Positions 1 through 64,000 of a DNA stretch of 64,000 bases are shown piece after piece. Source of the DNA: Sulfurovum sp. NBC37-1 (GTDB lineage Bacteria > Campylobacterota > Campylobacteria > Campylobacterales > Sulfurovaceae). Each line of letters begins with the position of its first letter. The stretch's first letter is position 1. Both the position numbers and the translations under genes were made by a program. The DNA is taken from the NCBI RefSeq assembly GCF_000010345.1, contig NC_009663.1, forward strand, positions 744,001 through 808,000, given 5' to 3'. The notes under the pieces were generated by a model, which was not told the origin of the DNA, did no database searches, and worked only from the letters and a program-made list of their open reading frames with translations.

Positions 1-1707
1 AAAAAGTTTCAAGCCAAGAGCCGTGAGCTCGATGCACTCGATAAGACGCTCAAAGCATTGCAAAAACTCAAGGAGGACTTTGCCAAACTGAACTCCGATC
101 TTGCCCTGCTTCAAAAAGGCTTGGAAGATCAAAAATCCAATCTGCAAAAGGGGCAAAAAGGGCTGAAAGAGCTGCAGACCAAAGCATCTCAGTACGAAAA
201 AGAGAAACATCTTATCGATGAGTACAAAGCACTTGCAGGAACGATCGCTAAACTGCAGAAGCAAAAAGAGCTGTTACTGAAAAAAGAGGGCTTGGAGAAA
301 GAGCAGGTTGCACTGCGTGAGCAGTATGAGAATGCCAAAAAAGAGATACAGGCCCTCAGGAAAAAGCTCGAAGCCAAGCCGGAACTTCTCAAAGAACAGG
401 CTGAAAAGAACCGACTGCTCCAAGCATCTGCGCAAAAGCTCAAAGAGATAGAAGCCGCAGAGAGCAGACTCAGAGAGGAGATCGCCAAATACAACGGCCT
501 GATCGAAAATACCAACAAACAGGTAGCCAGGATCGAATCCATCGGCAAGGGTTCGGACTGCCCCACCTGCACCCGCCCCCTGCTCGATGAGTATGACAAT
601 GTGATTGCTACACTCAAAGAGACAATAGAGAAGCTCCACAACGAGGAGATCGCCAAAAGAGAGCATGAGCTCAAAGCAGTCGTAGATGCAAAGGCAAAAG
701 AACAGGAGACAAAGACCAAACTTGAACAGAGTTTACAAAAACTAAGCGGTGATCTTCGTGTGCTGGAAGCCGATGAAAAGACACTCGCTGACAAAGAAGA
801 AGAGTTCAAAAAGATTACGGCAAAAGGACTAAGTAACAAACAGGCACTTGAAGCGCTTAAAGACGTGAAGTACGACGAAGAGGCGCATAAAGAAGCGTTG
901 GCAAAAAAGGAAAAACTGGAGTCCAAGTACAAAGAGCTCATCGGACTCTCCACGCTCATTGCCCAGATACCGGCACTTGAAAATGAGTTAAAGGCCATAG
1001 CGTCAGGCATCACTCAGAGTGAGGAGAAGATCAAAAAGCAGGAAAAAGCCATAGCAGCGCACAGCTACGATGCCAAAGAGCATGAAAAACAGTCAGAACT
1101 CTATGCCAAGGTGAGCAAAGAGAAAGACGATCTTGCCAAAGCGCTTTCAGATGAGAGGGTCAAGCTCAAAGGAATTGAAGGCGAGATAAAGACACTCCAA
1201 AGCAAACTTGCCAGAAACGAAGAGCAAAAAAAGCAGCTCCAGGTCAAGCTCGATGACAAAAGCGATTATGACAAGCTCAAAGCTTTCATGGGTGAGTTCA
1301 AAAACAAGATCAACTCCCAAATCTCCCCACGCATCAGCCAGCTGGCTTCCGAGATGTACGCGACAATCACCCGAGGGAAATATCAGCACATCGAAGTAAG
1401 CGATGAGTTTGACTTTTTCATCTACGATGACGGTGTCAAGTACCCCATAGAGCGTTTCAGCGGTGGGGAGGTGGATTTGGCAAACCTCGTGCTGCGCATT
1501 GCGATCTCCAAGACGCTGAGTGAGCTTAGCGGCAGCGGTGGGGTTGGTTTCCTGGCGTTTGATGAGGTGTTCGGCTCACAGGATGAAGAGCGGCGTTTTG
1601 AGATCATGGAGGCATTCCATACCATCAAAGAGCAGTACCGGCAGATATTTCTAATTTCTCATGAGAGTGAGATTAAGGAGATGTTTGAGAGGGTGGTGGA
1701 GTTGTGA
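1..1707 (+). CDS. sbcC: SbcC/Rad50-like exonuclease subunit C, 3' part
   Basis: The gene is open from the first base, so the N-terminal Walker A half lies outside the window. What is seen is a long Lys/Glu-rich coiled coil, a zinc hook CPTC (about nt 559-570), more coiled coil, then the C-terminal ATPase lobe. That lobe has the ABC signature FSGGE (about nt 1456), Walker B FLAFDEVFG and the H-loop SHE. This is the Rad50/SbcC layout; family members work with the SbcD nuclease in repair of DNA ends and hairpins. The stop codon overlaps the start of the next gene (TGATG). Base composition is richer in G+C than the AT-rich cassette that follows. SbcD is not in the window. Confidence 0.88.
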   Translation, partial: KKFQAKSRELDALDKTLKALQKLKEDFAKLNSDLALLQKGLEDQKSNLQKGQKGLKELQTKASQYEKEKHLIDEYKALAGTIAKLQKQKELLLKKEGLEKEQVALREQYENAKKEIQALRKKLEAKPELLKEQAEKNRLLQASAQKLKEIEAAESRLREEIAKYNGLIENTNKQVARIESIGKGSDCPTCTRPLLDEYDNVIATLKETIEKLHNEEIAKREHELKAVVDAKAKEQETKTKLEQSLQKLSGDLRVLEADEKTLADKEEEFKKITAKGLSNKQALEALKDVKYDEEAHKEALAKKEKLESKYKELIGLSTLIAQIPALENELKAIASGITQSEEKIKKQEKAIAAHSYDAKEHEKQSELYAKVSKEKDDLAKALSDERVKLKGIEGEIKTLQSKLARNEEQKKQLQVKLDDKSDYDKLKAFMGEFKNKINSQISPRISQLASEMYATITRGKYQHIEVSDEFDFFIYDDGVKYPIERFSGGEVDLANLVLRIAISKTLSELSGSGGVGFLAFDEVFGSQDEERRFEIMEAFHTIKEQYRQIFLISHESEIKEMFERVVEL

Positions 1708-2240
1708 TGGAAATAAAATTTTTAAAAGCTTATAATGGTGATGCAATATATATTTCATATCATGGAAAAAATATTATAATTGATACTGGTACGGGTGCAA
1801 CATATAGTTCCAAAAGACCCAGAAGACCTAAGCAGTATGGAGAATTAAAAGATATCATTGATTATATTAAATCCAAAGATGAGAAGATAGATTTGTTAAT
1901 AATTACACATTTAGATGACGATCATATTGGTGGTGTTTTGAAATGGTTTGATAATGATATAGCAAATGCTAAAAATTTAGTTCAATCTGTATGGTTTAAT
2001 TCGGGTGTAGTCATAAATAAGTATTTTGAAAGTCAAGAAGCAGATGAAAATAATTATACACTGGAAGGAGAATATAATCCAGATACAAGTATAAAACAAG
2101 GAGTCTCTTTTGAACAATATCTTTTAGAGAATCGTATTAGCAACATTGAACTTATAAAGTCAGGTATGATTAAAGAAATAGAAGATATGAAGTTTATTAT
2201 TTTATCGCCTACTGAAGATAAATTAAAAAAGCTACTTAAA

Positions 2241-3901
2241 CCCAAATCCGTAAATAGAAAATAACCATAAAAGAAGAAGTATCGTAAAATAGGGGAAAAG
2301 AAAGACAAAAGCGACACTAAACACTTTCACCCATTTGGTGAAGCTTTTGCCAAGGAGTAAAAGTATGCCACAAGGTGTGTTAAATTTTTCTGTAGAGGGA
2401 ACTAAAGAGTCACTTACTTCCAATGCCGGAACCATATTATTCGGTGAATATCTAAAAGCAACTAAAATCGATCAATTCTGTAATGCCTATCTACCTTTAC
2501 CTCAAAGTAATCGAGGTTATATGCCATTTGAACACATGCAACCATTACTTCTTATGCTTCATAGCGGAGGAAGGGTCCTGGATGACTTACGTATGATTCA
2601 TAAAGATAAAGCCATCAAAGAGACGTTGAAGATTAAACATATACCTGTATCAGAGAGTGTAGGAAAATGGATCACACGTCACGGACTACATGGTATCTAT
2701 GGTATTGAATCCATCAATCGTAAACTGTTGCGAAGACATTTAAAAACGATAGATGAGCCTTTAGTACTTGATATTGATGCTTCGGTAATATTTTCACAAA
2801 AAAGTACAGCAGTGACAACTTATAAAATGCAAAGCGGATATATACCTATGATTGGTCATATCAATGGCGGATATGTGATTCACAGTGAATTTCGTTCAGG
2901 CAATATTGCGCCCGCAGATAATAATCTGACGTTTCTAAAAAGATGTCGGGAACAATTACCCAAAGCAAAATCACTCTCTTTTTTTAGAGCAGATTCTGCT
3001 TCTTATCAGGCTGAACTTTTTAACCACTGCAATAATCATCATATCACCTATACCGTGGGCGCTAACTTAGATCATTCCGTCTACGCCAATATCAAAGAAA
3101 TTAAAGAGTGGCAATCATTCCAAACCAAAGAAGGTACAGCACATCACCTTAAAGAAGAAGTAGCTGAGTTTATACATACCATGCAGCACACAGACCATGC
3201 CTTTAGACTGATTGTTGTCAAAAAGACAGTGACACCGGTACTTCCGGAGATCTGGGATATGTTGAGTATAGACGAAAAACTTGATCTTGCCAGAGAGCAT
3301 TATTATGTCATCGCTACCAATGCAGATGAAAGCATGTCTGCTCAGGATGTTGTTAGGTTTTATCGCAAGCGTGGAGATACAAGCGAGAACCGGATCAAAG
3401 AACTTAAAAATGGTTTCAATCTCAATTATCTTCCTTCATCAAATTTTATCTCCAATGCATTTTACTTTCAGATAGGTGTACTGGCTTATAATCTCTTCAT
3501 TCTTTTTAAACAAATACTGCAAAATAGCTGGCAAAAACATACGGTTGCCACGATACGCTATAAGTTTTATCGTTTAGCAGGAAAGGTAGTGAAACACAGT
3601 AGGCAGACTATCTTGAAAGTTCAAAAAGAGTTTGTAGAAATATTTCACTCCATAAGAGAATGCATCTATAGGGTTTCACTGGAATGATACCCGTATAAAG
3701 TCACCAAAAACATCAATACGATAGAAACTTCAAACACTAGAATAGTGCCTAAAAAAACAGCATTTTTAGCATAAACATGTCGGTGTGCTAAAAACAACAA
3801 GGTAATACGCAAATTTATGATGCATCTAATCTTTTAGCATAATATCTCTCGTTGATTTTAGTTCAATTTATGATTACTTTGGGGCTATTTACGGATTTGG
3901 G
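2241..3901 (+). mobile_element. IS1380-family-like insertion sequence, 1661 bp
   Basis: Both ends carry a perfect 17-bp inverted repeat beginning CCCAAATCCGTAAATAG (2241-2257 and 3885-3901). A 5-bp direct repeat TTAAA flanks it (2236-2240 and 3902-3906), a typical target duplication. One full-length DDE transposase gene fills most of the element; about 200 bp of AT-rich sequence between its stop and the right repeat holds no gene I can see. Length, terminal repeats and transposase all fit IS1380. Perfect ends and a preserved host frame indicate a young insertion. Confidence 0.9.
2365..3687 (+). CDS. IS1380-like DDE transposase
   Basis: An RNase H-fold DDE transposase of 440 aa that should mobilise the surrounding element. 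The IS1380-type pattern is visible: VLDIDASV (first Asp), FFRADSASY (second Asp region) and a C-terminal region with YRKRGDTSENRIKELKNG that contains the Glu. The start is ATG 2365 because AAGGAG lies 7 nt upstream; an upstream TTG at 2335 has no such site. The frame is intact with no internal stop, so it may be active. It lies in the same orientation as the disrupted host gene. Confidence 0.88.
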   Translation: MPQGVLNFSVEGTKESLTSNAGTILFGEYLKATKIDQFCNAYLPLPQSNRGYMPFEHMQPLLLMLHSGGRVLDDLRMIHKDKAIKETLKIKHIPVSESVGKWITRHGLHGIYGIESINRKLLRRHLKTIDEPLVLDIDASVIFSQKSTAVTTYKMQSGYIPMIGHINGGYVIHSEFRSGNIAPADNNLTFLKRCREQLPKAKSLSFFRADSASYQAELFNHCNNHHITYTVGANLDHSVYANIKEIKEWQSFQTKEGTAHHLKEEVAEFIHTMQHTDHAFRLIVVKKTVTPVLPEIWDMLSIDEKLDLAREHYYVIATNADESMSAQDVVRFYRKRGDTSENRIKELKNGFNLNYLPSSNFISNAFYFQIGVLAYNLFILFKQILQNSWQKHTVATIRYKFYRLAGKVVKHSRQTILKVQKEFVEIFHSIRECIYRVSLE

Positions 3902-4412
3902 TTAAAAATTGGGAAAAGGAAACTTCATATAATCCCCATACTTCTTTATCTAATGACTATGAAAAATCTTTTGATGAATTATTGCAAAATGAATTTGAGG
4001 AAGATAAATCATTACCTAATGGAAGTTCTATAGCTTTTATTTTAGAAATAGGTGATAAAAAAATATTGTTCTTAGGGGATTCTCATCCAAGTGTTATTAT
4101 AGATGGTTTAAAAGAACTAAGATATTCGAATAGGAATAAATTAGAAATTGATTTCATGAAAGTTTCTCATCATGGAAGTAAAGCCAATACATCAAATGAA
4201 TTATTGGAAATAATTAAATGTGATAAGTTTATTATTAGTACTGATGGCTCAAAGCATGGTTTACCAAATAAAGAAACTTTGGCTAGAATTATTAATAAAC
4301 ATTCAGGATGTAAAATATATTTTACTTATCCAGATTTGATAAAAAAGATATTTAGTGAAAAAGAGTTAAATAATGGTTTGTTTGAAGCTTTAGATATAAG
4401 TGAGTTCCGTAT

Positions 4413-5696
4413 ATGAGTTTTTTTGAACAATGTAGACAGTGTTCTGTAATGGTTGATGGTGGCAGTGGGGTACTCTTTCAACCAATGACAGAAGAATATA
4501 GCTATATATTAACTGCAAAACATAATTTATATGATAATCAAAATAATCCTAAACTAGCAACTGACATACATTTTACGCGTTCCCCAGAGGGTACATCTGA
4601 AAATATTATAGAAAAATATGAACATACTACTTTAGATATAGCTATTTTAAAAATAGAAAAAATAGATTTTACAAGTCCCTATAAACAATGGGAACAAGTA
4701 AATAATGGGGATGAATTTAAATTTTATGGATATCCAGAAAATAGAAGACAGCAGACTGAAGAAATTAAATATTTTAATTTAAAAGTTGGAGATATGTCTG
4801 GACAAGAGATTGTGGCTGAAAATGACAGTTATTATGCGCAATCAGATGTTAGTGGATGTTCTGGTGGAGGAGTATTTAGACAAGATGGTGAAAATTTTAT
4901 TTTAGTTGGTATTGAATGTCGTATGGATGCAGAATCTGCTGAAGATGAAAATAATAGTAGATTAAGATTTATTAGTATAAATGCATTCGATAAAATTATT
5001 GAAGACAATAATGGTGTGTTACAACCGTTATATCCACCTTTTCTAAATAATTTTTCTAGTTTATTGGATAATATTTTTTTCTTAAATGGTATGGAAGAAG
5101 CAGAAAAAAGATTAACTCAAGATAGGTTAAGACTGATTGCAGAAGATTTATCTAAGAAAATAAAACCCATAGATATTAAAAATAGATACAACATATTAGA
5201 GTCAAGTTATGATAAAAAATGTTATTCTAATAAAGAGCTTTGGTCTATGTATTTAGAGTTTATTGTTATATCTGTTTTTTTAGATATGTATAGCCCTCTT
5301 GGGATAGAGGCAATTAGAGATATAAATAAAAAAAGAAAATTTCTTTTTTTGAAATCAACTAACTGGAAAGAGAATAAAGAAGAAATTTTAACCTCTGATT
5401 TTAGCTCATTAGAAAAAAATGCAACTGTTATAGTAGCTTGTGATGGAGATAGAACACCAACAAGTTGTCATATAAAATCTTCTACATTAGAAAATATTGG
5501 ACATGGTATATTACCTGAAAAATTCAATATAGCTTATGGTATGAATCCTTATCATGATTTTACATTTAAGCATATTCATGCGATACAAAAACAGATGATA
5601 GATGACTGCGATAATAGTGATACAGTATTTAATGGTGCTACTGCAACTAATATTGAGGAGATTATTAAAGATGAAATTAATAAAGTTTTTGGATAA
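4413..5696 (+). CDS. Trypsin-like protease effector of a Lamassu/ABC-3C system
   Basis: A 427-aa protein with an N-terminal chymotrypsin-fold protease. The triad is readable: His37 in LTAKHNL, Asp75 in LDIAILK and Ser150 in GCSGGGV. The C-terminal half (from about residue 215) is alpha-helical without a known fold that I recognise; in ABC-3C/Lamassu effectors this part docks to the SMC/middle-component complex (family knowledge). No signal peptide, so the protease acts in the cytoplasm, presumably on self or phage proteins after activation. ATG overlaps the MBL stop (ATGA), and its own 3' end overlaps the next gene by 26 bp. Strongly AT-rich, like the rest of the cassette. Confidence 0.82.
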   Translation: MSFFEQCRQCSVMVDGGSGVLFQPMTEEYSYILTAKHNLYDNQNNPKLATDIHFTRSPEGTSENIIEKYEHTTLDIAILKIEKIDFTSPYKQWEQVNNGDEFKFYGYPENRRQQTEEIKYFNLKVGDMSGQEIVAENDSYYAQSDVSGCSGGGVFRQDGENFILVGIECRMDAESAEDENNSRLRFISINAFDKIIEDNNGVLQPLYPPFLNNFSSLLDNIFFLNGMEEAEKRLTQDRLRLIAEDLSKKIKPIDIKNRYNILESSYDKKCYSNKELWSMYLEFIVISVFLDMYSPLGIEAIRDINKKRKFLFLKSTNWKENKEEILTSDFSSLEKNATVIVACDGDRTPTSCHIKSSTLENIGHGILPEKFNIAYGMNPYHDFTFKHIHAIQKQMIDDCDNSDTVFNGATATNIEEIIKDEINKVFG

Positions 5697-6201
5697 TAAA
5701 GATATAGAAGAGATAAAATTGAACTATGATTTAAATTATTTAAAAGTAGTTAAATATGAAAGCTATGATTTAATAGTCATATTTATAAAAGAGAAAAGCT
5801 CAAATAAGTTAAAAGAAAACTGGCAAAAAACTTGTAGCGTTCTTTCTGAGAGCATTGAAGATGAATTACTTATTGATAATTTCATTAGGTGGAATGTTTA
5901 TATATTATATACCCTAGAAGAAGAGGTTAGTAATGAATTAAAATATAAAATAGAGAATAATACTTTTTTTGCTAGAAAGATTATAGAAGATAGATATAAA
6001 TTGGATTTAACTGATGAAAACATACAAAAACTTATTGAAAAACATATTACTTTTAATGATATAAGATTAATAAAAACTTCACAAGTTAATGATAAATATA
6101 GTTCAGATTCTAAGGTATATTCAGAACTTAAAGATTTACATGATATTAATGCAAACAAAATAGATGAAATATTAAATCTATTAGAAGAAGGTGTCAAGTA
6201 A
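5671..6201 (+). CDS. lmuC: Lamassu LmuC / ABC-3C middle component
   Basis: A 176-aa acidic helical protein between the effector and the SMC gene. The segment RWNVYILYTLEEEVSNELK followed by NTFFARKIIED resembles ABC-3C middle components, which bridge the ATPase and the effector. ATG 5671 is chosen because it removes most of the overlap with the protease and has GAGGAG upstream; in-frame starts at 5602 and 5632 are less likely. Its stop overlaps the next start (TAATG). Assignment rests on gene order and this short pattern, so it is less certain than its neighbours. Confidence 0.68.
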   Translation: MKLIKFLDNKDIEEIKLNYDLNYLKVVKYESYDLIVIFIKEKSSNKLKENWQKTCSVLSESIEDELLIDNFIRWNVYILYTLEEEVSNELKYKIENNTFFARKIIEDRYKLDLTDENIQKLIEKHITFNDIRLIKTSQVNDKYSSDSKVYSELKDLHDINANKIDEILNLLEEGVK

Positions 6202-9200
6202 TGAAATTTAAAAAAGTAGAATTACATGCTTTTAGAGCATATAAAAATAAAGATAATGGTACTTTTGATTTTACTTTTCCTAATGACAAAATAGCAAATT
6301 TTATATCAATCTATGCTCCAAATGGATTTGGGAAAACTTCTTTTTATGACGGAGTAGAATGGGCAGTTACTAAAAATATTTCACGATTAGATATTTATAA
6401 AAAAATATCTGATGCTGAGAGAAAATTTATAGAAAAAAAGAGTGGAAATAGAGAAAAACAATATATATTGAAAAATAAATTTGTAGATGATAATACAAAA
6501 GGATATGTTAAAGTATGGACGGATCGTAAAGAGTTTGAAAATACTATTCCTGCTATTTCAAGAGCTGGTGGAAAAGATTATTTTTCAAGTCAAAAAAGTA
6601 TTAATAGTTATTTTAAAGATGTTATTTTATCTCAAGATGGTATAGATAATTTTTTAAAAGCGGATGATGACAAAGAAAGATATACAAAATTCATTTCTCA
6701 TTTTGGTGATAAGACACTGGCTAACTACTATAGTAATATTGAAAAATTAGAGAAGAAAAATAATCAAGAAAAAGAAGAAATAAAAAAAGAAAAAGAGAAG
6801 ATTGAAAAAAGGTTAAATGTAAGAATCGACGATAGTATTTTTAAATCTACCAATAAAATAATAGAAGAAATAAATCTAAAAAATTCAGAAAAACTAGACT
6901 TGATTGATGATAGTTTTGATGAAATCAAAAAATCTGAACTAGAAACTAAGTTATTGCAAGAAAAAAAGAATCTTAGTGAACTAATAAACTATTTTGAAAG
7001 CAAATTAATACCTGAATTACCCCATTGGTTAGAAGAAAGTGAAATATATTTTAAAGATAAGCAGAGTTGGGAAAAGTTAAAAAATAAATCAAATGATTAT
7101 GTTGGATTATTAAATACGACAAAAAATATAAAAATTATTCAAGACTTAATTGATACAAAGAAGTTAGAAAAAGAAAAACTTACGAATTTAAGAAAAAAAT
7201 ATCCCAAATATGAAGCAATTGAAAGTGAAATTCGCAATATTGAAATACGTATTAAAGAGCTGAATAATGCAAAGATAAAATATGAAAAGAATCTCGATAA
7301 AATAGAAGTTGCGTATAATGAATTATCTATTAAAGTTGAAAGATTAGAAAAAGAGAAAAGAGAGATAGATAAATTATTAATTGATATACCAAAAATCTAT
7401 GAAAATATTGAAAAATTACAGAGGTACGTTAGTGATATAAAAATTTTTAGGGATGCGTTAGTAAAATATGATCATATTAAAGAAGCTATAAAAAGTAATA
7501 TTTTTATAGATATTCGTTCAGATGACAGATATAAATTAAAAGTTGAAAAGATTGAATCATTAATTCAGAAAAATACATTTAATGAAGAAAAATTAACTGC
7601 ACTGCAGCATAAAAAGAATGAACATCAACAATATAATAGAGAATTAAGAAACTTAATATCATTAGGGATACAAATTATTGATGAGACTCAAAATGATACT
7701 TGCCCTTTGTGTAATACAAAACAAGATTCATATGACGCATTGAAAAATAAGGTATTAAATAATCCTTTATTGAATACCCTAGAAAAAGAAATTTTAAAAG
7801 AAGAAGAAAAGATACAATACATTATTAATACGAATAATAAGATAATTGAAGATGAGAAAAAATTCATTATTCAATCATTGAATAATGAATTTTCTGATAC
7901 TAAAAATAAAATTGATAAATTAGAGTATCAAATAAAAAGTCTATCTCCAAATATACTAGAAGAAGATAAAGATTCTTTATTATTAAATCTTATAAGAAAA
8001 ACAGAAGCAATGAGTCAAGATGAACTAACTAAATTAAAGAAGAAAGAGCAAAATACATTTCATAATTCAATAACTGAATTAAAAAATAGAATGATTGAGT
8101 TGAAGATTCAAGAAAAAGAAAGAAAAGAAAATATTTTGCTTATTGAAGAAGCATTAAAAATTCATAATAAAAGTTTGAATAAACTTAAAAATGAAGAAGA
8201 ATATTTAGCTGTATATAATTATATAAATAAATTTGAAGCTAAAATAGATGTGCTTGAGCAAATAAATAATAATATAGAAAGTATTGATAAATTACTTAAT
8301 ATAAAGAATCTTGAGTTAGATAATTTAAATAATGAAAAATCATCCATTGTAGATAAATATACTGTTGAAAATTTAGATAATTTAGATGTCGAAATAAAAT
8401 TATTAGATGATGAAATATTTAAATTATATTCAAGAAATATTTTAACATATGAATCAATGTATGAGAAATTTTTTAAAGAGAAGATTACCAATATCGATAA
8501 TGTAAAAAACCATATAAAAGCTAAAGAAATTGAATTGAATACACGACAAACAAGTAATAAGAAAATAGTCAATTCAATTGAAATAATAGAAAAAAACATA
8601 GATACTTTATTGAAGTTTATTGAAAATAAAAAGATGAAGCAAGAATTCGAAAAATATGATGAAAAATATAATATTAAAATAAAAGTAGCATCTAAATTAA
8701 GCACAGAGAAAAAGAAATTAGAAGAGAAAATCAATAAAGATATAGAAGAATTTTTTCATGAAGATTTAATTAATCAAATTTATGAAAAAATTGATCCACA
8801 TCCTGACTATAAGAAAGTGAAATTTGAATGCCATTTTGAGAATGGGGTTGGGAAATTGAATGTTTTTGTTGATAATGATAATGGTACTAAGCATATATCA
8901 CCAGCACTTTATTATAGTACAGCACAGCTCAATGTATTAAGTTTGAGTATTTTTTTAGCAAAAGCGTTACAAACAAAAGATGAGAATGGAAATAATGTAG
9001 ATTGTATTTTCATTGATGACCCTATTCAATCAATGGACAGTATTAATATACTTGCAACGATAGATTTATTAAGAAGCTTTATTGCAAACCATAATAAACA
9101 GATTATTCTTTCGACACATGATGAAAATTTCTATTATTTATTAAAAAAGAAAATACCTACAGAGTATTTTGATTCTAGGTTTATTGAACTAGAAACATAT

Positions 9201-9218
9201 GGAAAAGTTAAAAGGTAA
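6201..9218 (+). CDS. lmuB: Lamassu LmuB, SMC/Rad50-like ATPase with zinc hook
   Basis: A 1005-aa ABC ATPase of the SMC class. Walker A is APNGFGKT (residues 39-46); two long coiled-coil arms meet at a zinc hook CPLC (about residue 501). Near the C-terminus are Walker B FIDDP (about 937) and the H-loop STHD (about 971). The signature region before Walker B reads YYSTAQLNVL, not LSGGQ, which is usual for Lamassu/ABC-3C ATPases and unlike the SbcC gene at the window start. In Lamassu the SMC subunit senses foreign DNA ends and releases the effector (family knowledge). Very AT-rich: only 11 of 60 bases are G or C in 8221-8280. The stop overlaps the DUF2779 start (TAATG). Confidence 0.85.
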   Translation: MKFKKVELHAFRAYKNKDNGTFDFTFPNDKIANFISIYAPNGFGKTSFYDGVEWAVTKNISRLDIYKKISDAERKFIEKKSGNREKQYILKNKFVDDNTKGYVKVWTDRKEFENTIPAISRAGGKDYFSSQKSINSYFKDVILSQDGIDNFLKADDDKERYTKFISHFGDKTLANYYSNIEKLEKKNNQEKEEIKKEKEKIEKRLNVRIDDSIFKSTNKIIEEINLKNSEKLDLIDDSFDEIKKSELETKLLQEKKNLSELINYFESKLIPELPHWLEESEIYFKDKQSWEKLKNKSNDYVGLLNTTKNIKIIQDLIDTKKLEKEKLTNLRKKYPKYEAIESEIRNIEIRIKELNNAKIKYEKNLDKIEVAYNELSIKVERLEKEKREIDKLLIDIPKIYENIEKLQRYVSDIKIFRDALVKYDHIKEAIKSNIFIDIRSDDRYKLKVEKIESLIQKNTFNEEKLTALQHKKNEHQQYNRELRNLISLGIQIIDETQNDTCPLCNTKQDSYDALKNKVLNNPLLNTLEKEILKEEEKIQYIINTNNKIIEDEKKFIIQSLNNEFSDTKNKIDKLEYQIKSLSPNILEEDKDSLLLNLIRKTEAMSQDELTKLKKKEQNTFHNSITELKNRMIELKIQEKERKENILLIEEALKIHNKSLNKLKNEEEYLAVYNYINKFEAKIDVLEQINNNIESIDKLLNIKNLELDNLNNEKSSIVDKYTVENLDNLDVEIKLLDDEIFKLYSRNILTYESMYEKFFKEKITNIDNVKNHIKAKEIELNTRQTSNKKIVNSIEIIEKNIDTLLKFIENKKMKQEFEKYDEKYNIKIKVASKLSTEKKKLEEKINKDIEEFFHEDLINQIYEKIDPHPDYKKVKFECHFENGVGKLNVFVDNDNGTKHISPALYYSTAQLNVLSLSIFLAKALQTKDENGNNVDCIFIDDPIQSMDSINILATIDLLRSFIANHNKQIILSTHDENFYYLLKKKIPTEYFDSRFIELETYGKVKR

Positions 9219-10702
9219 TGACTTTCTCAAAATCCCTCTACACCCGAGCCATCCAATGCCCCAAATCCCTATGGCTCAAAAAATACAAACCTGAGGTCCT
9301 CACCCCTCCCGATGCAGCTGCCCAGGCAGTATTTAAAACAGGCAATGAGGTAGGGGAGTTGGCTTGTCAGCTTTTCCCACTTGGGGAAAAAGTACCGTTT
9401 ACCAGAGACTATGATGAGATGATGGCTACTACGCAAAAGTGGCTGGATGAGGATGTAAAAAACATTTATGAGGCTACTTTCTCTTATGATGGTATTTTGG
9501 TCATGGTGGACATTTTACAAGTAGATGAAGATGGCATTTCACTCTATGAAGTGAAGAGTTCTACTTCTGTCAAAGATATCTATCTGCAAGATGTCTCCAT
9601 ACAGTACTATGTGCTGAAAAATCTTGGGCTTAGCATCAAAAGTGCCAATGTTGTGCATATAGATAATACCTACGTCAGAGGCGATGAACTGGAGTTGGAG
9701 AAACTTTTTTCTGTGGTGGATGTGACGGAGCAGGTATTGGCGTTGCAGGAGAGCATTCCTAAAAATCTTGAAGCGTTTGAGAATTACTTGAAAGACAGAG
9801 AGAACGAACCGGACATTGACATAGGAAAGCATTGTAATAAGCCCTATGAATGTGATGCCAGGGAGTATTGCTGGAGAGTGCAGAGGAATATCCCTGAGTA
9901 TTCGATCTTTAACATCTTCAATCTCGGCAGCAAAAAGCAGAAAGCACTCTATGAAAGAGGTATCGTAGACATAGCCGACATCCCCGATGACTTTGAGATG
10001 ACCGCCCAACAGCGCCAAGCTGTTGAAAACTACAAAGCCCGGAGCACCCATATAGACAAAGATGCCATACAAGCTTTTCTCGATACCTTGACCTATCCCA
10101 TCTACCATCTGGACTTCGAAACCTTTCAGCAAGCCATACCCCAATGGAAAGGCATCAGCCCGTTTATGCAGATCCCCTTTCAGTATTCGCTGCACATAGA
10201 GCACGAAGACGGCAGACTCGAGCACCGTGAGTTTCTGGCACAGGACGGCACAGACCCAAGAGCGGCACTGGCACAAAAGCTCTGCGAAGACATCCCCAGA
10301 GATGTCACAGTACTGGCATACAACATGAGCTTTGAAAAAGGTGTCATCAAAAAACTGGCTCAAGAATATGAAGCCCTTTCCGAACATCTTATGGCCATAC
10401 ATGGCAACACCAAAGACCTCATGACTCCGTTCCAGCAAAAACACTACGTCACTCCCGAGATGAATGGAAGCTACTCTATCAAATATGTACTGCCTGCACT
10501 TGTTCCTGAAATGGCAGATGCCTACAAAATGCTTGATGGCGTGCAAAACGGTGGTGAAGCAATGAATGCTTTTGCCAATCTGGGCAAACTGGAAGAGGGT
10601 GAAAAAGAGAAGATGAGAAACGCACTGCTGGAGTACTGTAAGCTCGATACACTGGCGATGGTAAAGGTATTGGAAAAATTAAGAGAGGTGACAGGTGACT
10701 GA
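9218..10702 (+). CDS. DUF2779 protein: Cas4-like PD-(D/E)XK nuclease fused to DEDD exonuclease
   Basis: A 494-aa protein with two nuclease-type parts. The N-terminal half has a PD-(D/E)XK pattern (Asp in MVDILQ, then YEVKSS) and four Cys (14, 206, 212, 218) spaced as in Cas4/AddB iron-sulfur nucleases. The C-terminal half (from about residue 295) has HLDFETF, AYNMSFEK and YCKLD, which fit the Asp/Glu and terminal YxxxD boxes of DnaQ-like 3'-5' exonucleases. This is the DUF2779 architecture; its biological role is unknown. ATG overlaps the lmuB stop. Composition is like sbcC rather than the AT-rich cassette, suggesting the cassette was inserted between two resident genes. Confidence 0.72.
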   Translation: MTFSKSLYTRAIQCPKSLWLKKYKPEVLTPPDAAAQAVFKTGNEVGELACQLFPLGEKVPFTRDYDEMMATTQKWLDEDVKNIYEATFSYDGILVMVDILQVDEDGISLYEVKSSTSVKDIYLQDVSIQYYVLKNLGLSIKSANVVHIDNTYVRGDELELEKLFSVVDVTEQVLALQESIPKNLEAFENYLKDRENEPDIDIGKHCNKPYECDAREYCWRVQRNIPEYSIFNIFNLGSKKQKALYERGIVDIADIPDDFEMTAQQRQAVENYKARSTHIDKDAIQAFLDTLTYPIYHLDFETFQQAIPQWKGISPFMQIPFQYSLHIEHEDGRLEHREFLAQDGTDPRAALAQKLCEDIPRDVTVLAYNMSFEKGVIKKLAQEYEALSEHLMAIHGNTKDLMTPFQQKHYVTPEMNGSYSIKYVLPALVPEMADAYKMLDGVQNGGEAMNAFANLGKLEEGEKEKMRNALLEYCKLDTLAMVKVLEKLREVTGD

Positions 10703-10790
10703 TTATCGAAAAGCGATCCCTCATGACAAGCAGAAAACGCCGCCAAAAGCTCATAGATGGTATATTACAGAACACGACGGAGATGTATGA
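10695..10790 (+). pseudogene. Truncated small ORF after the DUF2779 gene
   Basis: A GTG-started reading frame overlaps the end of the DUF2779 gene and runs 31 codons, ending ITEHDGDV then stop at the start of the RhuM-Fic gene. A related frame at 12552-12635 reads VVEYDGDVWYTVRYHKGW and continues to a natural end, so the frame here seems to be cut at the junction with rhuM. I do not recognise the family. It may once have been a small gene of about 50 codons lying between the DUF2779 gene and the Fic gene. Confidence 0.4.
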
Positions 10791-11833
10791 TGAATAAAAT
10801 ATCAGATAAAATTAGTATTTATCAAACTGAAAATGGTGAAATACGACTCAAAGAGGATATTACTAATGAAACAGTATGGGCGAGTTTGGATGAAATCGCT
10901 CAAATATTTGGACGTGATAAGTCAGTCATTTCTCGTCACATACGTAATATTTTCAAAGATGAGGAACTTGAAGAAATAGCAGTTGTTGCAAATTTTGCAA
11001 CAACTGCCAATGATGAAAAAACTTATCAGGTGAAATATTACAATTTAGATATGATTTTATCTGTTGGATATCGTGTTAACTCAAAAGTAGCAACAAACTT
11101 CCGTAAATGGGCTACCAAAACCCTCAAAGAGCACATTGTTCAAGGCTACACCATCAACAAAGAGCGCCTTCAAAAAAATTATGATGAATTTTTACGGGTA
11201 GTTGAAGATATAAAAGTGCTATCTCAAAATGCAGATAATGTCAAAGCAGAGGATGTATTGGAGCTTATCAAATCTTTTTCGGCTACTTGGTTTGGATTGG
11301 ACAGTTATGACAGAGAGGAGTTGCCCAAAGAGGGTATCAGTAAAGTAAATCTTGAGTTTGAAGTTGAGAAGCTTTATAAAGATGTTGCTATTTTCAAGCA
11401 GGAGTTGATGAAAAGAGGTGAAGCCTCTGAGATATTTGCCACTGAGAAAACAAAGAAGAGCCTGGAGGGGATTTTTGGTAACGTGTTTCAATCAGTCTTT
11501 GGTGCAGATGCCTACCCTACAGTAGAGGAAAAGGCGGCACATTTACTTTACTTTATAGTGAAAAACCATCCTTTCAACGATGGGAACAAACGTACGGGTG
11601 CATTTAGTTTTGTCTGGTTGCTGAAAAGAGCAGGGTTTGATGTGGAAAAATTTATAAATCCTAATGCTTTGACCGCGTTGAAATACGTGTCAGGCGTTGA
11701 ATATCCACTAAATTTACGCTATACTATATATAAAAAGAGGATAGGCTACTATGCCAAGAAAACCCAGAATAGATCTTGCAGGCTATCACCATGTCATCAA
11801 CAGAGGTGTCAATCGCTCCGATATTTTCGTTGA
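10790..11833 (+). CDS. RhuM-Fic/Doc fusion protein, copy 1, with replaced C-terminus
   Basis: An N-terminal RhuM-type domain with a helix-turn-helix-like segment (IFGRDKSVISRHIRNIF) is followed by a Fic/Doc domain. The active-site loop is HPFNDGNKRTG. GNKR resembles Doc-type loops, whereas canonical AMP-transferring Fic proteins have GNGR. Copy 1 matches copy 2 (12647-13615) until about 11680, then loses the natural last residues and reads through into the RAYT element in another frame, adding about 51 foreign residues. Start ATG 10790 has GGAG 7 nt upstream. RhuM/Fic proteins often behave as toxins or effectors (family knowledge); the target here is unknown and activity of the altered copy is uncertain. 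Confidence 0.7.
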   Translation: MNKISDKISIYQTENGEIRLKEDITNETVWASLDEIAQIFGRDKSVISRHIRNIFKDEELEEIAVVANFATTANDEKTYQVKYYNLDMILSVGYRVNSKVATNFRKWATKTLKEHIVQGYTINKERLQKNYDEFLRVVEDIKVLSQNADNVKAEDVLELIKSFSATWFGLDSYDREELPKEGISKVNLEFEVEKLYKDVAIFKQELMKRGEASEIFATEKTKKSLEGIFGNVFQSVFGADAYPTVEEKAAHLLYFIVKNHPFNDGNKRTGAFSFVWLLKRAGFDVEKFINPNALTALKYVSGVEYPLNLRYTIYKKRIGYYAKKTQNRSCRLSPCHQQRCQSLRYFR

Positions 11834-12513
11834 TGAGGATGACTATGAAGTGTTTTTGAAGATACTCTGCAAAGCTTGCAGGGATTATAAAGTCGTAGTG
11901 CATGACTATTGCCTGATGAGCAACCATTTCCACCTGCTGGTCGAGACTCGGCTGAATAACCTCTCACTCTTTATGAAACAGCTCAACAGTAACTACGCCC
12001 TCTATGCCAATAAAAAACAGAAACGCTCCGGTCACTTCTGGCAGGGGAGGTTTTATTCCCGCTATATCGTCAATGAGGAGTACTACTATACGCTGATACG
12101 GTACATAGAACAAAACCCCATTGAAGCTGGTCTGGTTGAGAAAGTAGGGGAATATCCTTATACACTGGGAGCGGTCATTGCCAACCGGCAAAAACCCGTA
12201 CCGTGTACCCGTGACTCCAAACTGCTTCAAGAGCTTGATTATGAAAACATACAAGAGATCATCGGAGTAAGTCTCGATGAAGAAGCGCAGGCACAGTTGG
12301 CAGAGATACAGGCACAAAAGGTGATAGAAAAAGGGGGAGTCAAGCAAGCCGCTTATAGTAAAAGCCTTGAAGAACATTTCAAAGATACTGAACGTAACGA
12401 AGCCATGCGCCATGCTTTGGATGATGGCTACACGCAGGCAAAGATCGCTGCGTATCTCGGAGTATCACGATCGCTGGTTTCTAAGATACTCAAAAGTAGA
12501 TATTCAACGCTTG
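11691..12513 (+). mobile_element. RAYT element with 19-bp inverted ends
   Basis: The RAYT transposase gene lies between two imperfect inverted repeats of 19 bp: 11691-11709 (CAGGCGTTGAATATCCACT) and 12495-12513 (reverse complement CAAGCGTTGAATATCTACT), 17 of 19 identical. The right repeat lies inside the last codons of the transposase. No clear target duplication is visible. The left end falls about 10 bp after the point where RhuM-Fic copy 1 stops matching copy 2, so the element or a linked recombination removed that gene's 3' end. Confidence 0.6.
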
Positions 12514-12521
12514 GCCTATAA
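11751..12521 (+). CDS. REP-associated tyrosine transposase (RAYT, Y1/HUH type)
   Basis: A 256-aa single-strand transposase of the IS200/RAYT superfamily. The HUH motif is visible in MSNHFHLLVE (about residues 58-67), and a candidate nucleophile Tyr lies in NSNYALYANK. The HFWQGRFYSRYI stretch and the IRYIEQNPIEAGLV pattern are typical of RAYTs. A C-terminal helix-turn-helix-like tail (TQAKIAAYLGVSRSLVSKIL) could bind DNA. ATG 11751 has AGAGG about 10 nt upstream and a TATACT-like -10 near 11719. The frame is intact. RAYTs usually act on REP/REPIN hairpins; a foldback repeat lies 1.6 kb downstream, but its ends do not match this element. Confidence 0.87.
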   Translation: MPRKPRIDLAGYHHVINRGVNRSDIFVDEDDYEVFLKILCKACRDYKVVVHDYCLMSNHFHLLVETRLNNLSLFMKQLNSNYALYANKKQKRSGHFWQGRFYSRYIVNEEYYYTLIRYIEQNPIEAGLVEKVGEYPYTLGAVIANRQKPVPCTRDSKLLQELDYENIQEIIGVSLDEEAQAQLAEIQAQKVIEKGGVKQAAYSKSLEEHFKDTERNEAMRHALDDGYTQAKIAAYLGVSRSLVSKILKSRYSTLGL

Positions 12522-12551
12522 TATGCCCCTTAATATAAGCGGTGTGTTGTA

Positions 12552-12635
12552 GAATACGACGGAGATGTATGGTACACTGTAAGGTATCACAAGGGCTGGT
12601 ATGCTTGGGCATATAGAGGCTTTGGAGTTGCATGA
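12552..12635 (+). pseudogene. 3' remnant of the small ORF seen at 10695
   Basis: This frame encodes EYDGDVWYTVRYHKGW and then AYRGFGVA before a TGA stop. It shares the E-(H/Y)-DGDV segment and surrounding bases with 10695-10790. No start is visible, and an in-frame stop lies a few codons upstream next to the RAYT end. Together the two pieces suggest that a block [small ORF + rhuM-fic] was duplicated and that the two copies were damaged differently. Confidence 0.35.
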
Positions 12636-12646
12636 GGGGATGGATG

Positions 12647-13615
12647 ATGAATAAAATATCAGATAAAATTAGTATTTATCAAACAGAAAATGGTGAAATA
12701 CGACTAAAAGAGGACATTACTAATGAAACAGTATGGGCAAGTTTGGATGAGATTGCTCAAATATTTGGACGTGATAAATCAGTTATTTCTCGTCACATAC
12801 GTAATATTTTCAAAGATGAAGAACTTGAAGAAATAGCAGTTGTTGCAAAATTTGCAACAACTGCCAGTGATGGAAAAACTTATCAGGTAAAATATTACAA
12901 TTTAGATATGATTTTATCTGTTGGATATCGTGTTAACTCAAAAGTAGCAACAAACTTCCGTAAATGGGCCACCAAAACCCTCAAAGAGCACATTGTACAA
13001 GGCTACACCATCAATAAAGAACGCCTTCAAAAAAATTATGATGAATTTTTACGGGTAGTTGAAGATATAAAAGTGCTATCTCAAAATGCAGATAATGTCA
13101 AAGCAGAGGATGTATTGGAGCTTATCAAATCTTTTTCGGCTACTTGGTTTGGATTGGACAGTTATGACAGAGAGGAGTTGCCCAAAGAGGGTATCAGTAA
13201 AGTAAATCTTGAGTTTGAAGTTGAGAAGCTTTATAAAGATGTTGCTATTTTCAAGCAGGAGTTGATGAAAAGAGGTGAAGCCTCTGAGATATTTGCCACT
13301 GAGAAAACAAAGAAGAGCCTGGAGGGGATTTTTGGTAACGTGTTTCAATCAGTCTTTGGTGCAGATGCCTACCCTACAGTAGAGGAAAAGGCGGCACATT
13401 TACTTTACTTTATAGTGAAAAACCATCCTTTCAACGATGGGAACAAACGTACGGGTGCATTTAGTTTTGTCTGGTTGCTGAAAAGAGCAGGGTTTGATGT
13501 GGAAAAATTTATAAATCCTAATGCTTTGACCGCGTTGACCTTGTTCATAGCGGAGTCAAACCCGAATGATAAAGATCGTATGGTGGGGTTAGTACTTTTG
13601 ATGTTGAGGGATTAG
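12647..13615 (+). CDS. RhuM-Fic/Doc fusion protein, copy 2 (full length)
   Basis: A 322-aa protein with the same RhuM plus Fic/Doc layout as copy 1, here with the natural C-terminus (ending ESNPNDKDRMVGLV then LLMLRD). The active loop HPFNDGNKRTG is intact. From about nt 13024 to 13537 it reads identical to copy 1; the first ~370 bp differ at scattered, mostly third-codon positions, with a few replacements (for example VANFATTAN versus VAKFATTAS). ATG 12647 has GAGGGG 7 nt upstream; ATG 12644 is the alternative. No antitoxin-like partner gene is obvious next to it. Function is inferred only from the family. Confidence 0.78.
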   Translation: MNKISDKISIYQTENGEIRLKEDITNETVWASLDEIAQIFGRDKSVISRHIRNIFKDEELEEIAVVAKFATTASDGKTYQVKYYNLDMILSVGYRVNSKVATNFRKWATKTLKEHIVQGYTINKERLQKNYDEFLRVVEDIKVLSQNADNVKAEDVLELIKSFSATWFGLDSYDREELPKEGISKVNLEFEVEKLYKDVAIFKQELMKRGEASEIFATEKTKKSLEGIFGNVFQSVFGADAYPTVEEKAAHLLYFIVKNHPFNDGNKRTGAFSFVWLLKRAGFDVEKFINPNALTALTLFIAESNPNDKDRMVGLVLLMLRD

Positions 13616-13680
13616 ATGATGAGTGATATTGTATGAGAGAATTATGCTAATATAGCGCTTTTAAATAGAGGACAATACAG

Positions 13681-14076
13681 ATGGGAATTTTTGCTTTACA
13701 ATCACTTGTCGGAGGTTTCTTGGATGAAGATCTAAAAAATTTCAATAAGGTTTTTGATGATTGGTGTGTGCAGTTTGAGAGCATAGAAGATGCGCAGCTT
13801 ATGCTGGAGAGTCTTGAGAAAAATGAGCAGATCAAGATTGTGGAGATCACACCGCTGAGTTATCCGAAATACTTTTTCCCAAAACTACAAGGCATCATCC
13901 ACGCTACACGAGAATACGAAGGAAACATCATATGCGTCGTCGAGCCACAGATGGGGGCGAGTTTTCGTATTGCTATATGCGATTTGGAGACTAAAAGTGT
14001 AAGGGTACTTGGTACACGGTACAAGAGTGCGTTAAGTGCTGAAGGGGCGTTTGCCAATTTGTCTTTTACGTTGTAA
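13681..14076 (+). CDS. Hypothetical protein, 131 aa
   Basis: I do not recognise this family. The protein is soluble, without signal peptide or membrane segment, mixed alpha/beta by pattern, with regions LGGFLDEDLKNFNKVF-like and IICVVEPQMGASFRIAICD. The start has AGAGGA about 9 nt upstream, and a TGCTAATAT -10-like box lies near 13645, so it probably has its own promoter. It is followed by the foldback repeat at 14166. No neighbour suggests a role. Confidence 0.6.
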   Translation: MGIFALQSLVGGFLDEDLKNFNKVFDDWCVQFESIEDAQLMLESLEKNEQIKIVEITPLSYPKYFFPKLQGIIHATREYEGNIICVVEPQMGASFRIAICDLETKSVRVLGTRYKSALSAEGAFANLSFTL

Positions 14077-14165
14077 AATTAGAGGTTAGTAACATTGATA
14101 CCGTACCCATGTTGATGTTCAGGAATTTAGTATAAACTGGATACACTGACAAACATAACAATAAA

Positions 14166-14329
14166 CCCGGATTATGCATTAGAGATTACAGAACGCTACG
14201 CAAACCATTGCACTGTGGGCACTTACGGAGAAACCATCAATGCACCTACGGGTGCACCTCAAATTTTCCGCAAATGCCCACAGCACAAGCGTTTGGAAGA
14301 TTTCAAGTAATTCTAATGCATAATCCGGG
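14166..14329. repeat. 164-bp foldback (MITE/REPIN-like) repeat
   Basis: The ends form a near-perfect inverted repeat: 14166-14189 starts CCCGGATTATGCATTAGA and 14307-14329 is its reverse complement with one 1-nt indel. Inside, CTGTGGGCA...TTACGG pairs with CCGCAAATGCCCACAG, and the centre TGCACCTACGGGTGCA is itself a palindrome. The whole unit can therefore fold into one long imperfect hairpin. It carries no gene. It looks like a non-autonomous mobile repeat. Confidence 0.65.
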
Positions 14330-14346
14330 ATAAACAGGAAATAATA

Positions 14347-14700
14347 GTGAAAAAAGTTTTTCAACTGACCGACCCCAAGAAGCATACAGATCGCGTACTC
14401 GAAGCCGTTAAGCATGACATCAGAAAATATGTCAAACGCGAAAAGAGAAAAGAACTGGCAGACCCGGAAATTACCTACTGGGACTTTGACTGCAAGATAG
14501 GCACCACAGCAGAAGAGGCAGAGAATATCGTCTATAAAGAGCTTTTGGCGGCACTGGACAGCATACATGCTACAGGTGCCACGCAAGTCTACATAGAGAT
14601 TATGGCAAAAGCTGTACCCAAACCGTTAAAATCAATCAACGAAGAAGCAAGTGAAGAAGAGCCAGCCGAAGATAGTGTAAGCAGTGAGTCTGCTGATTAG
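14347..14700 (+). CDS. DUF6172 family protein
   Basis: A 117-aa basic-then-acidic protein. The central stretch AVKHDIRKYVKREKRKEL followed by YWDFDCKIG matches what I recall of DUF6172, a family of unknown function common in Campylobacterota and other Proteobacteria. The tail is Glu/Ser-rich and probably disordered. The start is GTG 14347, with AGGA about 7 nt upstream. The gene begins 17 bp after the foldback repeat, so any promoter must be inside or upstream of that repeat. Confidence 0.65.
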   Translation: MKKVFQLTDPKKHTDRVLEAVKHDIRKYVKREKRKELADPEITYWDFDCKIGTTAEEAENIVYKELLAALDSIHATGATQVYIEIMAKAVPKPLKSINEEASEEEPAEDSVSSESAD

Positions 14701-14709
14701 TGCGGAAGA

Positions 14710-14816
14710 ATCCTCCTCTCTTTTTGTGAGACAAGGTAACACCACTGGGCACTCTCTATAGACAGCCCAAAGTTACCGATGCTGATACGCTACAATTCCA
14801 ATGACCTTCAACAGTG
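14710..14816 (-). pseudogene. Decayed 3' fragment of an RsuA/RluB-type pseudouridine synthase gene
   Basis: The plus strand here (AAGGTAACACCACTGGGCAC..., ...GATGCTGATACGCTACAATTCC) aligns base by base with the 3' end of the gene at 18613-19179 (18640-18740). Read on the minus strand it corresponds to the C-terminal LKVLELKRISIGSFELDIES region, now with a stop and frame changes. It is a non-coding relic of a related gene, or a scrap of duplicated DNA. Confidence 0.5.
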
Positions 14817-14857
14817 CAAAAGAGCACTTGTAGTTTATAAATCAAACAATTTGTAGC

Positions 14858-14863
14858 TATAAT
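14858..14863 (+). promoter_or_regulatory. -10 box TATAAT for the 14893 gene
   Basis: TATAAT in the context TAGCTATAAT lies about 30 nt before ATG 14893. No clear -35 box, as usual for Campylobacterota sigma-70 promoters. Confidence 0.5.
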
Positions 14864-14892
14864 AGATGAAAACATCTCGAAAAGGAAATGCT

Positions 14893-15861
14893 ATGCTGAA
14901 AATTTTATTACCGCTTCTTTTCATTTTCAGCTTGCACGCTTCATCTATCGCATCGATAGATGATATTAAGCAGGCATATCGGCGAATCAATAGTCAGCAG
15001 GCATCTTTTGTGACTATGCAGCAGGAGATACGAGATATTTCCAGCGAAGGTGCTGTGGCAAAGTATTTTTTTGATCAAGACGGCTCTATTGCCTTGATCA
15101 AGCTAAATATATATGGCGAAATGGGCAAACTGGAAGAGGAGTATTATTTTCAAAATGGAAATCTCTTTTTTATGTTCAGTATAGATTACAGCTACAATGA
15201 GCCGCCGATATTAAGTGGGTATGACCCAAAAAAAACAAAAATCCAAAAAAACAGATACTATTTTATCAGGGATAAAATGGTCAAGTGGTTAAATACCAAA
15301 CTACAAAAAGTACCTGAATATTCTGCCAAATTCAAAAACAAAGAGAAAGAAATACTGCATTTTATGAAGCAGTATTTACTTGCCAAAGTGCCAAATGCAC
15401 ATAACCAAGATTTTATAAAATTTCTGAGTTTGGAAGATGGCAGCAAAGTTGTATTGTATTATGCCGAAGAAGAAGGTTTTGTCACCATCATGGCAAAAAG
15501 ATTTGAAAACGATACATTAAAATGGCAAAAAATTATTGCAAAAGCTTCTCCCGGGGCAATAGAGGTTGGAGGAATTGTCGGATTTTCTGATAGCTTTATT
15601 ATCGCAGGACATACGACCCTGTCGGGAAGCGGAAAAAGTTATTTCTGGATCAAGTGTTTTAGCAAAAATGGTCAAAGCCTATGGCAGAAAAAGACAGAAG
15701 CCTCTCCCCAGGATACGATGATCAGTGTGCTGAAACTCAATAAGAGATTTTTTGAAACGGTTACGATTGAAGATGAGGAGAGTGAAAGCAAATATTTTAT
15801 TACTGTGTATAACAAGAATGGAAAGCAGGTGCTTAAAAAGGCATTTGCAAACTTAGACTGA
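14893..15861 (+). CDS. Secreted hypothetical protein, 322 aa
   Basis: ATG 14893 is preferred over ATG 14866: it has AAAAGGA 7 nt upstream and starts directly with a signal peptide (MLKILLPLLFIFSLHASSIAS). The mature part has repeated aromatic/beta-strand-like segments (for example FIIAGHTTLSGSGKSYFWIK) reminiscent of WD/beta-propeller style repeats, but I cannot name a family. It is the first gene of a run of three small secreted proteins (to 16726) that may be co-transcribed from the TATAAT box at 14858. Confidence 0.65.
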   Translation: MLKILLPLLFIFSLHASSIASIDDIKQAYRRINSQQASFVTMQQEIRDISSEGAVAKYFFDQDGSIALIKLNIYGEMGKLEEEYYFQNGNLFFMFSIDYSYNEPPILSGYDPKKTKIQKNRYYFIRDKMVKWLNTKLQKVPEYSAKFKNKEKEILHFMKQYLLAKVPNAHNQDFIKFLSLEDGSKVVLYYAEEEGFVTIMAKRFENDTLKWQKIIAKASPGAIEVGGIVGFSDSFIIAGHTTLSGSGKSYFWIKCFSKNGQSLWQKKTEASPQDTMISVLKLNKRFFETVTIEDEESESKYFITVYNKNGKQVLKKAFANLD

Positions 15862-15871
15862 GGAGGATACC

Positions 15872-16234
15872 ATGAGAGTCGCGCTATTGATGTTGCTGTT
15901 GTTAAATTTACTTATGTCCCAAGAGCCAAATTTCAAAAAATGTTACGAAAACAATCCGGCAACAAATAACTGGATGCAGTGTGCTTACAGTGAGTATGAC
16001 TACTGGGATAAAAAACTCAATAGCCTCTATCGGCAGGTAAAAAATAAACTCCCAAAAGAGGAAATCCACAACCTCGTTACAGCGCAAAGAGCCTGGATAA
16101 AATTTCGAGATACGGAGTGTTATCTGGAAGCGTATGAAATGCGGGGAGGCTCGGCAGAAAAACAGCTGAATATCGGTTGTAAAATCTCAATGACGGAAAA
16201 AAGAGTCAAAGAATTGTACTCTTTCCTTCCGTAA
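15872..16234 (+). CDS. LprI-like lysozyme-inhibitor/DUF1311 protein
   Basis: A 120-aa secreted protein: short signal peptide, then the DUF1311/LprI pattern with four Cys and the hallmark AQRAWIKFRDTEC. Characterised LprI proteins inhibit lysozyme in the periplasm; many DUF1311 members have no known role. It follows the previous gene by 10 nt, with GAGGA just ahead of the start. Four Cys fit two disulfides. Confidence 0.75.
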   Translation: MRVALLMLLLLNLLMSQEPNFKKCYENNPATNNWMQCAYSEYDYWDKKLNSLYRQVKNKLPKEEIHNLVTAQRAWIKFRDTECYLEAYEMRGGSAEKQLNIGCKISMTEKRVKELYSFLP

Positions 16235-16243
16235 GGATGTGTG

Positions 16244-16726
16244 ATGAAAACGTTTATATTATTACTGATTTTGACGGTATCTGTTTTTGCGAATGAGCAT
16301 TTAGAAAAGGGTGAAAAACTGCTTTACAGCTTCAAAACGCAGAAGGGAAAAACAGTGACCATAGCTGTTGGTGCCAACGATAGCTATATGGTTTATCGTT
16401 ATGGAAAAGAGGGAAAAATAGAGTTTGAGTATCCAAAAAATCGTAAAAATTCTTTTGGGAAGTTTACTTTTTCAAGCTATTTCCGAGGTGGTGGTGCCCA
16501 AAATGAGGGCTTGGATTTGAATGCTTTATCCTTTACAAACAAAAGCTATAAATATACCATTTTTGATGAGTACAGTGCTGCGGACGAGAGCCGGGATATC
16601 GGCATTAGAATTACCAAAAAAGGGAAAAAGATCACCACAATAAAAGGGGTTGTCAAAACCATAAAAGGTTCTCTGTCCAGCCTGGAGAACTATCCGGTCA
16701 AAACCACTTCCGAAAGTGGAGAATAG
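16244..16726 (+). CDS. Secreted hypothetical protein, 160 aa
   Basis: A signal peptide (MKTFILLLILTVSVFANE) precedes a basic, beta-rich mature domain of unknown family. ATG 16244 is taken; a GTG at 16241 adds one residue. It lies 9 nt after the DUF1311 gene and 3 nt before arfB, so it is probably in the same transcript. Nothing in the sequence shows its role. Confidence 0.62.
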   Translation: MKTFILLLILTVSVFANEHLEKGEKLLYSFKTQKGKTVTIAVGANDSYMVYRYGKEGKIEFEYPKNRKNSFGKFTFSSYFRGGGAQNEGLDLNALSFTNKSYKYTIFDEYSAADESRDIGIRITKKGKKITTIKGVVKTIKGSLSSLENYPVKTTSESGE

Positions 16727-16729
16727 ATC

Positions 16730-17152
16730 ATGCCAAACCTGAAAATATCAAATACCGTTACTTTGGATGAAAATGAAATAGAGATCTCTGCCATAAGAGC
16801 GCAGGGGTCCGGTGGGCAGAAGGTCAACAAGGTCTCTGCGGCGATCCATCTTCGTTTTGACATTGCTGCCTCGTCACTCCCGGCATTTTACAAAGAGAAA
16901 CTGCTTGCGCTTAAAGACAAACGCATTAGCAAAGACGGTATAGTCGTGATAAAGTCCCAACAGCACCGAAGCCAGGAACAGAACAGAGAAGAGGCACTTG
17001 AACGTCTGGTGGAACTCATAAAAAGTGTGACTGTCACTCAAAAAAAGCGAGTACCGACCAAGCCGACAAAAGGCTCTGTCAATAGAAGATTGAACTCAAA
17101 AAAGAAACATGCCGGAAAGAAACGATTGCGGGGGAAAGTGGAGAGGGAATGA
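16730..17152 (+). CDS. arfB: ArfB/YaeJ alternative ribosome-rescue peptidyl-tRNA hydrolase
   Basis: A 140-aa class I release-factor-like protein. The catalytic GGQ is in AQGSGGQKVNKVS (about residues 25-37), and the C-terminal tail is long and Lys/Arg-rich (RRLNSKKKHAGKKRLRG), as needed to enter the empty mRNA channel of stalled ribosomes. The codon-recognition domains of RF1/RF2 are absent. Its stop overlaps the next gene by 4 bp (ATGA). Confidence 0.9.
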   Translation: MPNLKISNTVTLDENEIEISAIRAQGSGGQKVNKVSAAIHLRFDIAASSLPAFYKEKLLALKDKRISKDGIVVIKSQQHRSQEQNREEALERLVELIKSVTVTQKKRVPTKPTKGSVNRRLNSKKKHAGKKRLRGKVERE

Positions 17153-17466
17153 AAAACCAATCAGACCACAACTCAAAAATAGCGATAATTATCAGGTTCT
17201 GGAACGATATCCGTGCGTTGGTCGGTTTAATCAGAGCTTACTGGAAGAATGAGTATAGAGATATTTCATGGATGACTATTGTGATCATCAGTGTCACATT
17301 CTTTTATATGTTGTTTTCACCGATAGGATATATACCGGTGTTGGGACAGATAGATGATATCATTGTCCTTGTCATTTGTCTGAAATTGATATATGCTGAT
17401 CTGGAAAAGTACAAACATTTCAAAGAGGAACAAAAAAATCAGAAGAACAAAGAAAACGCCGCATAG
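17149..17466 (+). CDS. DUF1232 (YkvA-like) membrane protein
   Basis: A 105-aa protein whose centre matches DUF1232: SPIGYIPVLGQIDDIIVLVICLKLI, with the typical Pro and Asp-Asp between two hydrophobic segments. Ends are charged. The function of the family is unknown. The start overlaps the arfB stop by 4 bp, so translation is probably coupled. Confidence 0.72.
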   Translation: MKNQSDHNSKIAIIIRFWNDIRALVGLIRAYWKNEYRDISWMTIVIISVTFFYMLFSPIGYIPVLGQIDDIIVLVICLKLIYADLEKYKHFKEEQKNQKNKENAA

Positions 17467-17555
17467 AAATACTAATTCGCATTTATTGATACAATTCAAT
17501 ATGTTTCTTCTTTTGTTCCGCTATACTTCCAAAAAAATAGCAAGGCATGATATTT

Positions 17556-18539
17556 ATGAGTGAATTTTTAAATAACCAGACTTCCCCGTTTGAAGGGCAG
17601 TTCCCCGATGGGCATCCTGTACGTACCTACCTGGAGGAGAACCTTCTTATCCGCAGCCTTATAGAACAGCTGCAAGCCGTAAACATACAGGAACAGTTTG
17701 AACTTTTTAAAGAGCTGTTTGAAAAGCTTGCCAAAGTAGAGCTTCACTTTGCACGCAAGGAGAACCAGCTTTTTCCTTATCTTGAAAAACATGGCTGGAC
17801 AAGTCCTTCCCAGGGAATGTGGGCTTTTCATGACCAGATACGTGAAGAGATAAAAGCTCTGAGAGCTGCCATAGAAGCAGATGATATACAAACTATTGCC
17901 TTTGATCTTCAGGTGGTGTGCCGTTCGCTTGAACACATTATGCAGGTGGAAGAGGGCAGACTCCTTCCCAATGCCATGCAGATGCTCAGTGAAGAGGAGT
18001 GGAAAGAGTTCAAAGAGGGAGACAAAGAGATAGGCTGGATGTTCGATACCCCTCCTGCGCCTTACCCTGCAGATGAGTACATCCATCCAAGCCAGGATAC
18101 CCAAAAAAGAGCACTTCCCTTTGGTACAGAGGACAAAACCCATTTTGATGAAGGGTGGTTGACTCCTGAGCAGGTAAACTCCATTTTTCGCATTCTGCCT
18201 GTGGATATTACATATGTCAACGAAGATGATCAGGTCGTTTTTTACAATAGAGGAGAGGACAGAGTATTTCCAAGAAGTGCAGGGATCATAGGTCGTGAAG
18301 TGAAATTCTGCCACCCTCCAAAGAGTGTGGATCAGGTCATCAAAATACTTGAAGCCTTCAAAGCAGGGACACAGGACCTGGCAGAATTCTGGATAAACTT
18401 CAAAGGACAGTTCATTCACATACAATATTTTGCGGTGCGAGACCCGGACGGTACCTACAGAGGGGTCATAGAGATGAGTCAGGATGTGACGCATGTACGC
18501 GGTCTGGAAGGGGAGAAACGACTGCTTGACTGGGAATAA
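17556..18539 (+). CDS. DUF438 / hemerythrin-like protein with PAS domain
   Basis: Residues ~30-150 form a hemerythrin-HHE-like helical bundle (HFARKENQLFPYLEKHGW, WAFHDQIREEIKAL, LEHIMQVEEGRLLP) with His/Glu residues for a di-iron or haem site. A PAS domain follows (about 200-325; NSIFRILPVDITYVNEDD). This pairing is known from DUF438 proteins, which are thought to sense oxygen, redox state or NO (family knowledge). It has no output domain, so signalling must go through a partner. ATG 17556 is preferred on SD spacing (AAGG, 10 nt); ATG 17547 is also possible. Confidence 0.78.
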   Translation: MSEFLNNQTSPFEGQFPDGHPVRTYLEENLLIRSLIEQLQAVNIQEQFELFKELFEKLAKVELHFARKENQLFPYLEKHGWTSPSQGMWAFHDQIREEIKALRAAIEADDIQTIAFDLQVVCRSLEHIMQVEEGRLLPNAMQMLSEEEWKEFKEGDKEIGWMFDTPPAPYPADEYIHPSQDTQKRALPFGTEDKTHFDEGWLTPEQVNSIFRILPVDITYVNEDDQVVFYNRGEDRVFPRSAGIIGREVKFCHPPKSVDQVIKILEAFKAGTQDLAEFWINFKGQFIHIQYFAVRDPDGTYRGVIEMSQDVTHVRGLEGEKRLLDWE

Positions 18540-18612
18540 TTGCGTGGGAAAGTGCTGAGGGAGTACTATGCTGATGAAGTGTGAAGTATTGGATCGGAAA
18601 TCTTACGGAAGT

Positions 18613-19179
18613 TCAACAGACCATCCTGACCAGCATGCCCTCTTCTTCCACTGTAAGGTAACGCCATTTACCACTTTCTATGTCAAGCTCAAAACTGCCG
18701 ATACTGATGCGTTTCAGTTCCAACACCTTTAACGGCGTTCCAAACTTTGGGTCTTTCAGTGCTCCGAAGAGTCGGCGGATATGACGGTTCTTTCCCTCAT
18801 CGATGACTATCTTGAGTTTGGTTTTTGCGCCACCTGTTCCTAGTTTTTCTACGACAAGTGCTTTGAGTAAGCCATGCTTGCTTTCTACACCTCTCTTGGC
18901 TTCTGCTATATGTTCATCTGTCACATGACCTCTGACCCAGATCTCGTATACCTTAATACAGTTCCCTGGCCTGGTCAAGGCATCGCCGATCTTGCCGTCG
19001 GTGGTGAACAGTAGAAGCCCCTTGGATTCCAGATCAAGGCGTCCGATGGGCATCCACCCGTCATGAAAAGCCCAATCGGGTAAAAGATCATATACCGTTT
19101 TGCGCCCAAGTTCATCAGAACGCGTGACCACATAGCCCTTGGGCTTGTTGAGTACTAACAGTTTTTTCGAGCTATGCAT
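18613..19179 (-). CDS. RsuA/RluB/RluE-family pseudouridine synthase
   Basis: A 188-aa protein that converts a uridine of rRNA to pseudouridine. The catalytic motif is GRLDLESKGLLLFTTDG (Asp in the GRLD box), and KNRHIRRLFGAL is the usual second motif. It lacks the N-terminal S4 domain, as in RluE, but the exact substrate cannot be told. ATG 19179 is chosen because AAGGAAG lies 6 nt upstream; a longer frame to 19281 has no supporting site. A decayed homologous fragment sits at 14710-14816. Confidence 0.85.
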   Translation of the reverse strand: MHSSKKLLVLNKPKGYVVTRSDELGRKTVYDLLPDWAFHDGWMPIGRLDLESKGLLLFTTDGKIGDALTRPGNCIKVYEIWVRGHVTDEHIAEAKRGVESKHGLLKALVVEKLGTGGAKTKLKIVIDEGKNRHIRRLFGALKDPKFGTPLKVLELKRISIGSFELDIESGKWRYLTVEEEGMLVRMVC

Positions 19180-19403
19180 GGGTGTCTTCCTTGGGGCTGA
19201 TAAAAGCCAATTTACAAGTAAAATACCACAAATTTCTATAAACATATGGCAATTTGGTATATTTTCATTTTTATACTGCAATATCCCATAACATTGAGGA
19301 GTGACACAGAGAACTCTCTGAGATACTAAATGAGCTGCCCGATACTACCAGGGCAGACGAACCACATTCACATCATTGCCTCCCGGATATATCCTAATTT
19401 AGC

Positions 19404-19409
19404 TATAAT
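19404..19409 (+). promoter_or_regulatory. -10 box TATAAT for the DUF234 gene
   Basis: TTAGCTATAATC lies about 40 nt before ATG 19449; no clear -35. Confidence 0.45.
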
Positions 19410-19448
19410 CTTTCCAGTAAATCATTTCCAAACCACAAGGTCGCTCCT

Positions 19449-20363
19449 ATGGCAAAACATCCTACACTCTTGCAGCACTTTCGCTCTTTCGCGTACCAGA
19501 ATAGTATCGATGATCTGGATACCGCTTTGGCATACTTTGCTGTATTTGGCGGTACTGGATGGGACATAGACACCTCCAAGAGCGTAGAGATACTCATAGA
19601 GGAAAAGGTCCTGCGAAATTATGAGTCCTTGCATCACAGTATGACAAGATACACACATAACAATCCGGTGTATCACAGGCTGCTGTCTATCATTGCACTC
19701 GGTGCGGAGTACGAGCATGATGCGTTCAAAAAGGCCAAGATAGGTAAAGAGAGGGGTGAAGAGGCTATAGACTATCTGGAAAACAAAAGTTTGTTGAGAT
19801 TTGACCTGTCAGTCAAGGAGCCTATAAAGGAGAGTGATGGCAAATCCGACAGGATCCTGTTTGCGCTGCCGTTCATGCGTTTTTGGTTTGGCTTCGTCTC
19901 GCAAAACTACAAGAACATCGCCGAGGGGAACTTCGATGAATTTAGGGAGAAATGGCAGCAGAGCAAAGCCAATTTCCCTATTCTGCTGAGTAACCTTCTG
20001 ATACGGGAACTGGTCAAGCAGAAGGCTGTGGATGATCCCGTCGTCTCTATAGGTTCCTACTATGATAGACATACCCATATAGAGATACTGGCGATCAGAA
20101 AGTCTGGCAAAATGCTGGCCGGGGCATGTAAGTATGCCAAGGAGCCGGCAAAACCACATATGCTCCATGCCCTCAAAGAGAAGTGCCAAAAAGCTGAACT
20201 TGACATCACCGAGTATGTACTCTTTTCCAAAAATGGATTTTCTCCTGAGATGGAAGAGATCCGGGATGCAGAGATGACATGCTTGTCATATAAAGATCTT
20301 TCCTCGCTGCTGGATGATCTGAGTGAGGCAGATCTACTGGTCTACACAAACAGAAAGTACTGA
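19449..20363 (+). CDS. DUF234-domain protein
   Basis: A 304-aa protein without a P-loop. N-terminal helices (LDTALAYFAVFGG, TGWDIDTSKSVEILIEEKVL) are followed by winged-helix-like segments and a C-terminal domain whose pattern (IGSYYDRHTHIEILAIRK, AGACKYAKEP) resembles the degenerate PD-(D/E)XK fold of DUF234. In archaeal ATPases DUF234 is fused to an ATPase; in Campylobacterota it occurs alone like here. The role is unknown. The methyltransferase gene starts 3 nt downstream. Confidence 0.62.
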   Translation: MAKHPTLLQHFRSFAYQNSIDDLDTALAYFAVFGGTGWDIDTSKSVEILIEEKVLRNYESLHHSMTRYTHNNPVYHRLLSIIALGAEYEHDAFKKAKIGKERGEEAIDYLENKSLLRFDLSVKEPIKESDGKSDRILFALPFMRFWFGFVSQNYKNIAEGNFDEFREKWQQSKANFPILLSNLLIRELVKQKAVDDPVVSIGSYYDRHTHIEILAIRKSGKMLAGACKYAKEPAKPHMLHALKEKCQKAELDITEYVLFSKNGFSPEMEEIRDAEMTCLSYKDLSSLLDDLSEADLLVYTNRKY

Positions 20364-20366
20364 TGC

Positions 20367-20942
20367 ATGGCACGTATCGATCAAAAAAACTTTTATCAGA
20401 ACAATTACGACACCTATGGTGTATTGGCTGAAGGTGTGGCGTGGGATTCCTCTCAGACCCAGAAACGCCGTTTTTCAGCCATTGCCTCTTGCCTGGGGGA
20501 TGTGAGGCAGGATACGCTTGTCGATGCTGGATGCGGCTTTGGGGACTTCTACCTCTACCTAAAGGAAAAGAAAAATCTGCCAAAGACCTATACCGGCTTG
20601 GATCTGTGCGAACCGATGGTCAAAGAGGCTCAGATGCGTACAGGCTGCAAGATAATGCAACGGGATATATTGCGTCAGACACTGCCTGTGGCAGACTGGT
20701 ATGTGGCAAGCGGGTCTATGAACCTTTTGACACGGTTTGAGACGAAACTATTCATTCAGCGATGTTTTGACAAAAGCCGTAAAGGATTTGTTTTTAATCT
20801 TTTGGAAGGAAGGGAGCGGGAAGGAGAGTTCAGTTACTGGCTTCCTTATGAGATCAGGGAGCTTTGCCGATCTCTTGGTGCAAAAGTGCAGATAAAAGAG
20901 GGGTACATGGAGGGAGATTTTACCGTGGTGTTATTGGCTTGA
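20367..20942 (+). CDS. Class I SAM-dependent methyltransferase
   Basis: A 191-aa Rossmann-fold methyltransferase. Motif I is LVDAGCGFGDFYLYL (about residues 49-63), the ribose-binding acidic motif is YTGLDLCEPMV, and RDILRQTLPVADWYVASGS carries motifs II/III. The substrate cannot be read from sequence. The gene begins 3 nt after the DUF234 gene, so the two are probably co-translated. Confidence 0.8.
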   Translation: MARIDQKNFYQNNYDTYGVLAEGVAWDSSQTQKRRFSAIASCLGDVRQDTLVDAGCGFGDFYLYLKEKKNLPKTYTGLDLCEPMVKEAQMRTGCKIMQRDILRQTLPVADWYVASGSMNLLTRFETKLFIQRCFDKSRKGFVFNLLEGREREGEFSYWLPYEIRELCRSLGAKVQIKEGYMEGDFTVVLLA

Positions 20943-21270
20943 TGTTATGTGCTTATTAGAGGTATCCTTCAAATATTATTTGTTATAAACCTGTAAAAAT
21001 TCTATAATTTTTAAAGCCCTGTTCTCCTTTAATGCCATCATAGTCATCTGAGAGGTTAATGGATTTAGTTTTGGATTTGAAGTTTGCTCTGATAAAGTTT
21101 TTTTCTCTTCTTGGAGATTTTTGCCATAAGATGTATGGTTATATCACAGATAGAGAATAAAAGTAATGTCAAAATAAAGGATAGGTGTTGGAAATATACT
21201 TTTTACAATAGAGGTATACATAAGAATTGTAGAGCAGTTTTACGGGATGAGTCTCCACCTTTCCATAGAC
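20943..21270. other. Gene-poor gap with a possible decayed C-terminal fragment
   Basis: No intact gene. On the minus strand, 20978-21145 is open for about 55 codons with a plausible C-terminal sequence (NPLTSQMTMMALKENRALKI) but no start, ending shortly before the IS5 relic. A palindrome TAAAAATTCTATAATTTTTA lies near 20993 and could end transcription of the methyltransferase gene. The fragment may be what remains of a gene cut by the IS insertion. Confidence 0.25.
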
Positions 21271-22549
<1,279 letters not shown>

Positions 22550-22554
22550 AAATA

Positions 22555-22629
22555 CACATAATGGGTTTTGCAAATGTGAGATTTTGCAAGAGGCTTTCAA
22601 GTCCTAGTCAAAGCTAAGACGAAGTTGCA
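22555..22629 (-). repeat. Truncated relic of the 63.3-kb structured repeat
   Basis: The 75 bases here (AATGGGTTTTGCAAATGTGAG... to ...AAGACGAAGTT) align with the reverse complement of 63470-63533 at roughly three bases in four. That is one arm plus the loop of hairpin 2 in the 268-bp element. The left side is lost at the IS5 end and the right side at the IS256 end. Confidence 0.5.
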
Positions 22630-23908
22630 GGTAGCGTAAAAATATTTCTGTAAATTCCAAATCAGCTATGATAAAAAGAAAAAGGAATCATAGCAATGGA
22701 AGTAAAAGAAAATAAGATAGAGTTTGACCTGCAGGAGTTGGCACCGCTGTTGATAGCCAATAAAACAGAAGGATTTAGACAGGTAGGAGAGAAGATCCTC
22801 AATGCGATATTGGAGAAGGAGTTCGAAGCCTTTATCGGTGCAGGTCGTCACGAACGCAATGAAGAGCGAAAAGATTACCGTAACAGCTATAAAGAACGAC
22901 AGTTAAAGACAACCCTGGGTCAATTGAATCTGTTACGTCCCTATGCCAGAAGCGGAAAGTTTGAAACCAAACTCTTCGAGAACTATTCCCGGATCGATAA
23001 AGCCTTGGTGTCGATGATCGTTGAGAGTTACCTCAAAGGGGTTTCCACCAGAAAAGTAGAAGCAGTGGTCTCGGCACTGGATATTGAACTTTCTCATAGC
23101 ACGGTCAGTAACCTGAGCCACGAACTGGATGAACTGGTCACAGAATTCAAAACTTCACCGCTAAGATCCTACTATCCCTACTTGTACGTGGATTCACTCT
23201 ATCTGAAAGTCTTTAACGGTTCACGGTTTGTCTCCAAAGCAGTGATGATAGCCATAGGAGTCAATGAAGAGGGATACAGAGAGATACTCGATATTGCACC
23301 AATGGAAAGTGAAGCTGTCTCAACGTATGAAGATTTCTTTGATGGTTTAAAAGAACGGGGAATAAAGAAAGTGGATCTTATTATCTCTGATGGACACAAG
23401 GGGATCAAAAAAACTGCCAGTGAAAGTTTCGTAGGCTCAAGCTGGCAGTTATGCTCGGTACACTTTAAGAGAAACCTCATGAAAGTCGTACCTCAAAAGG
23501 ATATCAAAACTATCCTTGAAGAGATAAATGTGATTCTGCATTCCAAAACTATGCAGGATGCTATTGACTATGCCAGCGGTATGGCTTCAGCCTATGAGAT
23601 CTCACATCCAAAACTGATCAAATACCTGACCAAGAACCTGATGGATGTACTGACATTTCTGGCATTTCCAAAAGCACATCATAGGAAAATTCATTCTACA
23701 AATGTATTAGAGCGATTTAACAAGGAGGTAAAGAGAAGAACGAAAGTGGTAGGTGCTTTCCCAAGTGACAACTCAGTACTACGCCTGTTGGTGCCCCTGG
23801 CAGTGGACACCAATGCCAAGTGGCTGGATAGAAAGTATGTTTCTTGGAATAATTTGGTACAATCTGATGAGGCTGAGGAAGAATTTACAGAAAATTTTTG
23901 ACGCTATC
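22630..23908 (+). mobile_element. IS256-family insertion sequence, about 1279 bp
   Basis: Imperfect terminal inverted repeats of about 27 bp: 22630 onward reads GGTAGCGTAAAAATATTTCT and the right end (23881-23908) has the matching GAATTTACAGAAAATTTTTG then ACGCTATC. Flanking 8-mers AAGTTGCA (22622-22629) and AAGTTGCC (23909-23916) agree at 7 of 8, as expected for an 8-bp target duplication with one later change. It carries one intact transposase gene. Confidence 0.8.
22696..23901 (+). CDS. IS256-family transposase
   Basis: A 401-aa DDE transposase. The triad is readable: Asp in YLYVDSLYLKV, Asp in LIISDGHKGIKK, and Glu in STNVLERFNKEVKRRTKV, the last being the IS256 C-terminal signature. The N-terminal region has the typical GAGRHERNEERKDYRNSY. 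AAAGGAATC lies just upstream of ATG 22696. The frame is intact, so the element may still move. Confidence 0.92.
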   Translation: MEVKENKIEFDLQELAPLLIANKTEGFRQVGEKILNAILEKEFEAFIGAGRHERNEERKDYRNSYKERQLKTTLGQLNLLRPYARSGKFETKLFENYSRIDKALVSMIVESYLKGVSTRKVEAVVSALDIELSHSTVSNLSHELDELVTEFKTSPLRSYYPYLYVDSLYLKVFNGSRFVSKAVMIAIGVNEEGYREILDIAPMESEAVSTYEDFFDGLKERGIKKVDLIISDGHKGIKKTASESFVGSSWQLCSVHFKRNLMKVVPQKDIKTILEEINVILHSKTMQDAIDYASGMASAYEISHPKLIKYLTKNLMDVLTFLAFPKAHHRKIHSTNVLERFNKEVKRRTKVVGAFPSDNSVLRLLVPLAVDTNAKWLDRKYVSWNNLVQSDEAEEEFTENF

Positions 23909-24016
23909 AAGTTGCCCTTTATATAATTTTTGAAATTTAAGTATAAACCAAGCAGACTTTTATTTTTAATTTATTCTAAACTGATAAAATATTTCCAATC
24001 AAAAATTGGGGACTAT

Positions 24017-24949
24017 ATGAACTTTATCAAAACTCTTTTAACTATAGCTATGCTTTCTACACTCGTAACTGCAAAAAGTAATTTCAAATCTTATGACGAC
24101 ATGTGTGAAAAGCTTGAAACACAGGAATGTGCAAATAATCTGCAGGAGGTCAAAAATCTGCAAATAGCACTCAATACAGACAGGCATTTAAAACTCAATC
24201 TTAAAACAGACGGCAAATGGGGTAAAAAAACTAAGCTGGCTGTTGAAAAATTCCAGAAATATTACAACATTTCTCCTGCATTGGGTTATGTCGGTACAAA
24301 AACTAAAAATACGCTTGATAAAGTAGTTAAAAATGTCAAGCTTGTAAAAGTTTCACATACGTCTTCTAAAGTAAAACATGCAAAAAAGGATGTCGTAGCT
24401 TCAAACAGCTGTTATGCTGATTTTGCGAAACATACTAATTTGAGAAAGAGCTACAAAGTATTTAAAGATCATAAACTTTTATCTAAAGCAAACGGTAAAA
24501 ACACTATTCTAAAAGTAGATGTAAGCGAACAGAGGGTAAAACTGTTGGTCAATGGAAAAGTCGCACTTTCTGCACCTTGTACTACGGGAGCAAAACATAA
24601 ACTTGAGCCAAATACAAAAACCTATAGAGATAAACATACACCACTTGGTACATTCAAAATCATGGAAAAGATCGCAGCAAAAAAGTCGACTATATTCGGT
24701 GAAATGTATAGAAACGGCAAAAAAGTCTATCATGGTGACAGAAGAAAATACAGAGGACCAAAAGCAAAATATGTTGGTCATACGATGCATCACTGGATGC
24801 GTTTAACAAGTGGTGGTGTTGGATTGCATGCAAGTAAATATATTAAGAGACACCCTGGTAGCAATGGTTGTGTAAGACTTCCGTTCAAAATTGCAAAAAC
24901 AATTTTTTCTAAAGTAAAACCTGGTACGAAAGTAATTGTGGTCAGCTGA
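24017..24949 (+). CDS. Periplasmic L,D-transpeptidase (YkuD) with peptidoglycan-binding domain
   Basis: ATG 24017 has GGGGA 6 nt upstream and starts with a signal peptide (MNFIKTLLTIAMLSTLVTA). A PG_binding_1-like segment follows (LKTDGKWGKKTKLAVEKFQK), then a YkuD domain from about residue 165 (NTILKVDVSEQRVKLLVNG). The active-site block HASKYIKRHPGSNGCVRL holds the catalytic Cys. The enzyme makes 3-3 peptidoglycan cross-links or attaches proteins to the wall. It lies 100 bp after the IS256 element, which may have changed its promoter. Confidence 0.88.
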   Translation: MNFIKTLLTIAMLSTLVTAKSNFKSYDDMCEKLETQECANNLQEVKNLQIALNTDRHLKLNLKTDGKWGKKTKLAVEKFQKYYNISPALGYVGTKTKNTLDKVVKNVKLVKVSHTSSKVKHAKKDVVASNSCYADFAKHTNLRKSYKVFKDHKLLSKANGKNTILKVDVSEQRVKLLVNGKVALSAPCTTGAKHKLEPNTKTYRDKHTPLGTFKIMEKIAAKKSTIFGEMYRNGKKVYHGDRRKYRGPKAKYVGHTMHHWMRLTSGGVGLHASKYIKRHPGSNGCVRLPFKIAKTIFSKVKPGTKVIVVS

Positions 24950-25024
24950 CCCGATATTCAGTGCCGGTTATCTTCTTATCCTCTGTTGGATGTGGAACGA
25001 GCTAAATATGTAGCTGTTTTTTGC

Positions 25025-25030
25025 TATAAT
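25025..25030 (+). promoter_or_regulatory. -10 box TATAAT for the UbiD gene
   Basis: TTTTGCTATAATC lies about 30 nt before ATG 25059; no clear -35. Confidence 0.5.
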
Positions 25031-25058
25031 CTTTTCAATTTGAAAAGAAGGGTGTGCA

Positions 25059-26888
25059 ATGCAGGATGTCATACAATGGCTTAAAGACAACGGTAACTTG
25101 AAGATCATAGATGAAGCGCTCGATGTGGAGCTGGAGATTCCTCATGTGGCGTATGTAGAGGTAAAAAAAGAGGACTCCCGTCCGATTCTTTTTACCAAAC
25201 CCATCAACAAAGCCAAGGGTATCGAGTATGATATGCCTGTACTGATGAATATCTTTGCCAACAAAGAGATCACTGAGAAGATATTCGGAAAGCATCCCGA
25301 CGATGTAGCTGAGGGTATCGAGGAACTTCTCAAGCTCAAACCGCCCAAGACACTCAAAGCCAAACTGGCGATGATCCCCAAACTTTTTTCTCTTAAAAAT
25401 GTCTTTCCGAAACGGCTGAAATTCAAAGGGGAATGCCAGGAAGTGATCATTCCAAAAGAGGAGGTCGATCTTGACAGACTGCCCATCCTTAAAACATGGG
25501 AAGAGGACGGGGGGCCGTTCATTACGATGGGGCAGGTCTATACCCAGAGCCTTGACGGACAGATGCAGAACCTCGGGATGTACAGATTGCAGCAGTATGA
25601 CAAGAACAGGCTGGGGATGCACTGGCAGATCCATAAAGACGCTTCTCACTTCTTTGACCAGTACCAAAAAGCAGGAAAGAAGATGCCTGTAACGGTAGCA
25701 ATAGGTGGTGACCCGCTTTACATCTGGTGCGGGCAGGCACCGATGCCGCACGGAATGTTCGAAATGTTATTGTACGGTTTTGTAAGAAATAAAAATGCCC
25801 AGCTTGTGAAGTCTATCAGCAATGATATCTATATTCCAAGAGATGTGGATATCGTCATCGAAGGTTTCGTTGACCCTGAAATAATGGAAATAGAAGGGCC
25901 ATTCGGAGACCATACGGGGTACTATACGCTTAAAGAGCCTTTTCCCGTCATGGAAGTAGAGACGGTCACAATGAAAAAAGAACCTGTGTTCGCTGCAACA
26001 GTAGTGGGTAAACCGCCGCTGGAGGATAAATATATGGGATGGGCAACCGAGCGTGTCTTTTTGCCAATGCTCAAGCCGATGGCACCGGACCTCATTGACT
26101 ACAATATGCCCGAGAACGGTGTGTTCCACAACCTGATACTGGCCAAAATGAAAGTGATGTACAAAGGACATGCCCAGCAGTTCATGCATGCCTTCTGGGG
26201 TGTGGGGCAGATGAGTTTTGTCAAACATGCCCTCTTTGTGGGTGAGAATGCACCGGAACTTGAGGAGGCAGAAGCTTTGACAGAGCATATCCTTAACAGG
26301 CTCAGTAAAGATAAAATACTGATCACCCAGGGGATCGTAGACCATCTGGACCATTCTTCAAGTGAACAGTTCGTAGGCGGGAAACTGGGGATAGATGCCA
26401 CGGGTGATGAAGTGGAAGAGGGCGTGGAAGGACTTCTGGACGATGCAACACTGCTTGCCACGATACAGGAGATCGACAGCTCCGTGGTCGGCCTCAAGCA
26501 GTATATGACCCATACAAAAAATCCTGTCTGTGTCATTGCCGTAAAAAAAGAACGCTCCCAGCAGAAACTCATGAAAAAACTGCGGGTACTCAAAGCACAT
26601 ATCAGGCTACTTGTTGTCGTAGATGAGGCGAACAATGATCTGAATGATCCCTATATGCTCATCTGGCGTGTGGTCAATAACATAGATGCACAGCGTGATG
26701 TGAAACTGAAATCCATCATTGCTATCGATGCGACCAACAAAAGCGAAGTGGACAGCTTTATGCGTGAATGGCCGGGTGATACCTTCTGTACCAAAGAGGT
26801 GCTTGACTCTCTTCAGGAAAAGGGGCTCATAGATATTGATGAAGTATTCATAAAAAGGTTTGGACTTTTGCCTTTTAATAAGGCCTGA
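25059..26888 (+). CDS. UbiD-family decarboxylase, menaquinone biosynthesis type
   Basis: A 609-aa UbiD/3-octaprenyl-4-hydroxybenzoate decarboxylase relative. Typical UbiD blocks are present: PILKTWEEDGGPFITMG, GMYRLQQYDKNRLGMHWQ, EIEGPFGDHTGYYTL and the C-terminal TQGIVDHLDHSSSEQF. UbiD enzymes use prenylated FMN. In Campylobacterota proteins of this length belong to the futalosine pathway decarboxylases (SCO4490-like); that sub-assignment is inference. The start has AAGAAGGG upstream. A stem-loop follows the stop at 26901. Confidence 0.85.
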   Translation: MQDVIQWLKDNGNLKIIDEALDVELEIPHVAYVEVKKEDSRPILFTKPINKAKGIEYDMPVLMNIFANKEITEKIFGKHPDDVAEGIEELLKLKPPKTLKAKLAMIPKLFSLKNVFPKRLKFKGECQEVIIPKEEVDLDRLPILKTWEEDGGPFITMGQVYTQSLDGQMQNLGMYRLQQYDKNRLGMHWQIHKDASHFFDQYQKAGKKMPVTVAIGGDPLYIWCGQAPMPHGMFEMLLYGFVRNKNAQLVKSISNDIYIPRDVDIVIEGFVDPEIMEIEGPFGDHTGYYTLKEPFPVMEVETVTMKKEPVFAATVVGKPPLEDKYMGWATERVFLPMLKPMAPDLIDYNMPENGVFHNLILAKMKVMYKGHAQQFMHAFWGVGQMSFVKHALFVGENAPELEEAEALTEHILNRLSKDKILITQGIVDHLDHSSSEQFVGGKLGIDATGDEVEEGVEGLLDDATLLATIQEIDSSVVGLKQYMTHTKNPVCVIAVKKERSQQKLMKKLRVLKAHIRLLVVVDEANNDLNDPYMLIWRVVNNIDAQRDVKLKSIIAIDATNKSEVDSFMREWPGDTFCTKEVLDSLQEKGLIDIDEVFIKRFGLLPFNKA

Positions 26889-26900
26889 TTTGTGCCGTTT

Positions 26901-26922
26901 GGCGCCGTGTTCTCACGGCACC
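26901..26922 (+). terminator. Stem-loop after the UbiD gene
   Basis: GGCGCCGTG pairs with CACGGCACC around a 4-nt loop (one G-T pair). There is no T-run after it, so intrinsic termination is uncertain. Confidence 0.35.
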
Positions 26923-26986
26923 AAATATGACCGTTATGGAAACAAAAAATAAAATAAGACTATTTTTATCTCTTTTCCTTCTTTCA

Positions 26987-27001
26987 TTAATAATAGATTA
27001 A
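26987..27001 (+). promoter_or_regulatory. Possible weak PerR/Fur-type box upstream of peroxiredoxin
   Basis: TTAATAATAGATTAA is an AT-rich imperfect palindrome 55 nt before the peroxiredoxin start. It resembles a PerR box only loosely. The nearby PerR-like gene makes the idea reasonable but not proven. Confidence 0.25.
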
Positions 27002-27055
27002 AGAAATTCCGGTAGAATTCTCACGTAATAAAAATTATCTTTAAGGAAAAAAATT

Positions 27056-27652
27056 ATGTTAGTAACAAAAAAAGCTCCTGACTTTACAGCTACAGCGGTA
27101 CTCGCTGACGGATCGATCGTAGACGATTTCAACCTTATGGACAACCTGGGTGAAAAAGGTGCGGTTCTTTTCTTCTATCCGCTTGATTTTACCTTTGTAT
27201 GTCCTTCAGAGATCATCGCGTTCTCACACAGAGCGGAAGAGTTCAAGAAACGAGGGATCAACATCATCGGTGTTTCAGTAGACAGCCAGTTCTCGCACTT
27301 TGCATGGAGAGAAACTCCGGTAGAGCAGGGTGGTATCGGCCGTATCAACTTCCCGTTGGTCGCTGACCTTACCAAGCAGATCTCAAGAGACTATGACGTG
27401 CTTCTTGACGAAGCGGTAGCACTTAGAGGTTCTTTCCTTATCGATGCTGACGGAACGATCAGACACGCGGTCATCAACGATCTTCCTCTTGGAAGAAATG
27501 AAGATGAGATGCTTAGAATGGTAGACGCGATGCTCTTTACCAACGAGCATGGTGAAGTTTGTCCTGCAGGTTGGCAGCCGGGTGACGAAGGTATGAAGGC
27601 AGACGCTGAAGGTGTTGCTGCTTACCTTGAAAAGCACGCTGACGAACTGTAA
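27056..27652 (+). CDS. Typical 2-Cys peroxiredoxin (AhpC/Prx type)
   Basis: A 198-aa thiol peroxidase that reduces H2O2 and organic peroxides in the cytoplasm. The peroxidatic Cys49 is in DFTFVCPSE, and the resolving Cys169 is in GEVCPAGW. The GGIGRINFPLVAD block is usual. The protein ends at HADEL with no YF-containing tail, so it may be of the robust, hyperoxidation-resistant type. AAGGA stands before the start. A Fur/PerR-type regulator gene follows, which suggests peroxide control. Confidence 0.93.
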   Translation: MLVTKKAPDFTATAVLADGSIVDDFNLMDNLGEKGAVLFFYPLDFTFVCPSEIIAFSHRAEEFKKRGINIIGVSVDSQFSHFAWRETPVEQGGIGRINFPLVADLTKQISRDYDVLLDEAVALRGSFLIDADGTIRHAVINDLPLGRNEDEMLRMVDAMLFTNEHGEVCPAGWQPGDEGMKADAEGVAAYLEKHADEL

Positions 27653-27670
27653 ACAACAGTATAGTATATA

Positions 27671-27690
27671 TTCCAGGCTTTGGCCTGGAA
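27671..27690 (+). terminator. Stem-loop after the peroxiredoxin gene
   Basis: TTCCAGGC-TTTG-GCCTGGAA is a perfect 8-bp stem with a 4-nt loop, 18 nt after the stop. No T-run follows. Confidence 0.4.
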
Positions 27691-27698
27691 AAGTCTGG

Positions 27699-27776
27699 AA
27701 ATGATACGCTAGCTTCGTACTTAAGCTTTCTTCTCCCTCCCCCTTTTTGCTTGGGTGCGGAGCTAACGTATCAATT
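27699..27776. promoter_or_regulatory. Long inverted repeat upstream of the PerR-like gene
   Basis: TGATACGCTAGCT (27702-27714) pairs with AGCTAACGTATCA (27761-27773) with one mismatch, and the match extends outward to about 19 bp with three mismatches. A 46-nt pyrimidine-rich segment lies between. It ends about 20 nt before the regulator start and may be an operator pair or a leader hairpin. Confidence 0.35.
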
Positions 27777-27797
27777 CCTATGATGGAAAGGACAAAA

Positions 27798-28214
27798 ATG
27801 ACAGATTATGCGGCACTTCTTAAAGAGAGTGGTCTCAAAGCAACATTTCAGCGTATGAACATCCTTGAAGTGATCGAAAAACACGGGCATATGTCTGTTG
27901 ATGATATTTATGCAGAAGTGATCAAAGTGCATCCATCCCTCTCTCTTGCAACGATCTACAAAAATATTATTTTAATGCAGGAGAACGGTATTTTGGTGGA
28001 AGTACCCATTGCCGGAAAAAAATCAAAATATGAACTTGCAAAAATAGACCATATGCATCTTATCTGTACAGAATGCGGAGAGGTTGAAGATATGAATTGT
28101 ATGACCAGTACGGACAAGATTTTTCATGAATTGACAGAGAAAGAACATTTCAAACTCGACAGACGCCAGGTGAATCTTTATGGGGTTTGTGGATCCTGCC
28201 AGAGTGACGTATAG
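27798..28214 (+). CDS. Fur-family transcriptional regulator (PerR-like)
   Basis: A 138-aa Fur-superfamily protein. The winged helix includes LKATFQRMNILEVIEKHG and SLSLATIYKNIILM. The dimer domain has two zinc Cys pairs (CTECGE and CGSCQS) and IDHMHLIC for the metal site. ATG 27798 has GAAAGGA 5 nt upstream. Position next to the peroxiredoxin gene supports a PerR-type (peroxide) rather than an iron-Fur role, but sequence alone does not decide it. Confidence 0.85.
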   Translation: MTDYAALLKESGLKATFQRMNILEVIEKHGHMSVDDIYAEVIKVHPSLSLATIYKNIILMQENGILVEVPIAGKKSKYELAKIDHMHLICTECGEVEDMNCMTSTDKIFHELTEKEHFKLDRRQVNLYGVCGSCQSDV

Positions 28215-28238
28215 CCTCCTAACATACCTGGAGACAGT

Positions 28239-28658
28239 ATGAAACAGACATCTTTCATATGTATCGGCTTGTTGTTCCTGACTGCCTGCGATGAAAAAGC
28301 TATCGTGAATGTATATGATAAAAAAATCCTGAAGACCCCTCTTCCCTGTTTAAAATTGACAGTATTCCCCAAAAATAAAATGATCAGCAAGACTATGGAA
28401 AAACTGTACCCTTTTAAGGATAATTGTCCGTACCATCTGGATATCAGCCATAAAAGCGGAATTACCTGTAACAGTACCCAGAATGTACAGACAAAATGCA
28501 TCGAAGGTTTTCCCAGCAGTTATTTGAATATGGAGGTGCGTAAAGGGTTCTCGCTGAAGTACAGTTACTATGTCGATCTGATGGAAGATATGACCCAAGA
28601 GGATGTTGAAAAAGGATTTGAACGTTTAAACAAGGACCTTAGGCTAGATAGTAGGTAG
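28239..28658 (+). CDS. Hypothetical lipoprotein, 139 aa
   Basis: The N-terminus is a lipoprotein signal: hydrophobic stretch and lipobox LFLTAC (Cys16), so the protein is probably membrane-anchored. The mature part has five further Cys (for example in PLPCLKL, DNCPYH, GITCNST). I recognise no family. It follows the PerR-like gene by 24 nt and could be in its transcript. Confidence 0.62.
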   Translation: MKQTSFICIGLLFLTACDEKAIVNVYDKKILKTPLPCLKLTVFPKNKMISKTMEKLYPFKDNCPYHLDISHKSGITCNSTQNVQTKCIEGFPSSYLNMEVRKGFSLKYSYYVDLMEDMTQEDVEKGFERLNKDLRLDSR

Positions 28659-28663
28659 CAAGG

Positions 28664-28690
28664 AGCAGGTAGGGGGTAAGCAAACCTGCT
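28664..28690. terminator. Stem-loop between convergent genes
   Basis: AGCAGGT pairs with ACCTGCT around a 13-nt loop, at the junction of the lipoprotein gene (+) and yggS (-). It overlaps the last bases of yggS. No T-run. Confidence 0.3.
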
Positions 28691-29372
28691 ACCTGAACAG
28701 TGCCGACCCCACACGTATCAGGTTCGATCCGCATTTGATCGCCAGGGCATAATCGGAACTCATTCCCATAGAACAGACTGTCGCTCCTTCTTTTTCCAAC
28801 TTTTCATAAATACTTTGTGTGGTTTCAAAACTCTGCTGAATGAGTTTGGTGTCATCGGTATGTGCCCCGATAGTCATAACACCTTTAAGTGTGATGTTCG
28901 GGCAGCTTTCTTTTATCTGCAGATAGATATCCTGTGCTTCTTCCGGAGTGACGCCCGATTTGGTTTCCTCCCTCGCAGAGTTAATCTGAAGCAGGCAGTT
29001 CATCTTCGCTTCTTTGGCATCAAGCTTTTTGTTGAGCTCTTCAGCAAGAGAAAGAGAGTCAAGTGATTGCATGAGTGAAGGACGCAGGTCGATGAGGTTG
29101 TTGATCTTGTTCTTTTGGAGCCTGCCGATCATGTGCCATTCAAGCGGAAGTTCTTCAAGTGCCGCCATACGGGCTTTGAGCTGCTGCACCTGGTTCTCTC
29201 CGAAGGCTCTCTGTCCAAGTTTATAGAGTGTGACAATATTCTCCACTTCAGTGTATTTTCCCACCGCGACAAGCTGTACGATGTGATGCTCGCTGACGGA
29301 GATACGCGCCTCTTCTATGTTCCAGATGACTTCATCGAGATTCGCTCTTAAGTGTTCTTTGTCCAGTATCAT
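28689..29372 (-). CDS. yggS: YggS/PLPBP family pyridoxal-phosphate homeostasis protein
   Basis: A 227-aa alanine-racemase-like TIM-barrel protein that binds PLP and keeps its free level in balance; it has no known catalysis. The PLP Lys is in LVAVGKYTEVENI, and further YggS blocks are FGENQVQQL, WHMIGRLQKNK, SMGMSSDYALAI and IRVGSALF. ATG 29372 has AAAGGA 7 nt upstream; a longer frame to 29423 lacks such a site. Confidence 0.88.
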   Translation of the reverse strand: MILDKEHLRANLDEVIWNIEEARISVSEHHIVQLVAVGKYTEVENIVTLYKLGQRAFGENQVQQLKARMAALEELPLEWHMIGRLQKNKINNLIDLRPSLMQSLDSLSLAEELNKKLDAKEAKMNCLLQINSAREETKSGVTPEEAQDIYLQIKESCPNITLKGVMTIGAHTDDTKLIQQSFETTQSIYEKLEKEGATVCSMGMSSDYALAIKCGSNLIRVGSALFR

Positions 29373-29501
29373 ATTAGCATCCTTTGTCAGTTCTGTGAGG
29401 GCACGGCATCCTACCGATATCAAAGCTTTTCATTAAGAAAAGCATACCAAAATTCATAATTCAAAATTCATAATTCATCATTCCTTTTGCAAAGCAAGAG
29501 G

Positions 29502-30554
29502 TTAGCCCATAAGCCGATGGATATCGTTATAAATCCCAAGGAACATCAAGCCGGCAAGCAGTACCCAGCCTGTAACGGTCATATAGTACATGACATTTTC
29601 ACTGGGTGCTTTACCCCTTAGCATCTCGTAGAGGTTGAACATGATGTGTCCACCGTCCAGTGCGGGGATCGGCATGAGGTTCAGTACCCCAAGGTTCACT
29701 GAGATCAATGCTGTAAAGAAGAAAAGTGCCAAAATACCGGCATGGCTCGCCTGTGCCGTGACATCGACGATAGTGATAATCCCTCCGAGCTGGTCTGTAC
29801 TGACCTCTCCGGTAATGAGCTTCTGTACACTTTTGAAGATCAGGGTACTTGCCTTGACCGTTTCATCCCAGGCATACTTCCATCCTTCGGTAAAGCCGTA
29901 GATCACAGTCGTCTGTTTCGGCAGAGGGGTAATACCGATAATGCGCCGTTTGACCATTTCTCCAAAAACATTCTTATCCTCGATCACTTTGGGTTTAAGT
30001 GTCAGTGTTTTGAGATGATGGTCTCTTTCGATGATCATCGTGAGTTTTCCCTGTGATGCATTGATCTGCTTACCGATATCTTCCCAGAATCTGATATTTA
30101 TACCGTTGATCTGAAGGATTTTGTCCTTTTTTTGAAGGCCTGCCTGATAGGCCGGAGAATCTTTGGTGACCTTGTCTACATACGGAAGCAGTTTTGGTAC
30201 ACCCATGTAAGCAATGGCAAGGTAGAGGAGGAAAGCCATCAGAAAATTGGCAAAAGGCCCGGCGAGCAGGATGACAATACGCTGCCATGGTTTTTTGGTA
30301 TTGTAACTGTCCTCATCGTAGCTGACCTTTGTCGGGTCAGTATCATCCTGGCCTTTCATCCTGACATAACCGCCAAGAGGAATGGCGGAGATGCTCCACT
30401 CGGTCTTTCCAATCTTTTTTGTCCAAAGGCGTTTACCAAATCCTATACTGAAGACATCGATTTGTACTCCAAAAAAACGTGCAGCAGTGAAATGCCCAAG
30501 CTCATGAAAGAAGATCAGTACGGAAAGAACCAGCAGTGCAACTAAAATACCCAT
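29502..30554 (-). CDS. rseP: Site-2 zinc metalloprotease RseP (M50)
   Basis: A 350-aa inner-membrane protease for regulated intramembrane proteolysis. The zinc motif HELGH is in TM1 (about residues 17-21), a PDZ domain spans about residues 110-190 (YQAGLQKKDKILQINGINI), and the second catalytic motif is LNLMPIPALDGGH. It has one PDZ domain, as usual outside Enterobacteria. The substrate here is unknown. About 130 bp with AATTCATAATTC repeats separate it from yggS. Confidence 0.92.
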   Translation of the reverse strand: MGILVALLVLSVLIFFHELGHFTAARFFGVQIDVFSIGFGKRLWTKKIGKTEWSISAIPLGGYVRMKGQDDTDPTKVSYDEDSYNTKKPWQRIVILLAGPFANFLMAFLLYLAIAYMGVPKLLPYVDKVTKDSPAYQAGLQKKDKILQINGINIRFWEDIGKQINASQGKLTMIIERDHHLKTLTLKPKVIEDKNVFGEMVKRRIIGITPLPKQTTVIYGFTEGWKYAWDETVKASTLIFKSVQKLITGEVSTDQLGGIITIVDVTAQASHAGILALFFFTALISVNLGVLNLMPIPALDGGHIMFNLYEMLRGKAPSENVMYYMTVTGWVLLAGLMFLGIYNDIHRLMG

Positions 30555-30728
30555 ATAAATCCTATGTATCCCTGTCTTTGACGGGATAAATTTTTAACAG
30601 ATTATATCCAAGTGTGGTAAAAAATTGATATAGATTAATCTTTTGAAATATTTTTTTGATAAAATAGTGAGAAGTTGCTGCTGATTATATAGAAAGGAGG
30701 CAGTAATATATTTTGAAGAGGAGTAGTT

Positions 30729-31904
30729 ATGAGTGAGCATAAAGAACAGAATGAAGAACTTGAGGTAAAAGGTGAAGATCTGGAGGAAGCACTGCTTGAT
30801 CTGGAGGAAAGCGATAAGGTTACTGAGCCTGAAAATGAGACAATAGAGGAAACTCAAGTTCCTGAAAAGGATGAAGAGGTTCAGGCAGATATTAAAAAAA
30901 GTGAAGAAGCGGAAGCCTCCGATGAAACAGAAAAGGTTGAAGAAGTAGCAGAAGAAGATCTTGATGCACAGATCGCCAATTTGAACAATCAGGACGCTGC
31001 TGGGCTTCTTATCAAAAAGGCAAAGCATATCGTACACGATGCCGAGAATCAGATGGAGGAGTGTAAAGTCCTGCTTTCAGACGATCTGAAAGATTTTGAG
31101 ATAGCCAAAGAATCTCTCAAAAAAGGCGGTATGGACGAATGTGAAGAGATGCTGGAAACACTGGGATACAGCGGTGCAGACGAGGGTAAGGAGGAAGAAG
31201 AGGCTGTTGTCTTTGAAACCAAAGAGGAGGTATCGCCGGTCTATATCCGTGATGTCTCCAGCGGTAAATTCACCGGGTTCCTGCTTGCTCTTATCTTCGG
31301 ATTGGCTACACTGATCGGCCTTGTTTATATTGCGACGGAAAAAATAGGAATGACGCTCAATCCGAACAATATAGCATCCATAGAGACGCACAAAAGTATC
31401 TTGGCAGGTCTTGGTTCGCTCGTAGGCATGAATAATCCGATGGTAGGTGGAGCGATATTGGCCGTTGCAGTGCTGCTTGTAATGTGGATTGTCTACAAGA
31501 TCCGTGTCAGCATAAAAGCTGCAAGCAATCTTTCTTTCGCCAAAGAGCAATTGAAAAAAGCGGAAGAGTATGCAGCGCTCAAAGGTACCTGTAAAGATGA
31601 GATGGACAGCATCGATGCCCATATCAAAGATGCCATCGAGACGCTGAAGAATTATGAAGTGATCCTGCATGAGCAGAAGGGAAAACTCAAGCGGATTCAT
31701 CATCTGGAAAAAAGTGACGAGGAATCAACACAATACCATGCCAAATCACTCAAAGAGATGGAGGATACCTATGATCTCATCAAGACCATCAAAGAGTTCC
31801 TCAACACGCCTATGTCAGAAGAGGGTAAACTCTCAGGTAAGAGTACACTTTTCCTCTACAGAGCGAAAAACCATCTCGATAAGATGATAGAAAGTCTTTA
31901 TTAA
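30729..31904 (+). CDS. Acidic two-TM hypothetical protein, 391 aa
   Basis: The first ~80 residues are extremely acidic (Glu/Asp-rich, low complexity). After a helical segment come two membrane helices (FTGFLLALIFGLATLIGLVYI and GGAILAVAVLLVMWIVYKI), and a C-terminal coiled-coil-like region of about 130 residues. No family recognised. AAGAGGAG precedes the ATG. The shape suggests a membrane-anchored scaffold with cytoplasmic arms; function unknown. Confidence 0.65.
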   Translation: MSEHKEQNEELEVKGEDLEEALLDLEESDKVTEPENETIEETQVPEKDEEVQADIKKSEEAEASDETEKVEEVAEEDLDAQIANLNNQDAAGLLIKKAKHIVHDAENQMEECKVLLSDDLKDFEIAKESLKKGGMDECEEMLETLGYSGADEGKEEEEAVVFETKEEVSPVYIRDVSSGKFTGFLLALIFGLATLIGLVYIATEKIGMTLNPNNIASIETHKSILAGLGSLVGMNNPMVGGAILAVAVLLVMWIVYKIRVSIKAASNLSFAKEQLKKAEEYAALKGTCKDEMDSIDAHIKDAIETLKNYEVILHEQKGKLKRIHHLEKSDEESTQYHAKSLKEMEDTYDLIKTIKEFLNTPMSEEGKLSGKSTLFLYRAKNHLDKMIESLY

Positions 31905-31917
31905 ACACTACACTTCC

Positions 31918-31960
31918 GTTGTACAGGCATCATGCCTGCACAACTTATTGTTCTTTTTAT
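31918..31960. terminator. Intrinsic terminator between convergent genes
   Basis: GTTGTACAGGCAT pairs with ATGCCTGCACAAC (one mismatched pair), followed by TTATTGTTCTTTTTAT. It lies between the 391-aa gene (+) and the hybrid kinase gene (-) and fits a terminator for the plus-strand gene. Confidence 0.6.
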
Positions 31961-31999
31961 AGAACAGTACATGCAACCCCGCAAGTGCTCAGCGTCTAT

Positions 32000-33774
32000 T
32001 TAGCTTTTTGAATTGTGAAGGTAGTGTTTTAATACGTTAAGGACAGCTTCTTCTGTATAGGGTTTGCTGATATACTCATCCATACCTGCGTCCAAAAAAC
32101 GCTGTTTATCGTACGAGAGTGCATTGGCAGTAACTGCGATGATAGGCGTGCGGGTACGTGCATGTTCCTCTTCTATACTTCTTATCTGTCTTGTTGCCTC
32201 TATGCCGTTCATATTTGGCATGTTCTCATCCATAAAGATGGCATCATAGCTATTTTGCCTATAAAGACTGACTGCATCAACCCCGTCATTGGCACTGTCA
32301 TAGGTTACGCCATACTGTTTCAAAACTGTACCTAGGAGCATTTGGTTAAACTCCTGGTCATCCACAACAAGTACGTGGCCTTTGAGTACTAAGTTGCCAA
32401 CTCTTTTTTCATCAAGTAGGTTTTCGTCTATAAATAGGTCAGTTTCTTTGCAGGATACTACAGGTACATCAAGATAAAAACGGCTACCTTCCCCTAAAGT
32501 ACTTTGAACATGTATTTGACCCTTCATCATATGTAAAAGTTTGGAGGAGATAGTCAGCCCAAGTCCTGTGCCTCCATAGCGACGGGTAGTTGAGGTATCC
32601 TCTTGCGCAAACGCATGAAATATCTTTTCAAGATGCTCTTTTCCTATGCCTAATCCTGTGTCCTGGACTGCACATTGAAGTATTTGGGTTGTATGGTCAT
32701 AAGATGCCTGAAGTGAAATACTTCCGCCACTGGGTGTAAATTTGATCGCATTGCTAAGAAGGTTAAGGATCACTTGTTTGAAACGTAACTGGTCAATGAT
32801 GAGACATTTTGGCAACTTTTCATCGATCTCTTTATGGAGATCAATATTTTTACTCTTGATAAGCTCATCAAAAAGTGTGATCGTATCATCAAAAAGTTTG
32901 TGTAGGTCAGTGGGTTGTGGCTCCAGAGTCATTTTGCCACTTTCTATTTTTGAGAGATCCAAAATATCATTGATGATACTAAGCAGTGTCTGACCGGATT
33001 TTGTGATGATATTGAATTGTCTGAGCCGTTCCGGGTCGTTCTCTTTTTTGGCTAACTGTTCGACAAAACCAAGGATACCCGTCATCGGTGTACGGATCTC
33101 ATGGCTCATGTTGGCAAGAAATTCGGACTTGGTTTCTGATGCGATCTGAGCATCTATATTTGCCTGCTGGAGGTCTTTTATCAGATCGAGGTTTTCATAG
33201 CGGATCTTGAATCCATCGTTGATCATTTGAAAGTATTTGAGGGAGAGTGAAGTCAAAAAAATGCCATAAATGACTAAAAGTATGATAACGGTAGTGGAGA
33301 TTTCATTATGACTGGTATAAAACAGATAGGCCAAAGGAGATAAAAAGAGGAAAAGATATACAAGATAGTATTCTTTACGTACACTAAGAGAGGCAATAGC
33401 CCCTGATGTGATACCCGTATAGATAAGGACAAGAACAATTTGATCAGCGGGTGAGTTTGGAACAAAAAAAAGAAAACTGCCACTAGCCCATACAAGAGCA
33501 GTCAATACTACTCCTATATAAAAAGCCAATAATAGAGCGTCGTGTCTACTCTTCTGGCACTTTCTTTGTGTTTACGGTAGCTATTGGAGACAAATAAACG
33601 CATGATGAGTACAGCACTGCTAATTCCAATCCATATGAGTGTCGCTCTAATGTCTAGATGGTCGAGCTCGAGGTAGACAATGAGCAGGGAGAGTATAAAT
33701 AAAGACAAAAGAGATATTCTTGTCTGATTTTCAAAATAGTCTAACTGATCTTTTAAAAGCTTGTTTGCTTTCAC
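32000..33774 (-). pseudogene. Hybrid sensor histidine kinase with receiver domain, frameshifted
   Basis: The N-terminal TM part is in one frame (from GTG 33774, SD AAAGGAG) and the rest in another (to 32000). The break is at a run of five A (plus strand 33520-33524); one more base would give a continuous protein of about 590 aa. The downstream part has several membrane helices, the H-box SHEIRTPMTG, ATPase boxes (NLLSNAIKF, DTGLGIG, GGTGLGLTI) and a receiver domain with the phospho-Asp in YDAIFMDENMPNMNG. No DNA-binding output. The frameshift may be real, phase-variable, or a sequencing error. Confidence 0.72.
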
Positions 33775-33998
33775 CTTTTTTCTCCTTTGACGGTATAACA
33801 TAGATATAATATATTTTATCACAGTTTATATTTAAGTAGTACCTTATATTATAAAGAGTGCATTTAAATACAGGGTATCTCTAAAACCTATTATGGGTAT
33901 GTAGGACTCTCAGGGGGCTTTATAATAATACGTTTGAACTGATAGACCCAATTAAATGCGCTTGTGCTACATACCATAAAACTGGAGGAAGAAAGGCC

Positions 33999-34751
33999 TT
34001 AAGTTATTCTTTGTTTTGAAATGATCAATGCACTTAGAATTCCCGTCATGGAAGCAAGAAATACGATAGTATAACCTGTGGGAAGGTCGTAAATATATGA
34101 TATCGTCATAGAAAGTATAATGATGATCGACCCGATGATCCAGGCAAAGACGAGAGGGTTGAACCTACGCTGCAACAATGATATAAATGCGGGAACAATA
34201 AGCAGTACGAAAACCACCAAAACCCCTGCAAGCTGTACGGAAGATGTAACGGTCAGCGCCAAAAGACCAAAGAAAAACATCTCTTTTTTTATACCTGACA
34301 GTGACTTGCGAAAAAGATAAAAAAGTAGAGCGATACTGCTGTAAAGTATCAACGGCTCCCAGAGGTCCGATGGCATAGTGAAGAGAATATCGGTTGCCTG
34401 TAGTTTGTTGAAAAGCTCTGTTCCCTGTGTGGTATTGGAGAGCAGTACGATGATCGCACTTGCCCCCAGAGCATAGAGCATGCCGATAAAGGCTTCGATA
34501 TGTTTGACACGATAGGTTGCGGTAGAGATGAGAAATGCACCGATCAGGGCAAAGAGCAGGGTAAGCACAAAGGCATATTGCCCATCAAAGAAGAGGAGGC
34601 TGAGTGCTACACCGATCGCAGCGAACTGACCAATGGCAAGATCGGTAAAGATTACGCCGCGTTTGATGATCTCCAGTCCGAAAATAGCATGGATAAAGAC
34701 CAACAGTATTGCCAACGCAAAAGCCGGCCAAAGTAATGTGATCAGTGACAT
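33999..34751 (-). CDS. znuB: Metal (zinc) ABC transporter permease, ZnuB/ABC-3 type
   Basis: A 250-aa inner-membrane protein with about seven hydrophobic segments. IIKRGVIFTDLAIGQFAAIG is the ABC-3 permease hallmark after TM1. It overlaps the binding-protein gene by 10 bp, so it belongs to the same operon (35633-37000, 34742-35623, this gene). No ATPase (ZnuC) gene follows or precedes it; the subunit must be encoded elsewhere. Zinc is the likeliest substrate, manganese or iron are alternatives. Confidence 0.85.
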   Translation of the reverse strand: MSLITLLWPAFALAILLVFIHAIFGLEIIKRGVIFTDLAIGQFAAIGVALSLLFFDGQYAFVLTLLFALIGAFLISTATYRVKHIEAFIGMLYALGASAIIVLLSNTTQGTELFNKLQATDILFTMPSDLWEPLILYSSIALLFYLFRKSLSGIKKEMFFFGLLALTVTSSVQLAGVLVVFVLLIVPAFISLLQRRFNPLVFAWIIGSIIIILSMTISYIYDLPTGYTIVFLASMTGILSALIISKQRIT

Positions 34752-35623
34752 AGTCTCTTCGCTATAAGGTTATAAAAGTCTTCAAGTGTCTTCGTGCCAC
34801 TGACAGCACCGACATCGTGTGGCAGTATAACGACCTTTGCTCCTGTTTTGGCTGCAATGAATTTGGCAGTCCTCTTCTCATGATATGCATCTTGCAAAAT
34901 GGTGCCGATATGTTCCTGTCTCATTTTCGTGATCAAAGCCATGGTATGTTTGGAGCTTGGAGAAATGCCCGGAAGCGGTTCTATGGTTCCAACATATTTG
35001 ATACGGTAACGTTTGAGAAGATAGTTGTAGAGCTCATGGTACTGTACTACTTTTTTACCGCTACATGCTTTCATTTTCCGGTCAAATGTTTTGAGGTACT
35101 GTTTCCATCGTGCGGTAAAACGGGCAAGGTTCTGTGCATACACTGAGGCATTCGCCGCATCGAGCTTGGAGAATTTTTTTGCAAGATAGCGTGCAATCAG
35201 AAGCACGTTGTGCGGATCGGTATCGAAATGGGGATTACCCTCCGGGTGTACGTCCCCATAGGCGCGTGAAACGGCTTTTGGTTTGTCTATGAGATGAATG
35301 GTACGACTGACGTCGACAAAGCCTTTTGCACCGATACGGACTTTGGGATTATTCGCACGCTTTATCAACGGCGGCAGCCAGCCTATCTCCAGTCCAGCTC
35401 CATTGGCAACAAGCATATCGGCACGGGCAATAGCAGGAATGAGGGAGGGTTTTGGAATGATAAAGTGAGGGTCGAATTTTGCAGAAGCCAGTATTTTTAC
35501 TTTAACGTGCTTACCTCCTACCACTTCGGCGATCTTGCCAAGATAGGGATAACTTGCAACTACATTGAGTTTTGCAAACAGCGATATAGAAAAGACAAGA
35601 GTCAGTAAAATAATTTTTTTCAT
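34742..35623 (-). CDS. znuA: Metal-binding periplasmic protein of ABC transporter (ZnuA-like)
   Basis: A 293-aa cluster 9 solute-binding protein: signal peptide (MKKIILLTLVFSISLFA), then the expected metal ligands in FDPHFIIP, GNPHFDTDPHN, VQYHELYNYLL and DAYHEKR. The long His-rich loop typical of Gram-negative ZnuA is missing, so affinity or metal choice may differ. Co-oriented with the permease (10-bp overlap) and with a porin-like gene 9 bp upstream. Confidence 0.85.
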   Translation of the reverse strand: MKKIILLTLVFSISLFAKLNVVASYPYLGKIAEVVGGKHVKVKILASAKFDPHFIIPKPSLIPAIARADMLVANGAGLEIGWLPPLIKRANNPKVRIGAKGFVDVSRTIHLIDKPKAVSRAYGDVHPEGNPHFDTDPHNVLLIARYLAKKFSKLDAANASVYAQNLARFTARWKQYLKTFDRKMKACSGKKVVQYHELYNYLLKRYRIKYVGTIEPLPGISPSSKHTMALITKMRQEHIGTILQDAYHEKRTAKFIAAKTGAKVVILPHDVGAVSGTKTLEDFYNLIAKRLCH

Positions 35624-35632
35624 GAGGTTCTC

Positions 35633-37000
35633 CTAAAATGCATGTGCGCCGTGTGCGCCTGCTTCAACAGTGAATTCCAATAATATCTCGGAAATATTTT
35701 TACGCTGGTCATTATCCAAGCCAAAAGCTTTTGAGCGATCGTAAGCGTACTGAAGTCTGAATTTTGTAAATTCGAATGGTTTATACTCCAACACGGCTGA
35801 AATACGGTCAAGGTCATCCGGTTGTGTAGCTATATTTTTGAAAAGAGAGTCGTAGCGTATACCACCTGCCCAGTTTTCATTGTATTGGTAGTACAGTTGT
35901 GTGTAGTAGCCGGACTGTTTTTCTTTATCGGTAACGGTTGTTTTGTTGCGGTAGAGCAGTTCGGATTGCCATGTGAGGGAACTGTAGCTGTCCAATGTCG
36001 TTTTGACTGTCAGGTCAGCACCGTAGACATCTGTATCGAGTCCCTGGTCATTTTTGCCGTGTAGAATGGAAGCTCCGGCAAGGAGTGTGCTTGTGTCACT
36101 TATATCAAAACCGCTTTTGAGATAGCCTATATACAGATTGTTCTTTTCTGTGTCTCCGAAGCTCACATCATTGCTGCCCTGCATCGCTTCAAATCCGGCC
36201 ATTAAATAGGTATCGGTAGGAAGTACCCACTGGAGTTGCACTCCTGCATCATTAACACCTTCAGGACCGAAAAGTGCTGCAAATACGAGAGGTTGTGAAG
36301 TAAATTTCCAGGCATGCTGGTGTATGGCATTGATACGTCCGAACTCACTTCTGAATTTACCCATTTTGGCACGAAGCCCGTACGGCATACTGCGGGTTGT
36401 TATGTAAGCCTCTTCCGTTTCGAATTCATCTGACTGAAGATGAAAGATCGCATCCGCATCGAAGTAGGGACCTACGGTAGAGTGCAGAGCGAGTTCTGCA
36501 TAGTTAAAGTTGAATCCCCGGTTTTTGTTGAACGGAATTTCAGTTTCCTCATTAGGGTTATATCCAGTGAAGCCCGGGATGTATTGTGTTTCATAGGTAC
36601 TGTTGTTTACATTTCGTCCTACTGCCGAGCCGTCAAGAATGAGAGCGATATCAGGTAGAAAAGATTTTTGGTCGAATGTCTGCGTATTTTGTTGTGATGA
36701 TACTGTATCGTCTGTTTCACCATACGCTTCTTCCTCTGCAGACGGTTCGGTTTTGGCCAATTTGGGTTCTTTTCTTTTTACTGTTGCTTGTTTCTTTTCT
36801 TTTTGCACAACATGTTGTTCTTTTTCTGTAGTTTCTGCTGCAACACGTGTCTGTTTCTTTTCAAGATCTTCGACACGTTTTTGCAGTGCCTGTGTTGTTT
36901 TGATCTGTTGTGCCAGGAGTGCTTTCAGTTCCTCCAGTTCGCTCTGCGCGAAAAGGCTGACGGAAGCGGCCATGGACAATAGAATGATTTTTTTTGTCAT
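35633..37000 (-). CDS. Outer-membrane porin-like protein of the zinc operon
   Basis: A 455-aa protein: signal peptide (ending LFAQ), a coiled-coil/Lys-Glu-rich region to about residue 100, then a beta-barrel-like part rich in alternating aromatic residues (NFNYAELALHSTVGPYFDAD, YYTQLYYQYNENWAGGIRYD). It ends His-Gly-Ala-His-Ala-Phe; a C-terminal Phe is the outer-membrane signature and the His residues may touch metal. Position directly before znuA suggests that it passes zinc across the outer membrane. That role is inferred from context. Confidence 0.72.
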   Translation of the reverse strand: MTKKIILLSMAASVSLFAQSELEELKALLAQQIKTTQALQKRVEDLEKKQTRVAAETTEKEQHVVQKEKKQATVKRKEPKLAKTEPSAEEEAYGETDDTVSSQQNTQTFDQKSFLPDIALILDGSAVGRNVNNSTYETQYIPGFTGYNPNEETEIPFNKNRGFNFNYAELALHSTVGPYFDADAIFHLQSDEFETEEAYITTRSMPYGLRAKMGKFRSEFGRINAIHQHAWKFTSQPLVFAALFGPEGVNDAGVQLQWVLPTDTYLMAGFEAMQGSNDVSFGDTEKNNLYIGYLKSGFDISDTSTLLAGASILHGKNDQGLDTDVYGADLTVKTTLDSYSSLTWQSELLYRNKTTVTDKEKQSGYYTQLYYQYNENWAGGIRYDSLFKNIATQPDDLDRISAVLEYKPFEFTKFRLQYAYDRSKAFGLDNDQRKNISEILLEFTVEAGAHGAHAF

Positions 37001-37109
37001 AGGGGTATTTTCCTTATATACATTGAATAGGGAGTACAGGCCTGTTATGAATACAGAACATCTGCCTCACAACAGGCATATCAATATTGGTATGGGTTAT
37101 ATGAATTTT

Positions 37110-37391
37110 TCAGGAAAATAACGGGGGAGCGTGTGCGTCAAAACCTTTAAAAGTTTCGAAAACAAAGAGGGATTGATATAGTGCTATTTTTTGATAAAGA
37201 ATACTGTCTATAAGAGGCAGGGTAACAGAGTCAGGTGTGTCGCCGTTATGAAGATTTTTGACAACGATACATACTTTACAATTATCATGGGATGCAAGTG
37301 CATCGTGATGTATATGTGTCGCTCCGAGATAGGACGAGAAAAGATAGAAAAGAAGAAGAAAATGTACGATACGTTGTTGAAACCGTTTCAT
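37110..37391 (-). CDS. Small secreted His/Cys protein of the zinc locus
   Basis: A 93-aa protein with a signal peptide (LLLFYLFSSYLGA), then THIHHD, NCKVC and LHNGD, that is, clustered His and a CxxC that could bind metal. It ends FKGFDAHAPP. The layout (signal peptide, His/Cys cluster, second hydrophobic stretch, Pro-Pro tail) recalls DUF2946-like proteins and the two small proteins at 48679 and 52852. It is the first gene before the porin/znuAB operon, 110 bp away. Function unknown. Confidence 0.55.
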   Translation of the reverse strand: MKRFQQRIVHFLLLFYLFSSYLGATHIHHDALASHDNCKVCIVVKNLHNGDTPDSVTLPLIDSILYQKIALYQSLFVFETFKGFDAHAPPLFS

Positions 37392-37735
37392 ACATTTCTC
37401 CTTTTTTTATAGAAGTATAGCTTATTTTTGGTTTTTTTCAAAAGCTATGAGCACAGACATACATGGATACGGCAATAACGATAACGATGAGGTAGCTGTG
37501 ACAGATACCTTGATGTGTATGAGGTTTGAGAGCTTTTTTACGAATGTAATATATGGGTAGGTATCATGTATCTGTTCCCCTCTTTGCGCTAGAAGTGATT
37601 TAATATCAAAATTTTCACTATTGTATGGACAATGGGCTAATGTGTCATGGCACTTAGATTTCAGTCTAAGTGCCATTCCTTGTCCAAAGGAGAATACGGT
37701 TGGACTTACCTTTCATATCAAAAGTGCCAAAAGTT
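37392..37735. other. 344-bp gap with a perfect 12-bp stem-loop
   Basis: No convincing gene; an 84-codon minus frame (37422-37676) has no family resemblance and no good ribosome site. The stem-loop at 37647-37676 (ATGGCACTTAGA / TCTAAGTGCCAT, 6-nt loop) lies about 60 nt past the multicopper oxidase stop and may end its transcript, although no T-run follows on the minus strand. Confidence 0.4.
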
Positions 37736-39193
37736 TTAAACTACTGTAAACTGACCCATCATGGCATTATTTTCATGCTCTAAAAAGTGGCAGTGATACA
37801 TGTATGGTACAGTTGCATCAGTATAATCAGTCATCTTGACCAGGAGTTTGACAGTTTCGTTGCCTTTCAAGTAGACTACATCTTTGTACCCTTTTTCATT
37901 TTCAAGTACATTTGCAGCACTGTCGTTACGCTCAATAACTCTGAAATGTGTGGCATGAATATGGAAATTGTGATCCATACCCATCATATTGTTTACTTCC
38001 CAGATCTCAGTATCTCCCAGAGGAACCACTTCATCTATTCTCTTCATATCCATCGCTTTTCCATTGATGGTAAATACCATGTTTCGCATACCGAGATTGA
38101 ATTTTCTTGTATTTGTGACAAGTGATAGGTCTATAGGGTCAAGCTCTGCAAGTGTGTTTGGCAATGAAGTGACTGCTGTAGCATCTTTACTCACATTGAC
38201 TGTCATAAATGTTTTATTGTTTTTGTATTCATGCAGTGTAAAAGATGCTCCAGAGTCATTGCTTAAATCTACAACAATCTCTGCTCTTTCGCCTGGAGAG
38301 AGTACAAGACGCGTCATAGAAACAGGGGCTTCCAAAAGAGAGTTGTCTCCACCTATTTGTTTAAAACTTTTCCCATTTGAGAATCCTAAGTCATAGACTG
38401 AAGAGTTTGAACCATTGAGAAGACGGAAACGGATCTCTTTTGCTTCTGCTTCAAAAGTTGGTTCTATCGCACCATTAGTGATAAATACATCTCCTATATA
38501 TCCTCTGGAGATTTGCATCTGTGTCGGACTGTAATCCAAGGCTGTTTTATCTGCTGTGAAGAAACGGTCCTGAAGTACCACAGGAATATCGTCAATACCA
38601 TATCGGTTTGGAAGGTCTAAAGTTTTACTCTCATCATCTTCAATAATGATCATTCCTGCCAAGCCCTGATACACATGATGTGGTGTCTTATGATGCGTAT
38701 GCGGGTGATACCAGTTTGTACATGCATTCTGATTTACGGTATATTGTGCTGACCATGTTGCCCCTGGAGCTATTGTCTGGTGCGGTGTACCATCCATATT
38801 GGCAGGTACATGCATACCATGACCGTGCATAGTGACTTCTTCAGAAAGATTGTTTGTATAGTTCAACGAGACATTATCTCCATTTGTAAGTAACAGTGTA
38901 GGTCCGAGGTAGGTGCTGCTAATGGAAAAAGTATTGGTGAGGATACCATCAAAAAACTCATGTTGGGCTTTATTTACATTGAGGTCAAAGTGTTTCACAC
39001 CATTTCTGTCGATAGGTTTAATGAGTGCAGGTATCGGAAGTGCCTTTGGAGCGACTGCCGGTGGAGGGGTAGCAGTACCGCTTTCTCCATCATTTCCCCG
39101 TCTTTTCCATCTTCTCGCTTCAGCACCCTCTGTCCCGATAAACAGATACATTGCTGCGATTCCACTAAGTCCTAAAAAATTTCTTCTTTTCAT
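37736..39193 (-). CDS. Periplasmic multicopper oxidase (CueO/CopA-oxidase type)
   Basis: A 485-aa three-cupredoxin oxidase. Copper motifs are complete: HGHGMH, WYHPHTHHK, HNFHIHATHF and YHCHFLEHENNAMM (type 1, 2 and 3 sites). The N-terminus MKRRNFLGLSG is Tat-like, followed by a Pro-rich linker. Such enzymes oxidise Cu(I) in the periplasm and help copper tolerance. ATG 39193 has AAGGAT upstream. The 38-bp regulatory element (39239-39276) lies 46 bp upstream. A related gene begins at 63732. Confidence 0.9.
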   Translation of the reverse strand: MKRRNFLGLSGIAAMYLFIGTEGAEARRWKRRGNDGESGTATPPPAVAPKALPIPALIKPIDRNGVKHFDLNVNKAQHEFFDGILTNTFSISSTYLGPTLLLTNGDNVSLNYTNNLSEEVTMHGHGMHVPANMDGTPHQTIAPGATWSAQYTVNQNACTNWYHPHTHHKTPHHVYQGLAGMIIIEDDESKTLDLPNRYGIDDIPVVLQDRFFTADKTALDYSPTQMQISRGYIGDVFITNGAIEPTFEAEAKEIRFRLLNGSNSSVYDLGFSNGKSFKQIGGDNSLLEAPVSMTRLVLSPGERAEIVVDLSNDSGASFTLHEYKNNKTFMTVNVSKDATAVTSLPNTLAELDPIDLSLVTNTRKFNLGMRNMVFTINGKAMDMKRIDEVVPLGDTEIWEVNNMMGMDHNFHIHATHFRVIERNDSAANVLENEKGYKDVVYLKGNETVKLLVKMTDYTDATVPYMYHCHFLEHENNAMMGQFTVV

Positions 39194-39238
39194 GTTATAT
39201 CCTTTTTTATAGTTATACAAGAAGTTTAACCCAACAAA

Positions 39239-39276
39239 ATGACGAAAAAGTGATGCCAATATGAAAAAATTATGAA
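39239..39276 (-). promoter_or_regulatory. 38-bp regulatory element, copy 1
   Basis: These 38 bases are identical to 40274-40311. On the minus strand they contain TTCATAATTTT then TTCATATTGG, a direct repeat about one helix turn apart, as OmpR-family regulators prefer. The element sits 46 bp before the multicopper oxidase start. Confidence 0.6.
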
Positions 39277-39416
39277 CAGATTGTTTCTTGTGCGGATTAA
39301 AAAAGTAGGAGATGAAGTGTAAAAAAGAACAGCTGTGGATCACTGTTCTTTTTTATGATATTCTGATCTTAGGGGTCTACAGTTGTATTGTGATCATCAT
39401 AGTCAGAATATTGTTT

Positions 39417-40205
39417 CTAATCATCATCATAGTGGTTCCAAGTACCGTCACGGTCATCATCATCCATATGGTCAGACCTGCTCTTGTTGTTATCATTATC
39501 TATATAGTCAGGCTTGCTATTGTTGTCATCATCATAGTGGTTCCAAGTACCGTCACGGTCATCATCATCCATATAGTCAGGCCTGCTATTGTTGTCATCG
39601 TCATCAAGTACGTTGGGTATGCCATCTAGGTCATCATCCTCGTAAGCATTACAGGTACCGTCATCATCTCGGTCGTCATAACTATCCACCATACCGTTCT
39701 GGTTACGGTCCATTACCGGCATATCGTTCACCGTCATATTGTCCGTAGGTATTTTAACATAGAGACAGTCATCAATAACATGGTCTCCGTCCACATCTTT
39801 GACATCACTGTATTGCATAGGAAGTGGGATATGCCCTATATTCATATCTTCTGTAACCTTAAAGGTTTTACCTGTTGTATTTCCTGTGTCAAAACCAACC
39901 TGCGTGATGCATCGGTTTGCAGGATCTTTCTCATTGGTCGTCATTATCATCGTACAGTTTGTATCTGTTGGGATGTTGATTTCGAACGGATGCTGTGATG
40001 TTCCGTTGTTGTTTGAAGTCACCTGTGCATAATAGCTGTCTTCACAAAATGCTTCGATGAATGTACCCGGTACGGTACCGGAAACAGTTGCCATTGTGGC
40101 AGAAGTTGCCGTACCTGCCGGGGTGGAAGATCCTCCTCCGCTGCAGCCGATGATAAATGGCACTACCGCTGAACCTAAGCCAAAATTTTTTATATACCCT
40201 TTCAT
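39417..40205 (-). CDS. Asp-rich repeat lipoprotein (calcium-binding type)
   Basis: A 262-aa protein: signal peptide and lipobox (FIIGCSGGG), a beta-type domain to about residue 140, then Asp-rich repeats (DVDGDHVIDDC, DRNQNGMVDSYDD, DDLDGIPNVLDDDD) like EF-hand/thrombospondin type 3 loops that bind calcium or other divalent metals. The last part is a tandem 105-bp repeat. Just beyond the TAG the frame continues with similar residues (YSDYDDHN) to a second stop. It shares the 38-bp upstream element with the multicopper oxidase, which suggests co-regulation. Confidence 0.72.
   Translation of the reverse strand: MKGYIKNFGLGSAVVPFIIGCSGGGSSTPAGTATSATMATVSGTVPGTFIEAFCEDSYYAQVTSNNNGTSQHPFEINIPTDTNCTMIMTTNEKDPANRCITQVGFDTGNTTGKTFKVTEDMNIGHIPLPMQYSDVKDVDGDHVIDDCLYVKIPTDNMTVNDMPVMDRNQNGMVDSYDDRDDDGTCNAYEDDDLDGIPNVLDDDDNNSRPDYMDDDDRDGTWNHYDDDNNSKPDYIDNDNNKSRSDHMDDDDRDGTWNHYDDD
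39421..39630 (-). repeat. Tandem 105-bp coding repeat
   Basis: Units 39421-39525 and 39526-39630 start with the same 49 bases and then diverge. 105 bp equals 35 codons, so copy-number changes keep the frame of the Asp-rich lipoprotein. Confidence 0.65.
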
Positions 40206-40273
40206 ATGAGTCCTTTTTATTGTAGTTGTACAAGCCCAAAGACTTATACTTATGAAAACTATAACTTATAGAT

Positions 40274-40311
40274 ATGACGAAAAAGTGATGCCAATATGAA
40301 AAAATTATGAA
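40274..40311 (-). promoter_or_regulatory. 38-bp regulatory element, copy 2
   Basis: Identical to 39239-39276, located 69 bp before the lipoprotein start and overlapping the last codons of the histidine kinase gene. Probable binding site of the response regulator at 41524-42177. Confidence 0.6.
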
Positions 40312-41537
40312 TGGAAGGTGATCATAGTGATATATCTGTTTTTATGATGCTCCGTGGTCACTGTAAAATTCAGCTTCTCGGAAAGGCGTTTTATGATCTT
40401 TGTGCCGATCCTGGTCGATTTGAAGAGGTTGTCCTCCTTGTCTTTTGGGATATTACTGATGATAAGCGTTTTCTTCGCCGCATCAATGGCCATATCAATA
40501 GTGGTCCCTTTTTTGGTGTGTATTGATACATTTTCATACATCGCCTGGATCACCTGTAAAATGGGTTTCTTGTAGGAGTAAATGGTGAAGTCCTCACGCC
40601 AGTCTGCATCGATGGTGATCTGGTTGAGTTCGAGCAGAGGCTGGAATTTCTTCTGCATATCTTCAAAAACAGCTTTCATGGAGATATCGCTTTTATGGGT
40701 GTTTTGTATATCGAGCTCCACCCCTTCGAGAAAAAGGATATCCTGAATGATCTCTTTAATACCCTCTATGTCTGTATTGGTCTCCTTGACATACTCTTTG
40801 ACGGTATCAGGAGAGGTATCGTTGGCCAGTGAAGAGAGTCTCGCCTGCATAATGGCGATGGGAGACTTCAGCTGATGGGTGATCTCCTTGAACATGTCAT
40901 GCTTTTTTTCATACAGCAACTTGTTTTTTTTGAGCAGATTGAGGATCGCCATACGCAACTCCTGGATCTCGTAACTGTCTGAAGGGCATTGTGTCGTCGT
41001 ATCTTTTTCCTGTTCGAGGTTATGACAGGAGTTTACCAGGCATTTGAGCGGAGAGAAGAGCTTTCTGTGTAAAAGATAAATGATGAATGTAAAGAGAATG
41101 GAGACAATAAGAAAGACATAGAACAAAATGTATCTCATATTGTTCAGTTGACTCTCAATGTATTTTTTTGACATGGAAAGCTGTATATAGGAGCCGTCTT
41201 TTAAAATCAGTATTTTTTCATATTCTTTGTGCCTAATGTCTTCTTTTCTGGTAAAGTAGTCCACATTCACAGAGGCAAAATCATTGTTGAGGGTACAGAG
41301 TGTACACATTTTCTGACTCTGGGTATTACAGGTATTAAAATTTTTATTTTTTATCTCTTGGCTTGTCAGGTGTTCGAGAGAGTTTGCAATGAATTTCAGG
41401 TTGTCCCGGTACTCACTTTTCAAGTGGTTTTCATAGACATTCAAAGAAACCGTGGACATTAAAATAAGGGCACCGTAAAGGCTGCCCAAAAGCAGCAGAA
41501 GGGTTTTATTTTCCAAAGAAGGTCTAAAAAAGTTCAA
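40305..41537 (-). CDS. Sensor histidine kinase, divergent, with periplasmic Cys cluster
   Basis: A 410-aa two-TM kinase. The periplasmic domain (about residues 30-130) holds NTCNTQSQKMCTLCTLNN, three Cys that could bind copper or sense redox state. The H-box is EITHQLKSPIAIM. The ATPase part is degenerate: an N-box-like YENVSIHTKKG is present but no clear DxGxG box. It overlaps the regulator gene by 14 bp. Last gene of the RND-pump cluster, so it most likely reports periplasmic metal. Confidence 0.8.
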   Translation of the reverse strand: MNFFRPSLENKTLLLLLGSLYGALILMSTVSLNVYENHLKSEYRDNLKFIANSLEHLTSQEIKNKNFNTCNTQSQKMCTLCTLNNDFASVNVDYFTRKEDIRHKEYEKILILKDGSYIQLSMSKKYIESQLNNMRYILFYVFLIVSILFTFIIYLLHRKLFSPLKCLVNSCHNLEQEKDTTTQCPSDSYEIQELRMAILNLLKKNKLLYEKKHDMFKEITHQLKSPIAIMQARLSSLANDTSPDTVKEYVKETNTDIEGIKEIIQDILFLEGVELDIQNTHKSDISMKAVFEDMQKKFQPLLELNQITIDADWREDFTIYSYKKPILQVIQAMYENVSIHTKKGTTIDMAIDAAKKTLIISNIPKDKEDNLFKSTRIGTKIIKRLSEKLNFTVTTEHHKNRYITMITFHS

Positions 41538-42177
41538 TCATATATCCTCTCGTCTTAAATGTCTTGATGATATCAACGGGCAGTTTTTTTCTGATCTTGC
41601 CGATGGTTACCGTTATGGTGTTGGGCAAAATATCGTCAGGATGTGCATAAAGTGCATAGATCAACTCCTGTGCCGTGAAGAGTTTGTTGGCATTTTCCAA
41701 AAGGAAAAAAAGAAGTGCGTTCTCTTTTTGGCTCAGCAGGATCATATTGCCTTCATAATGGATCTGCTTGTTGGCCATATTGAATTGCAACCCTTTATAG
41801 CTGACCTGCTCGGGAAATTTTTTCCGAAGCTGTGCATTGATCCTTGCTGCCAGCTCCCTGACATCAAAAGGCTTCTCAAGATAGTCATTTGCTCCAAGAG
41901 AAAGTCCCTTTATTTTATCATCCACTGTACTGTAGGCACTTGTTATGATAATACCTGTATCTATATTTTGAGCATGAATGAGCCCTATTGCCATAAGCCC
42001 TATATCTGCATCATTGATATTTCTGTCCAGGATGGCGATATCATAATGATGCTGCTTCAGATATGCTTCAATATCGTTTAATGTGGAGACATGGTCGATA
42101 AGATAATAATGCTCAAGATACTGCATGACCAGCTTGGCAAGTTTGTCATCATCTTCCAGATATAATATACGTTTCAT
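41524..42177 (-). CDS. OmpR-family response regulator
   Basis: A 217-aa regulator: receiver domain with the phospho-Asp in IAILDRNIND, Lys in YLEKPFD, and a C-terminal winged helix (LFTAQELIYALYAHP, NTITVTIGKIRKKL). It is translationally linked to the kinase downstream. Candidate targets are the two 38-bp elements and the RND-pump operon in which it lies. By context it is a copper/silver regulator of CusR/CopR or CrdR type; that is inference. Confidence 0.88.
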   Translation of the reverse strand: MKRILYLEDDDKLAKLVMQYLEHYYLIDHVSTLNDIEAYLKQHHYDIAILDRNINDADIGLMAIGLIHAQNIDTGIIITSAYSTVDDKIKGLSLGANDYLEKPFDVRELAARINAQLRKKFPEQVSYKGLQFNMANKQIHYEGNMILLSQKENALLFFLLENANKLFTAQELIYALYAHPDDILPNTITVTIGKIRKKLPVDIIKTFKTRGYMIELF

Positions 42178-42192
42178 AATATACTTTTCCCG

Positions 42193-42603
42193 TTACTTTG
42201 GTTTTTTACCATACTCTTCTATGGAGTAGTTGTCATATATCCATTCGGCAACAGTCTGATACTCCTCTTCGCTCATATCTGTAATGGCCGGCATAATATC
42301 AAATCTGGCAACTGCCTTGTCATCGCACATATAGTAAGTAAAAGAGGGATGTTTGATATACTCTTTTATAAATGAGACGACCACAAATCTGTGGATGTCT
42401 TTGTCATATACTTTTATTCTCTTTTTAAGACGCCTTGAAATTTCATTCATCGGTGGTGCTTTCAGTGAATGTTTTTCTTTGGCAAAGTCATATTTTTTAA
42501 CCTCATACCTGTGGCAGGAGGCACATTTTTTATCAAAAACAGCCCGGCCGTCCATAGCCGATAAGCCTGAAAGTAATAATCCTGATAAAAATAAATATTT
42601 CAT
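42193..42603 (-). CDS. Monohaem cytochrome c, 136 aa
   Basis: A short signal peptide precedes KKCASCHRYEV, the haem-attachment CXXCH. A Met for the sixth ligand is likely in DIMPAITDMSEEEY. The protein is periplasmic. It lies 15 nt upstream of the regulator gene and 3 nt downstream of the Cys-Gly-Lys peptide gene, so it belongs to the metal operon. The second metal cluster has its own monohaem cytochrome (55529). Electron transfer to or from metal is a guess. Confidence 0.78.
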   Translation of the reverse strand: MKYLFLSGLLLSGLSAMDGRAVFDKKCASCHRYEVKKYDFAKEKHSLKAPPMNEISRRLKKRIKVYDKDIHRFVVVSFIKEYIKHPSFTYYMCDDKAVARFDIMPAITDMSEEEYQTVAEWIYDNYSIEEYGKKPK

Positions 42604-42606
42604 GAG

Positions 42607-42915
42607 TTACCTTTTGGGGTTGCAGGAACCGCATTTTGAACCATGTGAGGTTCCTCCATTACATTTTGTGTCGGAAGTACCGCATTTGGAACCATGGGAA
42701 ATGCCATCTTTTGACTGTTTCAGCATTTCAAATCTAGACTTTTCCAAAGGTTTTGTCTCACTTTTATTGTGTTCACTTCCGTTTGCGGTATAGTTGTCTG
42801 CCATACTCAAAACTGAAAAATTTAATGCAAATATCATCAGAAGCATTCTCATTTTTGGCTTCTGTAGTTGTCCAGTGACATTTAATACTTTTGTCGTACT
42901 TGTTATGCGTATCAT
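42607..42915 (-). CDS. Small secreted peptide with HGSKCG repeats
   Basis: A 102-aa protein with a hydrophobic segment (MLLMIFALNFSVLSMA) and a C-terminal tail of repeats SHGSKCGT, TKCNGG, SHGSKCGSCN. His and Cys in this spacing should bind soft metals such as Cu(I). ATG 42915 follows AAGGAGG by 8 nt and lies just after the RND-pump stop; an internal ATG (42852) would start closer to the signal peptide. Related tails are in the proteins at 54962 and 55529. Confidence 0.6.
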   Translation of the reverse strand: MIRITSTTKVLNVTGQLQKPKMRMLLMIFALNFSVLSMADNYTANGSEHNKSETKPLEKSRFEMLKQSKDGISHGSKCGTSDTKCNGGTSHGSKCGSCNPKR

Positions 42916-45900
42916 TTAGTTTTCCTCCTTTTTAAAAAACAATACATACAACCCTGGTAAAACAAGGAGAGTGAGTAGTGTAGAAGAGATGATGCCTCCT
43001 GTCACAACCACCGAAAGCGGATACTGTATCTCTGAACCGACACCTGTGGCATAAAGCAGTGGCAAAATACCGAAGAGCGTGGTAAAGGCTGTCATGAGTA
43101 CCGGTCTGAGACGTAACAGTGTGGCATCTTTTACCATATCCACCATTTTGACATGAGGGAATTTCTTCCGTAATTCATCAATGAAAGATACCAGTACTAT
43201 CCCGTTGAGGATAGCAATGGCGAAGATGGCAATGAAACCGACGATAGCGGAAACACTCAGGTATTCGCCGCTGATGAGCAGCCCCACGATCCCGCCTATC
43301 ATTCCCAGCGGTACGCCGAGCAGGATGAGGAAGGCTTTTTTGAACGAGTTGAATGCCGTATAGAGCAGCAGCAGGATCAGCAGCAGTGTGACAGGGATGA
43401 TCATTGCCAGTGTAGCTGTGGCTTCCTGCATATTCTTGAAGTCCCCGGCCCATTTGATGTAGTACCCGTTGGGGATATTCACCTCTTTTTTTATCTTTGC
43501 ATCTGCCTCTTCAACAAAGGACGCAATGTCTCTTCCTTCAACTTCCATGGAAAGTACCATGTAACGGCTCAGATCTTCACGTTTAATAAACGAAGGTCCC
43601 TGTATGACTTTGATGTCACATACTTCATCGAGTCGTACCATTTTTCCTGTATTGCTACGCAGCAGTACGGCTTTAATGCTTGCTATGTCTTTCTTCGCTC
43701 CCTTTATTTTGGGAACGATACCAAAACGACGGATACCTTCTATTTTTTCGGTGACAGGTTCTTCTCCTATGCCGTTGCGGATGACACGCATCACTTCATC
43801 AACATTGATGCCGTAACGGGAAAGCGCCAGATAGTCAGGTTTTATGGTGATCTGTGCCTGTCCCAGCTGTGATTCTATTTCCGGTCTCTCCAACCCTTCT
43901 ATGCCGGAGACCGCCTGCTGGATCTGGGTGGCGATCCTATCCATGACTTTCTGGTCCTCACCGTAGATCTTTACGGCAAGCTCTGCCTTGACACCTTCAA
44001 GAAGTTCTTCGATACGCATGGAAATAGGCTGCGTCGGTATAAATTGTACAAAAGAAAATGTTTTTTGCAGATCTTCTGTCATAGTGTGTCCCAGTGACTC
44101 CAGGTCTTCGATCCCGGGTTTAAGGGTGAGAAGTATTTCCATATAGTTACCCTGTGCCGTTTCACCTTTTTCACTTCGTCCTATCATTGTAAGCACTGAG
44201 CTTACATCTTTGGAATAGTTTTTAAGTATATATTTTTCAATAGCGTTAGAGGTATCGACACTTTGCCCCAAAGCAGTACCCGGTATGGCGATCACACGGT
44301 ACATGATGGACTCTTCATTGAGTTCAGGCATGAACTCTCGTCCCTGCTGTGTAAGCATTGCAGCAAGAACGGCAAAGATCGCAAAGGTAACGATGATGAC
44401 CTTTTTGGCATTATGCATGGCAAAATTCAGCATAGGTGTGTAGAAACCTTTAATGAAATTCATGAGTGGGGAGTTGGAGTGCTTCCCTGTTTTAAGCATC
44501 ATAAATGAGAGTACGGGTACGAGCAGCAGCGCCACGACAAGAGAACCCAGCATAACAAAGACGATGTCCAGTGCCATGGGAGAGTAGAGCTTTCCTGCAA
44601 GCCCTTCCAGACTAAGCAGAGGTATGAATACAACAGCAATGATCAGCAGGGCAAAAATGACCGGTTTGGCGACTTCTGCGGTTGCCATGGCGATCACTTC
44701 TGCCCGTTCAAGTTTGGGGTTGTCATGCAGCAGTCTAAAGCTGTTTTCCACCACAACGATGGTTCCATCCACGATCATACCGATGGCGATGGCAAGTCCT
44801 GAAAGAGACATGAGGTTGGCAGACATACCATATTCCTGCATCATCAAAAATGCGATAAGCAAAGAGAGCGGTAGGGAGATAATGACGATGAATGCCGAAC
44901 GTAATTCAAAGAGAAACAAAAAGAGTACGATCGCAACAAGAATAGAACCTGTTAAAAGTGCCGAAGTCATTGTATTGACCGCTTTATGGGTGATCTCGGT
45001 CCTGTCATAGATGGTCTCGATGCTCACGCCTTTGGGAAGTGCAGCATTGACAAGCGGGAGTTTTGCCTTGATCGAATCAACGACTTTGGCGGCATTGGTA
45101 CCGCTTCGCTGCAGCACCATACCGAACATCGCTTCTTTCCCGTCAATAGTCACGGCACCGAAACGGGGTGCTGTTCCAGCTTTGACCTCTGCAACATCCG
45201 CAATGGTGACCGCTATGGCATCTTTGCTGCGAATGACAGTGTTCCTGATGTCATCGAGTGTCTGGTAAAAGCCTGCACCGCGAATGAGATACTGCTCCTT
45301 GTTGAACTCCAGGTACTGCCCGCCTGCGGACATGTTGGAACGTTCCAGTGCTTCAATGATCTCATCGTAAGTGGTATTGGTTGCCTGCAGGCGTTTGGGG
45401 TCTATGAGTACATCATACTGCTTGGTAAATCCTCCCCAGCTGATGACATCCTCTACACCGTCAACGGATTTCAGCAGCGGTGTAACAATATACTCCTGTA
45501 TTTCACGTAGTTTGGTTAATGAAAGTTTGCCGCTACTGTCTTTGACTTGATACCAAAAGACTTGTCCCAGTCCTGTTGTATTTGGTCCCATGGTAGGTTT
45601 ACCCCAGCCTTTTGGTATCTCGATAGTGTTGAGACGCTCGGTGACCAGTTGTCTGAGAAAGTAGGTATCATAACCGTCTTCAAAGAAAATGGAGACATAC
45701 GAGAGTCCGAAAATAGAATTTGAGAGTATCATCTTGACACCCGGAAGACCGGACATCGCCGCTTCTATAGGGTAAGTAATGAGTTTCTCAATATCTTCAG
45801 CCGAGTTTCCGGGACTTTCGGTATAGATGACAACCTGCTTGGGTGTAATGTCGGGAAAGGCATCTACCGGAATGTCCTTGTAGGCCTTGTAACCGAAGCT

Positions 45901-45969
45901 CGCAACAGCAATGAAAAGTGCCAGGATCAGGAATTTATACTGTATTAACAGTTCAAAAAAACGTTTCAT
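42916..45969 (-). CDS. Heavy-metal RND efflux pump, CusA/CzcA family
   Basis: A 1017-aa inner-membrane pump that exports metal ions through a tripartite complex using the proton gradient. HME-RND features are DAFPDITPKQVVIYTESPG near the start, and GLAIAIGMIVDGTIVVVEN with the TM4 Asp. Twelve TM segments and two large periplasmic loops are evident. Gene order OMF-MFP-RND (48283 to 42916) is that of Cus systems. Copper/silver is favoured by the Cys/His neighbours; zinc/cobalt cannot be excluded. Confidence 0.92.
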   Translation of the reverse strand: MKRFFELLIQYKFLILALFIAVASFGYKAYKDIPVDAFPDITPKQVVIYTESPGNSAEDIEKLITYPIEAAMSGLPGVKMILSNSIFGLSYVSIFFEDGYDTYFLRQLVTERLNTIEIPKGWGKPTMGPNTTGLGQVFWYQVKDSSGKLSLTKLREIQEYIVTPLLKSVDGVEDVISWGGFTKQYDVLIDPKRLQATNTTYDEIIEALERSNMSAGGQYLEFNKEQYLIRGAGFYQTLDDIRNTVIRSKDAIAVTIADVAEVKAGTAPRFGAVTIDGKEAMFGMVLQRSGTNAAKVVDSIKAKLPLVNAALPKGVSIETIYDRTEITHKAVNTMTSALLTGSILVAIVLFLFLFELRSAFIVIISLPLSLLIAFLMMQEYGMSANLMSLSGLAIAIGMIVDGTIVVVENSFRLLHDNPKLERAEVIAMATAEVAKPVIFALLIIAVVFIPLLSLEGLAGKLYSPMALDIVFVMLGSLVVALLLVPVLSFMMLKTGKHSNSPLMNFIKGFYTPMLNFAMHNAKKVIIVTFAIFAVLAAMLTQQGREFMPELNEESIMYRVIAIPGTALGQSVDTSNAIEKYILKNYSKDVSSVLTMIGRSEKGETAQGNYMEILLTLKPGIEDLESLGHTMTEDLQKTFSFVQFIPTQPISMRIEELLEGVKAELAVKIYGEDQKVMDRIATQIQQAVSGIEGLERPEIESQLGQAQITIKPDYLALSRYGINVDEVMRVIRNGIGEEPVTEKIEGIRRFGIVPKIKGAKKDIASIKAVLLRSNTGKMVRLDEVCDIKVIQGPSFIKREDLSRYMVLSMEVEGRDIASFVEEADAKIKKEVNIPNGYYIKWAGDFKNMQEATATLAMIIPVTLLLILLLLYTAFNSFKKAFLILLGVPLGMIGGIVGLLISGEYLSVSAIVGFIAIFAIAILNGIVLVSFIDELRKKFPHVKMVDMVKDATLLRLRPVLMTAFTTLFGILPLLYATGVGSEIQYPLSVVVTGGIISSTLLTLLVLPGLYVLFFKKEEN

Positions 45970-45978
45970 AATCTACTC

Positions 45979-47115
45979 CTAATCCCCATCACCCAGTGAA
46001 GATTTCAGCAGCATAGACTTGACGAAATAAACACCGTCAGAGACATATTCTTCACCTTTGTCAAGCCCTTCAATAGCAACATCATCCCCGTAGTAGGCAA
46101 TGATCTTGACCACTTTGGGTACATAGGGTGCTTCTTCCTCTTCTTCGCCTTCCTCCTCATGCTCTTTTGCCTCTTTGTTATGGCCATGCGGCTTTTCTGC
46201 AGCATGTTCCTCGTCTTCATGACGGGCTTCTTCAAAGACGACCCATTCGCCCTGAAAGAGAGAGAGGGCAGATTTTTTTATCATGAGTGCATTTCTGTAC
46301 GGCTCAAGCGATATCTCCATCTCCGTAAAGGCATTGATGAGTATGTTTTCTGGATATTTCATCATCATGAAAAGTACTTTGGCGCGCTGTGTTTCTTCGT
46401 CGATGGTGGGCAGAAGCTGTACGAAGTGCGCAGGGTACTTCTTCCCGGCAAATGTAACGAAACCCGTTGTTTTGGCTGTCACTTTCATGGCATCGTTCAA
46501 ATCCACATAGGCGATGGCATAATAGGCGCTTTGGTTGACAATGGACATGAGAGGATCTTCGGCATTGACATTGGAGTGAAGGGGAACGAATATCTGTCCG
46601 ACCACGCCGTCGGCATGGGCATAGAGGATGAACTGGTCCGTAGCCGTGGTCAGTTTTTTCGCATCGATCCCCAGTGAATTGAGCTGTGAAGCAAGGGCAC
46701 TTTGCTGAGCAAGTATCTCTTCTATCTCGATGATCTTCTGGTTAAGTTCATTCTGGGAGGTCAGGCCTTTCTTGTAAAGCTTTTTCGCTGTAGCAAGTTG
46801 TTCTTTGGCCGCTTTGGCCTGCTGCTTCAGGGCGACATAGTTCGCAGACATCTTTGAGAGTTCTATGGATTCTATAAGTACTACTTTTTCGCCTTTTCTT
46901 ACATGCTGTCCGGTGGTGACGAAATATTTCTCGACATGTCCCGGAAGTCTGGAGACGATTTTCTGTTTCTGGTCGGAAAGCTGGGTGATCTGTGCATTGG
47001 TACGGACGATCTTTCCCAAAGGTTTTATCTTGGCATGGTCCATCGTTATTTTATTCGTGGCCGTTTCGCCGGCAAAAGCCAGTATCGGCACTATGAGCAG
47101 TAAAGTCTTAATCAT
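45979..47115 (-). CDS. Periplasmic adaptor (membrane-fusion) protein, CusB/CzcB type
   Basis: A 378-aa protein with signal peptide, lipoyl-like segment (LPGHVEKYFVTTGQHVRKGE), a coiled-coil hairpin (about residues 90-150) and beta-barrel. A His/Glu-rich insert (EEARHEDEEHAAEKPHGHNK, about residues 285-320) is a likely metal-chelating loop. It bridges pump and outer-membrane channel. Start and end overlap or abut the neighbouring pump genes. Confidence 0.88.
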   Translation of the reverse strand: MIKTLLLIVPILAFAGETATNKITMDHAKIKPLGKIVRTNAQITQLSDQKQKIVSRLPGHVEKYFVTTGQHVRKGEKVVLIESIELSKMSANYVALKQQAKAAKEQLATAKKLYKKGLTSQNELNQKIIEIEEILAQQSALASQLNSLGIDAKKLTTATDQFILYAHADGVVGQIFVPLHSNVNAEDPLMSIVNQSAYYAIAYVDLNDAMKVTAKTTGFVTFAGKKYPAHFVQLLPTIDEETQRAKVLFMMMKYPENILINAFTEMEISLEPYRNALMIKKSALSLFQGEWVVFEEARHEDEEHAAEKPHGHNKEAKEHEEEGEEEEEAPYVPKVVKIIAYYGDDVAIEGLDKGEEYVSDGVYFVKSMLLKSSLGDGD

Positions 47116-48283
47116 TGTAGTCTCCTTGTAAAAAACGTAATTCTATTTTTTGATCGTTGATCATTTTTTGTGTCTGAAGCAGGGCTTTTCTTGTCTGAAT
47201 GAGCTTGTTCTTCGCCGTCATAAGCTGAAAGAGTGAGCCTTTGGCTATCTTGTATCCTTCCTGGAGAAGGGTGGTAAGTTCCTGCTGTTCTTTCTGTAGG
47301 CTCCTGAGTGCGTGGTACTGCGCGGAAAGTTCTCTGAGGGCTGCTTTGAGCATCTGTTTTTGCGAACGTATGCTGATAGAGAGCTGCTCATTGTCCAGCT
47401 GCGTCTGCTGCATTTTGAGCTTTGCCAGCATTCTCTCTTCGCTTCTGTCATTGTTGATGGAGAGGGGGATGCTCACTCCCACACGTACGATACCTTGGTC
47501 GGGTTCCTGCTCCACACTGGTATAGAGATCGAAATTTCGGAAACTGCTCTGGTTGATGCTGTAGTCACTCCGGTAGAGTTTCTCTTTTGCCTTGAGAACC
47601 TGCTGCTGCGGACTCAGTTTGGCACTGCTCTTTGTTTTGGAAGAGACAGAATAGATGAAACGTTTCTCCAGAGAGACTTTCTGGCTCAGTCCCGCTATGG
47701 CAAGCAGTTGGTAATAGAGCTTGACAAGCTCCTGCTTCGTCGTATATTTCATTGTTTTGAGCGTCAGTGTTTCCGTTCGGGCCTGAAGGTAGGCGACACG
47801 GTTTTCAGAGCCGCTCTTGTAGCGTTCTTTTACCATGGCAGTCACTCTGTTGGAGAGTGTATACTCCTGGTCCAGAAGCGACAGCATCTTGCTCTGGTAG
47901 ACATACTGTGTGTAGAGGTTTTCGAGTGTTTTGATGTAGCCGGCACGCCCCTGTGTGACAAAAGCTTTGCTCAGCAGTGAATTTGCATTTGCTTTCTCCC
48001 GCAGTCCATCCATGTAGCTTCCGGTACGGATGGTCTGGGAAAGTCCGGCTGCGTATTCGATATCGCTTCCTCCGACGTTCTCATTGTAATTCGAGAGTTC
48101 CAGGTTCATTACCGGGTTCGAAGCCCTCAGCAGTATCTTGTTCTTCTGTTGTGCCGTCTGCAGGGTGAGTGTCTGGCTTTTCAGTATCTTCGAGTTTTTC
48201 AGTGTTTTTGCTTTGAATGTCTGGTAACTCATGCCGAAAAGGCTGAGTGAAAATATGAAAAAGAGGTAACCCATTCGTTTCAT
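47108..48283 (-). CDS. TolC-like outer-membrane efflux channel, CusC type
   Basis: A 391-aa protein with signal peptide and two outer-membrane-factor repeats of long helices (QTIRTGSYMDGLREKANANS, YKSGSENRVAYLQARTETLT). It is the exit duct of the tripartite efflux system. ATG 48283 is used, overlapping the end of the PepSY gene by 4 bp; a longer frame to 48355 lacks a start site. Overlaps the adaptor gene by 8 bp. Confidence 0.83.
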   Translation of the reverse strand: MKRMGYLFFIFSLSLFGMSYQTFKAKTLKNSKILKSQTLTLQTAQQKNKILLRASNPVMNLELSNYNENVGGSDIEYAAGLSQTIRTGSYMDGLREKANANSLLSKAFVTQGRAGYIKTLENLYTQYVYQSKMLSLLDQEYTLSNRVTAMVKERYKSGSENRVAYLQARTETLTLKTMKYTTKQELVKLYYQLLAIAGLSQKVSLEKRFIYSVSSKTKSSAKLSPQQQVLKAKEKLYRSDYSINQSSFRNFDLYTSVEQEPDQGIVRVGVSIPLSINNDRSEERMLAKLKMQQTQLDNEQLSISIRSQKQMLKAALRELSAQYHALRSLQKEQQELTTLLQEGYKIAKGSLFQLMTAKNKLIQTRKALLQTQKMINDQKIELRFLQGDYND

Positions 48284-48615
48284 TGTTTTTTCTCCGTGTT
48301 GATTTTTTTCGGATCGATGACCGTTCCGTCGAGTGCATTGATGTAAACCGTGCATTTCGTGGTTCTGGCAATATAGTAAAGGTAGGATCCGTGATGTGTC
48401 AATGTGAGTTTTACGTCACTGTTCCTGCACGCCCTGGTGGCTATCTTCTTTGCCTGGTCTTCGTCTATTTTATGTAATCGATGTGCATTTTTTTCATCCA
48501 TATGTTTCAGTGACGGACGATGGTTGTATCTGTGCAAATCGAGATGTTCTGATGCTGACATGGTCTGCGCATACATAGATGTGCAAAAACCAAGTATGAG
48601 TAATGGGTATTTCAT
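48280..48615 (-). CDS. Secreted PepSY-like protein
   Basis: A 111-aa protein: signal peptide (ends MYAQ), a His-rich linker (SEHLDLHRYNHRPSLKHMDE), then a PepSY-like domain (HKIDEDQAKKIATRACRNSD, KLTLTHHGSYLYYIARTTKC) with two Cys that could form a disulfide. It is a clear paralogue of the protein at 52456-52770. Sits between the small His/Cys protein and the efflux channel. PepSY domains often bind proteins or act in redox/metal uptake; the role here is unknown. Confidence 0.72.
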   Translation of the reverse strand: MKYPLLILGFCTSMYAQTMSASEHLDLHRYNHRPSLKHMDEKNAHRLHKIDEDQAKKIATRACRNSDVKLTLTHHGSYLYYIARTTKCTVYINALDGTVIDPKKINTEKKQ

Positions 48616-48678
48616 TGTAATCCTTGAATTAGGGTTTTAAAGTGCTCTGTAAAGAGAACTATGGTGCCGGTAAAAGGA

Positions 48679-48984
48679 TCAGGCTATAGGGGGTTTGTTT
48701 TCGGTTTCTTTGAAAGGTGGGTGGTAGGTGAGTAGTTTCGTATCGGGCTGTTCTGCGTGCTGAATGGTTGGCATATGCTGTATAACAGGTGTGATGATAG
48801 CACTCATATGAAAGAAGTGGTGAAAATCACAAAGATCACCACACTTCGTGCCGTGATCCACTTCCTGTACATATTCCTTGGCACTTTCATGTGCACAATG
48901 CTCTTCAGAAGCGATGACAACAGCATGGGCAACGTTGAAAAATAACGCTGACAATAGTAAAAGTTTCAACATGGTGCTTTTCAC
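48679..48984 (-). CDS. Small secreted His/Cys protein, RND cluster
   Basis: A 101-aa protein with signal peptide, then EEHCAHES, TKCGDLCDFHHFFHM and a fixed C-terminal tail (KLLTYHPPFKE, ENKPPIA). Three Cys and several His are shared with the paralogue at 52852, so they are probably metal ligands. It is the first gene of the RND cluster; the TGCAC boxes at 49058 lie in the divergent promoter region with the DsbD-like gene. Confidence 0.62.
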   Translation of the reverse strand: MKSTMLKLLLLSALFFNVAHAVVIASEEHCAHESAKEYVQEVDHGTKCGDLCDFHHFFHMSAIITPVIQHMPTIQHAEQPDTKLLTYHPPFKETENKPPIA

Positions 48985-49057
48985 TGCTTCTCCCTTCTGA
49001 AATATTTGTTGTAGTATAACGAAAATATACTTTATTCATTTATTATATTTTATTTTC

Positions 49058-49096
49058 GTGCAGGGAGTGTGCAAGATGACCTACACAAACCTTGCA
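49058..49096. promoter_or_regulatory. TGCAC-type repeat array between divergent metal genes
   Basis: GTGCA (49058), GTGCA (49069), CTACA (49081) and TTGCA (49092) are spaced 11, 12 and 11 bp. They lie between the RND-cluster gene (-) and the DsbD-like gene (+), about 50 bp before the latter. The same array occurs at 61932, 62519 and 63604. Confidence 0.55.
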
Positions 49097-49145
49097 CAGG
49101 CTTCCATTATACTTTTCACATAACTCCAATATAGAGGTAAATAAA

Positions 49146-50516
49146 ATGAAAAAAAATCGATGGATGATCCTGTCAGTATTTGTTTTGCTGTCAGCCACAC
49201 TGCTTTATGCAGGAGTGGATACGGAGACGGTTTCCGGGAATGAAGGGGTGCTCAGTCTGGCGCTGGGCTCTTTTGTGGCAGGTCTTTTGCTTACTTTTAC
49301 ACCCTGTGTACTTCCGATGGTACCCATTGTGTCAAGTATTATCGTCGGGCAGGGGAAGGAGATCACCAAGGCCAAAGCCCTGTATCTTTCTGCCGCCTAT
49401 GTGCTGGGAACCATACTGACTTACACGGTCATGGGCGCACTGGCAGGTGCTACCGGGGAACAGTTGCAGGCTTATTTTCAAAATGTATGGGCCATAGGGG
49501 CCATCTCTCTGATCTTTGTAGCCATGGCACTTTCTATGTTCGGACTGTATGAAATACAGCTTCCTTCATTTATACAGTCAAAACTGAACGCTAGTTCCCA
49601 GCACATCAAGGGAGGCAGCGGTCCAATGGTCTTTTTGCTTGGTGCCATTTCCGCTTTGATCCTGGGTGCCTGTGTCTCTCCCATACTCATTTCGTTCCTG
49701 GGTATCGCTATTGCCAAAGCAGATCCGATGCTCGGTGCGGTCACGATGTTCTTCCTGGCTTTGGGTATGGGTATACCTTTGCTGCTTCTGGGACTGGGTG
49801 CGGGACATCTGTTACCAAAAGCCGGTGAGTGGATGAACAAGATTAAATACACATTCGGTGTACTGCTTCTGGCCACAGCCATCTACATTTTCAATGAGCT
49901 AGATCTTGTACCGCCGCTTCTTCCCTGGGGTATTTTATTCATCGTCGTGAGTATCTACCTGGGGGCTTTGCGTCCTTTGGGTGAAGAGGCAAGAGGATGG
50001 TACAAATTCCTCAAAGGTATAGGGATCGTGGTGCTGGTATGGGGTATGCTCCTGCTTATAGGTGCGGCATATGGTCAGAGAGATATACTTCATCCTCTGC
50101 CAAAACTCTCTCTGAATAACGTTTCTGTGATCGATGAGAAGAACTATATTCCTTTTACGCTTGTGAAAGACGAGAAGGAGCTTGATGCCAAAATGAAAGA
50201 GGCGATCAAAGCCAGGAAACTCCTGATCATCTATTTCTATAAAGATACCTGCCCTGTCTGCAAGAAGCTGAATGCCACTACATTCCAGGATCCGAAGGTC
50301 AGGGCAAAATTGAAGGAGAAGTATGTTGCTGTCAAGGTCAATATTACTGATACTTCCGATGAAAAGAGCCAGGCGATCCGAAAACGCTTTAATATCTTCG
50401 GCTCGCCTTCTTTCGTCTTTTTTGATAGAAAAGGAAAGGAACTTAAAAATGATCTCTTCTATGGCTATGAAGATCCGAAAGAATTTTTTGATACTCTGGA
50501 TATTATTTCGGATTGA
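49146..50516 (+). CDS. dsbD: DsbD-like thiol:disulfide interchange protein
   Basis: A 456-aa inner-membrane protein moving reducing power from the cytoplasm to the periplasm. The TM domain has both Cys motifs (FTPCVLPMVP and LGACVSPILI), followed by a C-terminal thioredoxin-like domain with CPVC in FYKDTCPVCKKL. The N-terminal DsbD-alpha domain of E. coli DsbD is missing, so it hands electrons to separate periplasmic partners. ATG 49146 has AGAGG upstream. Shared control region with the RND cluster suggests it keeps Cys-rich metal proteins or cytochromes reduced. Confidence 0.87.
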   Translation: MKKNRWMILSVFVLLSATLLYAGVDTETVSGNEGVLSLALGSFVAGLLLTFTPCVLPMVPIVSSIIVGQGKEITKAKALYLSAAYVLGTILTYTVMGALAGATGEQLQAYFQNVWAIGAISLIFVAMALSMFGLYEIQLPSFIQSKLNASSQHIKGGSGPMVFLLGAISALILGACVSPILISFLGIAIAKADPMLGAVTMFFLALGMGIPLLLLGLGAGHLLPKAGEWMNKIKYTFGVLLLATAIYIFNELDLVPPLLPWGILFIVVSIYLGALRPLGEEARGWYKFLKGIGIVVLVWGMLLLIGAAYGQRDILHPLPKLSLNNVSVIDEKNYIPFTLVKDEKELDAKMKEAIKARKLLIIYFYKDTCPVCKKLNATTFQDPKVRAKLKEKYVAVKVNITDTSDEKSQAIRKRFNIFGSPSFVFFDRKGKELKNDLFYGYEDPKEFFDTLDIISD

Positions 50517-50529
50517 TCAGACACGTGCA

Positions 50530-52419
50530 TCATATCTTTCCGGACCTCAGTCCGTTGGCAACAGCCAGTAGCTCACTGGCTTCATGCACAAGTACAGCCA
50601 TGGCGACAGAGATGAGCCCTCCCACACCCGAAGGAATCAAAATGGCAAGTATAATGATCGCAAATACAATGTTCTGTTTGCTGACACGACGGGCTTTTTG
50701 ACCTATCTTAATGGCTTCAATGATCTTGTTCAGATCATCTGCCATCAACGCAATATCCGCTGCTTCTATGGCAACATCCGTACCTGCGGCTCCCATAGCC
50801 ATGCCGCAGGTGGCTGTTGCAAGTGCAGGTGCATCGTTTACCCCGTCTCCCACCATCAGTGTCGGACCTGATTTCATCAGTTCCTTGATGGCGTTTACTT
50901 TGTCATCGGGTTTAAGTGAAGCACGGACATCATCCATACCGAGCTGTTCTGCCACCCTTTGTGCCGTTTTGGAATTGTCCCCGGTCAACATGACAGTTTT
51001 GATACCGAGACCGTGAAGTTTTTTAATGACATTCGCTGCATTTTCCCGTATGGTGTCCTGAATGCCAATAAGGCCATGAAGTCCATCGCTGTTACCAAGA
51101 AGTACGACAGTCTTGCCTGCCGATTGCAGATCTTCAATGATGGAAGTATGCGCTTCGAGATCCATGCCAAGCTCTTCAAAGAGCTTGGGGCTGCCCAGGT
51201 ACCAAAGCATGTCATCGATGTGTCCCTGTACGCCTGAACCGATCAGTGTTTTTGAAGCATCTGCCGGTAACAAGGGGACATTATTTCCTTTGGCATATGT
51301 GACGATGGCTTTGGCAAGAGGATGTGTAGAGTACTGTTCAAGAGATGCCGCCTTGCTTAGAAGTGCTCTCCCATCTTCTTGAAAAGCGATGACATCAGTG
51401 ACTTTCGGTTTACCATAGGTGAGCGTACCGGTCTTGTCAAAAGCGATGGTCTCGATAACACCCAAATGTTCAAGATGTGCACCTCCTTTGATGAGGATCC
51501 CCCGTTTGGCTGCACCGCTTATGCCTGCTGCCATAGCGATGGGGAGGGAAATGACAAGTGCACAGGGTGCTGCTGCGACAAGCAGGATCACGGCTTTTTC
51601 TATCCAGTAGGCAGAGTCTGCTCCTGTAACAAATGGAACAATCACAAGCAATATGGCACTTAGCAGTACGATGGGACTGTAAACGCGTCCAAAACGTTCC
51701 ATCCACATCTGCGCGTGGCCTTTTTGCTCCTGTGCATTTTCGACAAGTTCGATGATACGGGAGAGTGTATTGTCCGAAAATGCTGTGGTCGCTTCGACAA
51801 GAAGGGCTGATTCACCGTTGATGGTGGCAGCAAATACCTTCTCCCCGGCTTTCTTATTCACCGGCATAGATTCGCCTGTGACAGGGGATTCATCTAGACT
51901 TGATTCTCCTGTGATGATGATACCGTCGGTAGGTACGGATTCTCCCGGAAGAACGTTGAACCTGTCACCGACTTTCAATGTTTCGGCTGGAACGATCTCT
52001 TCGGCGCCGTTTCGTACGAGCCGTGCCTCTTTGGGTGCAAGGTCGAGCAGGGAGCGGATGGCATTGCGTGTTTTACTGAAAGTGTATTCTTCTATCCCCT
52101 CGGCAGCACCGTAAAGGACTACAAGAGCCGCTGCTTCATCCCACATTCCAAGGTAGGCTGCCCCGGATGTCGCCCATATCATCAGCATGGATATGCTGAT
52201 CTCATGCTCAACAATGAGCTCTTCAATCCCCTCCCGGACCCAAAGGTATCCGCCAATGACAATAGCAATGATATACATGGGGGTCGTAATGGTACTGCTG
52301 CTTTGCAGAAAGTATTCCATACCGAATGTGATCAACGCAATGACGGCTGCTATCAGAGCGTTTCGCAGAGGAGGGTAGGTGATCCATGAATGAAACTGGT
52401 TTTCTTTTTTCTTTTTCAT
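50530..52419 (-). CDS. P1B-type heavy-metal ATPase with APC motif
   Basis: A 629-aa metal-transporting ATPase. Visible: TGES actuator motif (PVTGESMPVNK), phosphorylation [19 protein letters not shown]. The TM6 metal motif is AAPCALVISLP, that is APC where zinc, cadmium and copper pumps have CPC. No N-terminal metal-binding domain; the N-terminus is Lys-rich. ATG 52419 has AAGGA 7 nt upstream. CadA/ZntA-like by overall pattern, but the APC motif leaves the metal open. Last gene of the second metal cluster. Confidence 0.88.
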   Translation of the reverse strand: MKKKKENQFHSWITYPPLRNALIAAVIALITFGMEYFLQSSSTITTPMYIIAIVIGGYLWVREGIEELIVEHEISISMLMIWATSGAAYLGMWDEAAALVVLYGAAEGIEEYTFSKTRNAIRSLLDLAPKEARLVRNGAEEIVPAETLKVGDRFNVLPGESVPTDGIIITGESSLDESPVTGESMPVNKKAGEKVFAATINGESALLVEATTAFSDNTLSRIIELVENAQEQKGHAQMWMERFGRVYSPIVLLSAILLVIVPFVTGADSAYWIEKAVILLVAAAPCALVISLPIAMAAGISGAAKRGILIKGGAHLEHLGVIETIAFDKTGTLTYGKPKVTDVIAFQEDGRALLSKAASLEQYSTHPLAKAIVTYAKGNNVPLLPADASKTLIGSGVQGHIDDMLWYLGSPKLFEELGMDLEAHTSIIEDLQSAGKTVVLLGNSDGLHGLIGIQDTIRENAANVIKKLHGLGIKTVMLTGDNSKTAQRVAEQLGMDDVRASLKPDDKVNAIKELMKSGPTLMVGDGVNDAPALATATCGMAMGAAGTDVAIEAADIALMADDLNKIIEAIKIGQKARRVSKQNIVFAIIILAILIPSGVGGLISVAMAVLVHEASELLAVANGLRSGKI

Positions 52420-52455
52420 ATTGTTTCCTTGGTCAGTCATCTGTTTTATCGGTTA

Positions 52456-52770
52456 CTACTTTTTTTTGATCTCTTCAGGTGTAAGTATCTTACCGTTAAG
52501 TGCATTGATGTAGACCTTGCAGTCTGTCGTCGTGCCAAGATAGTAAAGGTACTTTTTGTGATGCTTGAGCGTCAGTTTGATATTGTCCTCCTTACACTGT
52601 TTTTGGGCAATTTTCATTGCTTTGTTCTCGTCTATCTTATGCATTTGATGTAATTGAGTCTTATCGGTCTGTTTTGCTGACTCCGTATGCAGGTCCAGGT
52701 GTTCAGAGTCTGACATGGTCTGAGCATAAATCGTTGTACAAAAAGCAAGTGTGAATAGTAAATATTTCAT
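52456..52770 (-). CDS. Secreted PepSY-like protein, ATPase cluster
   Basis: A 104-aa paralogue of 48280-48615: signal peptide ending IYAQ, SDSEHLDLHTES linker, then HKIDENKAMKIAQKQCKEDN and KLTLKHHKKYLYYLGTTTDC. Both Cys are kept. It lies between the small His/Cys protein and the ATPase, the same relative place as in the RND cluster. ATG 52770 is the natural start; an upstream start at 52809 has no signal peptide. Confidence 0.72.
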   Translation of the reverse strand: MKYLLFTLAFCTTIYAQTMSDSEHLDLHTESAKQTDKTQLHQMHKIDENKAMKIAQKQCKEDNIKLTLKHHKKYLYYLGTTTDCKVYINALNGKILTPEEIKKK

Positions 52771-52851
52771 AGGTAATCCTTTGTGTTTTCTAAAAAATTT
52801 AGAGAGCATTTCAACCGTCCTTTTGAGAGAACTGTAGTATGGTGAAGGGAT

Positions 52852-53157
52852 TCAGGCTATTGGAGGTTTATTTTCTGCCTTTTTGAAAGGTGGCGTATAG
52901 GTTAAGAGTTTTGAGTCAGGTTGGTCACTGCATGTAAGGTTGTGGATCATTTCGCTAACAGGTGTGAGAATGGCCACTATATGAAAAAGATGGTGCACCT
53001 CACAAAGGTTACCACATTCCGTACTTTGATCCATTTCAAGCAAGTATTCACTGCTGCTTTCGTATGCACAGTGTTCCTGGTTGGCAATAATGGAGGCATG
53101 AGAAATGTTAAGAAAAAATGAGAATAACAGTAAAAGTATTATAAATCTATTTTTCAT
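52852..53157 (-). CDS. Small secreted His/Cys protein, ATPase cluster
   Basis: A 101-aa paralogue of 48679-48984 with the same Cys/His positions (NQEHCAYES, TECGNLCEVHHLFHI) and nearly the same tail (KLLTYTPPFKK, ENKPPIA). The conserved tail suggests a binding surface or processing signal. It follows the histidine kinase gene at a distance of 78 bp. Confidence 0.62.
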   Translation of the reverse strand: MKNRFIILLLLFSFFLNISHASIIANQEHCAYESSSEYLLEMDQSTECGNLCEVHHLFHIVAILTPVSEMIHNLTCSDQPDSKLLTYTPPFKKAENKPPIA

Positions 53158-53235
53158 CTTTAAACCTTCTATTCTATTTCAATATAGCCTAATACGACTG
53201 ATTTGTAAAGTTTTGAAGCGTGTCACTATGCTTCA

Positions 53236-54309
53236 TTAACTGTTTGCCTGCCTGGTTTGCTGCGATTGATTCATAATGGCAGATAGGTCAAGTTTGAACA
53301 CGGACCCTTTATTTATTTTGGATCGGACTTCAATTTTAATATCCATTTTTTTTGCCAATTTGTCGACGATGTGCAGACCGATGCCTAAACCTCTTGATGT
53401 TTCTTTGTAAAACCTGTCAAATATTTTTTTAGGGTTTTTTATTCCGATCCCGTTATCTTTGATCGATAATATATTTTGATCCAAGGAGACAGATACATTA
53501 CCTTCATTGTTACTGTACTTACATGCGTTTGACAAAAGATTGTCAATGATCCGGATCATTGCATTTTTGTAGGTATATATATTTTTTGATTCCATATCTA
53601 AATTGAAATATATATGGGGGTAGCTGCCGGAGAAGAATGCTACTCTTTGTTCGATCAGCGATTTGATGTCAAATGCTTCACGTTCTCCCATATCTTCATT
53701 GATGAACTCCTTGAGGTTTTTCTGAAGGTTCAAGATCGTATCTACTGCACTGGCTATCCTCTGTTTTATTTTAGGGTTTGATTCTGGTAGGAGCCTGAGG
53801 TTTAACCTGATGGTAGAGATGGGTGTATTGAAATCATGCAGTATGTCTTTTATGAATTCATTTGTCATTTTTAACGATTGTTTTAATGGGTAGAGTGCAT
53901 AAAATGAGAAGAGTACAGAGACAATAAACGCGAGGAATAAGGCTTGAATGATCTCATGTGCAATCCCCCGTTCGATGATGGCAATGTCATTACGAAAATT
54001 TTCTAGCGGGTATGAAACTTTTGTAAAGTATTTTTTTGAATTGAATATTTCAAAATAGGCATAAAGAGACTTCTTGTTACGAAGAAGTTTATAAAGCTGC
54101 TTGTCTTTTGACTTTTCTACAAAATTGATTGTAAATATGCTGCTATGTAAAGTCAGACTGGCAATCTGCATTTGGGAATAAAGCGTGTATTGATGGGTCT
54201 GCACTTTGTCACGATAGATATGATTGTAAAGTAGTATTATCAATATGGACAACGAAACAAAAAAGAGAACAATACTTCTCATAAATGAATTTATTTCAAC
54301 TTTGCTCAA
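53236..54309 (-). CDS. Sensor histidine kinase, ATPase cluster
   Basis: A 357-aa two-TM kinase with an intact core: H-box ILHDFNTPISTIRL, N-box NLLSNACKYS, DNGIGIKN and GLGIGLHIV. The periplasmic sensor (about residues 30-115) is short and has no Cys. It overlaps the regulator gene by 14 bp. Very likely responds to metal, judged by its neighbours. Confidence 0.86.
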   Translation of the reverse strand: MSKVEINSFMRSIVLFFVSLSILIILLYNHIYRDKVQTHQYTLYSQMQIASLTLHSSIFTINFVEKSKDKQLYKLLRNKKSLYAYFEIFNSKKYFTKVSYPLENFRNDIAIIERGIAHEIIQALFLAFIVSVLFSFYALYPLKQSLKMTNEFIKDILHDFNTPISTIRLNLRLLPESNPKIKQRIASAVDTILNLQKNLKEFINEDMGEREAFDIKSLIEQRVAFFSGSYPHIYFNLDMESKNIYTYKNAMIRIIDNLLSNACKYSNNEGNVSVSLDQNILSIKDNGIGIKNPKKIFDRFYKETSRGLGIGLHIVDKLAKKMDIKIEVRSKINKGSVFKLDLSAIMNQSQQTRQANS

Positions 54310-54934
54310 GAATATATCCTCTTCCCCGTATGTTCTTGATCTCTATACCGGTTATTTTGTTAATATTGCTGATATGAAACCTCAATGCATTCGGACCTGG
54401 ATTGTTCATGCACTCATATAGTTCGGTTTTATTGATAACTCTGCCGATATTATGAATGAAGAGATCAAATATCTGTGTACTGACCTCCCCAAGAGATACG
54501 AGCTTTTGGTTTCGAAGCAGCTTTTTCTCTTTTGGGAAATATTCCAGATCTTTGTATTGGATTTTTTGATCCTTTTCCATGAGCTTCAGGTTGACTTTAA
54601 TGAGCAGCTCTTCTGAATAAAAAGGCTTCTTTATGAAATCATAAGCTCCCGCATCAAAAGCCTTGAGTACGGTTTTTAAATCTGTCATGGCGCTGATGAA
54701 AATGGCAGGTGTCAGATCATCCGCATCACGAAGACTTTTTAAAATATCCAAACCATCAATATCCGGGATATTGATATCGAAGATATACAGGTCATACTGA
54801 TGATCGTAAGTAAGATCTATCGCTGTCTGCCCACTTGTAACATAATCGACTTGATATCCGCCTGCAACAAGCAGGTCTTTAATGGTGTCACCTAGGTTGA
54901 AGTCATCTTCAAGAAGCAATATTTGTTTATTCAT
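54296..54934 (-). CDS. OmpR-family response regulator, ATPase cluster
   Basis: A 212-aa regulator: receiver with phospho-Asp in YIFDINIPDID, Lys in FIKKPFY, and winged-helix output (VINKTELYECMNNPG, RFHISNINKITG). Partner of the adjacent kinase. Its targets probably include the cytochrome/peptide/ATPase operon around it. Confidence 0.87.
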   Translation of the reverse strand: MNKQILLLEDDFNLGDTIKDLLVAGGYQVDYVTSGQTAIDLTYDHQYDLYIFDINIPDIDGLDILKSLRDADDLTPAIFISAMTDLKTVLKAFDAGAYDFIKKPFYSEELLIKVNLKLMEKDQKIQYKDLEYFPKEKKLLRNQKLVSLGEVSTQIFDLFIHNIGRVINKTELYECMNNPGPNALRFHISNINKITGIEIKNIRGRGYILEQS

Positions 54935-54961
54935 GGTACTTCAGATAACCTATTTTCAGTA

Positions 54962-55360
54962 TCAGTCACAGGTTGGTACATTGGTCTCAAGTGATTTTGC
55001 TGCTTTTGGCTTTTTGCCCACTCCGCATTTCACGGTCCCGCATTTTCCTGTGCCACATTTATTAATCTTCCATGTAGAAGAATTGAAATCTTTTGACGTA
55101 TGCTCCTTTATATTTTCATCGATGCTTTTACTGTTTTCTGTAGATCTGTTTGTATCTATACTATTATATTTTTGTTGTGATATATCTACTTCCAACTGTT
55201 TTAGCAACAGCTTTTTTTCTGTGCCTGAAGCCTTCTTGATCTTATCTATTTTCTCATCAATGGTATTGGTTTGCGCAATACTCCATACAGAAAATCCAAG
55301 AAAAAAAAGTGCCAGAGCAGATTTTATCTTTTTAGGTAATATCTTTTTTAATGTCAACAT
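54962..55360 (-). CDS. Secreted peptide with KCG repeats
   Basis: A 132-aa protein with a signal peptide (ALALFFLGFSVWSIAQ), a polar helical middle part, and a KCGTGKCGTVKCGVGKK tail. Three K-C-G units in 12 residues should bind Cu(I)-type metals. ATG 55360 has GGAGG three bases upstream and lies inside the end of the SHOCT gene (29-bp overlap). The tail recalls EGKCG-type copper-binding RiPP precursors, but no modifying enzyme gene is in the window. Confidence 0.62.
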   Translation of the reverse strand: MLTLKKILPKKIKSALALFFLGFSVWSIAQTNTIDEKIDKIKKASGTEKKLLLKQLEVDISQQKYNSIDTNRSTENSKSIDENIKEHTSKDFNSSTWKINKCGTGKCGTVKCGVGKKPKAAKSLETNVPTCD

Positions 55361-55526
55361 ACTCCTCCTTGCTGATTTCACCTTTGGCATATCTTGATTC
55401 CAGTATATCCAGGCTGCTGCTTCTTTTTTCATTTGCAAACAGGCTGTAGAAGAAAAACAGTATGGTTAGCAGGAGGAGTAGTGGAATAATACCGATACCT
55501 CCTATTGTCCAGCAATCGAACCACAT
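55332..55526 (-). CDS. Small SHOCT-domain membrane protein
   Basis: A 64-aa protein: one TM helix (GIIPLLLLLTILFFFYSLF) and a C-terminal SHOCT motif (LESRYAKGEISKEEYVDIK). SHOCT is a short oligomerisation domain. ATG 55526 fits the AGGATGG ribosome site best; 55538 is an alternative overlapping the cytochrome gene. It is common next to copper and cytochrome genes, role unknown. Confidence 0.68.
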   Translation of the reverse strand: MWFDCWTIGGIGIIPLLLLLTILFFFYSLFANEKRSSSLDILESRYAKGEISKEEYVDIKKDIT

Positions 55527-55528
55527 GA

Positions 55529-55921
55529 CTACCACCATCCTTTTTTATTATTCATGGAGGAACCGCATTTCCCCTGTCCACATTTCATATTTTGTGCTTG
55601 TGAGAGGACCCATGTTGCCAATGTATCCAGCTCTTTGTCGCTAAGATGTGAGAAGGATGGCATTCTCGTATCGGAAAACATCGGGTACTTGCCATGACTT
55701 CCGTTCTTAATACTGTTTTTTAGTGTGGCCTTTGCAGTGTTGGTATTAATTCTTGAGTTTCTCCATGCAATACCTGCAAAAGGGGGTGCATCTTTCATGC
55801 CCATGATGTTGTGGCATGACATACATTTGTTTTTTTCTATAAGTGTTTGTGCTGGATCTCCTGCAAATACCGAGGTTGCTATCATAGCTGTAAGACCGAA
55901 TGTAACTATAACTTTTTTCAT
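55529..55921 (-). CDS. Monohaem cytochrome c with KCGxGKCG tail
   Basis: A 130-aa periplasmic cytochrome: signal peptide, haem site NKCMSCHNIMGM, sixth-ligand Met probably in TRMPSFSHLSDKEL. The C-terminus adds QNMKCGQGKCGSSMN, a Cys-Gly-Lys tail like that of the neighbouring peptide (54962). A cytochrome carrying such a tail suggests that metal binding and electron transfer are linked. First gene of the ATPase cluster, divergent from nothing nearby. Confidence 0.8.
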   Translation of the reverse strand: MKKVIVTFGLTAMIATSVFAGDPAQTLIEKNKCMSCHNIMGMKDAPPFAGIAWRNSRINTNTAKATLKNSIKNGSHGKYPMFSDTRMPSFSHLSDKELDTLATWVLSQAQNMKCGQGKCGSSMNNKKGWW

Positions 55922-56057
55922 TTTGAATCCTTTTTCTTTTTAGATATAACAATTATAGTCAAAGAGCGTTAGTAAAGTGTGAGTGAACATCTGCATTATG
56001 ATCTATCTTCTTAGAAGAGAGAGGTAGACAAAGTAAGTACTCTCGTTCATGGATCAC

Positions 56058-57272
56058 TTATGATGAACAGCATGAACCGCCACTGCAACTCTCTTTTTTC
56101 GTAAAGTAGGGTTTGAGTAGGAAGTATAGTACCAGTCCCCACAGTACGATGGAACTGAGTGTTGCGATGATGCCCCCGTGTTCATCCATATGTATGAGTG
56201 ATGTCGGATCGATCTGTGATGCATCAAAGATGGCATCGAGTCCAAGACCGAAAAGGATACTCCCTATCACGATCGTTCCCAGGTAAATAGCCAGTGACCT
56301 GTTGCCAAGCATCTTTTTTACCACCCCGATGGTCACCGTATTGGTTGCAGGACCTGCTGAGAGAAAAACGAAAGCCGCTCCGGCACTCACGCCGCTGAGC
56401 ATCAGCCCGGCAGCGATGGGAAGTGACGCCGTGGCGCAGACATACATCGGTACGGCAATGACAATGACGATGAGGTAGCTTAGCCAGTTGTAGGTTTTGA
56501 GTATTTCACTTAGGTTGTCCGGGATCGCCACGGTGATGAGCGCACCGATGATGAGACCCCAGAATAGTGGCTTGGCGATATCTCCGAGCAGTGTAATGAA
56601 AGCGTACTTCATGGCGGAGATAAAAGAAAACTTTCTTTTATTAAGTGAAGCGTTTTGATTTGCATCACTTTGCAATGCTTCTGTTTTAAAGGAGAACGTT
56701 GGTGAGGGTGTAAATGTTTCTGAAGTAGTAGTTCCAGTCATTTTGAATGTAGGAGTACGCGTAGGGTGCTGTGCCCCCACAGCACCATTGAAGTTGGCAT
56801 TCAAAGGTTTGTCTGTCTTCACCGCTATATCTTTAGCTCTATCGCTATCAACAGTTTCTTCGTCTTTATCAAATATATTCGTGAGTATCCCCGCTGCCGT
56901 GGCAATGACCATGGAGGTGACAACGCGGTAGATCGTGAAGATCCATCCGAATATACCGTAAGTCGCCAGAATGGAATCAACCCCGGTAATGGGTGTTGAG
57001 ATGAGAAAAGAGAGTGTCGCACCTTTGCTCGCCCCTGACTTTTTGATGGAAGTTGCCAGGGGTATGACCCCGCAGGAACAGACGGGCAGGGGGATGCCGA
57101 AAAGGGTGGATTTGACCACTGAAGTGATATTGTCGTTGCCAAGGTGCTTTGTTACGATACTGTCGGGTACGATCTCGTGCAGGATGCCTGCAAAGATCAG
57201 ACCAAATAAAATATAGGGAGCCATGGCAAGGCTCAGCTGCCAGAGTGCTTCCAAAAAATGTGTAATTTCCAT
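56058..57272 (-). CDS. SO_0444-family Cu/Zn efflux permease
   Basis: A 404-aa inner-membrane permease of the DUF318/YraQ type. Hallmarks: FGIPLPVCSCGVIPLATSIKK and the second-half ASLPIAAGLMLSGVSAGAA. A polar insert of about 80 residues (160-240) lies between the two halves. The C-terminus ends SCSGGSCCSS, a Cys cluster for metal. The divergently transcribed ArsR gene probably represses it through the operator at 57300. Confidence 0.85.
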   Translation of the reverse strand: MEITHFLEALWQLSLAMAPYILFGLIFAGILHEIVPDSIVTKHLGNDNITSVVKSTLFGIPLPVCSCGVIPLATSIKKSGASKGATLSFLISTPITGVDSILATYGIFGWIFTIYRVVTSMVIATAAGILTNIFDKDEETVDSDRAKDIAVKTDKPLNANFNGAVGAQHPTRTPTFKMTGTTTSETFTPSPTFSFKTEALQSDANQNASLNKRKFSFISAMKYAFITLLGDIAKPLFWGLIIGALITVAIPDNLSEILKTYNWLSYLIVIVIAVPMYVCATASLPIAAGLMLSGVSAGAAFVFLSAGPATNTVTIGVVKKMLGNRSLAIYLGTIVIGSILFGLGLDAIFDASQIDPTSLIHMDEHGGIIATLSSIVLWGLVLYFLLKPYFTKKESCSGGSCCSS

Positions 57273-57299
57273 ACTGTAAACCTTTTTATGTTATTATTC

Positions 57300-57319
57300 A
57301 TATAACGATATTGTTATAT
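57300..57319. promoter_or_regulatory. Palindromic ArsR-type operator
   Basis: ATATAACGATATTGTTATAT pairs at 9 of 10 positions. It lies between the divergent permease and arsR genes, 28 bp from the permease start and 36 bp from the arsR start, the usual place for an ArsR/SmtB operator. Confidence 0.6.
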
Positions 57320-57354
57320 ATTAGAACTTCGAAAGAGATTAAGGATAACCTTAA

Positions 57355-57696
57355 ATGAAACAACTCATTCAAATCGCCAAGGTTTTTTCAGACGAAAACC
57401 GTGTCAGGATCATTGCTCTGCTTATGAGGGACGGGCCGATCTGTGTCTGTGAGATATGTGATACGCTGCAGCTTTTGCAGCCTCTGGTCTCGCGCCATCT
57501 GCGTCAAATAAAGGCAGCCGGGTTGATAGTGTCAGAAAAAAAAGGCAAATGGATGGTCTATTCGCTTGCAGAGGAGAGCGGGGAGCTTTCCTGCTGGTTC
57601 GATGCAGTCAGAAAGATCGTTCCATCCTTGCCTGCTTTAGTCGTGTGCAGCCGATACGCCAAAGAGACAGAGAAACTACACTTACTTAAAGAATAA
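57355..57696 (+). CDS. ArsR/SmtB-family metal-responsive repressor
   Basis: A 113-aa winged-helix repressor. The recognition region holds ICVCEICDTLQLLQPLVSRHL; the CVCEIC Cys in helix alpha-3 are the typical As/Cd/Zn sensing site. It probably represses the divergent SO_0444 permease and itself, and releases DNA on metal binding. The 3' end overlaps the convergent kinase gene by 15 bp. Confidence 0.87.
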   Translation: MKQLIQIAKVFSDENRVRIIALLMRDGPICVCEICDTLQLLQPLVSRHLRQIKAAGLIVSEKKGKWMVYSLAEESGELSCWFDAVRKIVPSLPALVVCSRYAKETEKLHLLKE

Positions 57697-58830
57697 CCTA
57701 AACTCCGTACCGACATCGACCTTGGAGTCCAGTTCTATCTGGATGCCGTACTGGTTGCAGATGCTCTTGACGATGTTCAAACCTACCCCGAAACCGCCGG
57801 AATATTCGGTACCGCGTTTGAATTTTTCAAAGATCTCTTTTTGCTGGTCCGCTTCGATGCCGATGCCTTCATCGATGATCTTCAGTGTTCTCTCTTTCAG
57901 AATGATCGTGATGGTCGATCTGGGGGATGAGTATTTGATGGCATTGCCAATAAGGTTGCCTAAAAGCAGGGTCAGCTGTGATTTTGGAATGACGCATTTC
58001 ATCTCCTGGGCTTCTACCTTGAAAGTGATGCGTTTGATCTCGGCCAGAGGAGTGTAGTAGGCGACACTCTCTTCCAGGACCTCTTTGATATCGAGCGGCT
58101 CGGCTATCTCCTGTTTGTCACTGAAGTTCAGATAGGTCAAAGAACGGTAGATGTCATAGAGCTGTTTGGTACTGATGGAGATATTGTTGAGCATTTTTGG
58201 GGAACAGCCGCCCGCTTTCAGTGCCTGGTCGGCTGACATTGTCAGTGAAGTGATGGGGGTGTTGAGTTCATGGGTGACATCGTTGATGAAACGTTCTATC
58301 TGCGTGACACGCTCATGCACCGGTTTCATGAAGAGTTTGGAGAGCATCCATGCAATGGCCATGACTATCAGCAGAACGATCCCCACTACCAGCAGGACAG
58401 AATCTTTCAGTCTGTGGAGTTGCCCTTTGAGTGTATCGGACTGGACGACTACATAGGAAATATTCATATGTTCACGTGGTGCATCGGAGATGAGTATTTG
58501 GTAGTCATCGACCGTGAAATAGCTTGGTTTTATCTTTATGTTTGGGTTGACAAGCTTTCCTTCAACTACGTTACCCTTGGTATCGATAAGCGCCATCGTG
58601 ACATCTTTGGGAACTATTGTCTTTTTTGTGGATGTACCATGCATATGCGCCATGATGAGCTCCCCTGCCTTCTTGTCGGCAAGGTGTTCGAGTTTGTAGT
58701 GTGTTTCGTTTTCCAGTGCATGTTTCTGTGCCGTGTAGTACCAGAAGCCTATCATGGAAATGAACAGAAAAGAGGAGACGATATAAAGCCCCAGGAAGGA
58801 ATAAAAGGACTTTTTTTCCAGATCATTCAT
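57682..58830 (-). CDS. Sensor histidine kinase, CopA cluster
   Basis: A 382-aa two-TM kinase with intact core: H-box VTHELNTPITSL, NLIGNAIKYS, DEGIGIEAD and GGFGVGLNIV. Periplasmic sensor about residues 35-130 with few Cys and a HMHG stretch. Overlaps its regulator by 8 bp and follows the copper ATPase, so it is probably a copper sensor of CusS/CopS type. Confidence 0.87.
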   Translation of the reverse strand: MNDLEKKSFYSFLGLYIVSSFLFISMIGFWYYTAQKHALENETHYKLEHLADKKAGELIMAHMHGTSTKKTIVPKDVTMALIDTKGNVVEGKLVNPNIKIKPSYFTVDDYQILISDAPREHMNISYVVVQSDTLKGQLHRLKDSVLLVVGIVLLIVMAIAWMLSKLFMKPVHERVTQIERFINDVTHELNTPITSLTMSADQALKAGGCSPKMLNNISISTKQLYDIYRSLTYLNFSDKQEIAEPLDIKEVLEESVAYYTPLAEIKRITFKVEAQEMKCVIPKSQLTLLLGNLIGNAIKYSSPRSTITIILKERTLKIIDEGIGIEADQQKEIFEKFKRGTEYSGGFGVGLNIVKSICNQYGIQIELDSKVDVGTEFRLFFK

Positions 58831-59476
58831 ACCGGTAGCCCAATCCTCTTTGTGTCACGATCTTGTCGGCACCTATGACCTCCCGCAGGTTCCGTATGTA
58901 GGAACGCAGTGTGGCATCACTGGGTAGGGCATCGAACTCCCAGATATTCTGTATCAGTTCTTCTTGCGATATGAGCCTCTGGGGATGGGCGATGAAGTAT
59001 TCCAGTATCTCGCATTCCTTGGGTCGTAGTGGCATTTCGTTCGTTCCGTCACTGACCAGCTGTTTTTTGGGGTAATAGGTCAGTTTGTCACTGAGTTTGA
59101 CAGGGGCATCCTGCTCTATGTGAAAGAGTATTTTGCTCTTTTCTATACGCAGTCTCAGCTCTTCAAGCTCAAAAGGTTTGCGTATGTAGTCATGTGCCCC
59201 GACATCGAAACTCTCTTTGAGATGTTTTGTGTCCTCATAGGCGGTAATGATAATGGCGGGTGTGGTATCGTTGAAAGATCTGAGTTCTTCAAGCAGTTCG
59301 ATACCGCTTTTTCCCGGGACATTGATGTCGAATATAAAAAGGTCGTACGACTCTTCATCAATGAACTCCTGCGCCTCTGCCGAATCGAATGCCCTGTGGG
59401 TCGTATAGTATTGTTGAAGATAGTCCGTAACGATGTCTCCAAGTACCGGATCATCCTCCATAAGTAGTATTTTCAT
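58823..59476 (-). CDS. OmpR-family response regulator, CopA cluster
   Basis: A 217-aa regulator: phospho-Asp in FIFDINVPGKSG, Lys in YIRKPFELEE, winged helix ending ATLRSYIRNLREVIG and RGLGYRYE. It lies 42 bp after copA. The TGCAC arrays before copA and the tandem repeat-protein genes are the best candidate sites for it. Confidence 0.89.
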   Translation of the reverse strand: MKILLMEDDPVLGDIVTDYLQQYYTTHRAFDSAEAQEFIDEESYDLFIFDINVPGKSGIELLEELRSFNDTTPAIIITAYEDTKHLKESFDVGAHDYIRKPFELEELRLRIEKSKILFHIEQDAPVKLSDKLTYYPKKQLVSDGTNEMPLRPKECEILEYFIAHPQRLISQEELIQNIWEFDALPSDATLRSYIRNLREVIGADKIVTQRGLGYRYE

Positions 59477-59518
59477 CTCTCTTTTCCTTTGTATGTTGTA
59501 ATTTTACTATAAAGTATC

Positions 59519-61894
59519 CTACAGTTTCACATTTTTCAGACGCAGCGAATTGCTGATGACCGAAACCGATGAAAAACTCATGGCTGCTGCCGCGATCACC
59601 GGCGAGAGTAAAATCCCAAAGAACGGGTAGAGTACACCTGCTGCTACCGGTACTCCCAGAGAATTATAGATAAAGGCAAAGAAAAGGTTCTGCCGTATAT
59701 TCTTCATCGTAGAACGGCTGAGCCTGATAGCTCTGACGATACCGGTCAGATCTCCTTTGACAAGCGTCACGCCTGCACTCTCCATTGCCACATCCGTACC
59801 TGTACCCATGGCAATACCCACATGTGCCTGGGCAAGGGCAGGGGCATCGTTGACCCCGTCGCCGGCCATGGCAACATGCCTGCCTTCTTTCTGAAGTGCT
59901 TGTACGACTTTTGACTTCTCTTCGGGAGAGACTTCTGCCTGTACTCTGTCTATATGCAGCCTGGCAGCGACCGCTTTTGCCGTGGTTTCATTGTCTCCGG
60001 TGAGCATGACGATCTCGATACCCTCTTCATGAAGTGCCTCTATCGCTTCAGCCGTACTCTCTTTGATCGGATCCATGACACCTATGATACCGGCGGCTTT
60101 GTTGTCAAGCGCTATGAGCATCACTGTCTGTCCTTCTTCCCGGTACTGCTCGGACAAAGCGGGAAGTTCTCCTGCATCGATGCCGAGACTTTCAAAGAGT
60201 TTGTCATTGCCTATGGCAACCTTCAGACCGTCCACTTCACCCGTTACACCTTCTCCGGTGATAGAATTGAAGTTGTCTGTTTTGCCGAGTTTCAAGCCTC
60301 TGGCTTCGGTACCCTCGACGATCGCTTCGGCCAAGGGATGTTCACTCGATCTCTCCAGTGTGGCAACGGCCCTTAGTAGTGTTTCTTCATCGACCCCTTC
60401 TAGTACTTCGACCGTGACCAGTTTTGGTGCACCCTCAGTAAGGGTACCAGTCTTGTCAACCACCAGTGTATCTACCTTTTCAAGGATCTCCAGTGCTTCC
60501 GCATTTTTGATGAGTACACCCATAGAAGCACCTTTCCCCGTACCGACCATAATGGAGACCGGCGTTGCCAGACCAAGGGCACAGGGGCAGGCGATGATAA
60601 GCACTGCTACCGCAGAGACGACGGCATAGGCCAGACGGGGTTCCGGCCCCCAGAAGTACCATCCGATGAAAGCGAGTATCGCTACGATCACTACGATGGG
60701 TACAAAGTAGCTCGAGACGACATCTGCAAGTTTCTGGATAGGCGCACGTGAGCGCTGTGCCTGAGCTACCATGTTCACTATCTGTGAGAGTAGGGTATCG
60801 GCTCCGACCTTCTGTGCTTCTATCAGCAGGGAACCGGTCGCATTGACCGTGGCACCTATGACCGTATCTCCCGCTTTTTTGGGTACCGCGACAGGTTCTC
60901 CCGTAACCATCGACTCATCGATATTGCTTTCTCCCTCAGTCACGACACCGTCCACCGGTATTTTGTCACCCGGACGGATACGCAGAATGTCTCCCACTTT
61001 GACCTCTTCAAGTGGTATATCCTCTTCGCTGCCGTCCTCTCTGATGATACGTGCCGTATTAGGTGCGAGTCCGAGTAGTGCCTGTATGGCAGTGTTGGTC
61101 TGTGAACGGGCACGCAATTCAAGCACCTGCCCCAGAAGCACCAGTGCCACAATGACCGCTGCCGCTTCAAAATAGACATGGACCAGTTCGCCTTCAAACT
61201 GCATTTTGGGCGGAAAGACATGGGGGAAAAGAAGTGCGACCATACTGTAGAGCCATGCCGCACCCACACCCAGGGCTATCAGGGTGAACATATTGAGGTT
61301 CCAGGTCTTGACTGACTGGTAGCCCCTGACAAAGAAAGGCCATCCGCCCCAAAGTACCACTGGTGTTGCCAGTGCGAACTCAATCCACTGCACCATGCGC
61401 ATAGAGAGCCAGGAGGGTATCAGGTCAGGAGCAAGGTCGGCCACCATTGCCAATATAAATACCGGCAACGCCAGAAGGGTACTCACCTTGAACCGGCGTG
61501 TCATATCGATCAGCTCTTCGTTCTCCGCTTCCTCTGCCTGTACTACCACAGGTTCAAGCGCCATACCGCAAATAGGACAGTTCCCCGGACCCTCCTGCCG
61601 GATCTTGGGGTGCATAGGACAGGTATAGACGGCATGAGGATCATTCTCTTTGTTTCCCATAGTGCCATGATCATGCTGGTGATGTTCATGAGGATGTTCT
61701 TCTGTAAAAAGAGGCCGGCAGGTGGCACATTCGGCATCTTCCTCTGTATGTATATAGTTCTGAGGGTCAGCATCGAACTTATGCTGACAGCTCTCGGAAC
61801 AGAAATAGTAGGTTGTTCCTTCATAGTTTATGTGGAATTCGGAATCGCTAGTGACATCCATTCCGCAAATTGGATCTTTTATATTTGTTTTCAT
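59519..61894 (-). CDS. copA: Copper-translocating P1B ATPase with YHS and CPMHP-type N-terminal domains
   Basis: A 791-aa Cu(I)-export ATPase. Domains in order: YHS ([19 protein letters not shown]; residues ~7-45), His-rich linker ([11 protein letters not shown]), heavy-metal binding [13 protein letters not shown] (about 85-110), then eight TM segments. TM6 has [11 protein letters not shown] (CPC), phosphorylation site [13 protein letters not shown] and [10 protein letters not shown]. The usual CxxC HMA domain is absent. ATG 61894 follows AAAGGA. Exports copper from the cytoplasm; probably forms an operon with the regulator and kinase downstream. Confidence 0.93.
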
Positions 61895-61931
61895 GGTGGA
61901 TCCTTTCGGGTTAAATCTTATAACGATTATA

Positions 61932-61957
61932 GTGCGATAATGTGCATAGAGTGTGTA
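61932..61957 (-). promoter_or_regulatory. TGCAC-type repeats upstream of copA
   Basis: GTGCG (61932), GTGCA (61942) and GTGTA (61953) on the plus strand, spaced 10 and 11 bp, begin 38 bp before the copA start. Same motif as at 49058, 62519 and 63604. Confidence 0.5.
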
Positions 61958-62073
61958 TGGTGAAAGGGATTTATTAGAGGCGTCCATGTGGTAATGGAGT
62001 GGGAAAAACGGTAGTCCGATAGTATCAAACTGCCTAACAAGGAGGGTATTTAGTGGGTGGTGTAATATAAAAT

Positions 62074-62102
62074 GGCCACGGAAGATTCTAAAAACCGTGA
62101 CT
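62074..62102 (-). terminator. Stem-loop after the 62117 gene
   Basis: On the minus strand TCACGG pairs with CCGTGG around a 15-nt segment, followed by CCATTTTAT. It begins 15 nt past the stop. Weak candidate. Confidence 0.3.
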
Positions 62103-62116
62103 ATTGTTTAGTTTTA

Positions 62117-62452
62117 TTATTTACCGGTATTGCATTTACCCATAGCTTTCATATTTTTCATATTGCCTTCTGAACTGCCTGGTTCTGTAGCCAATTTGTT
62201 TGCATGTTCAAGCTCAAGTTCCGCTTTGGTTGGCTTTTTTGCCGGCTTTGTTGACTTGGTTTTCATTTTACCGCTCTGTCCGGCATTACATTTACCGGCA
62301 GCTTTCATTTTTGACATATCTTTGTCGCTGCTTTCAATACCTGATGCTGTTTTATTCGCATGCTCCAACTCTACCGCTGCTTTATTTTCTGCCTGAGCAA
62401 AACCAAATCCCAATCCGAGTGCAAGAATGCTTGCTACAACTACTTTTTTCAT
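62117..62452 (-). CDS. Secreted repeat protein (ELEHANK/GKCN), copy A
   Basis: A 111-aa protein: signal peptide (KKVVVASILALGLGFGFAQA), then two internal repeats of about 40 residues: VELEHANKTA...MSKMKAAGKCN and LELEHANKLA...MKNMKAMGKCN, joined by a Lys-rich stretch. Each repeat has one Cys, His and several Met, all possible Cu(I) ligands. Near-identical to copy B (62933). The four TGCAC boxes upstream suggest metal-induced expression. Function unknown. Confidence 0.72.
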   Translation of the reverse strand: MKKVVVASILALGLGFGFAQAENKAAVELEHANKTASGIESSDKDMSKMKAAGKCNAGQSGKMKTKSTKPAKKPTKAELELEHANKLATEPGSSEGNMKNMKAMGKCNTGK

Positions 62453-62518
62453 GTTGTGTCCTTTAAAGTGTTTTTCAGAGGTTTTACTCTCTGTACATCC
62501 GCATTATAAAAGAACAGT

Positions 62519-62556
62519 GTGCATGGAGTGTGCATAATGCCTGCACATTTCGTGCA
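62519..62556 (-). promoter_or_regulatory. Four TGCAC boxes, exact 11-bp period
   Basis: Plus-strand pentamers GTGCA, GTGCA, CTGCA, GTGCA start at 62519, 62530, 62541 and 62552. On the gene's strand this reads TGCAC-N6 repeated four times. It lies 67 bp before the copy A start. Confidence 0.65.
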
Positions 62557-62559
62557 CAT

Positions 62560-62829
62560 TCAGTCAATCTCTTTTGCAGGTTTCAATTTATTGTACCAGG
62601 CATATAAGAGAACTAAAACCGTGAAGCAGACCAAATAGTGTATGTTATTACTCACCCAACGAATAATCTGAACTTTTGAGAGACCGAGAAGAGGCAAGAT
62701 GTGAACTGAGAAATGTGAAAAGCTATCCGTAGGTAACTTGAGCATTGAGTAAGAAGGTGTCAACCAGGAAAATGAGGATGCTACGTACTGGAACGGCCCA
62801 ATACTACTAAAACAAGTGTAATGCAACAT
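62560..62829 (-). CDS. Doubtful small membrane protein
   Basis: An 89-codon frame between the two tandem repeat-protein units. It has one clear hydrophobic helix (IHYLVCFTVLVLLYAWY) and a charged end (NKLKPAKEID). No ribosome site is convincing and no family is recognised. It may be a remnant of a larger membrane protein or chance. Confidence 0.22.
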   Translation of the reverse strand: MLHYTCFSSIGPFQYVASSFSWLTPSYSMLKLPTDSFSHFSVHILPLLGLSKVQIIRWVSNNIHYLVCFTVLVLLYAWYNKLKPAKEID

Positions 62830-62932
62830 AAAGATGTTGCGATCATTGCTCCAATAGTTTTATTTGATGGAATATGTTTAGAGAAGACAACCTTAGATCA
62901 GGCTGCCTTTAGGAGGAGATTACTGGAGAAAA

Positions 62933-63268
62933 TTATTTACCGGTATTGCATTTACCCATAGCTTTCATATTTTTCATATTGCCTTCTGAACTGCCTGGTT
63001 CTGTAGCCAATTTGTTTGCATGTTCAAGCTCCAACTCAGCTTTTGTCGGTTTTTTTTCCGATTTTTCCATTTTTGATTTCATTTTTCCGCTTTGGTCAGC
63101 ATTACACTTTCCGGCAGCTTTCATTTTAGACATATCACCTGCAAAACTGTCAGGTCCTGTAGCTGTTTTATTCGCATGTTCCAACTCTACCGCTGCTTTA
63201 TTTTCTGCCTGAGCAAAACCAAATCCCAATCCGAGTGCAAGAATGCTTGCTACAACTACTTTTTTCAT
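62933..63268 (-). CDS. Secreted repeat protein (ELEHANK/GKCN), copy B
   Basis: A 111-aa tandem paralogue of copy A; signal peptide and last ~40 residues are identical, the middle differs (TGPDSFAGDMSKMK, KMEKSEKKPTK). ATG 63268 is the natural start. Its upstream region also matches copy A, but a 268-bp structured repeat (63292-63559) has been inserted between the start and the TGCAC boxes, moving them from 67 to 336 bp away. Confidence 0.72.
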   Translation of the reverse strand: MKKVVVASILALGLGFGFAQAENKAAVELEHANKTATGPDSFAGDMSKMKAAGKCNADQSGKMKSKMEKSEKKPTKAELELEHANKLATEPGSSEGNMKNMKAMGKCNTGK

Positions 63269-63291
63269 GTTGTGTCCTTTAAAGTTTTTAT

Positions 63292-63559
63292 AGGGCGACT
63301 CTGACAATAGACGGTATCCACAACATCTCCAGCTTTTGTTCATACAAGGCACTCTTTTGAAGGCCTGGCTGGAGCCAAGTCGAAAAAGAGTAACGCAGTA
63401 TGGGCGAAAGCTGGTGATGCCCGAAGGGTGGGCTTTACAAATGCAATCTTGCACAAGATATTCACTTCGTCTTGACTACGGCCAGGACTTGAGAATCTCT
63501 TGCACAATTTCACATCTGTAAAGCCCATTGTGGAAACCGTCTATTGTTAGAGGCGCCCT
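63292..63559. repeat. 268-bp element with 32-bp terminal inverted repeats and two internal hairpins
   Basis: Terminal inverted repeats 63292-63323 and 63528-63559 match at 29 of 32 positions (AGGGCG-CTCT-ACAATAGACGGT-TCCACAA). Between them are two long hairpins: arms 63329-63358/63383-63414 and 63429-63460/63496-63527. The element can thus fold as a three-way junction. It carries no gene and interrupts a unit whose uninterrupted version is at 62453-62520. A relic is at 22555-22629. Confidence 0.72.
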
Positions 63560-63603
63560 CCAGAGGTTTCACTCTCTGTACATCCGCATTATAAGAGAAC
63601 AGT

Positions 63604-63641
63604 GTGTATGGAGTGTGCATATTGTCTGCACATTTCGTGCA
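63604..63641 (-). promoter_or_regulatory. Four TGCAC-type boxes, exact 11-bp period (second copy)
   Basis: GTGTA, GTGCA, CTGCA and GTGCA start at 63604, 63615, 63626 and 63637. This is the duplicated counterpart of 62519-62556. It also lies 90 bp before the divergent multicopper oxidase gene at 63732 and could serve that gene. Confidence 0.6.
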
Positions 63642-63731
63642 CATAAAATAATTAAGATTCATTCTTACATGTGGGCGTGATTTATTATTCTAAGTGCCCA
63701 GATTATAAAAACAAAACAAGGACAAAGTATG

Positions 63732-64000
63732 ATGAAAAGAAGAAAGTTTATTACAATCAGTTCTGCAGCAGCAGTATGGGTACTCACTGGATGCGGTAGT
63801 TCCAACTCAACTGCCGGAGGAGGCAATAACCCTGGTGGAAATAATCCGGGAGATGGTAACCCCGGTGGAGGCAATCCTTCAAGTGGTTCATTGCCTATCC
63901 CGGAACTGAAGACGCCCACAGATATTAATGGAATAAAGCATTATAATCTTGATATCATAGAAACACAGCATACTTTTTTTGAAGGAATTCAAACAAAGAC
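63732..64000 (+). CDS. Multicopper oxidase, N-terminal part, cut by window end
   Basis: About 90 codons are visible. A Tat/lipoprotein-like start (KRRKFITISSAAAVWVLTGC) is followed by a Gly/Asn/Pro low-complexity linker, then IPELKTPTDINGIKHYNLDI and QHTFFEGIQT, which match IPALIKPIDRNGVKHFDLNV and QHEFFDGILT of the oxidase at 37736. It is therefore a paralogue; the copper motifs lie beyond the window. ATG 63729 is the alternative start. The Cys of the lipobox suggests membrane anchoring, unlike the first copy. Confidence 0.78.
   Translation, partial: MKRRKFITISSAAAVWVLTGCGSSNSTAGGGNNPGGNNPGDGNPGGGNPSSGSLPIPELKTPTDINGIKHYNLDIIETQHTFFEGIQTK

Follow-up and report, generated by a model that had tools for sequence, protein, structure and literature searches.

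The window analysed in this work, a stretch of 64,000 nucleotides, corresponds to positions 744001 to 808000 of the single-contig genome (2,562,277 bp) of Sulfurovum sp. NBC37-1. Between positions 62116 and 63289 it carries a tandem duplication of a gene for a protein of 111 amino acids, with an inserted element upstream of the second gene copy only. The gene, for which no Pfam match was obtained, is encoded on the minus strand; its first copy together with the upstream region (copy A, 62116-62559, minus strand) is 87-94% identical to the second (copy B) and provides the empty-site reference, and the copy B gene (62933-63268, minus strand) has its start codon approximately 24 bp from the element. 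The distance separating the two copies of the unit increases from 816 to 1085 bp, and this jump is located exactly at the element, confirming that an insertion entered a duplicated unit with an empty-site copy, as the original prediction had proposed. The element had been given a length of 268 bp; it is real, but inverted-repeat analysis and the boundaries shared with full-length copies elsewhere (263-268 bp) place its proper extent at 63293-63558 (266 bp, plus strand, GGGCGACTC...GGCGCCC, with GGG...CCC ends), the outer bases belonging to a decayed 4-bp target duplication. This duplication reads TATA on the left (63289-63292), where it was assigned from the sequence and from the rule of 4-bp duplications in the family, and TCCA on the right (63559-63562), both on the plus strand. 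The empty unit reads TTCA at this place (62474-62477), and with flanks that now differ the insertion in the window is an old one. A TATAAT hexamer was read in the sequence upstream of the element, on its far side from the copy B gene (63588-63593, minus strand), and was not reported by the promoter consensus scan; given its position beyond the element, a transcript of the 111-amino-acid gene that began just downstream of this hexamer would have the element as part of its 5' leader.

No gene lies inside the 266 bp, which are instead organised as nested inverted repeats (all positions on the plus strand). The left terminal inverted repeat (63293-63323), whose outermost 15 or so bases recur at the ends of the two intact insertion sequences of the IS5 family described below, is the 5' arm of an outer stem, and the right one (63527-63558), defined by inverted-repeat analysis and by the consensus fold, is its 3' arm; the terminal inverted repeats of about 32 bp had been correctly predicted, being 91% complementary over 32 bp when 63292-63323 is paired with 63528-63559. 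Hairpin 1 (H1, 63324-63419) has a conserved internal loop, AGGC/AACG, and a conserved apex, CCTGGCTGGAGCCAAG (63364-63379; family consensus CCTAGCCRTAGCTAAG), which is the inverted homologue of the apex of hairpin 2. Hairpin 2 (H2, 63430-63526), delimited by the consensus fold, covariation and the core-model match, has the apex GTCTTGACTACGGCCAGGAC (63469-63488). The Y-shaped fold with a three-way junction that had been suggested was right as to these two internal hairpins; the three-way junction itself was rejected, since a third, small hairpin, CCC-GAA-GGG (63420-63428), is nearly invariant across the phylum and makes the junction a four-way one.

Copies of the element, their ends and candidate transposases

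About 17 copies were found in the genome of NBC37-1 (G000), the full ones being 263-268 bp long and most of these being flanked by A/T-rich 4-bp duplications (TTTA, TTAA, TAAA, ATAA), and DNA searches recovered the element from 23 of 60 close-relative genomes, one of which (G041) belongs to another family. In the complete genome G016 identity among all 18 full copies is 97.4-100% (median 99.2%), and exact 4-bp duplications flank 17 of them, which points to recent movement; no PF05598 or PF01609 transposase was found in this genome, where the burst comprises L223-L242. In the Sulfurovaceae-dominated set the 4-bp duplication was exact in 52 of 92 cases. The H2 apex motif had 31 matches in the NBC37-1 genome, all of them inside copies of the element, and none in the control. 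Both the claim of mobility, borne out by the terminal inverted repeats, the 4-bp duplications and the near-identical copies of G016, and that of a family, borne out by the copies in NBC37-1 and its relatives, hold. So does the relic noticed at 22.6 kb of the window, which consists of one hairpin and part of an end (22563-22695, minus strand; core model E = 4.7e-8) with the apex motif at 22601-22620. Its neighbours are, on one side, a gene for a DUF772-type transposase (21733-22434, minus strand) and, on the other, an intact gene for a transposase of the Mutator family (IS256-type; 22696-23901, plus strand).

The original prediction had also called for a transposase with matching ends, and this was found intact in relatives and as remnants in the genome of NBC37-1 itself. 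Two intact IS5-family insertion sequences (L102 and L103) have the same terminal 15-16 bp as the element and encode transposases of 347 and 343 amino acids, respectively, which match the NCBIfam IS5 family NF033581 with 267 and 264 bits (E about 1e-78) against a cut-off of 140 bits; L103 is flanked by the target duplication TTAA. Because they share these ends, we take the element to be MITE-like and probably moved by a DDE transposase. The hairpins of the element are absent from the interiors of L102 and L103, and a deletion derivative of the IS5 partner was rejected as the interiors are unrelated. The remnants are a defective 924-bp element (L081, 1293224-1294147), with the duplication ATAT, and an interrupted element at 2558346, both having GGGCACCTCTAAAAACCC ends and transposase pieces; in L081 these pieces derive from two transposases, one of IS5 type and one of IS200 type (Y1). 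To the extent that sequence can establish it, the element is mobile and MITE-like, with ends of the DDE type.

Reduced forms also occur in NBC37-1. Solo ends (GGGNACCTCTAATAACC...) without a partner lie at 269790, 694286, 1341930, 1521873, 1708101 and 1799625 (L032, L083, L037, L086, L042 and L099, respectively), their inner side facing a start codon 30-50 bp off, and are possibly decayed copies kept as leaders. Mini-elements of 50-55 bp made of the two ends only are found at 324326, 500025, 697167, 1181287, 1400748 and 1650558 (L044-L049); several have a 4-bp duplication, and in three the junction falls at the same GGGTT direct repeat.

Copies are mostly intergenic, often tens of bases from start codons, in either orientation and with mixed orientation relative to the genes. 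The distribution of 79 copies between divergent (33), tandem (36) and convergent (10) gene pairs, for which intergenic lengths predict 31, 50 and 19%, respectively, differs mildly from this prediction. A preference for divergent promoters, which had looked strong with 18 divergent and 3 convergent sites among 42, was rejected, being weak once intergenic lengths were used as the control. Scanning the element for internal promoters or terminators gave nothing above shuffled sequences. Carriage by phages was rejected, as no match to the element was obtained in phages or viral contigs; the plasmid search yielded one match, in Sulfurovum mangrovi.

Conservation of the fold across Campylobacterota

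The element of the window folds with far greater stability than its shuffled versions (z = -11.8 as DNA, and -13.4 and -12.9 as RNA of either strand), none of 200 shuffles being as stable. The consensus of 42 distinct copies comprises the outer stem, H1, the three-pair CCC/GGG hairpin and H2, namely a four-way junction or cloverleaf. Standard pairs fill 97.7% of the cells in these copies, compared with 88.7% when columns are shuffled and 34.7-47.9% when partners are slid, and two-sided changes occur at 58 of the 96 pairs, of which 32 do not belong to the outer stem. The compensatory changes hence exceed the controls, as is generally expected of a structured RNA, and the situation that would have spoken against the predicted structure, a single copy and no covariation, is clearly not the one found. 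Comparison of one insertion site shared by two related genomes (L067 and L154, flanks 92-93% identical) identified compensatory change inside the element after divergence: an A-U pair of the outer stem was replaced by G-C or the reverse, with both sides changed, and several one-sided changes pass through G-U.

A covariance model was built from the core only (H1, CCC/GGG hairpin and H2), with the ends excluded. The covariance search called for by the original prediction gave, with this model, matches in 37 of 298 Campylobacterota genomes, which represent 17 of the 58 genera and nine family groups, the distant matches having E values between 1e-20 and 1e-35 and lying in families from which DNA searching had recovered nothing. 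An exact core pattern recovered 114 stretches from GTDB representative genomes; among the 80 of 114 matches listed these were Campylobacterota throughout, assigned to Sulfurovum, Nitratifractor, Campylobacterales or Epsilonproteobacteria. In 63 copies taken phylum-wide, with a median identity of 52%, standard pairs occupy 92.7% of the cells compared with about 63% after shuffling (maximum 64.0% in 200 shuffles), in an alignment that is fitted to the covariance model and hence biased towards the structure; three or four Watson-Crick types are present at 48 of 72 pairs of this set. The unpaired or apical motifs that are conserved are AGGC/AACG in H1, ATCTT/AATCT in H2, CCC...GGG and, at the apex of each hairpin, TAGC..GCTA.

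Long inverted repeats flank all 54 distant core matches examined (score at least 22, compared with a maximum of 12 after shuffling), and they are of several types. The main end type, GGGCACCTC, goes with 4-bp duplications, GACTTCTTGCAAAAC is flanked by TA in 8 of 11 cases, AACTGACCTTACGCAC shows a 3-bp match in 2 of 4, and GAACCCTCTGAATAACC, TCACCGCACC, AACCTGAATTCGACAG and others complete the range. One genome (G309) contains many GACTTCTTGCAAAAC-ended copies and also an insertion sequence that breaks the assembly and whose ends are nearly identical to theirs, one of these ends being followed by the start of a reading frame, MSKYKKIENRKPEQFKR; in the search for an intact partner of the GACTTCTTGCAAAAC ends in this genome, only the ends of that insertion sequence were readable. 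The fold is therefore conserved across genera while both the sequence and the end type have been replaced.

Known RNA families offered no name for this fold. Identity with an Rfam family was rejected, since no family of Rfam 15 scored above its gathering threshold in the window and a relaxed search gave only weak, below-threshold matches to microRNA hairpins; the element resembles Rfam families in being structured and covarying, and differs from them in that none reaches the gathering score here.

Strand polarity and probable selection on the core

Comparison of H1 with the reverse complement of H2 uncovered a common apex (score 50, compared with a maximum of 38 in 1000 shuffles), and the core model matches both strands in many copies. 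On these grounds we regard the element as a diverged inverted duplication, so that either strand presents the same order of first hairpin, small hairpin and second hairpin. The two hairpins differ in the wobble pairs that they accept. In a parsimony analysis of 117 copies, which rests on the tree of the repeat copies, assumes strand-symmetric mutation and uses pairs predicted from both strands, new wobble changes in H1 comprised 33 G-U and 7 A-C, favouring the plus strand (P = 4e-5), and those in H2 comprised 10 G-U and 27 A-C, favouring the minus strand (P = 0.008). Wobble cells of the phylum-wide set lean in the same direction (67:8 in H1 and 35:72 in H2). On each strand, then, wobble is tolerated in the hairpin nearer the 5' end. 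Because neither neutral copying nor a double-stranded cruciform would yield such polarity, these results argue strongly for selection of the core fold at the level of a single strand, RNA or single-stranded DNA. Wobble tolerance is the same mark in both molecules, and that the strand is RNA, or that it has any function, is suggested with modest confidence. The idea of a structured RNA contained in the original prediction is hence likely in view of the compensatory changes and the strand-polar wobble pairs.

Taking all these results together, the explanation that we favour, and to which we give somewhat better than an even chance, is that of a phylum-wide non-autonomous mobile family, moved in trans in the IS5 manner, whose core is selected as a single strand and probably has a role as RNA. 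Under this explanation an IS5-superfamily DDE transposase supplied in trans would recognise the ends and cut and paste the element, and new lineages would arise by capture of the core between the ends of another insertion sequence. The core would be selected as a folded single strand; the same order of hairpins on either strand would suit an element landing in either orientation, often in gene leaders, with transcription passing through it. Such read-through could produce an RNA fold that a host factor recognising the loops and the apex binds or processes, and this would aid the persistence of the element, which is the weakest step of the scheme. Against this explanation weigh the 18 near-identical copies of G016, a genome in which neither PF05598 nor PF01609 transposases were found, and a placement near gene starts that departs little from the prediction of intergenic lengths, with mixed orientations, which points to no specific regulatory use. 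More tentatively, and with the balance of probability against it, the family may be a parasite defined by its fold and not by its sequence: a cloverleaf recruited between unrelated insertion-sequence ends whose transposases it uses, its folded RNA or single-stranded DNA being recognised by a shared host factor.

The strongest competitor, which we judge unlikely but still worth serious consideration, places the function of the fold in single-stranded DNA: lagging-strand hairpins or a cruciform would join the ends or recruit a host factor, raising transposition with any transposase. It would account for a core kept while ends change, and for selection acting on a mobile element most directly through its own movement; the folded strand sets both ends side by side as one duplex end, and G-T pairs are tolerated in DNA too. 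A cruciform, however, extrudes both strands and would give no wobble polarity, and mini-elements of 50-129 bp that lack the complete hairpins, several of them with intact duplications, suggest that the core may be dispensable for movement, unless they are deletions that followed insertion. Less probable still is an ordinary MITE with a functionless core, its pairing being maintained by mutation alone, through template switches in replication by which one arm is rewritten to match its partner. This quasi-palindrome correction is known to act on long palindromes, and the 221 double Watson-Crick replacements counted as parsimony events are what a one-step correction would give; it nonetheless leaves unexplained both the strand polarity of the wobble pairs and the conservation between genera, at about 50% identity, of the loops, the apex and the CCC/GGG hairpin. 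That the core is a trans-acting RNA beneficial to the host and spread by transposition has a very low probability in our view: the fold and loops are conserved throughout the phylum and many genomes retain several copies, but the distribution is patchy (37 of 298 genomes), sites differ between copies, many copies are degraded and no promoter above chance was detected in the element. As to the single-strand transposition that had been hinted at, by a Y1 enzyme (IS200/IS605 or RAYT) acting on the hairpins of a REPIN-like layout, a pair of inverted hairpins that have an apex in common and show strand polarity does recall REPINs, but we hold it to be extremely improbable, since DDE transposition is indicated by the terminal inverted repeats of the full copies and by the 4-bp or TA duplications, IS5-family elements have the same ends, the apex motif is absent outside the elements, and the sole Y1 fragment seen is that inside the defective 924-bp element.

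Relation to known repeats and insertion sequences

Bacterial MITEs are usually viewed as worn remnants of insertion sequences and are defined by their ends. Here the conserved part is the interior, kept as a fold, and it is the ends that are exchanged. Should the fold prove functional, the family would amount to a natural experiment, spanning a phylum, on the effects of a structured mobile RNA or DNA, and would add many new structured leaders to the Campylobacterota of vents and sediments; it also makes it possible to test whether being structured helps a non-autonomous element to move or to be tolerated by its host. No earlier description of such elements in Sulfurovum, Sulfurimonas or Campylobacterota was found in the literature searched, which covered few subscription papers.

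REPs are palindromes of 20-40 bp that carry either a GTAG or a CGTC tag and occur free-standing or in dimers, and both types have been reported in Sulfurovum NBC37-1 (PMC3733652). The element resembles REPs and REPINs in its paired inverted hairpins with imperfect stems, but REPs are shorter and have no terminal inverted repeats or target duplications; with an apex motif confined to the elements, and with size and ends that differ, a free-standing REP or REPIN was rejected, and so was a single-strand element of the IS200/IS605 type, as terminal inverted repeat and target duplication are both present. With the IS5 family (NF033581; L102 and L103) the element shares the terminal 15-16 bp and the 4-bp duplication of the main end type, but it is devoid of a transposase and its interior is unrelated. 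It is akin to the bacterial MITEs, among which Nezha, NEMIS/Correia, ERIC and RUP are listed in PMC3733652: these are non-coding, multicopy, intergenic sequences of 70-300 bp with terminal inverted repeats and target duplications, presumed to move in trans, and the element has 266 non-coding bp, inverted ends of about 32 bp, a defined 4-bp duplication and ends matching an autonomous IS5-family element. It departs from common MITEs in being strongly structured, as had been predicted: compensatory changes have kept the interior fold, made up of two long hairpins with a small third one, across many genera, and the same interior lies between several unrelated types of ends.
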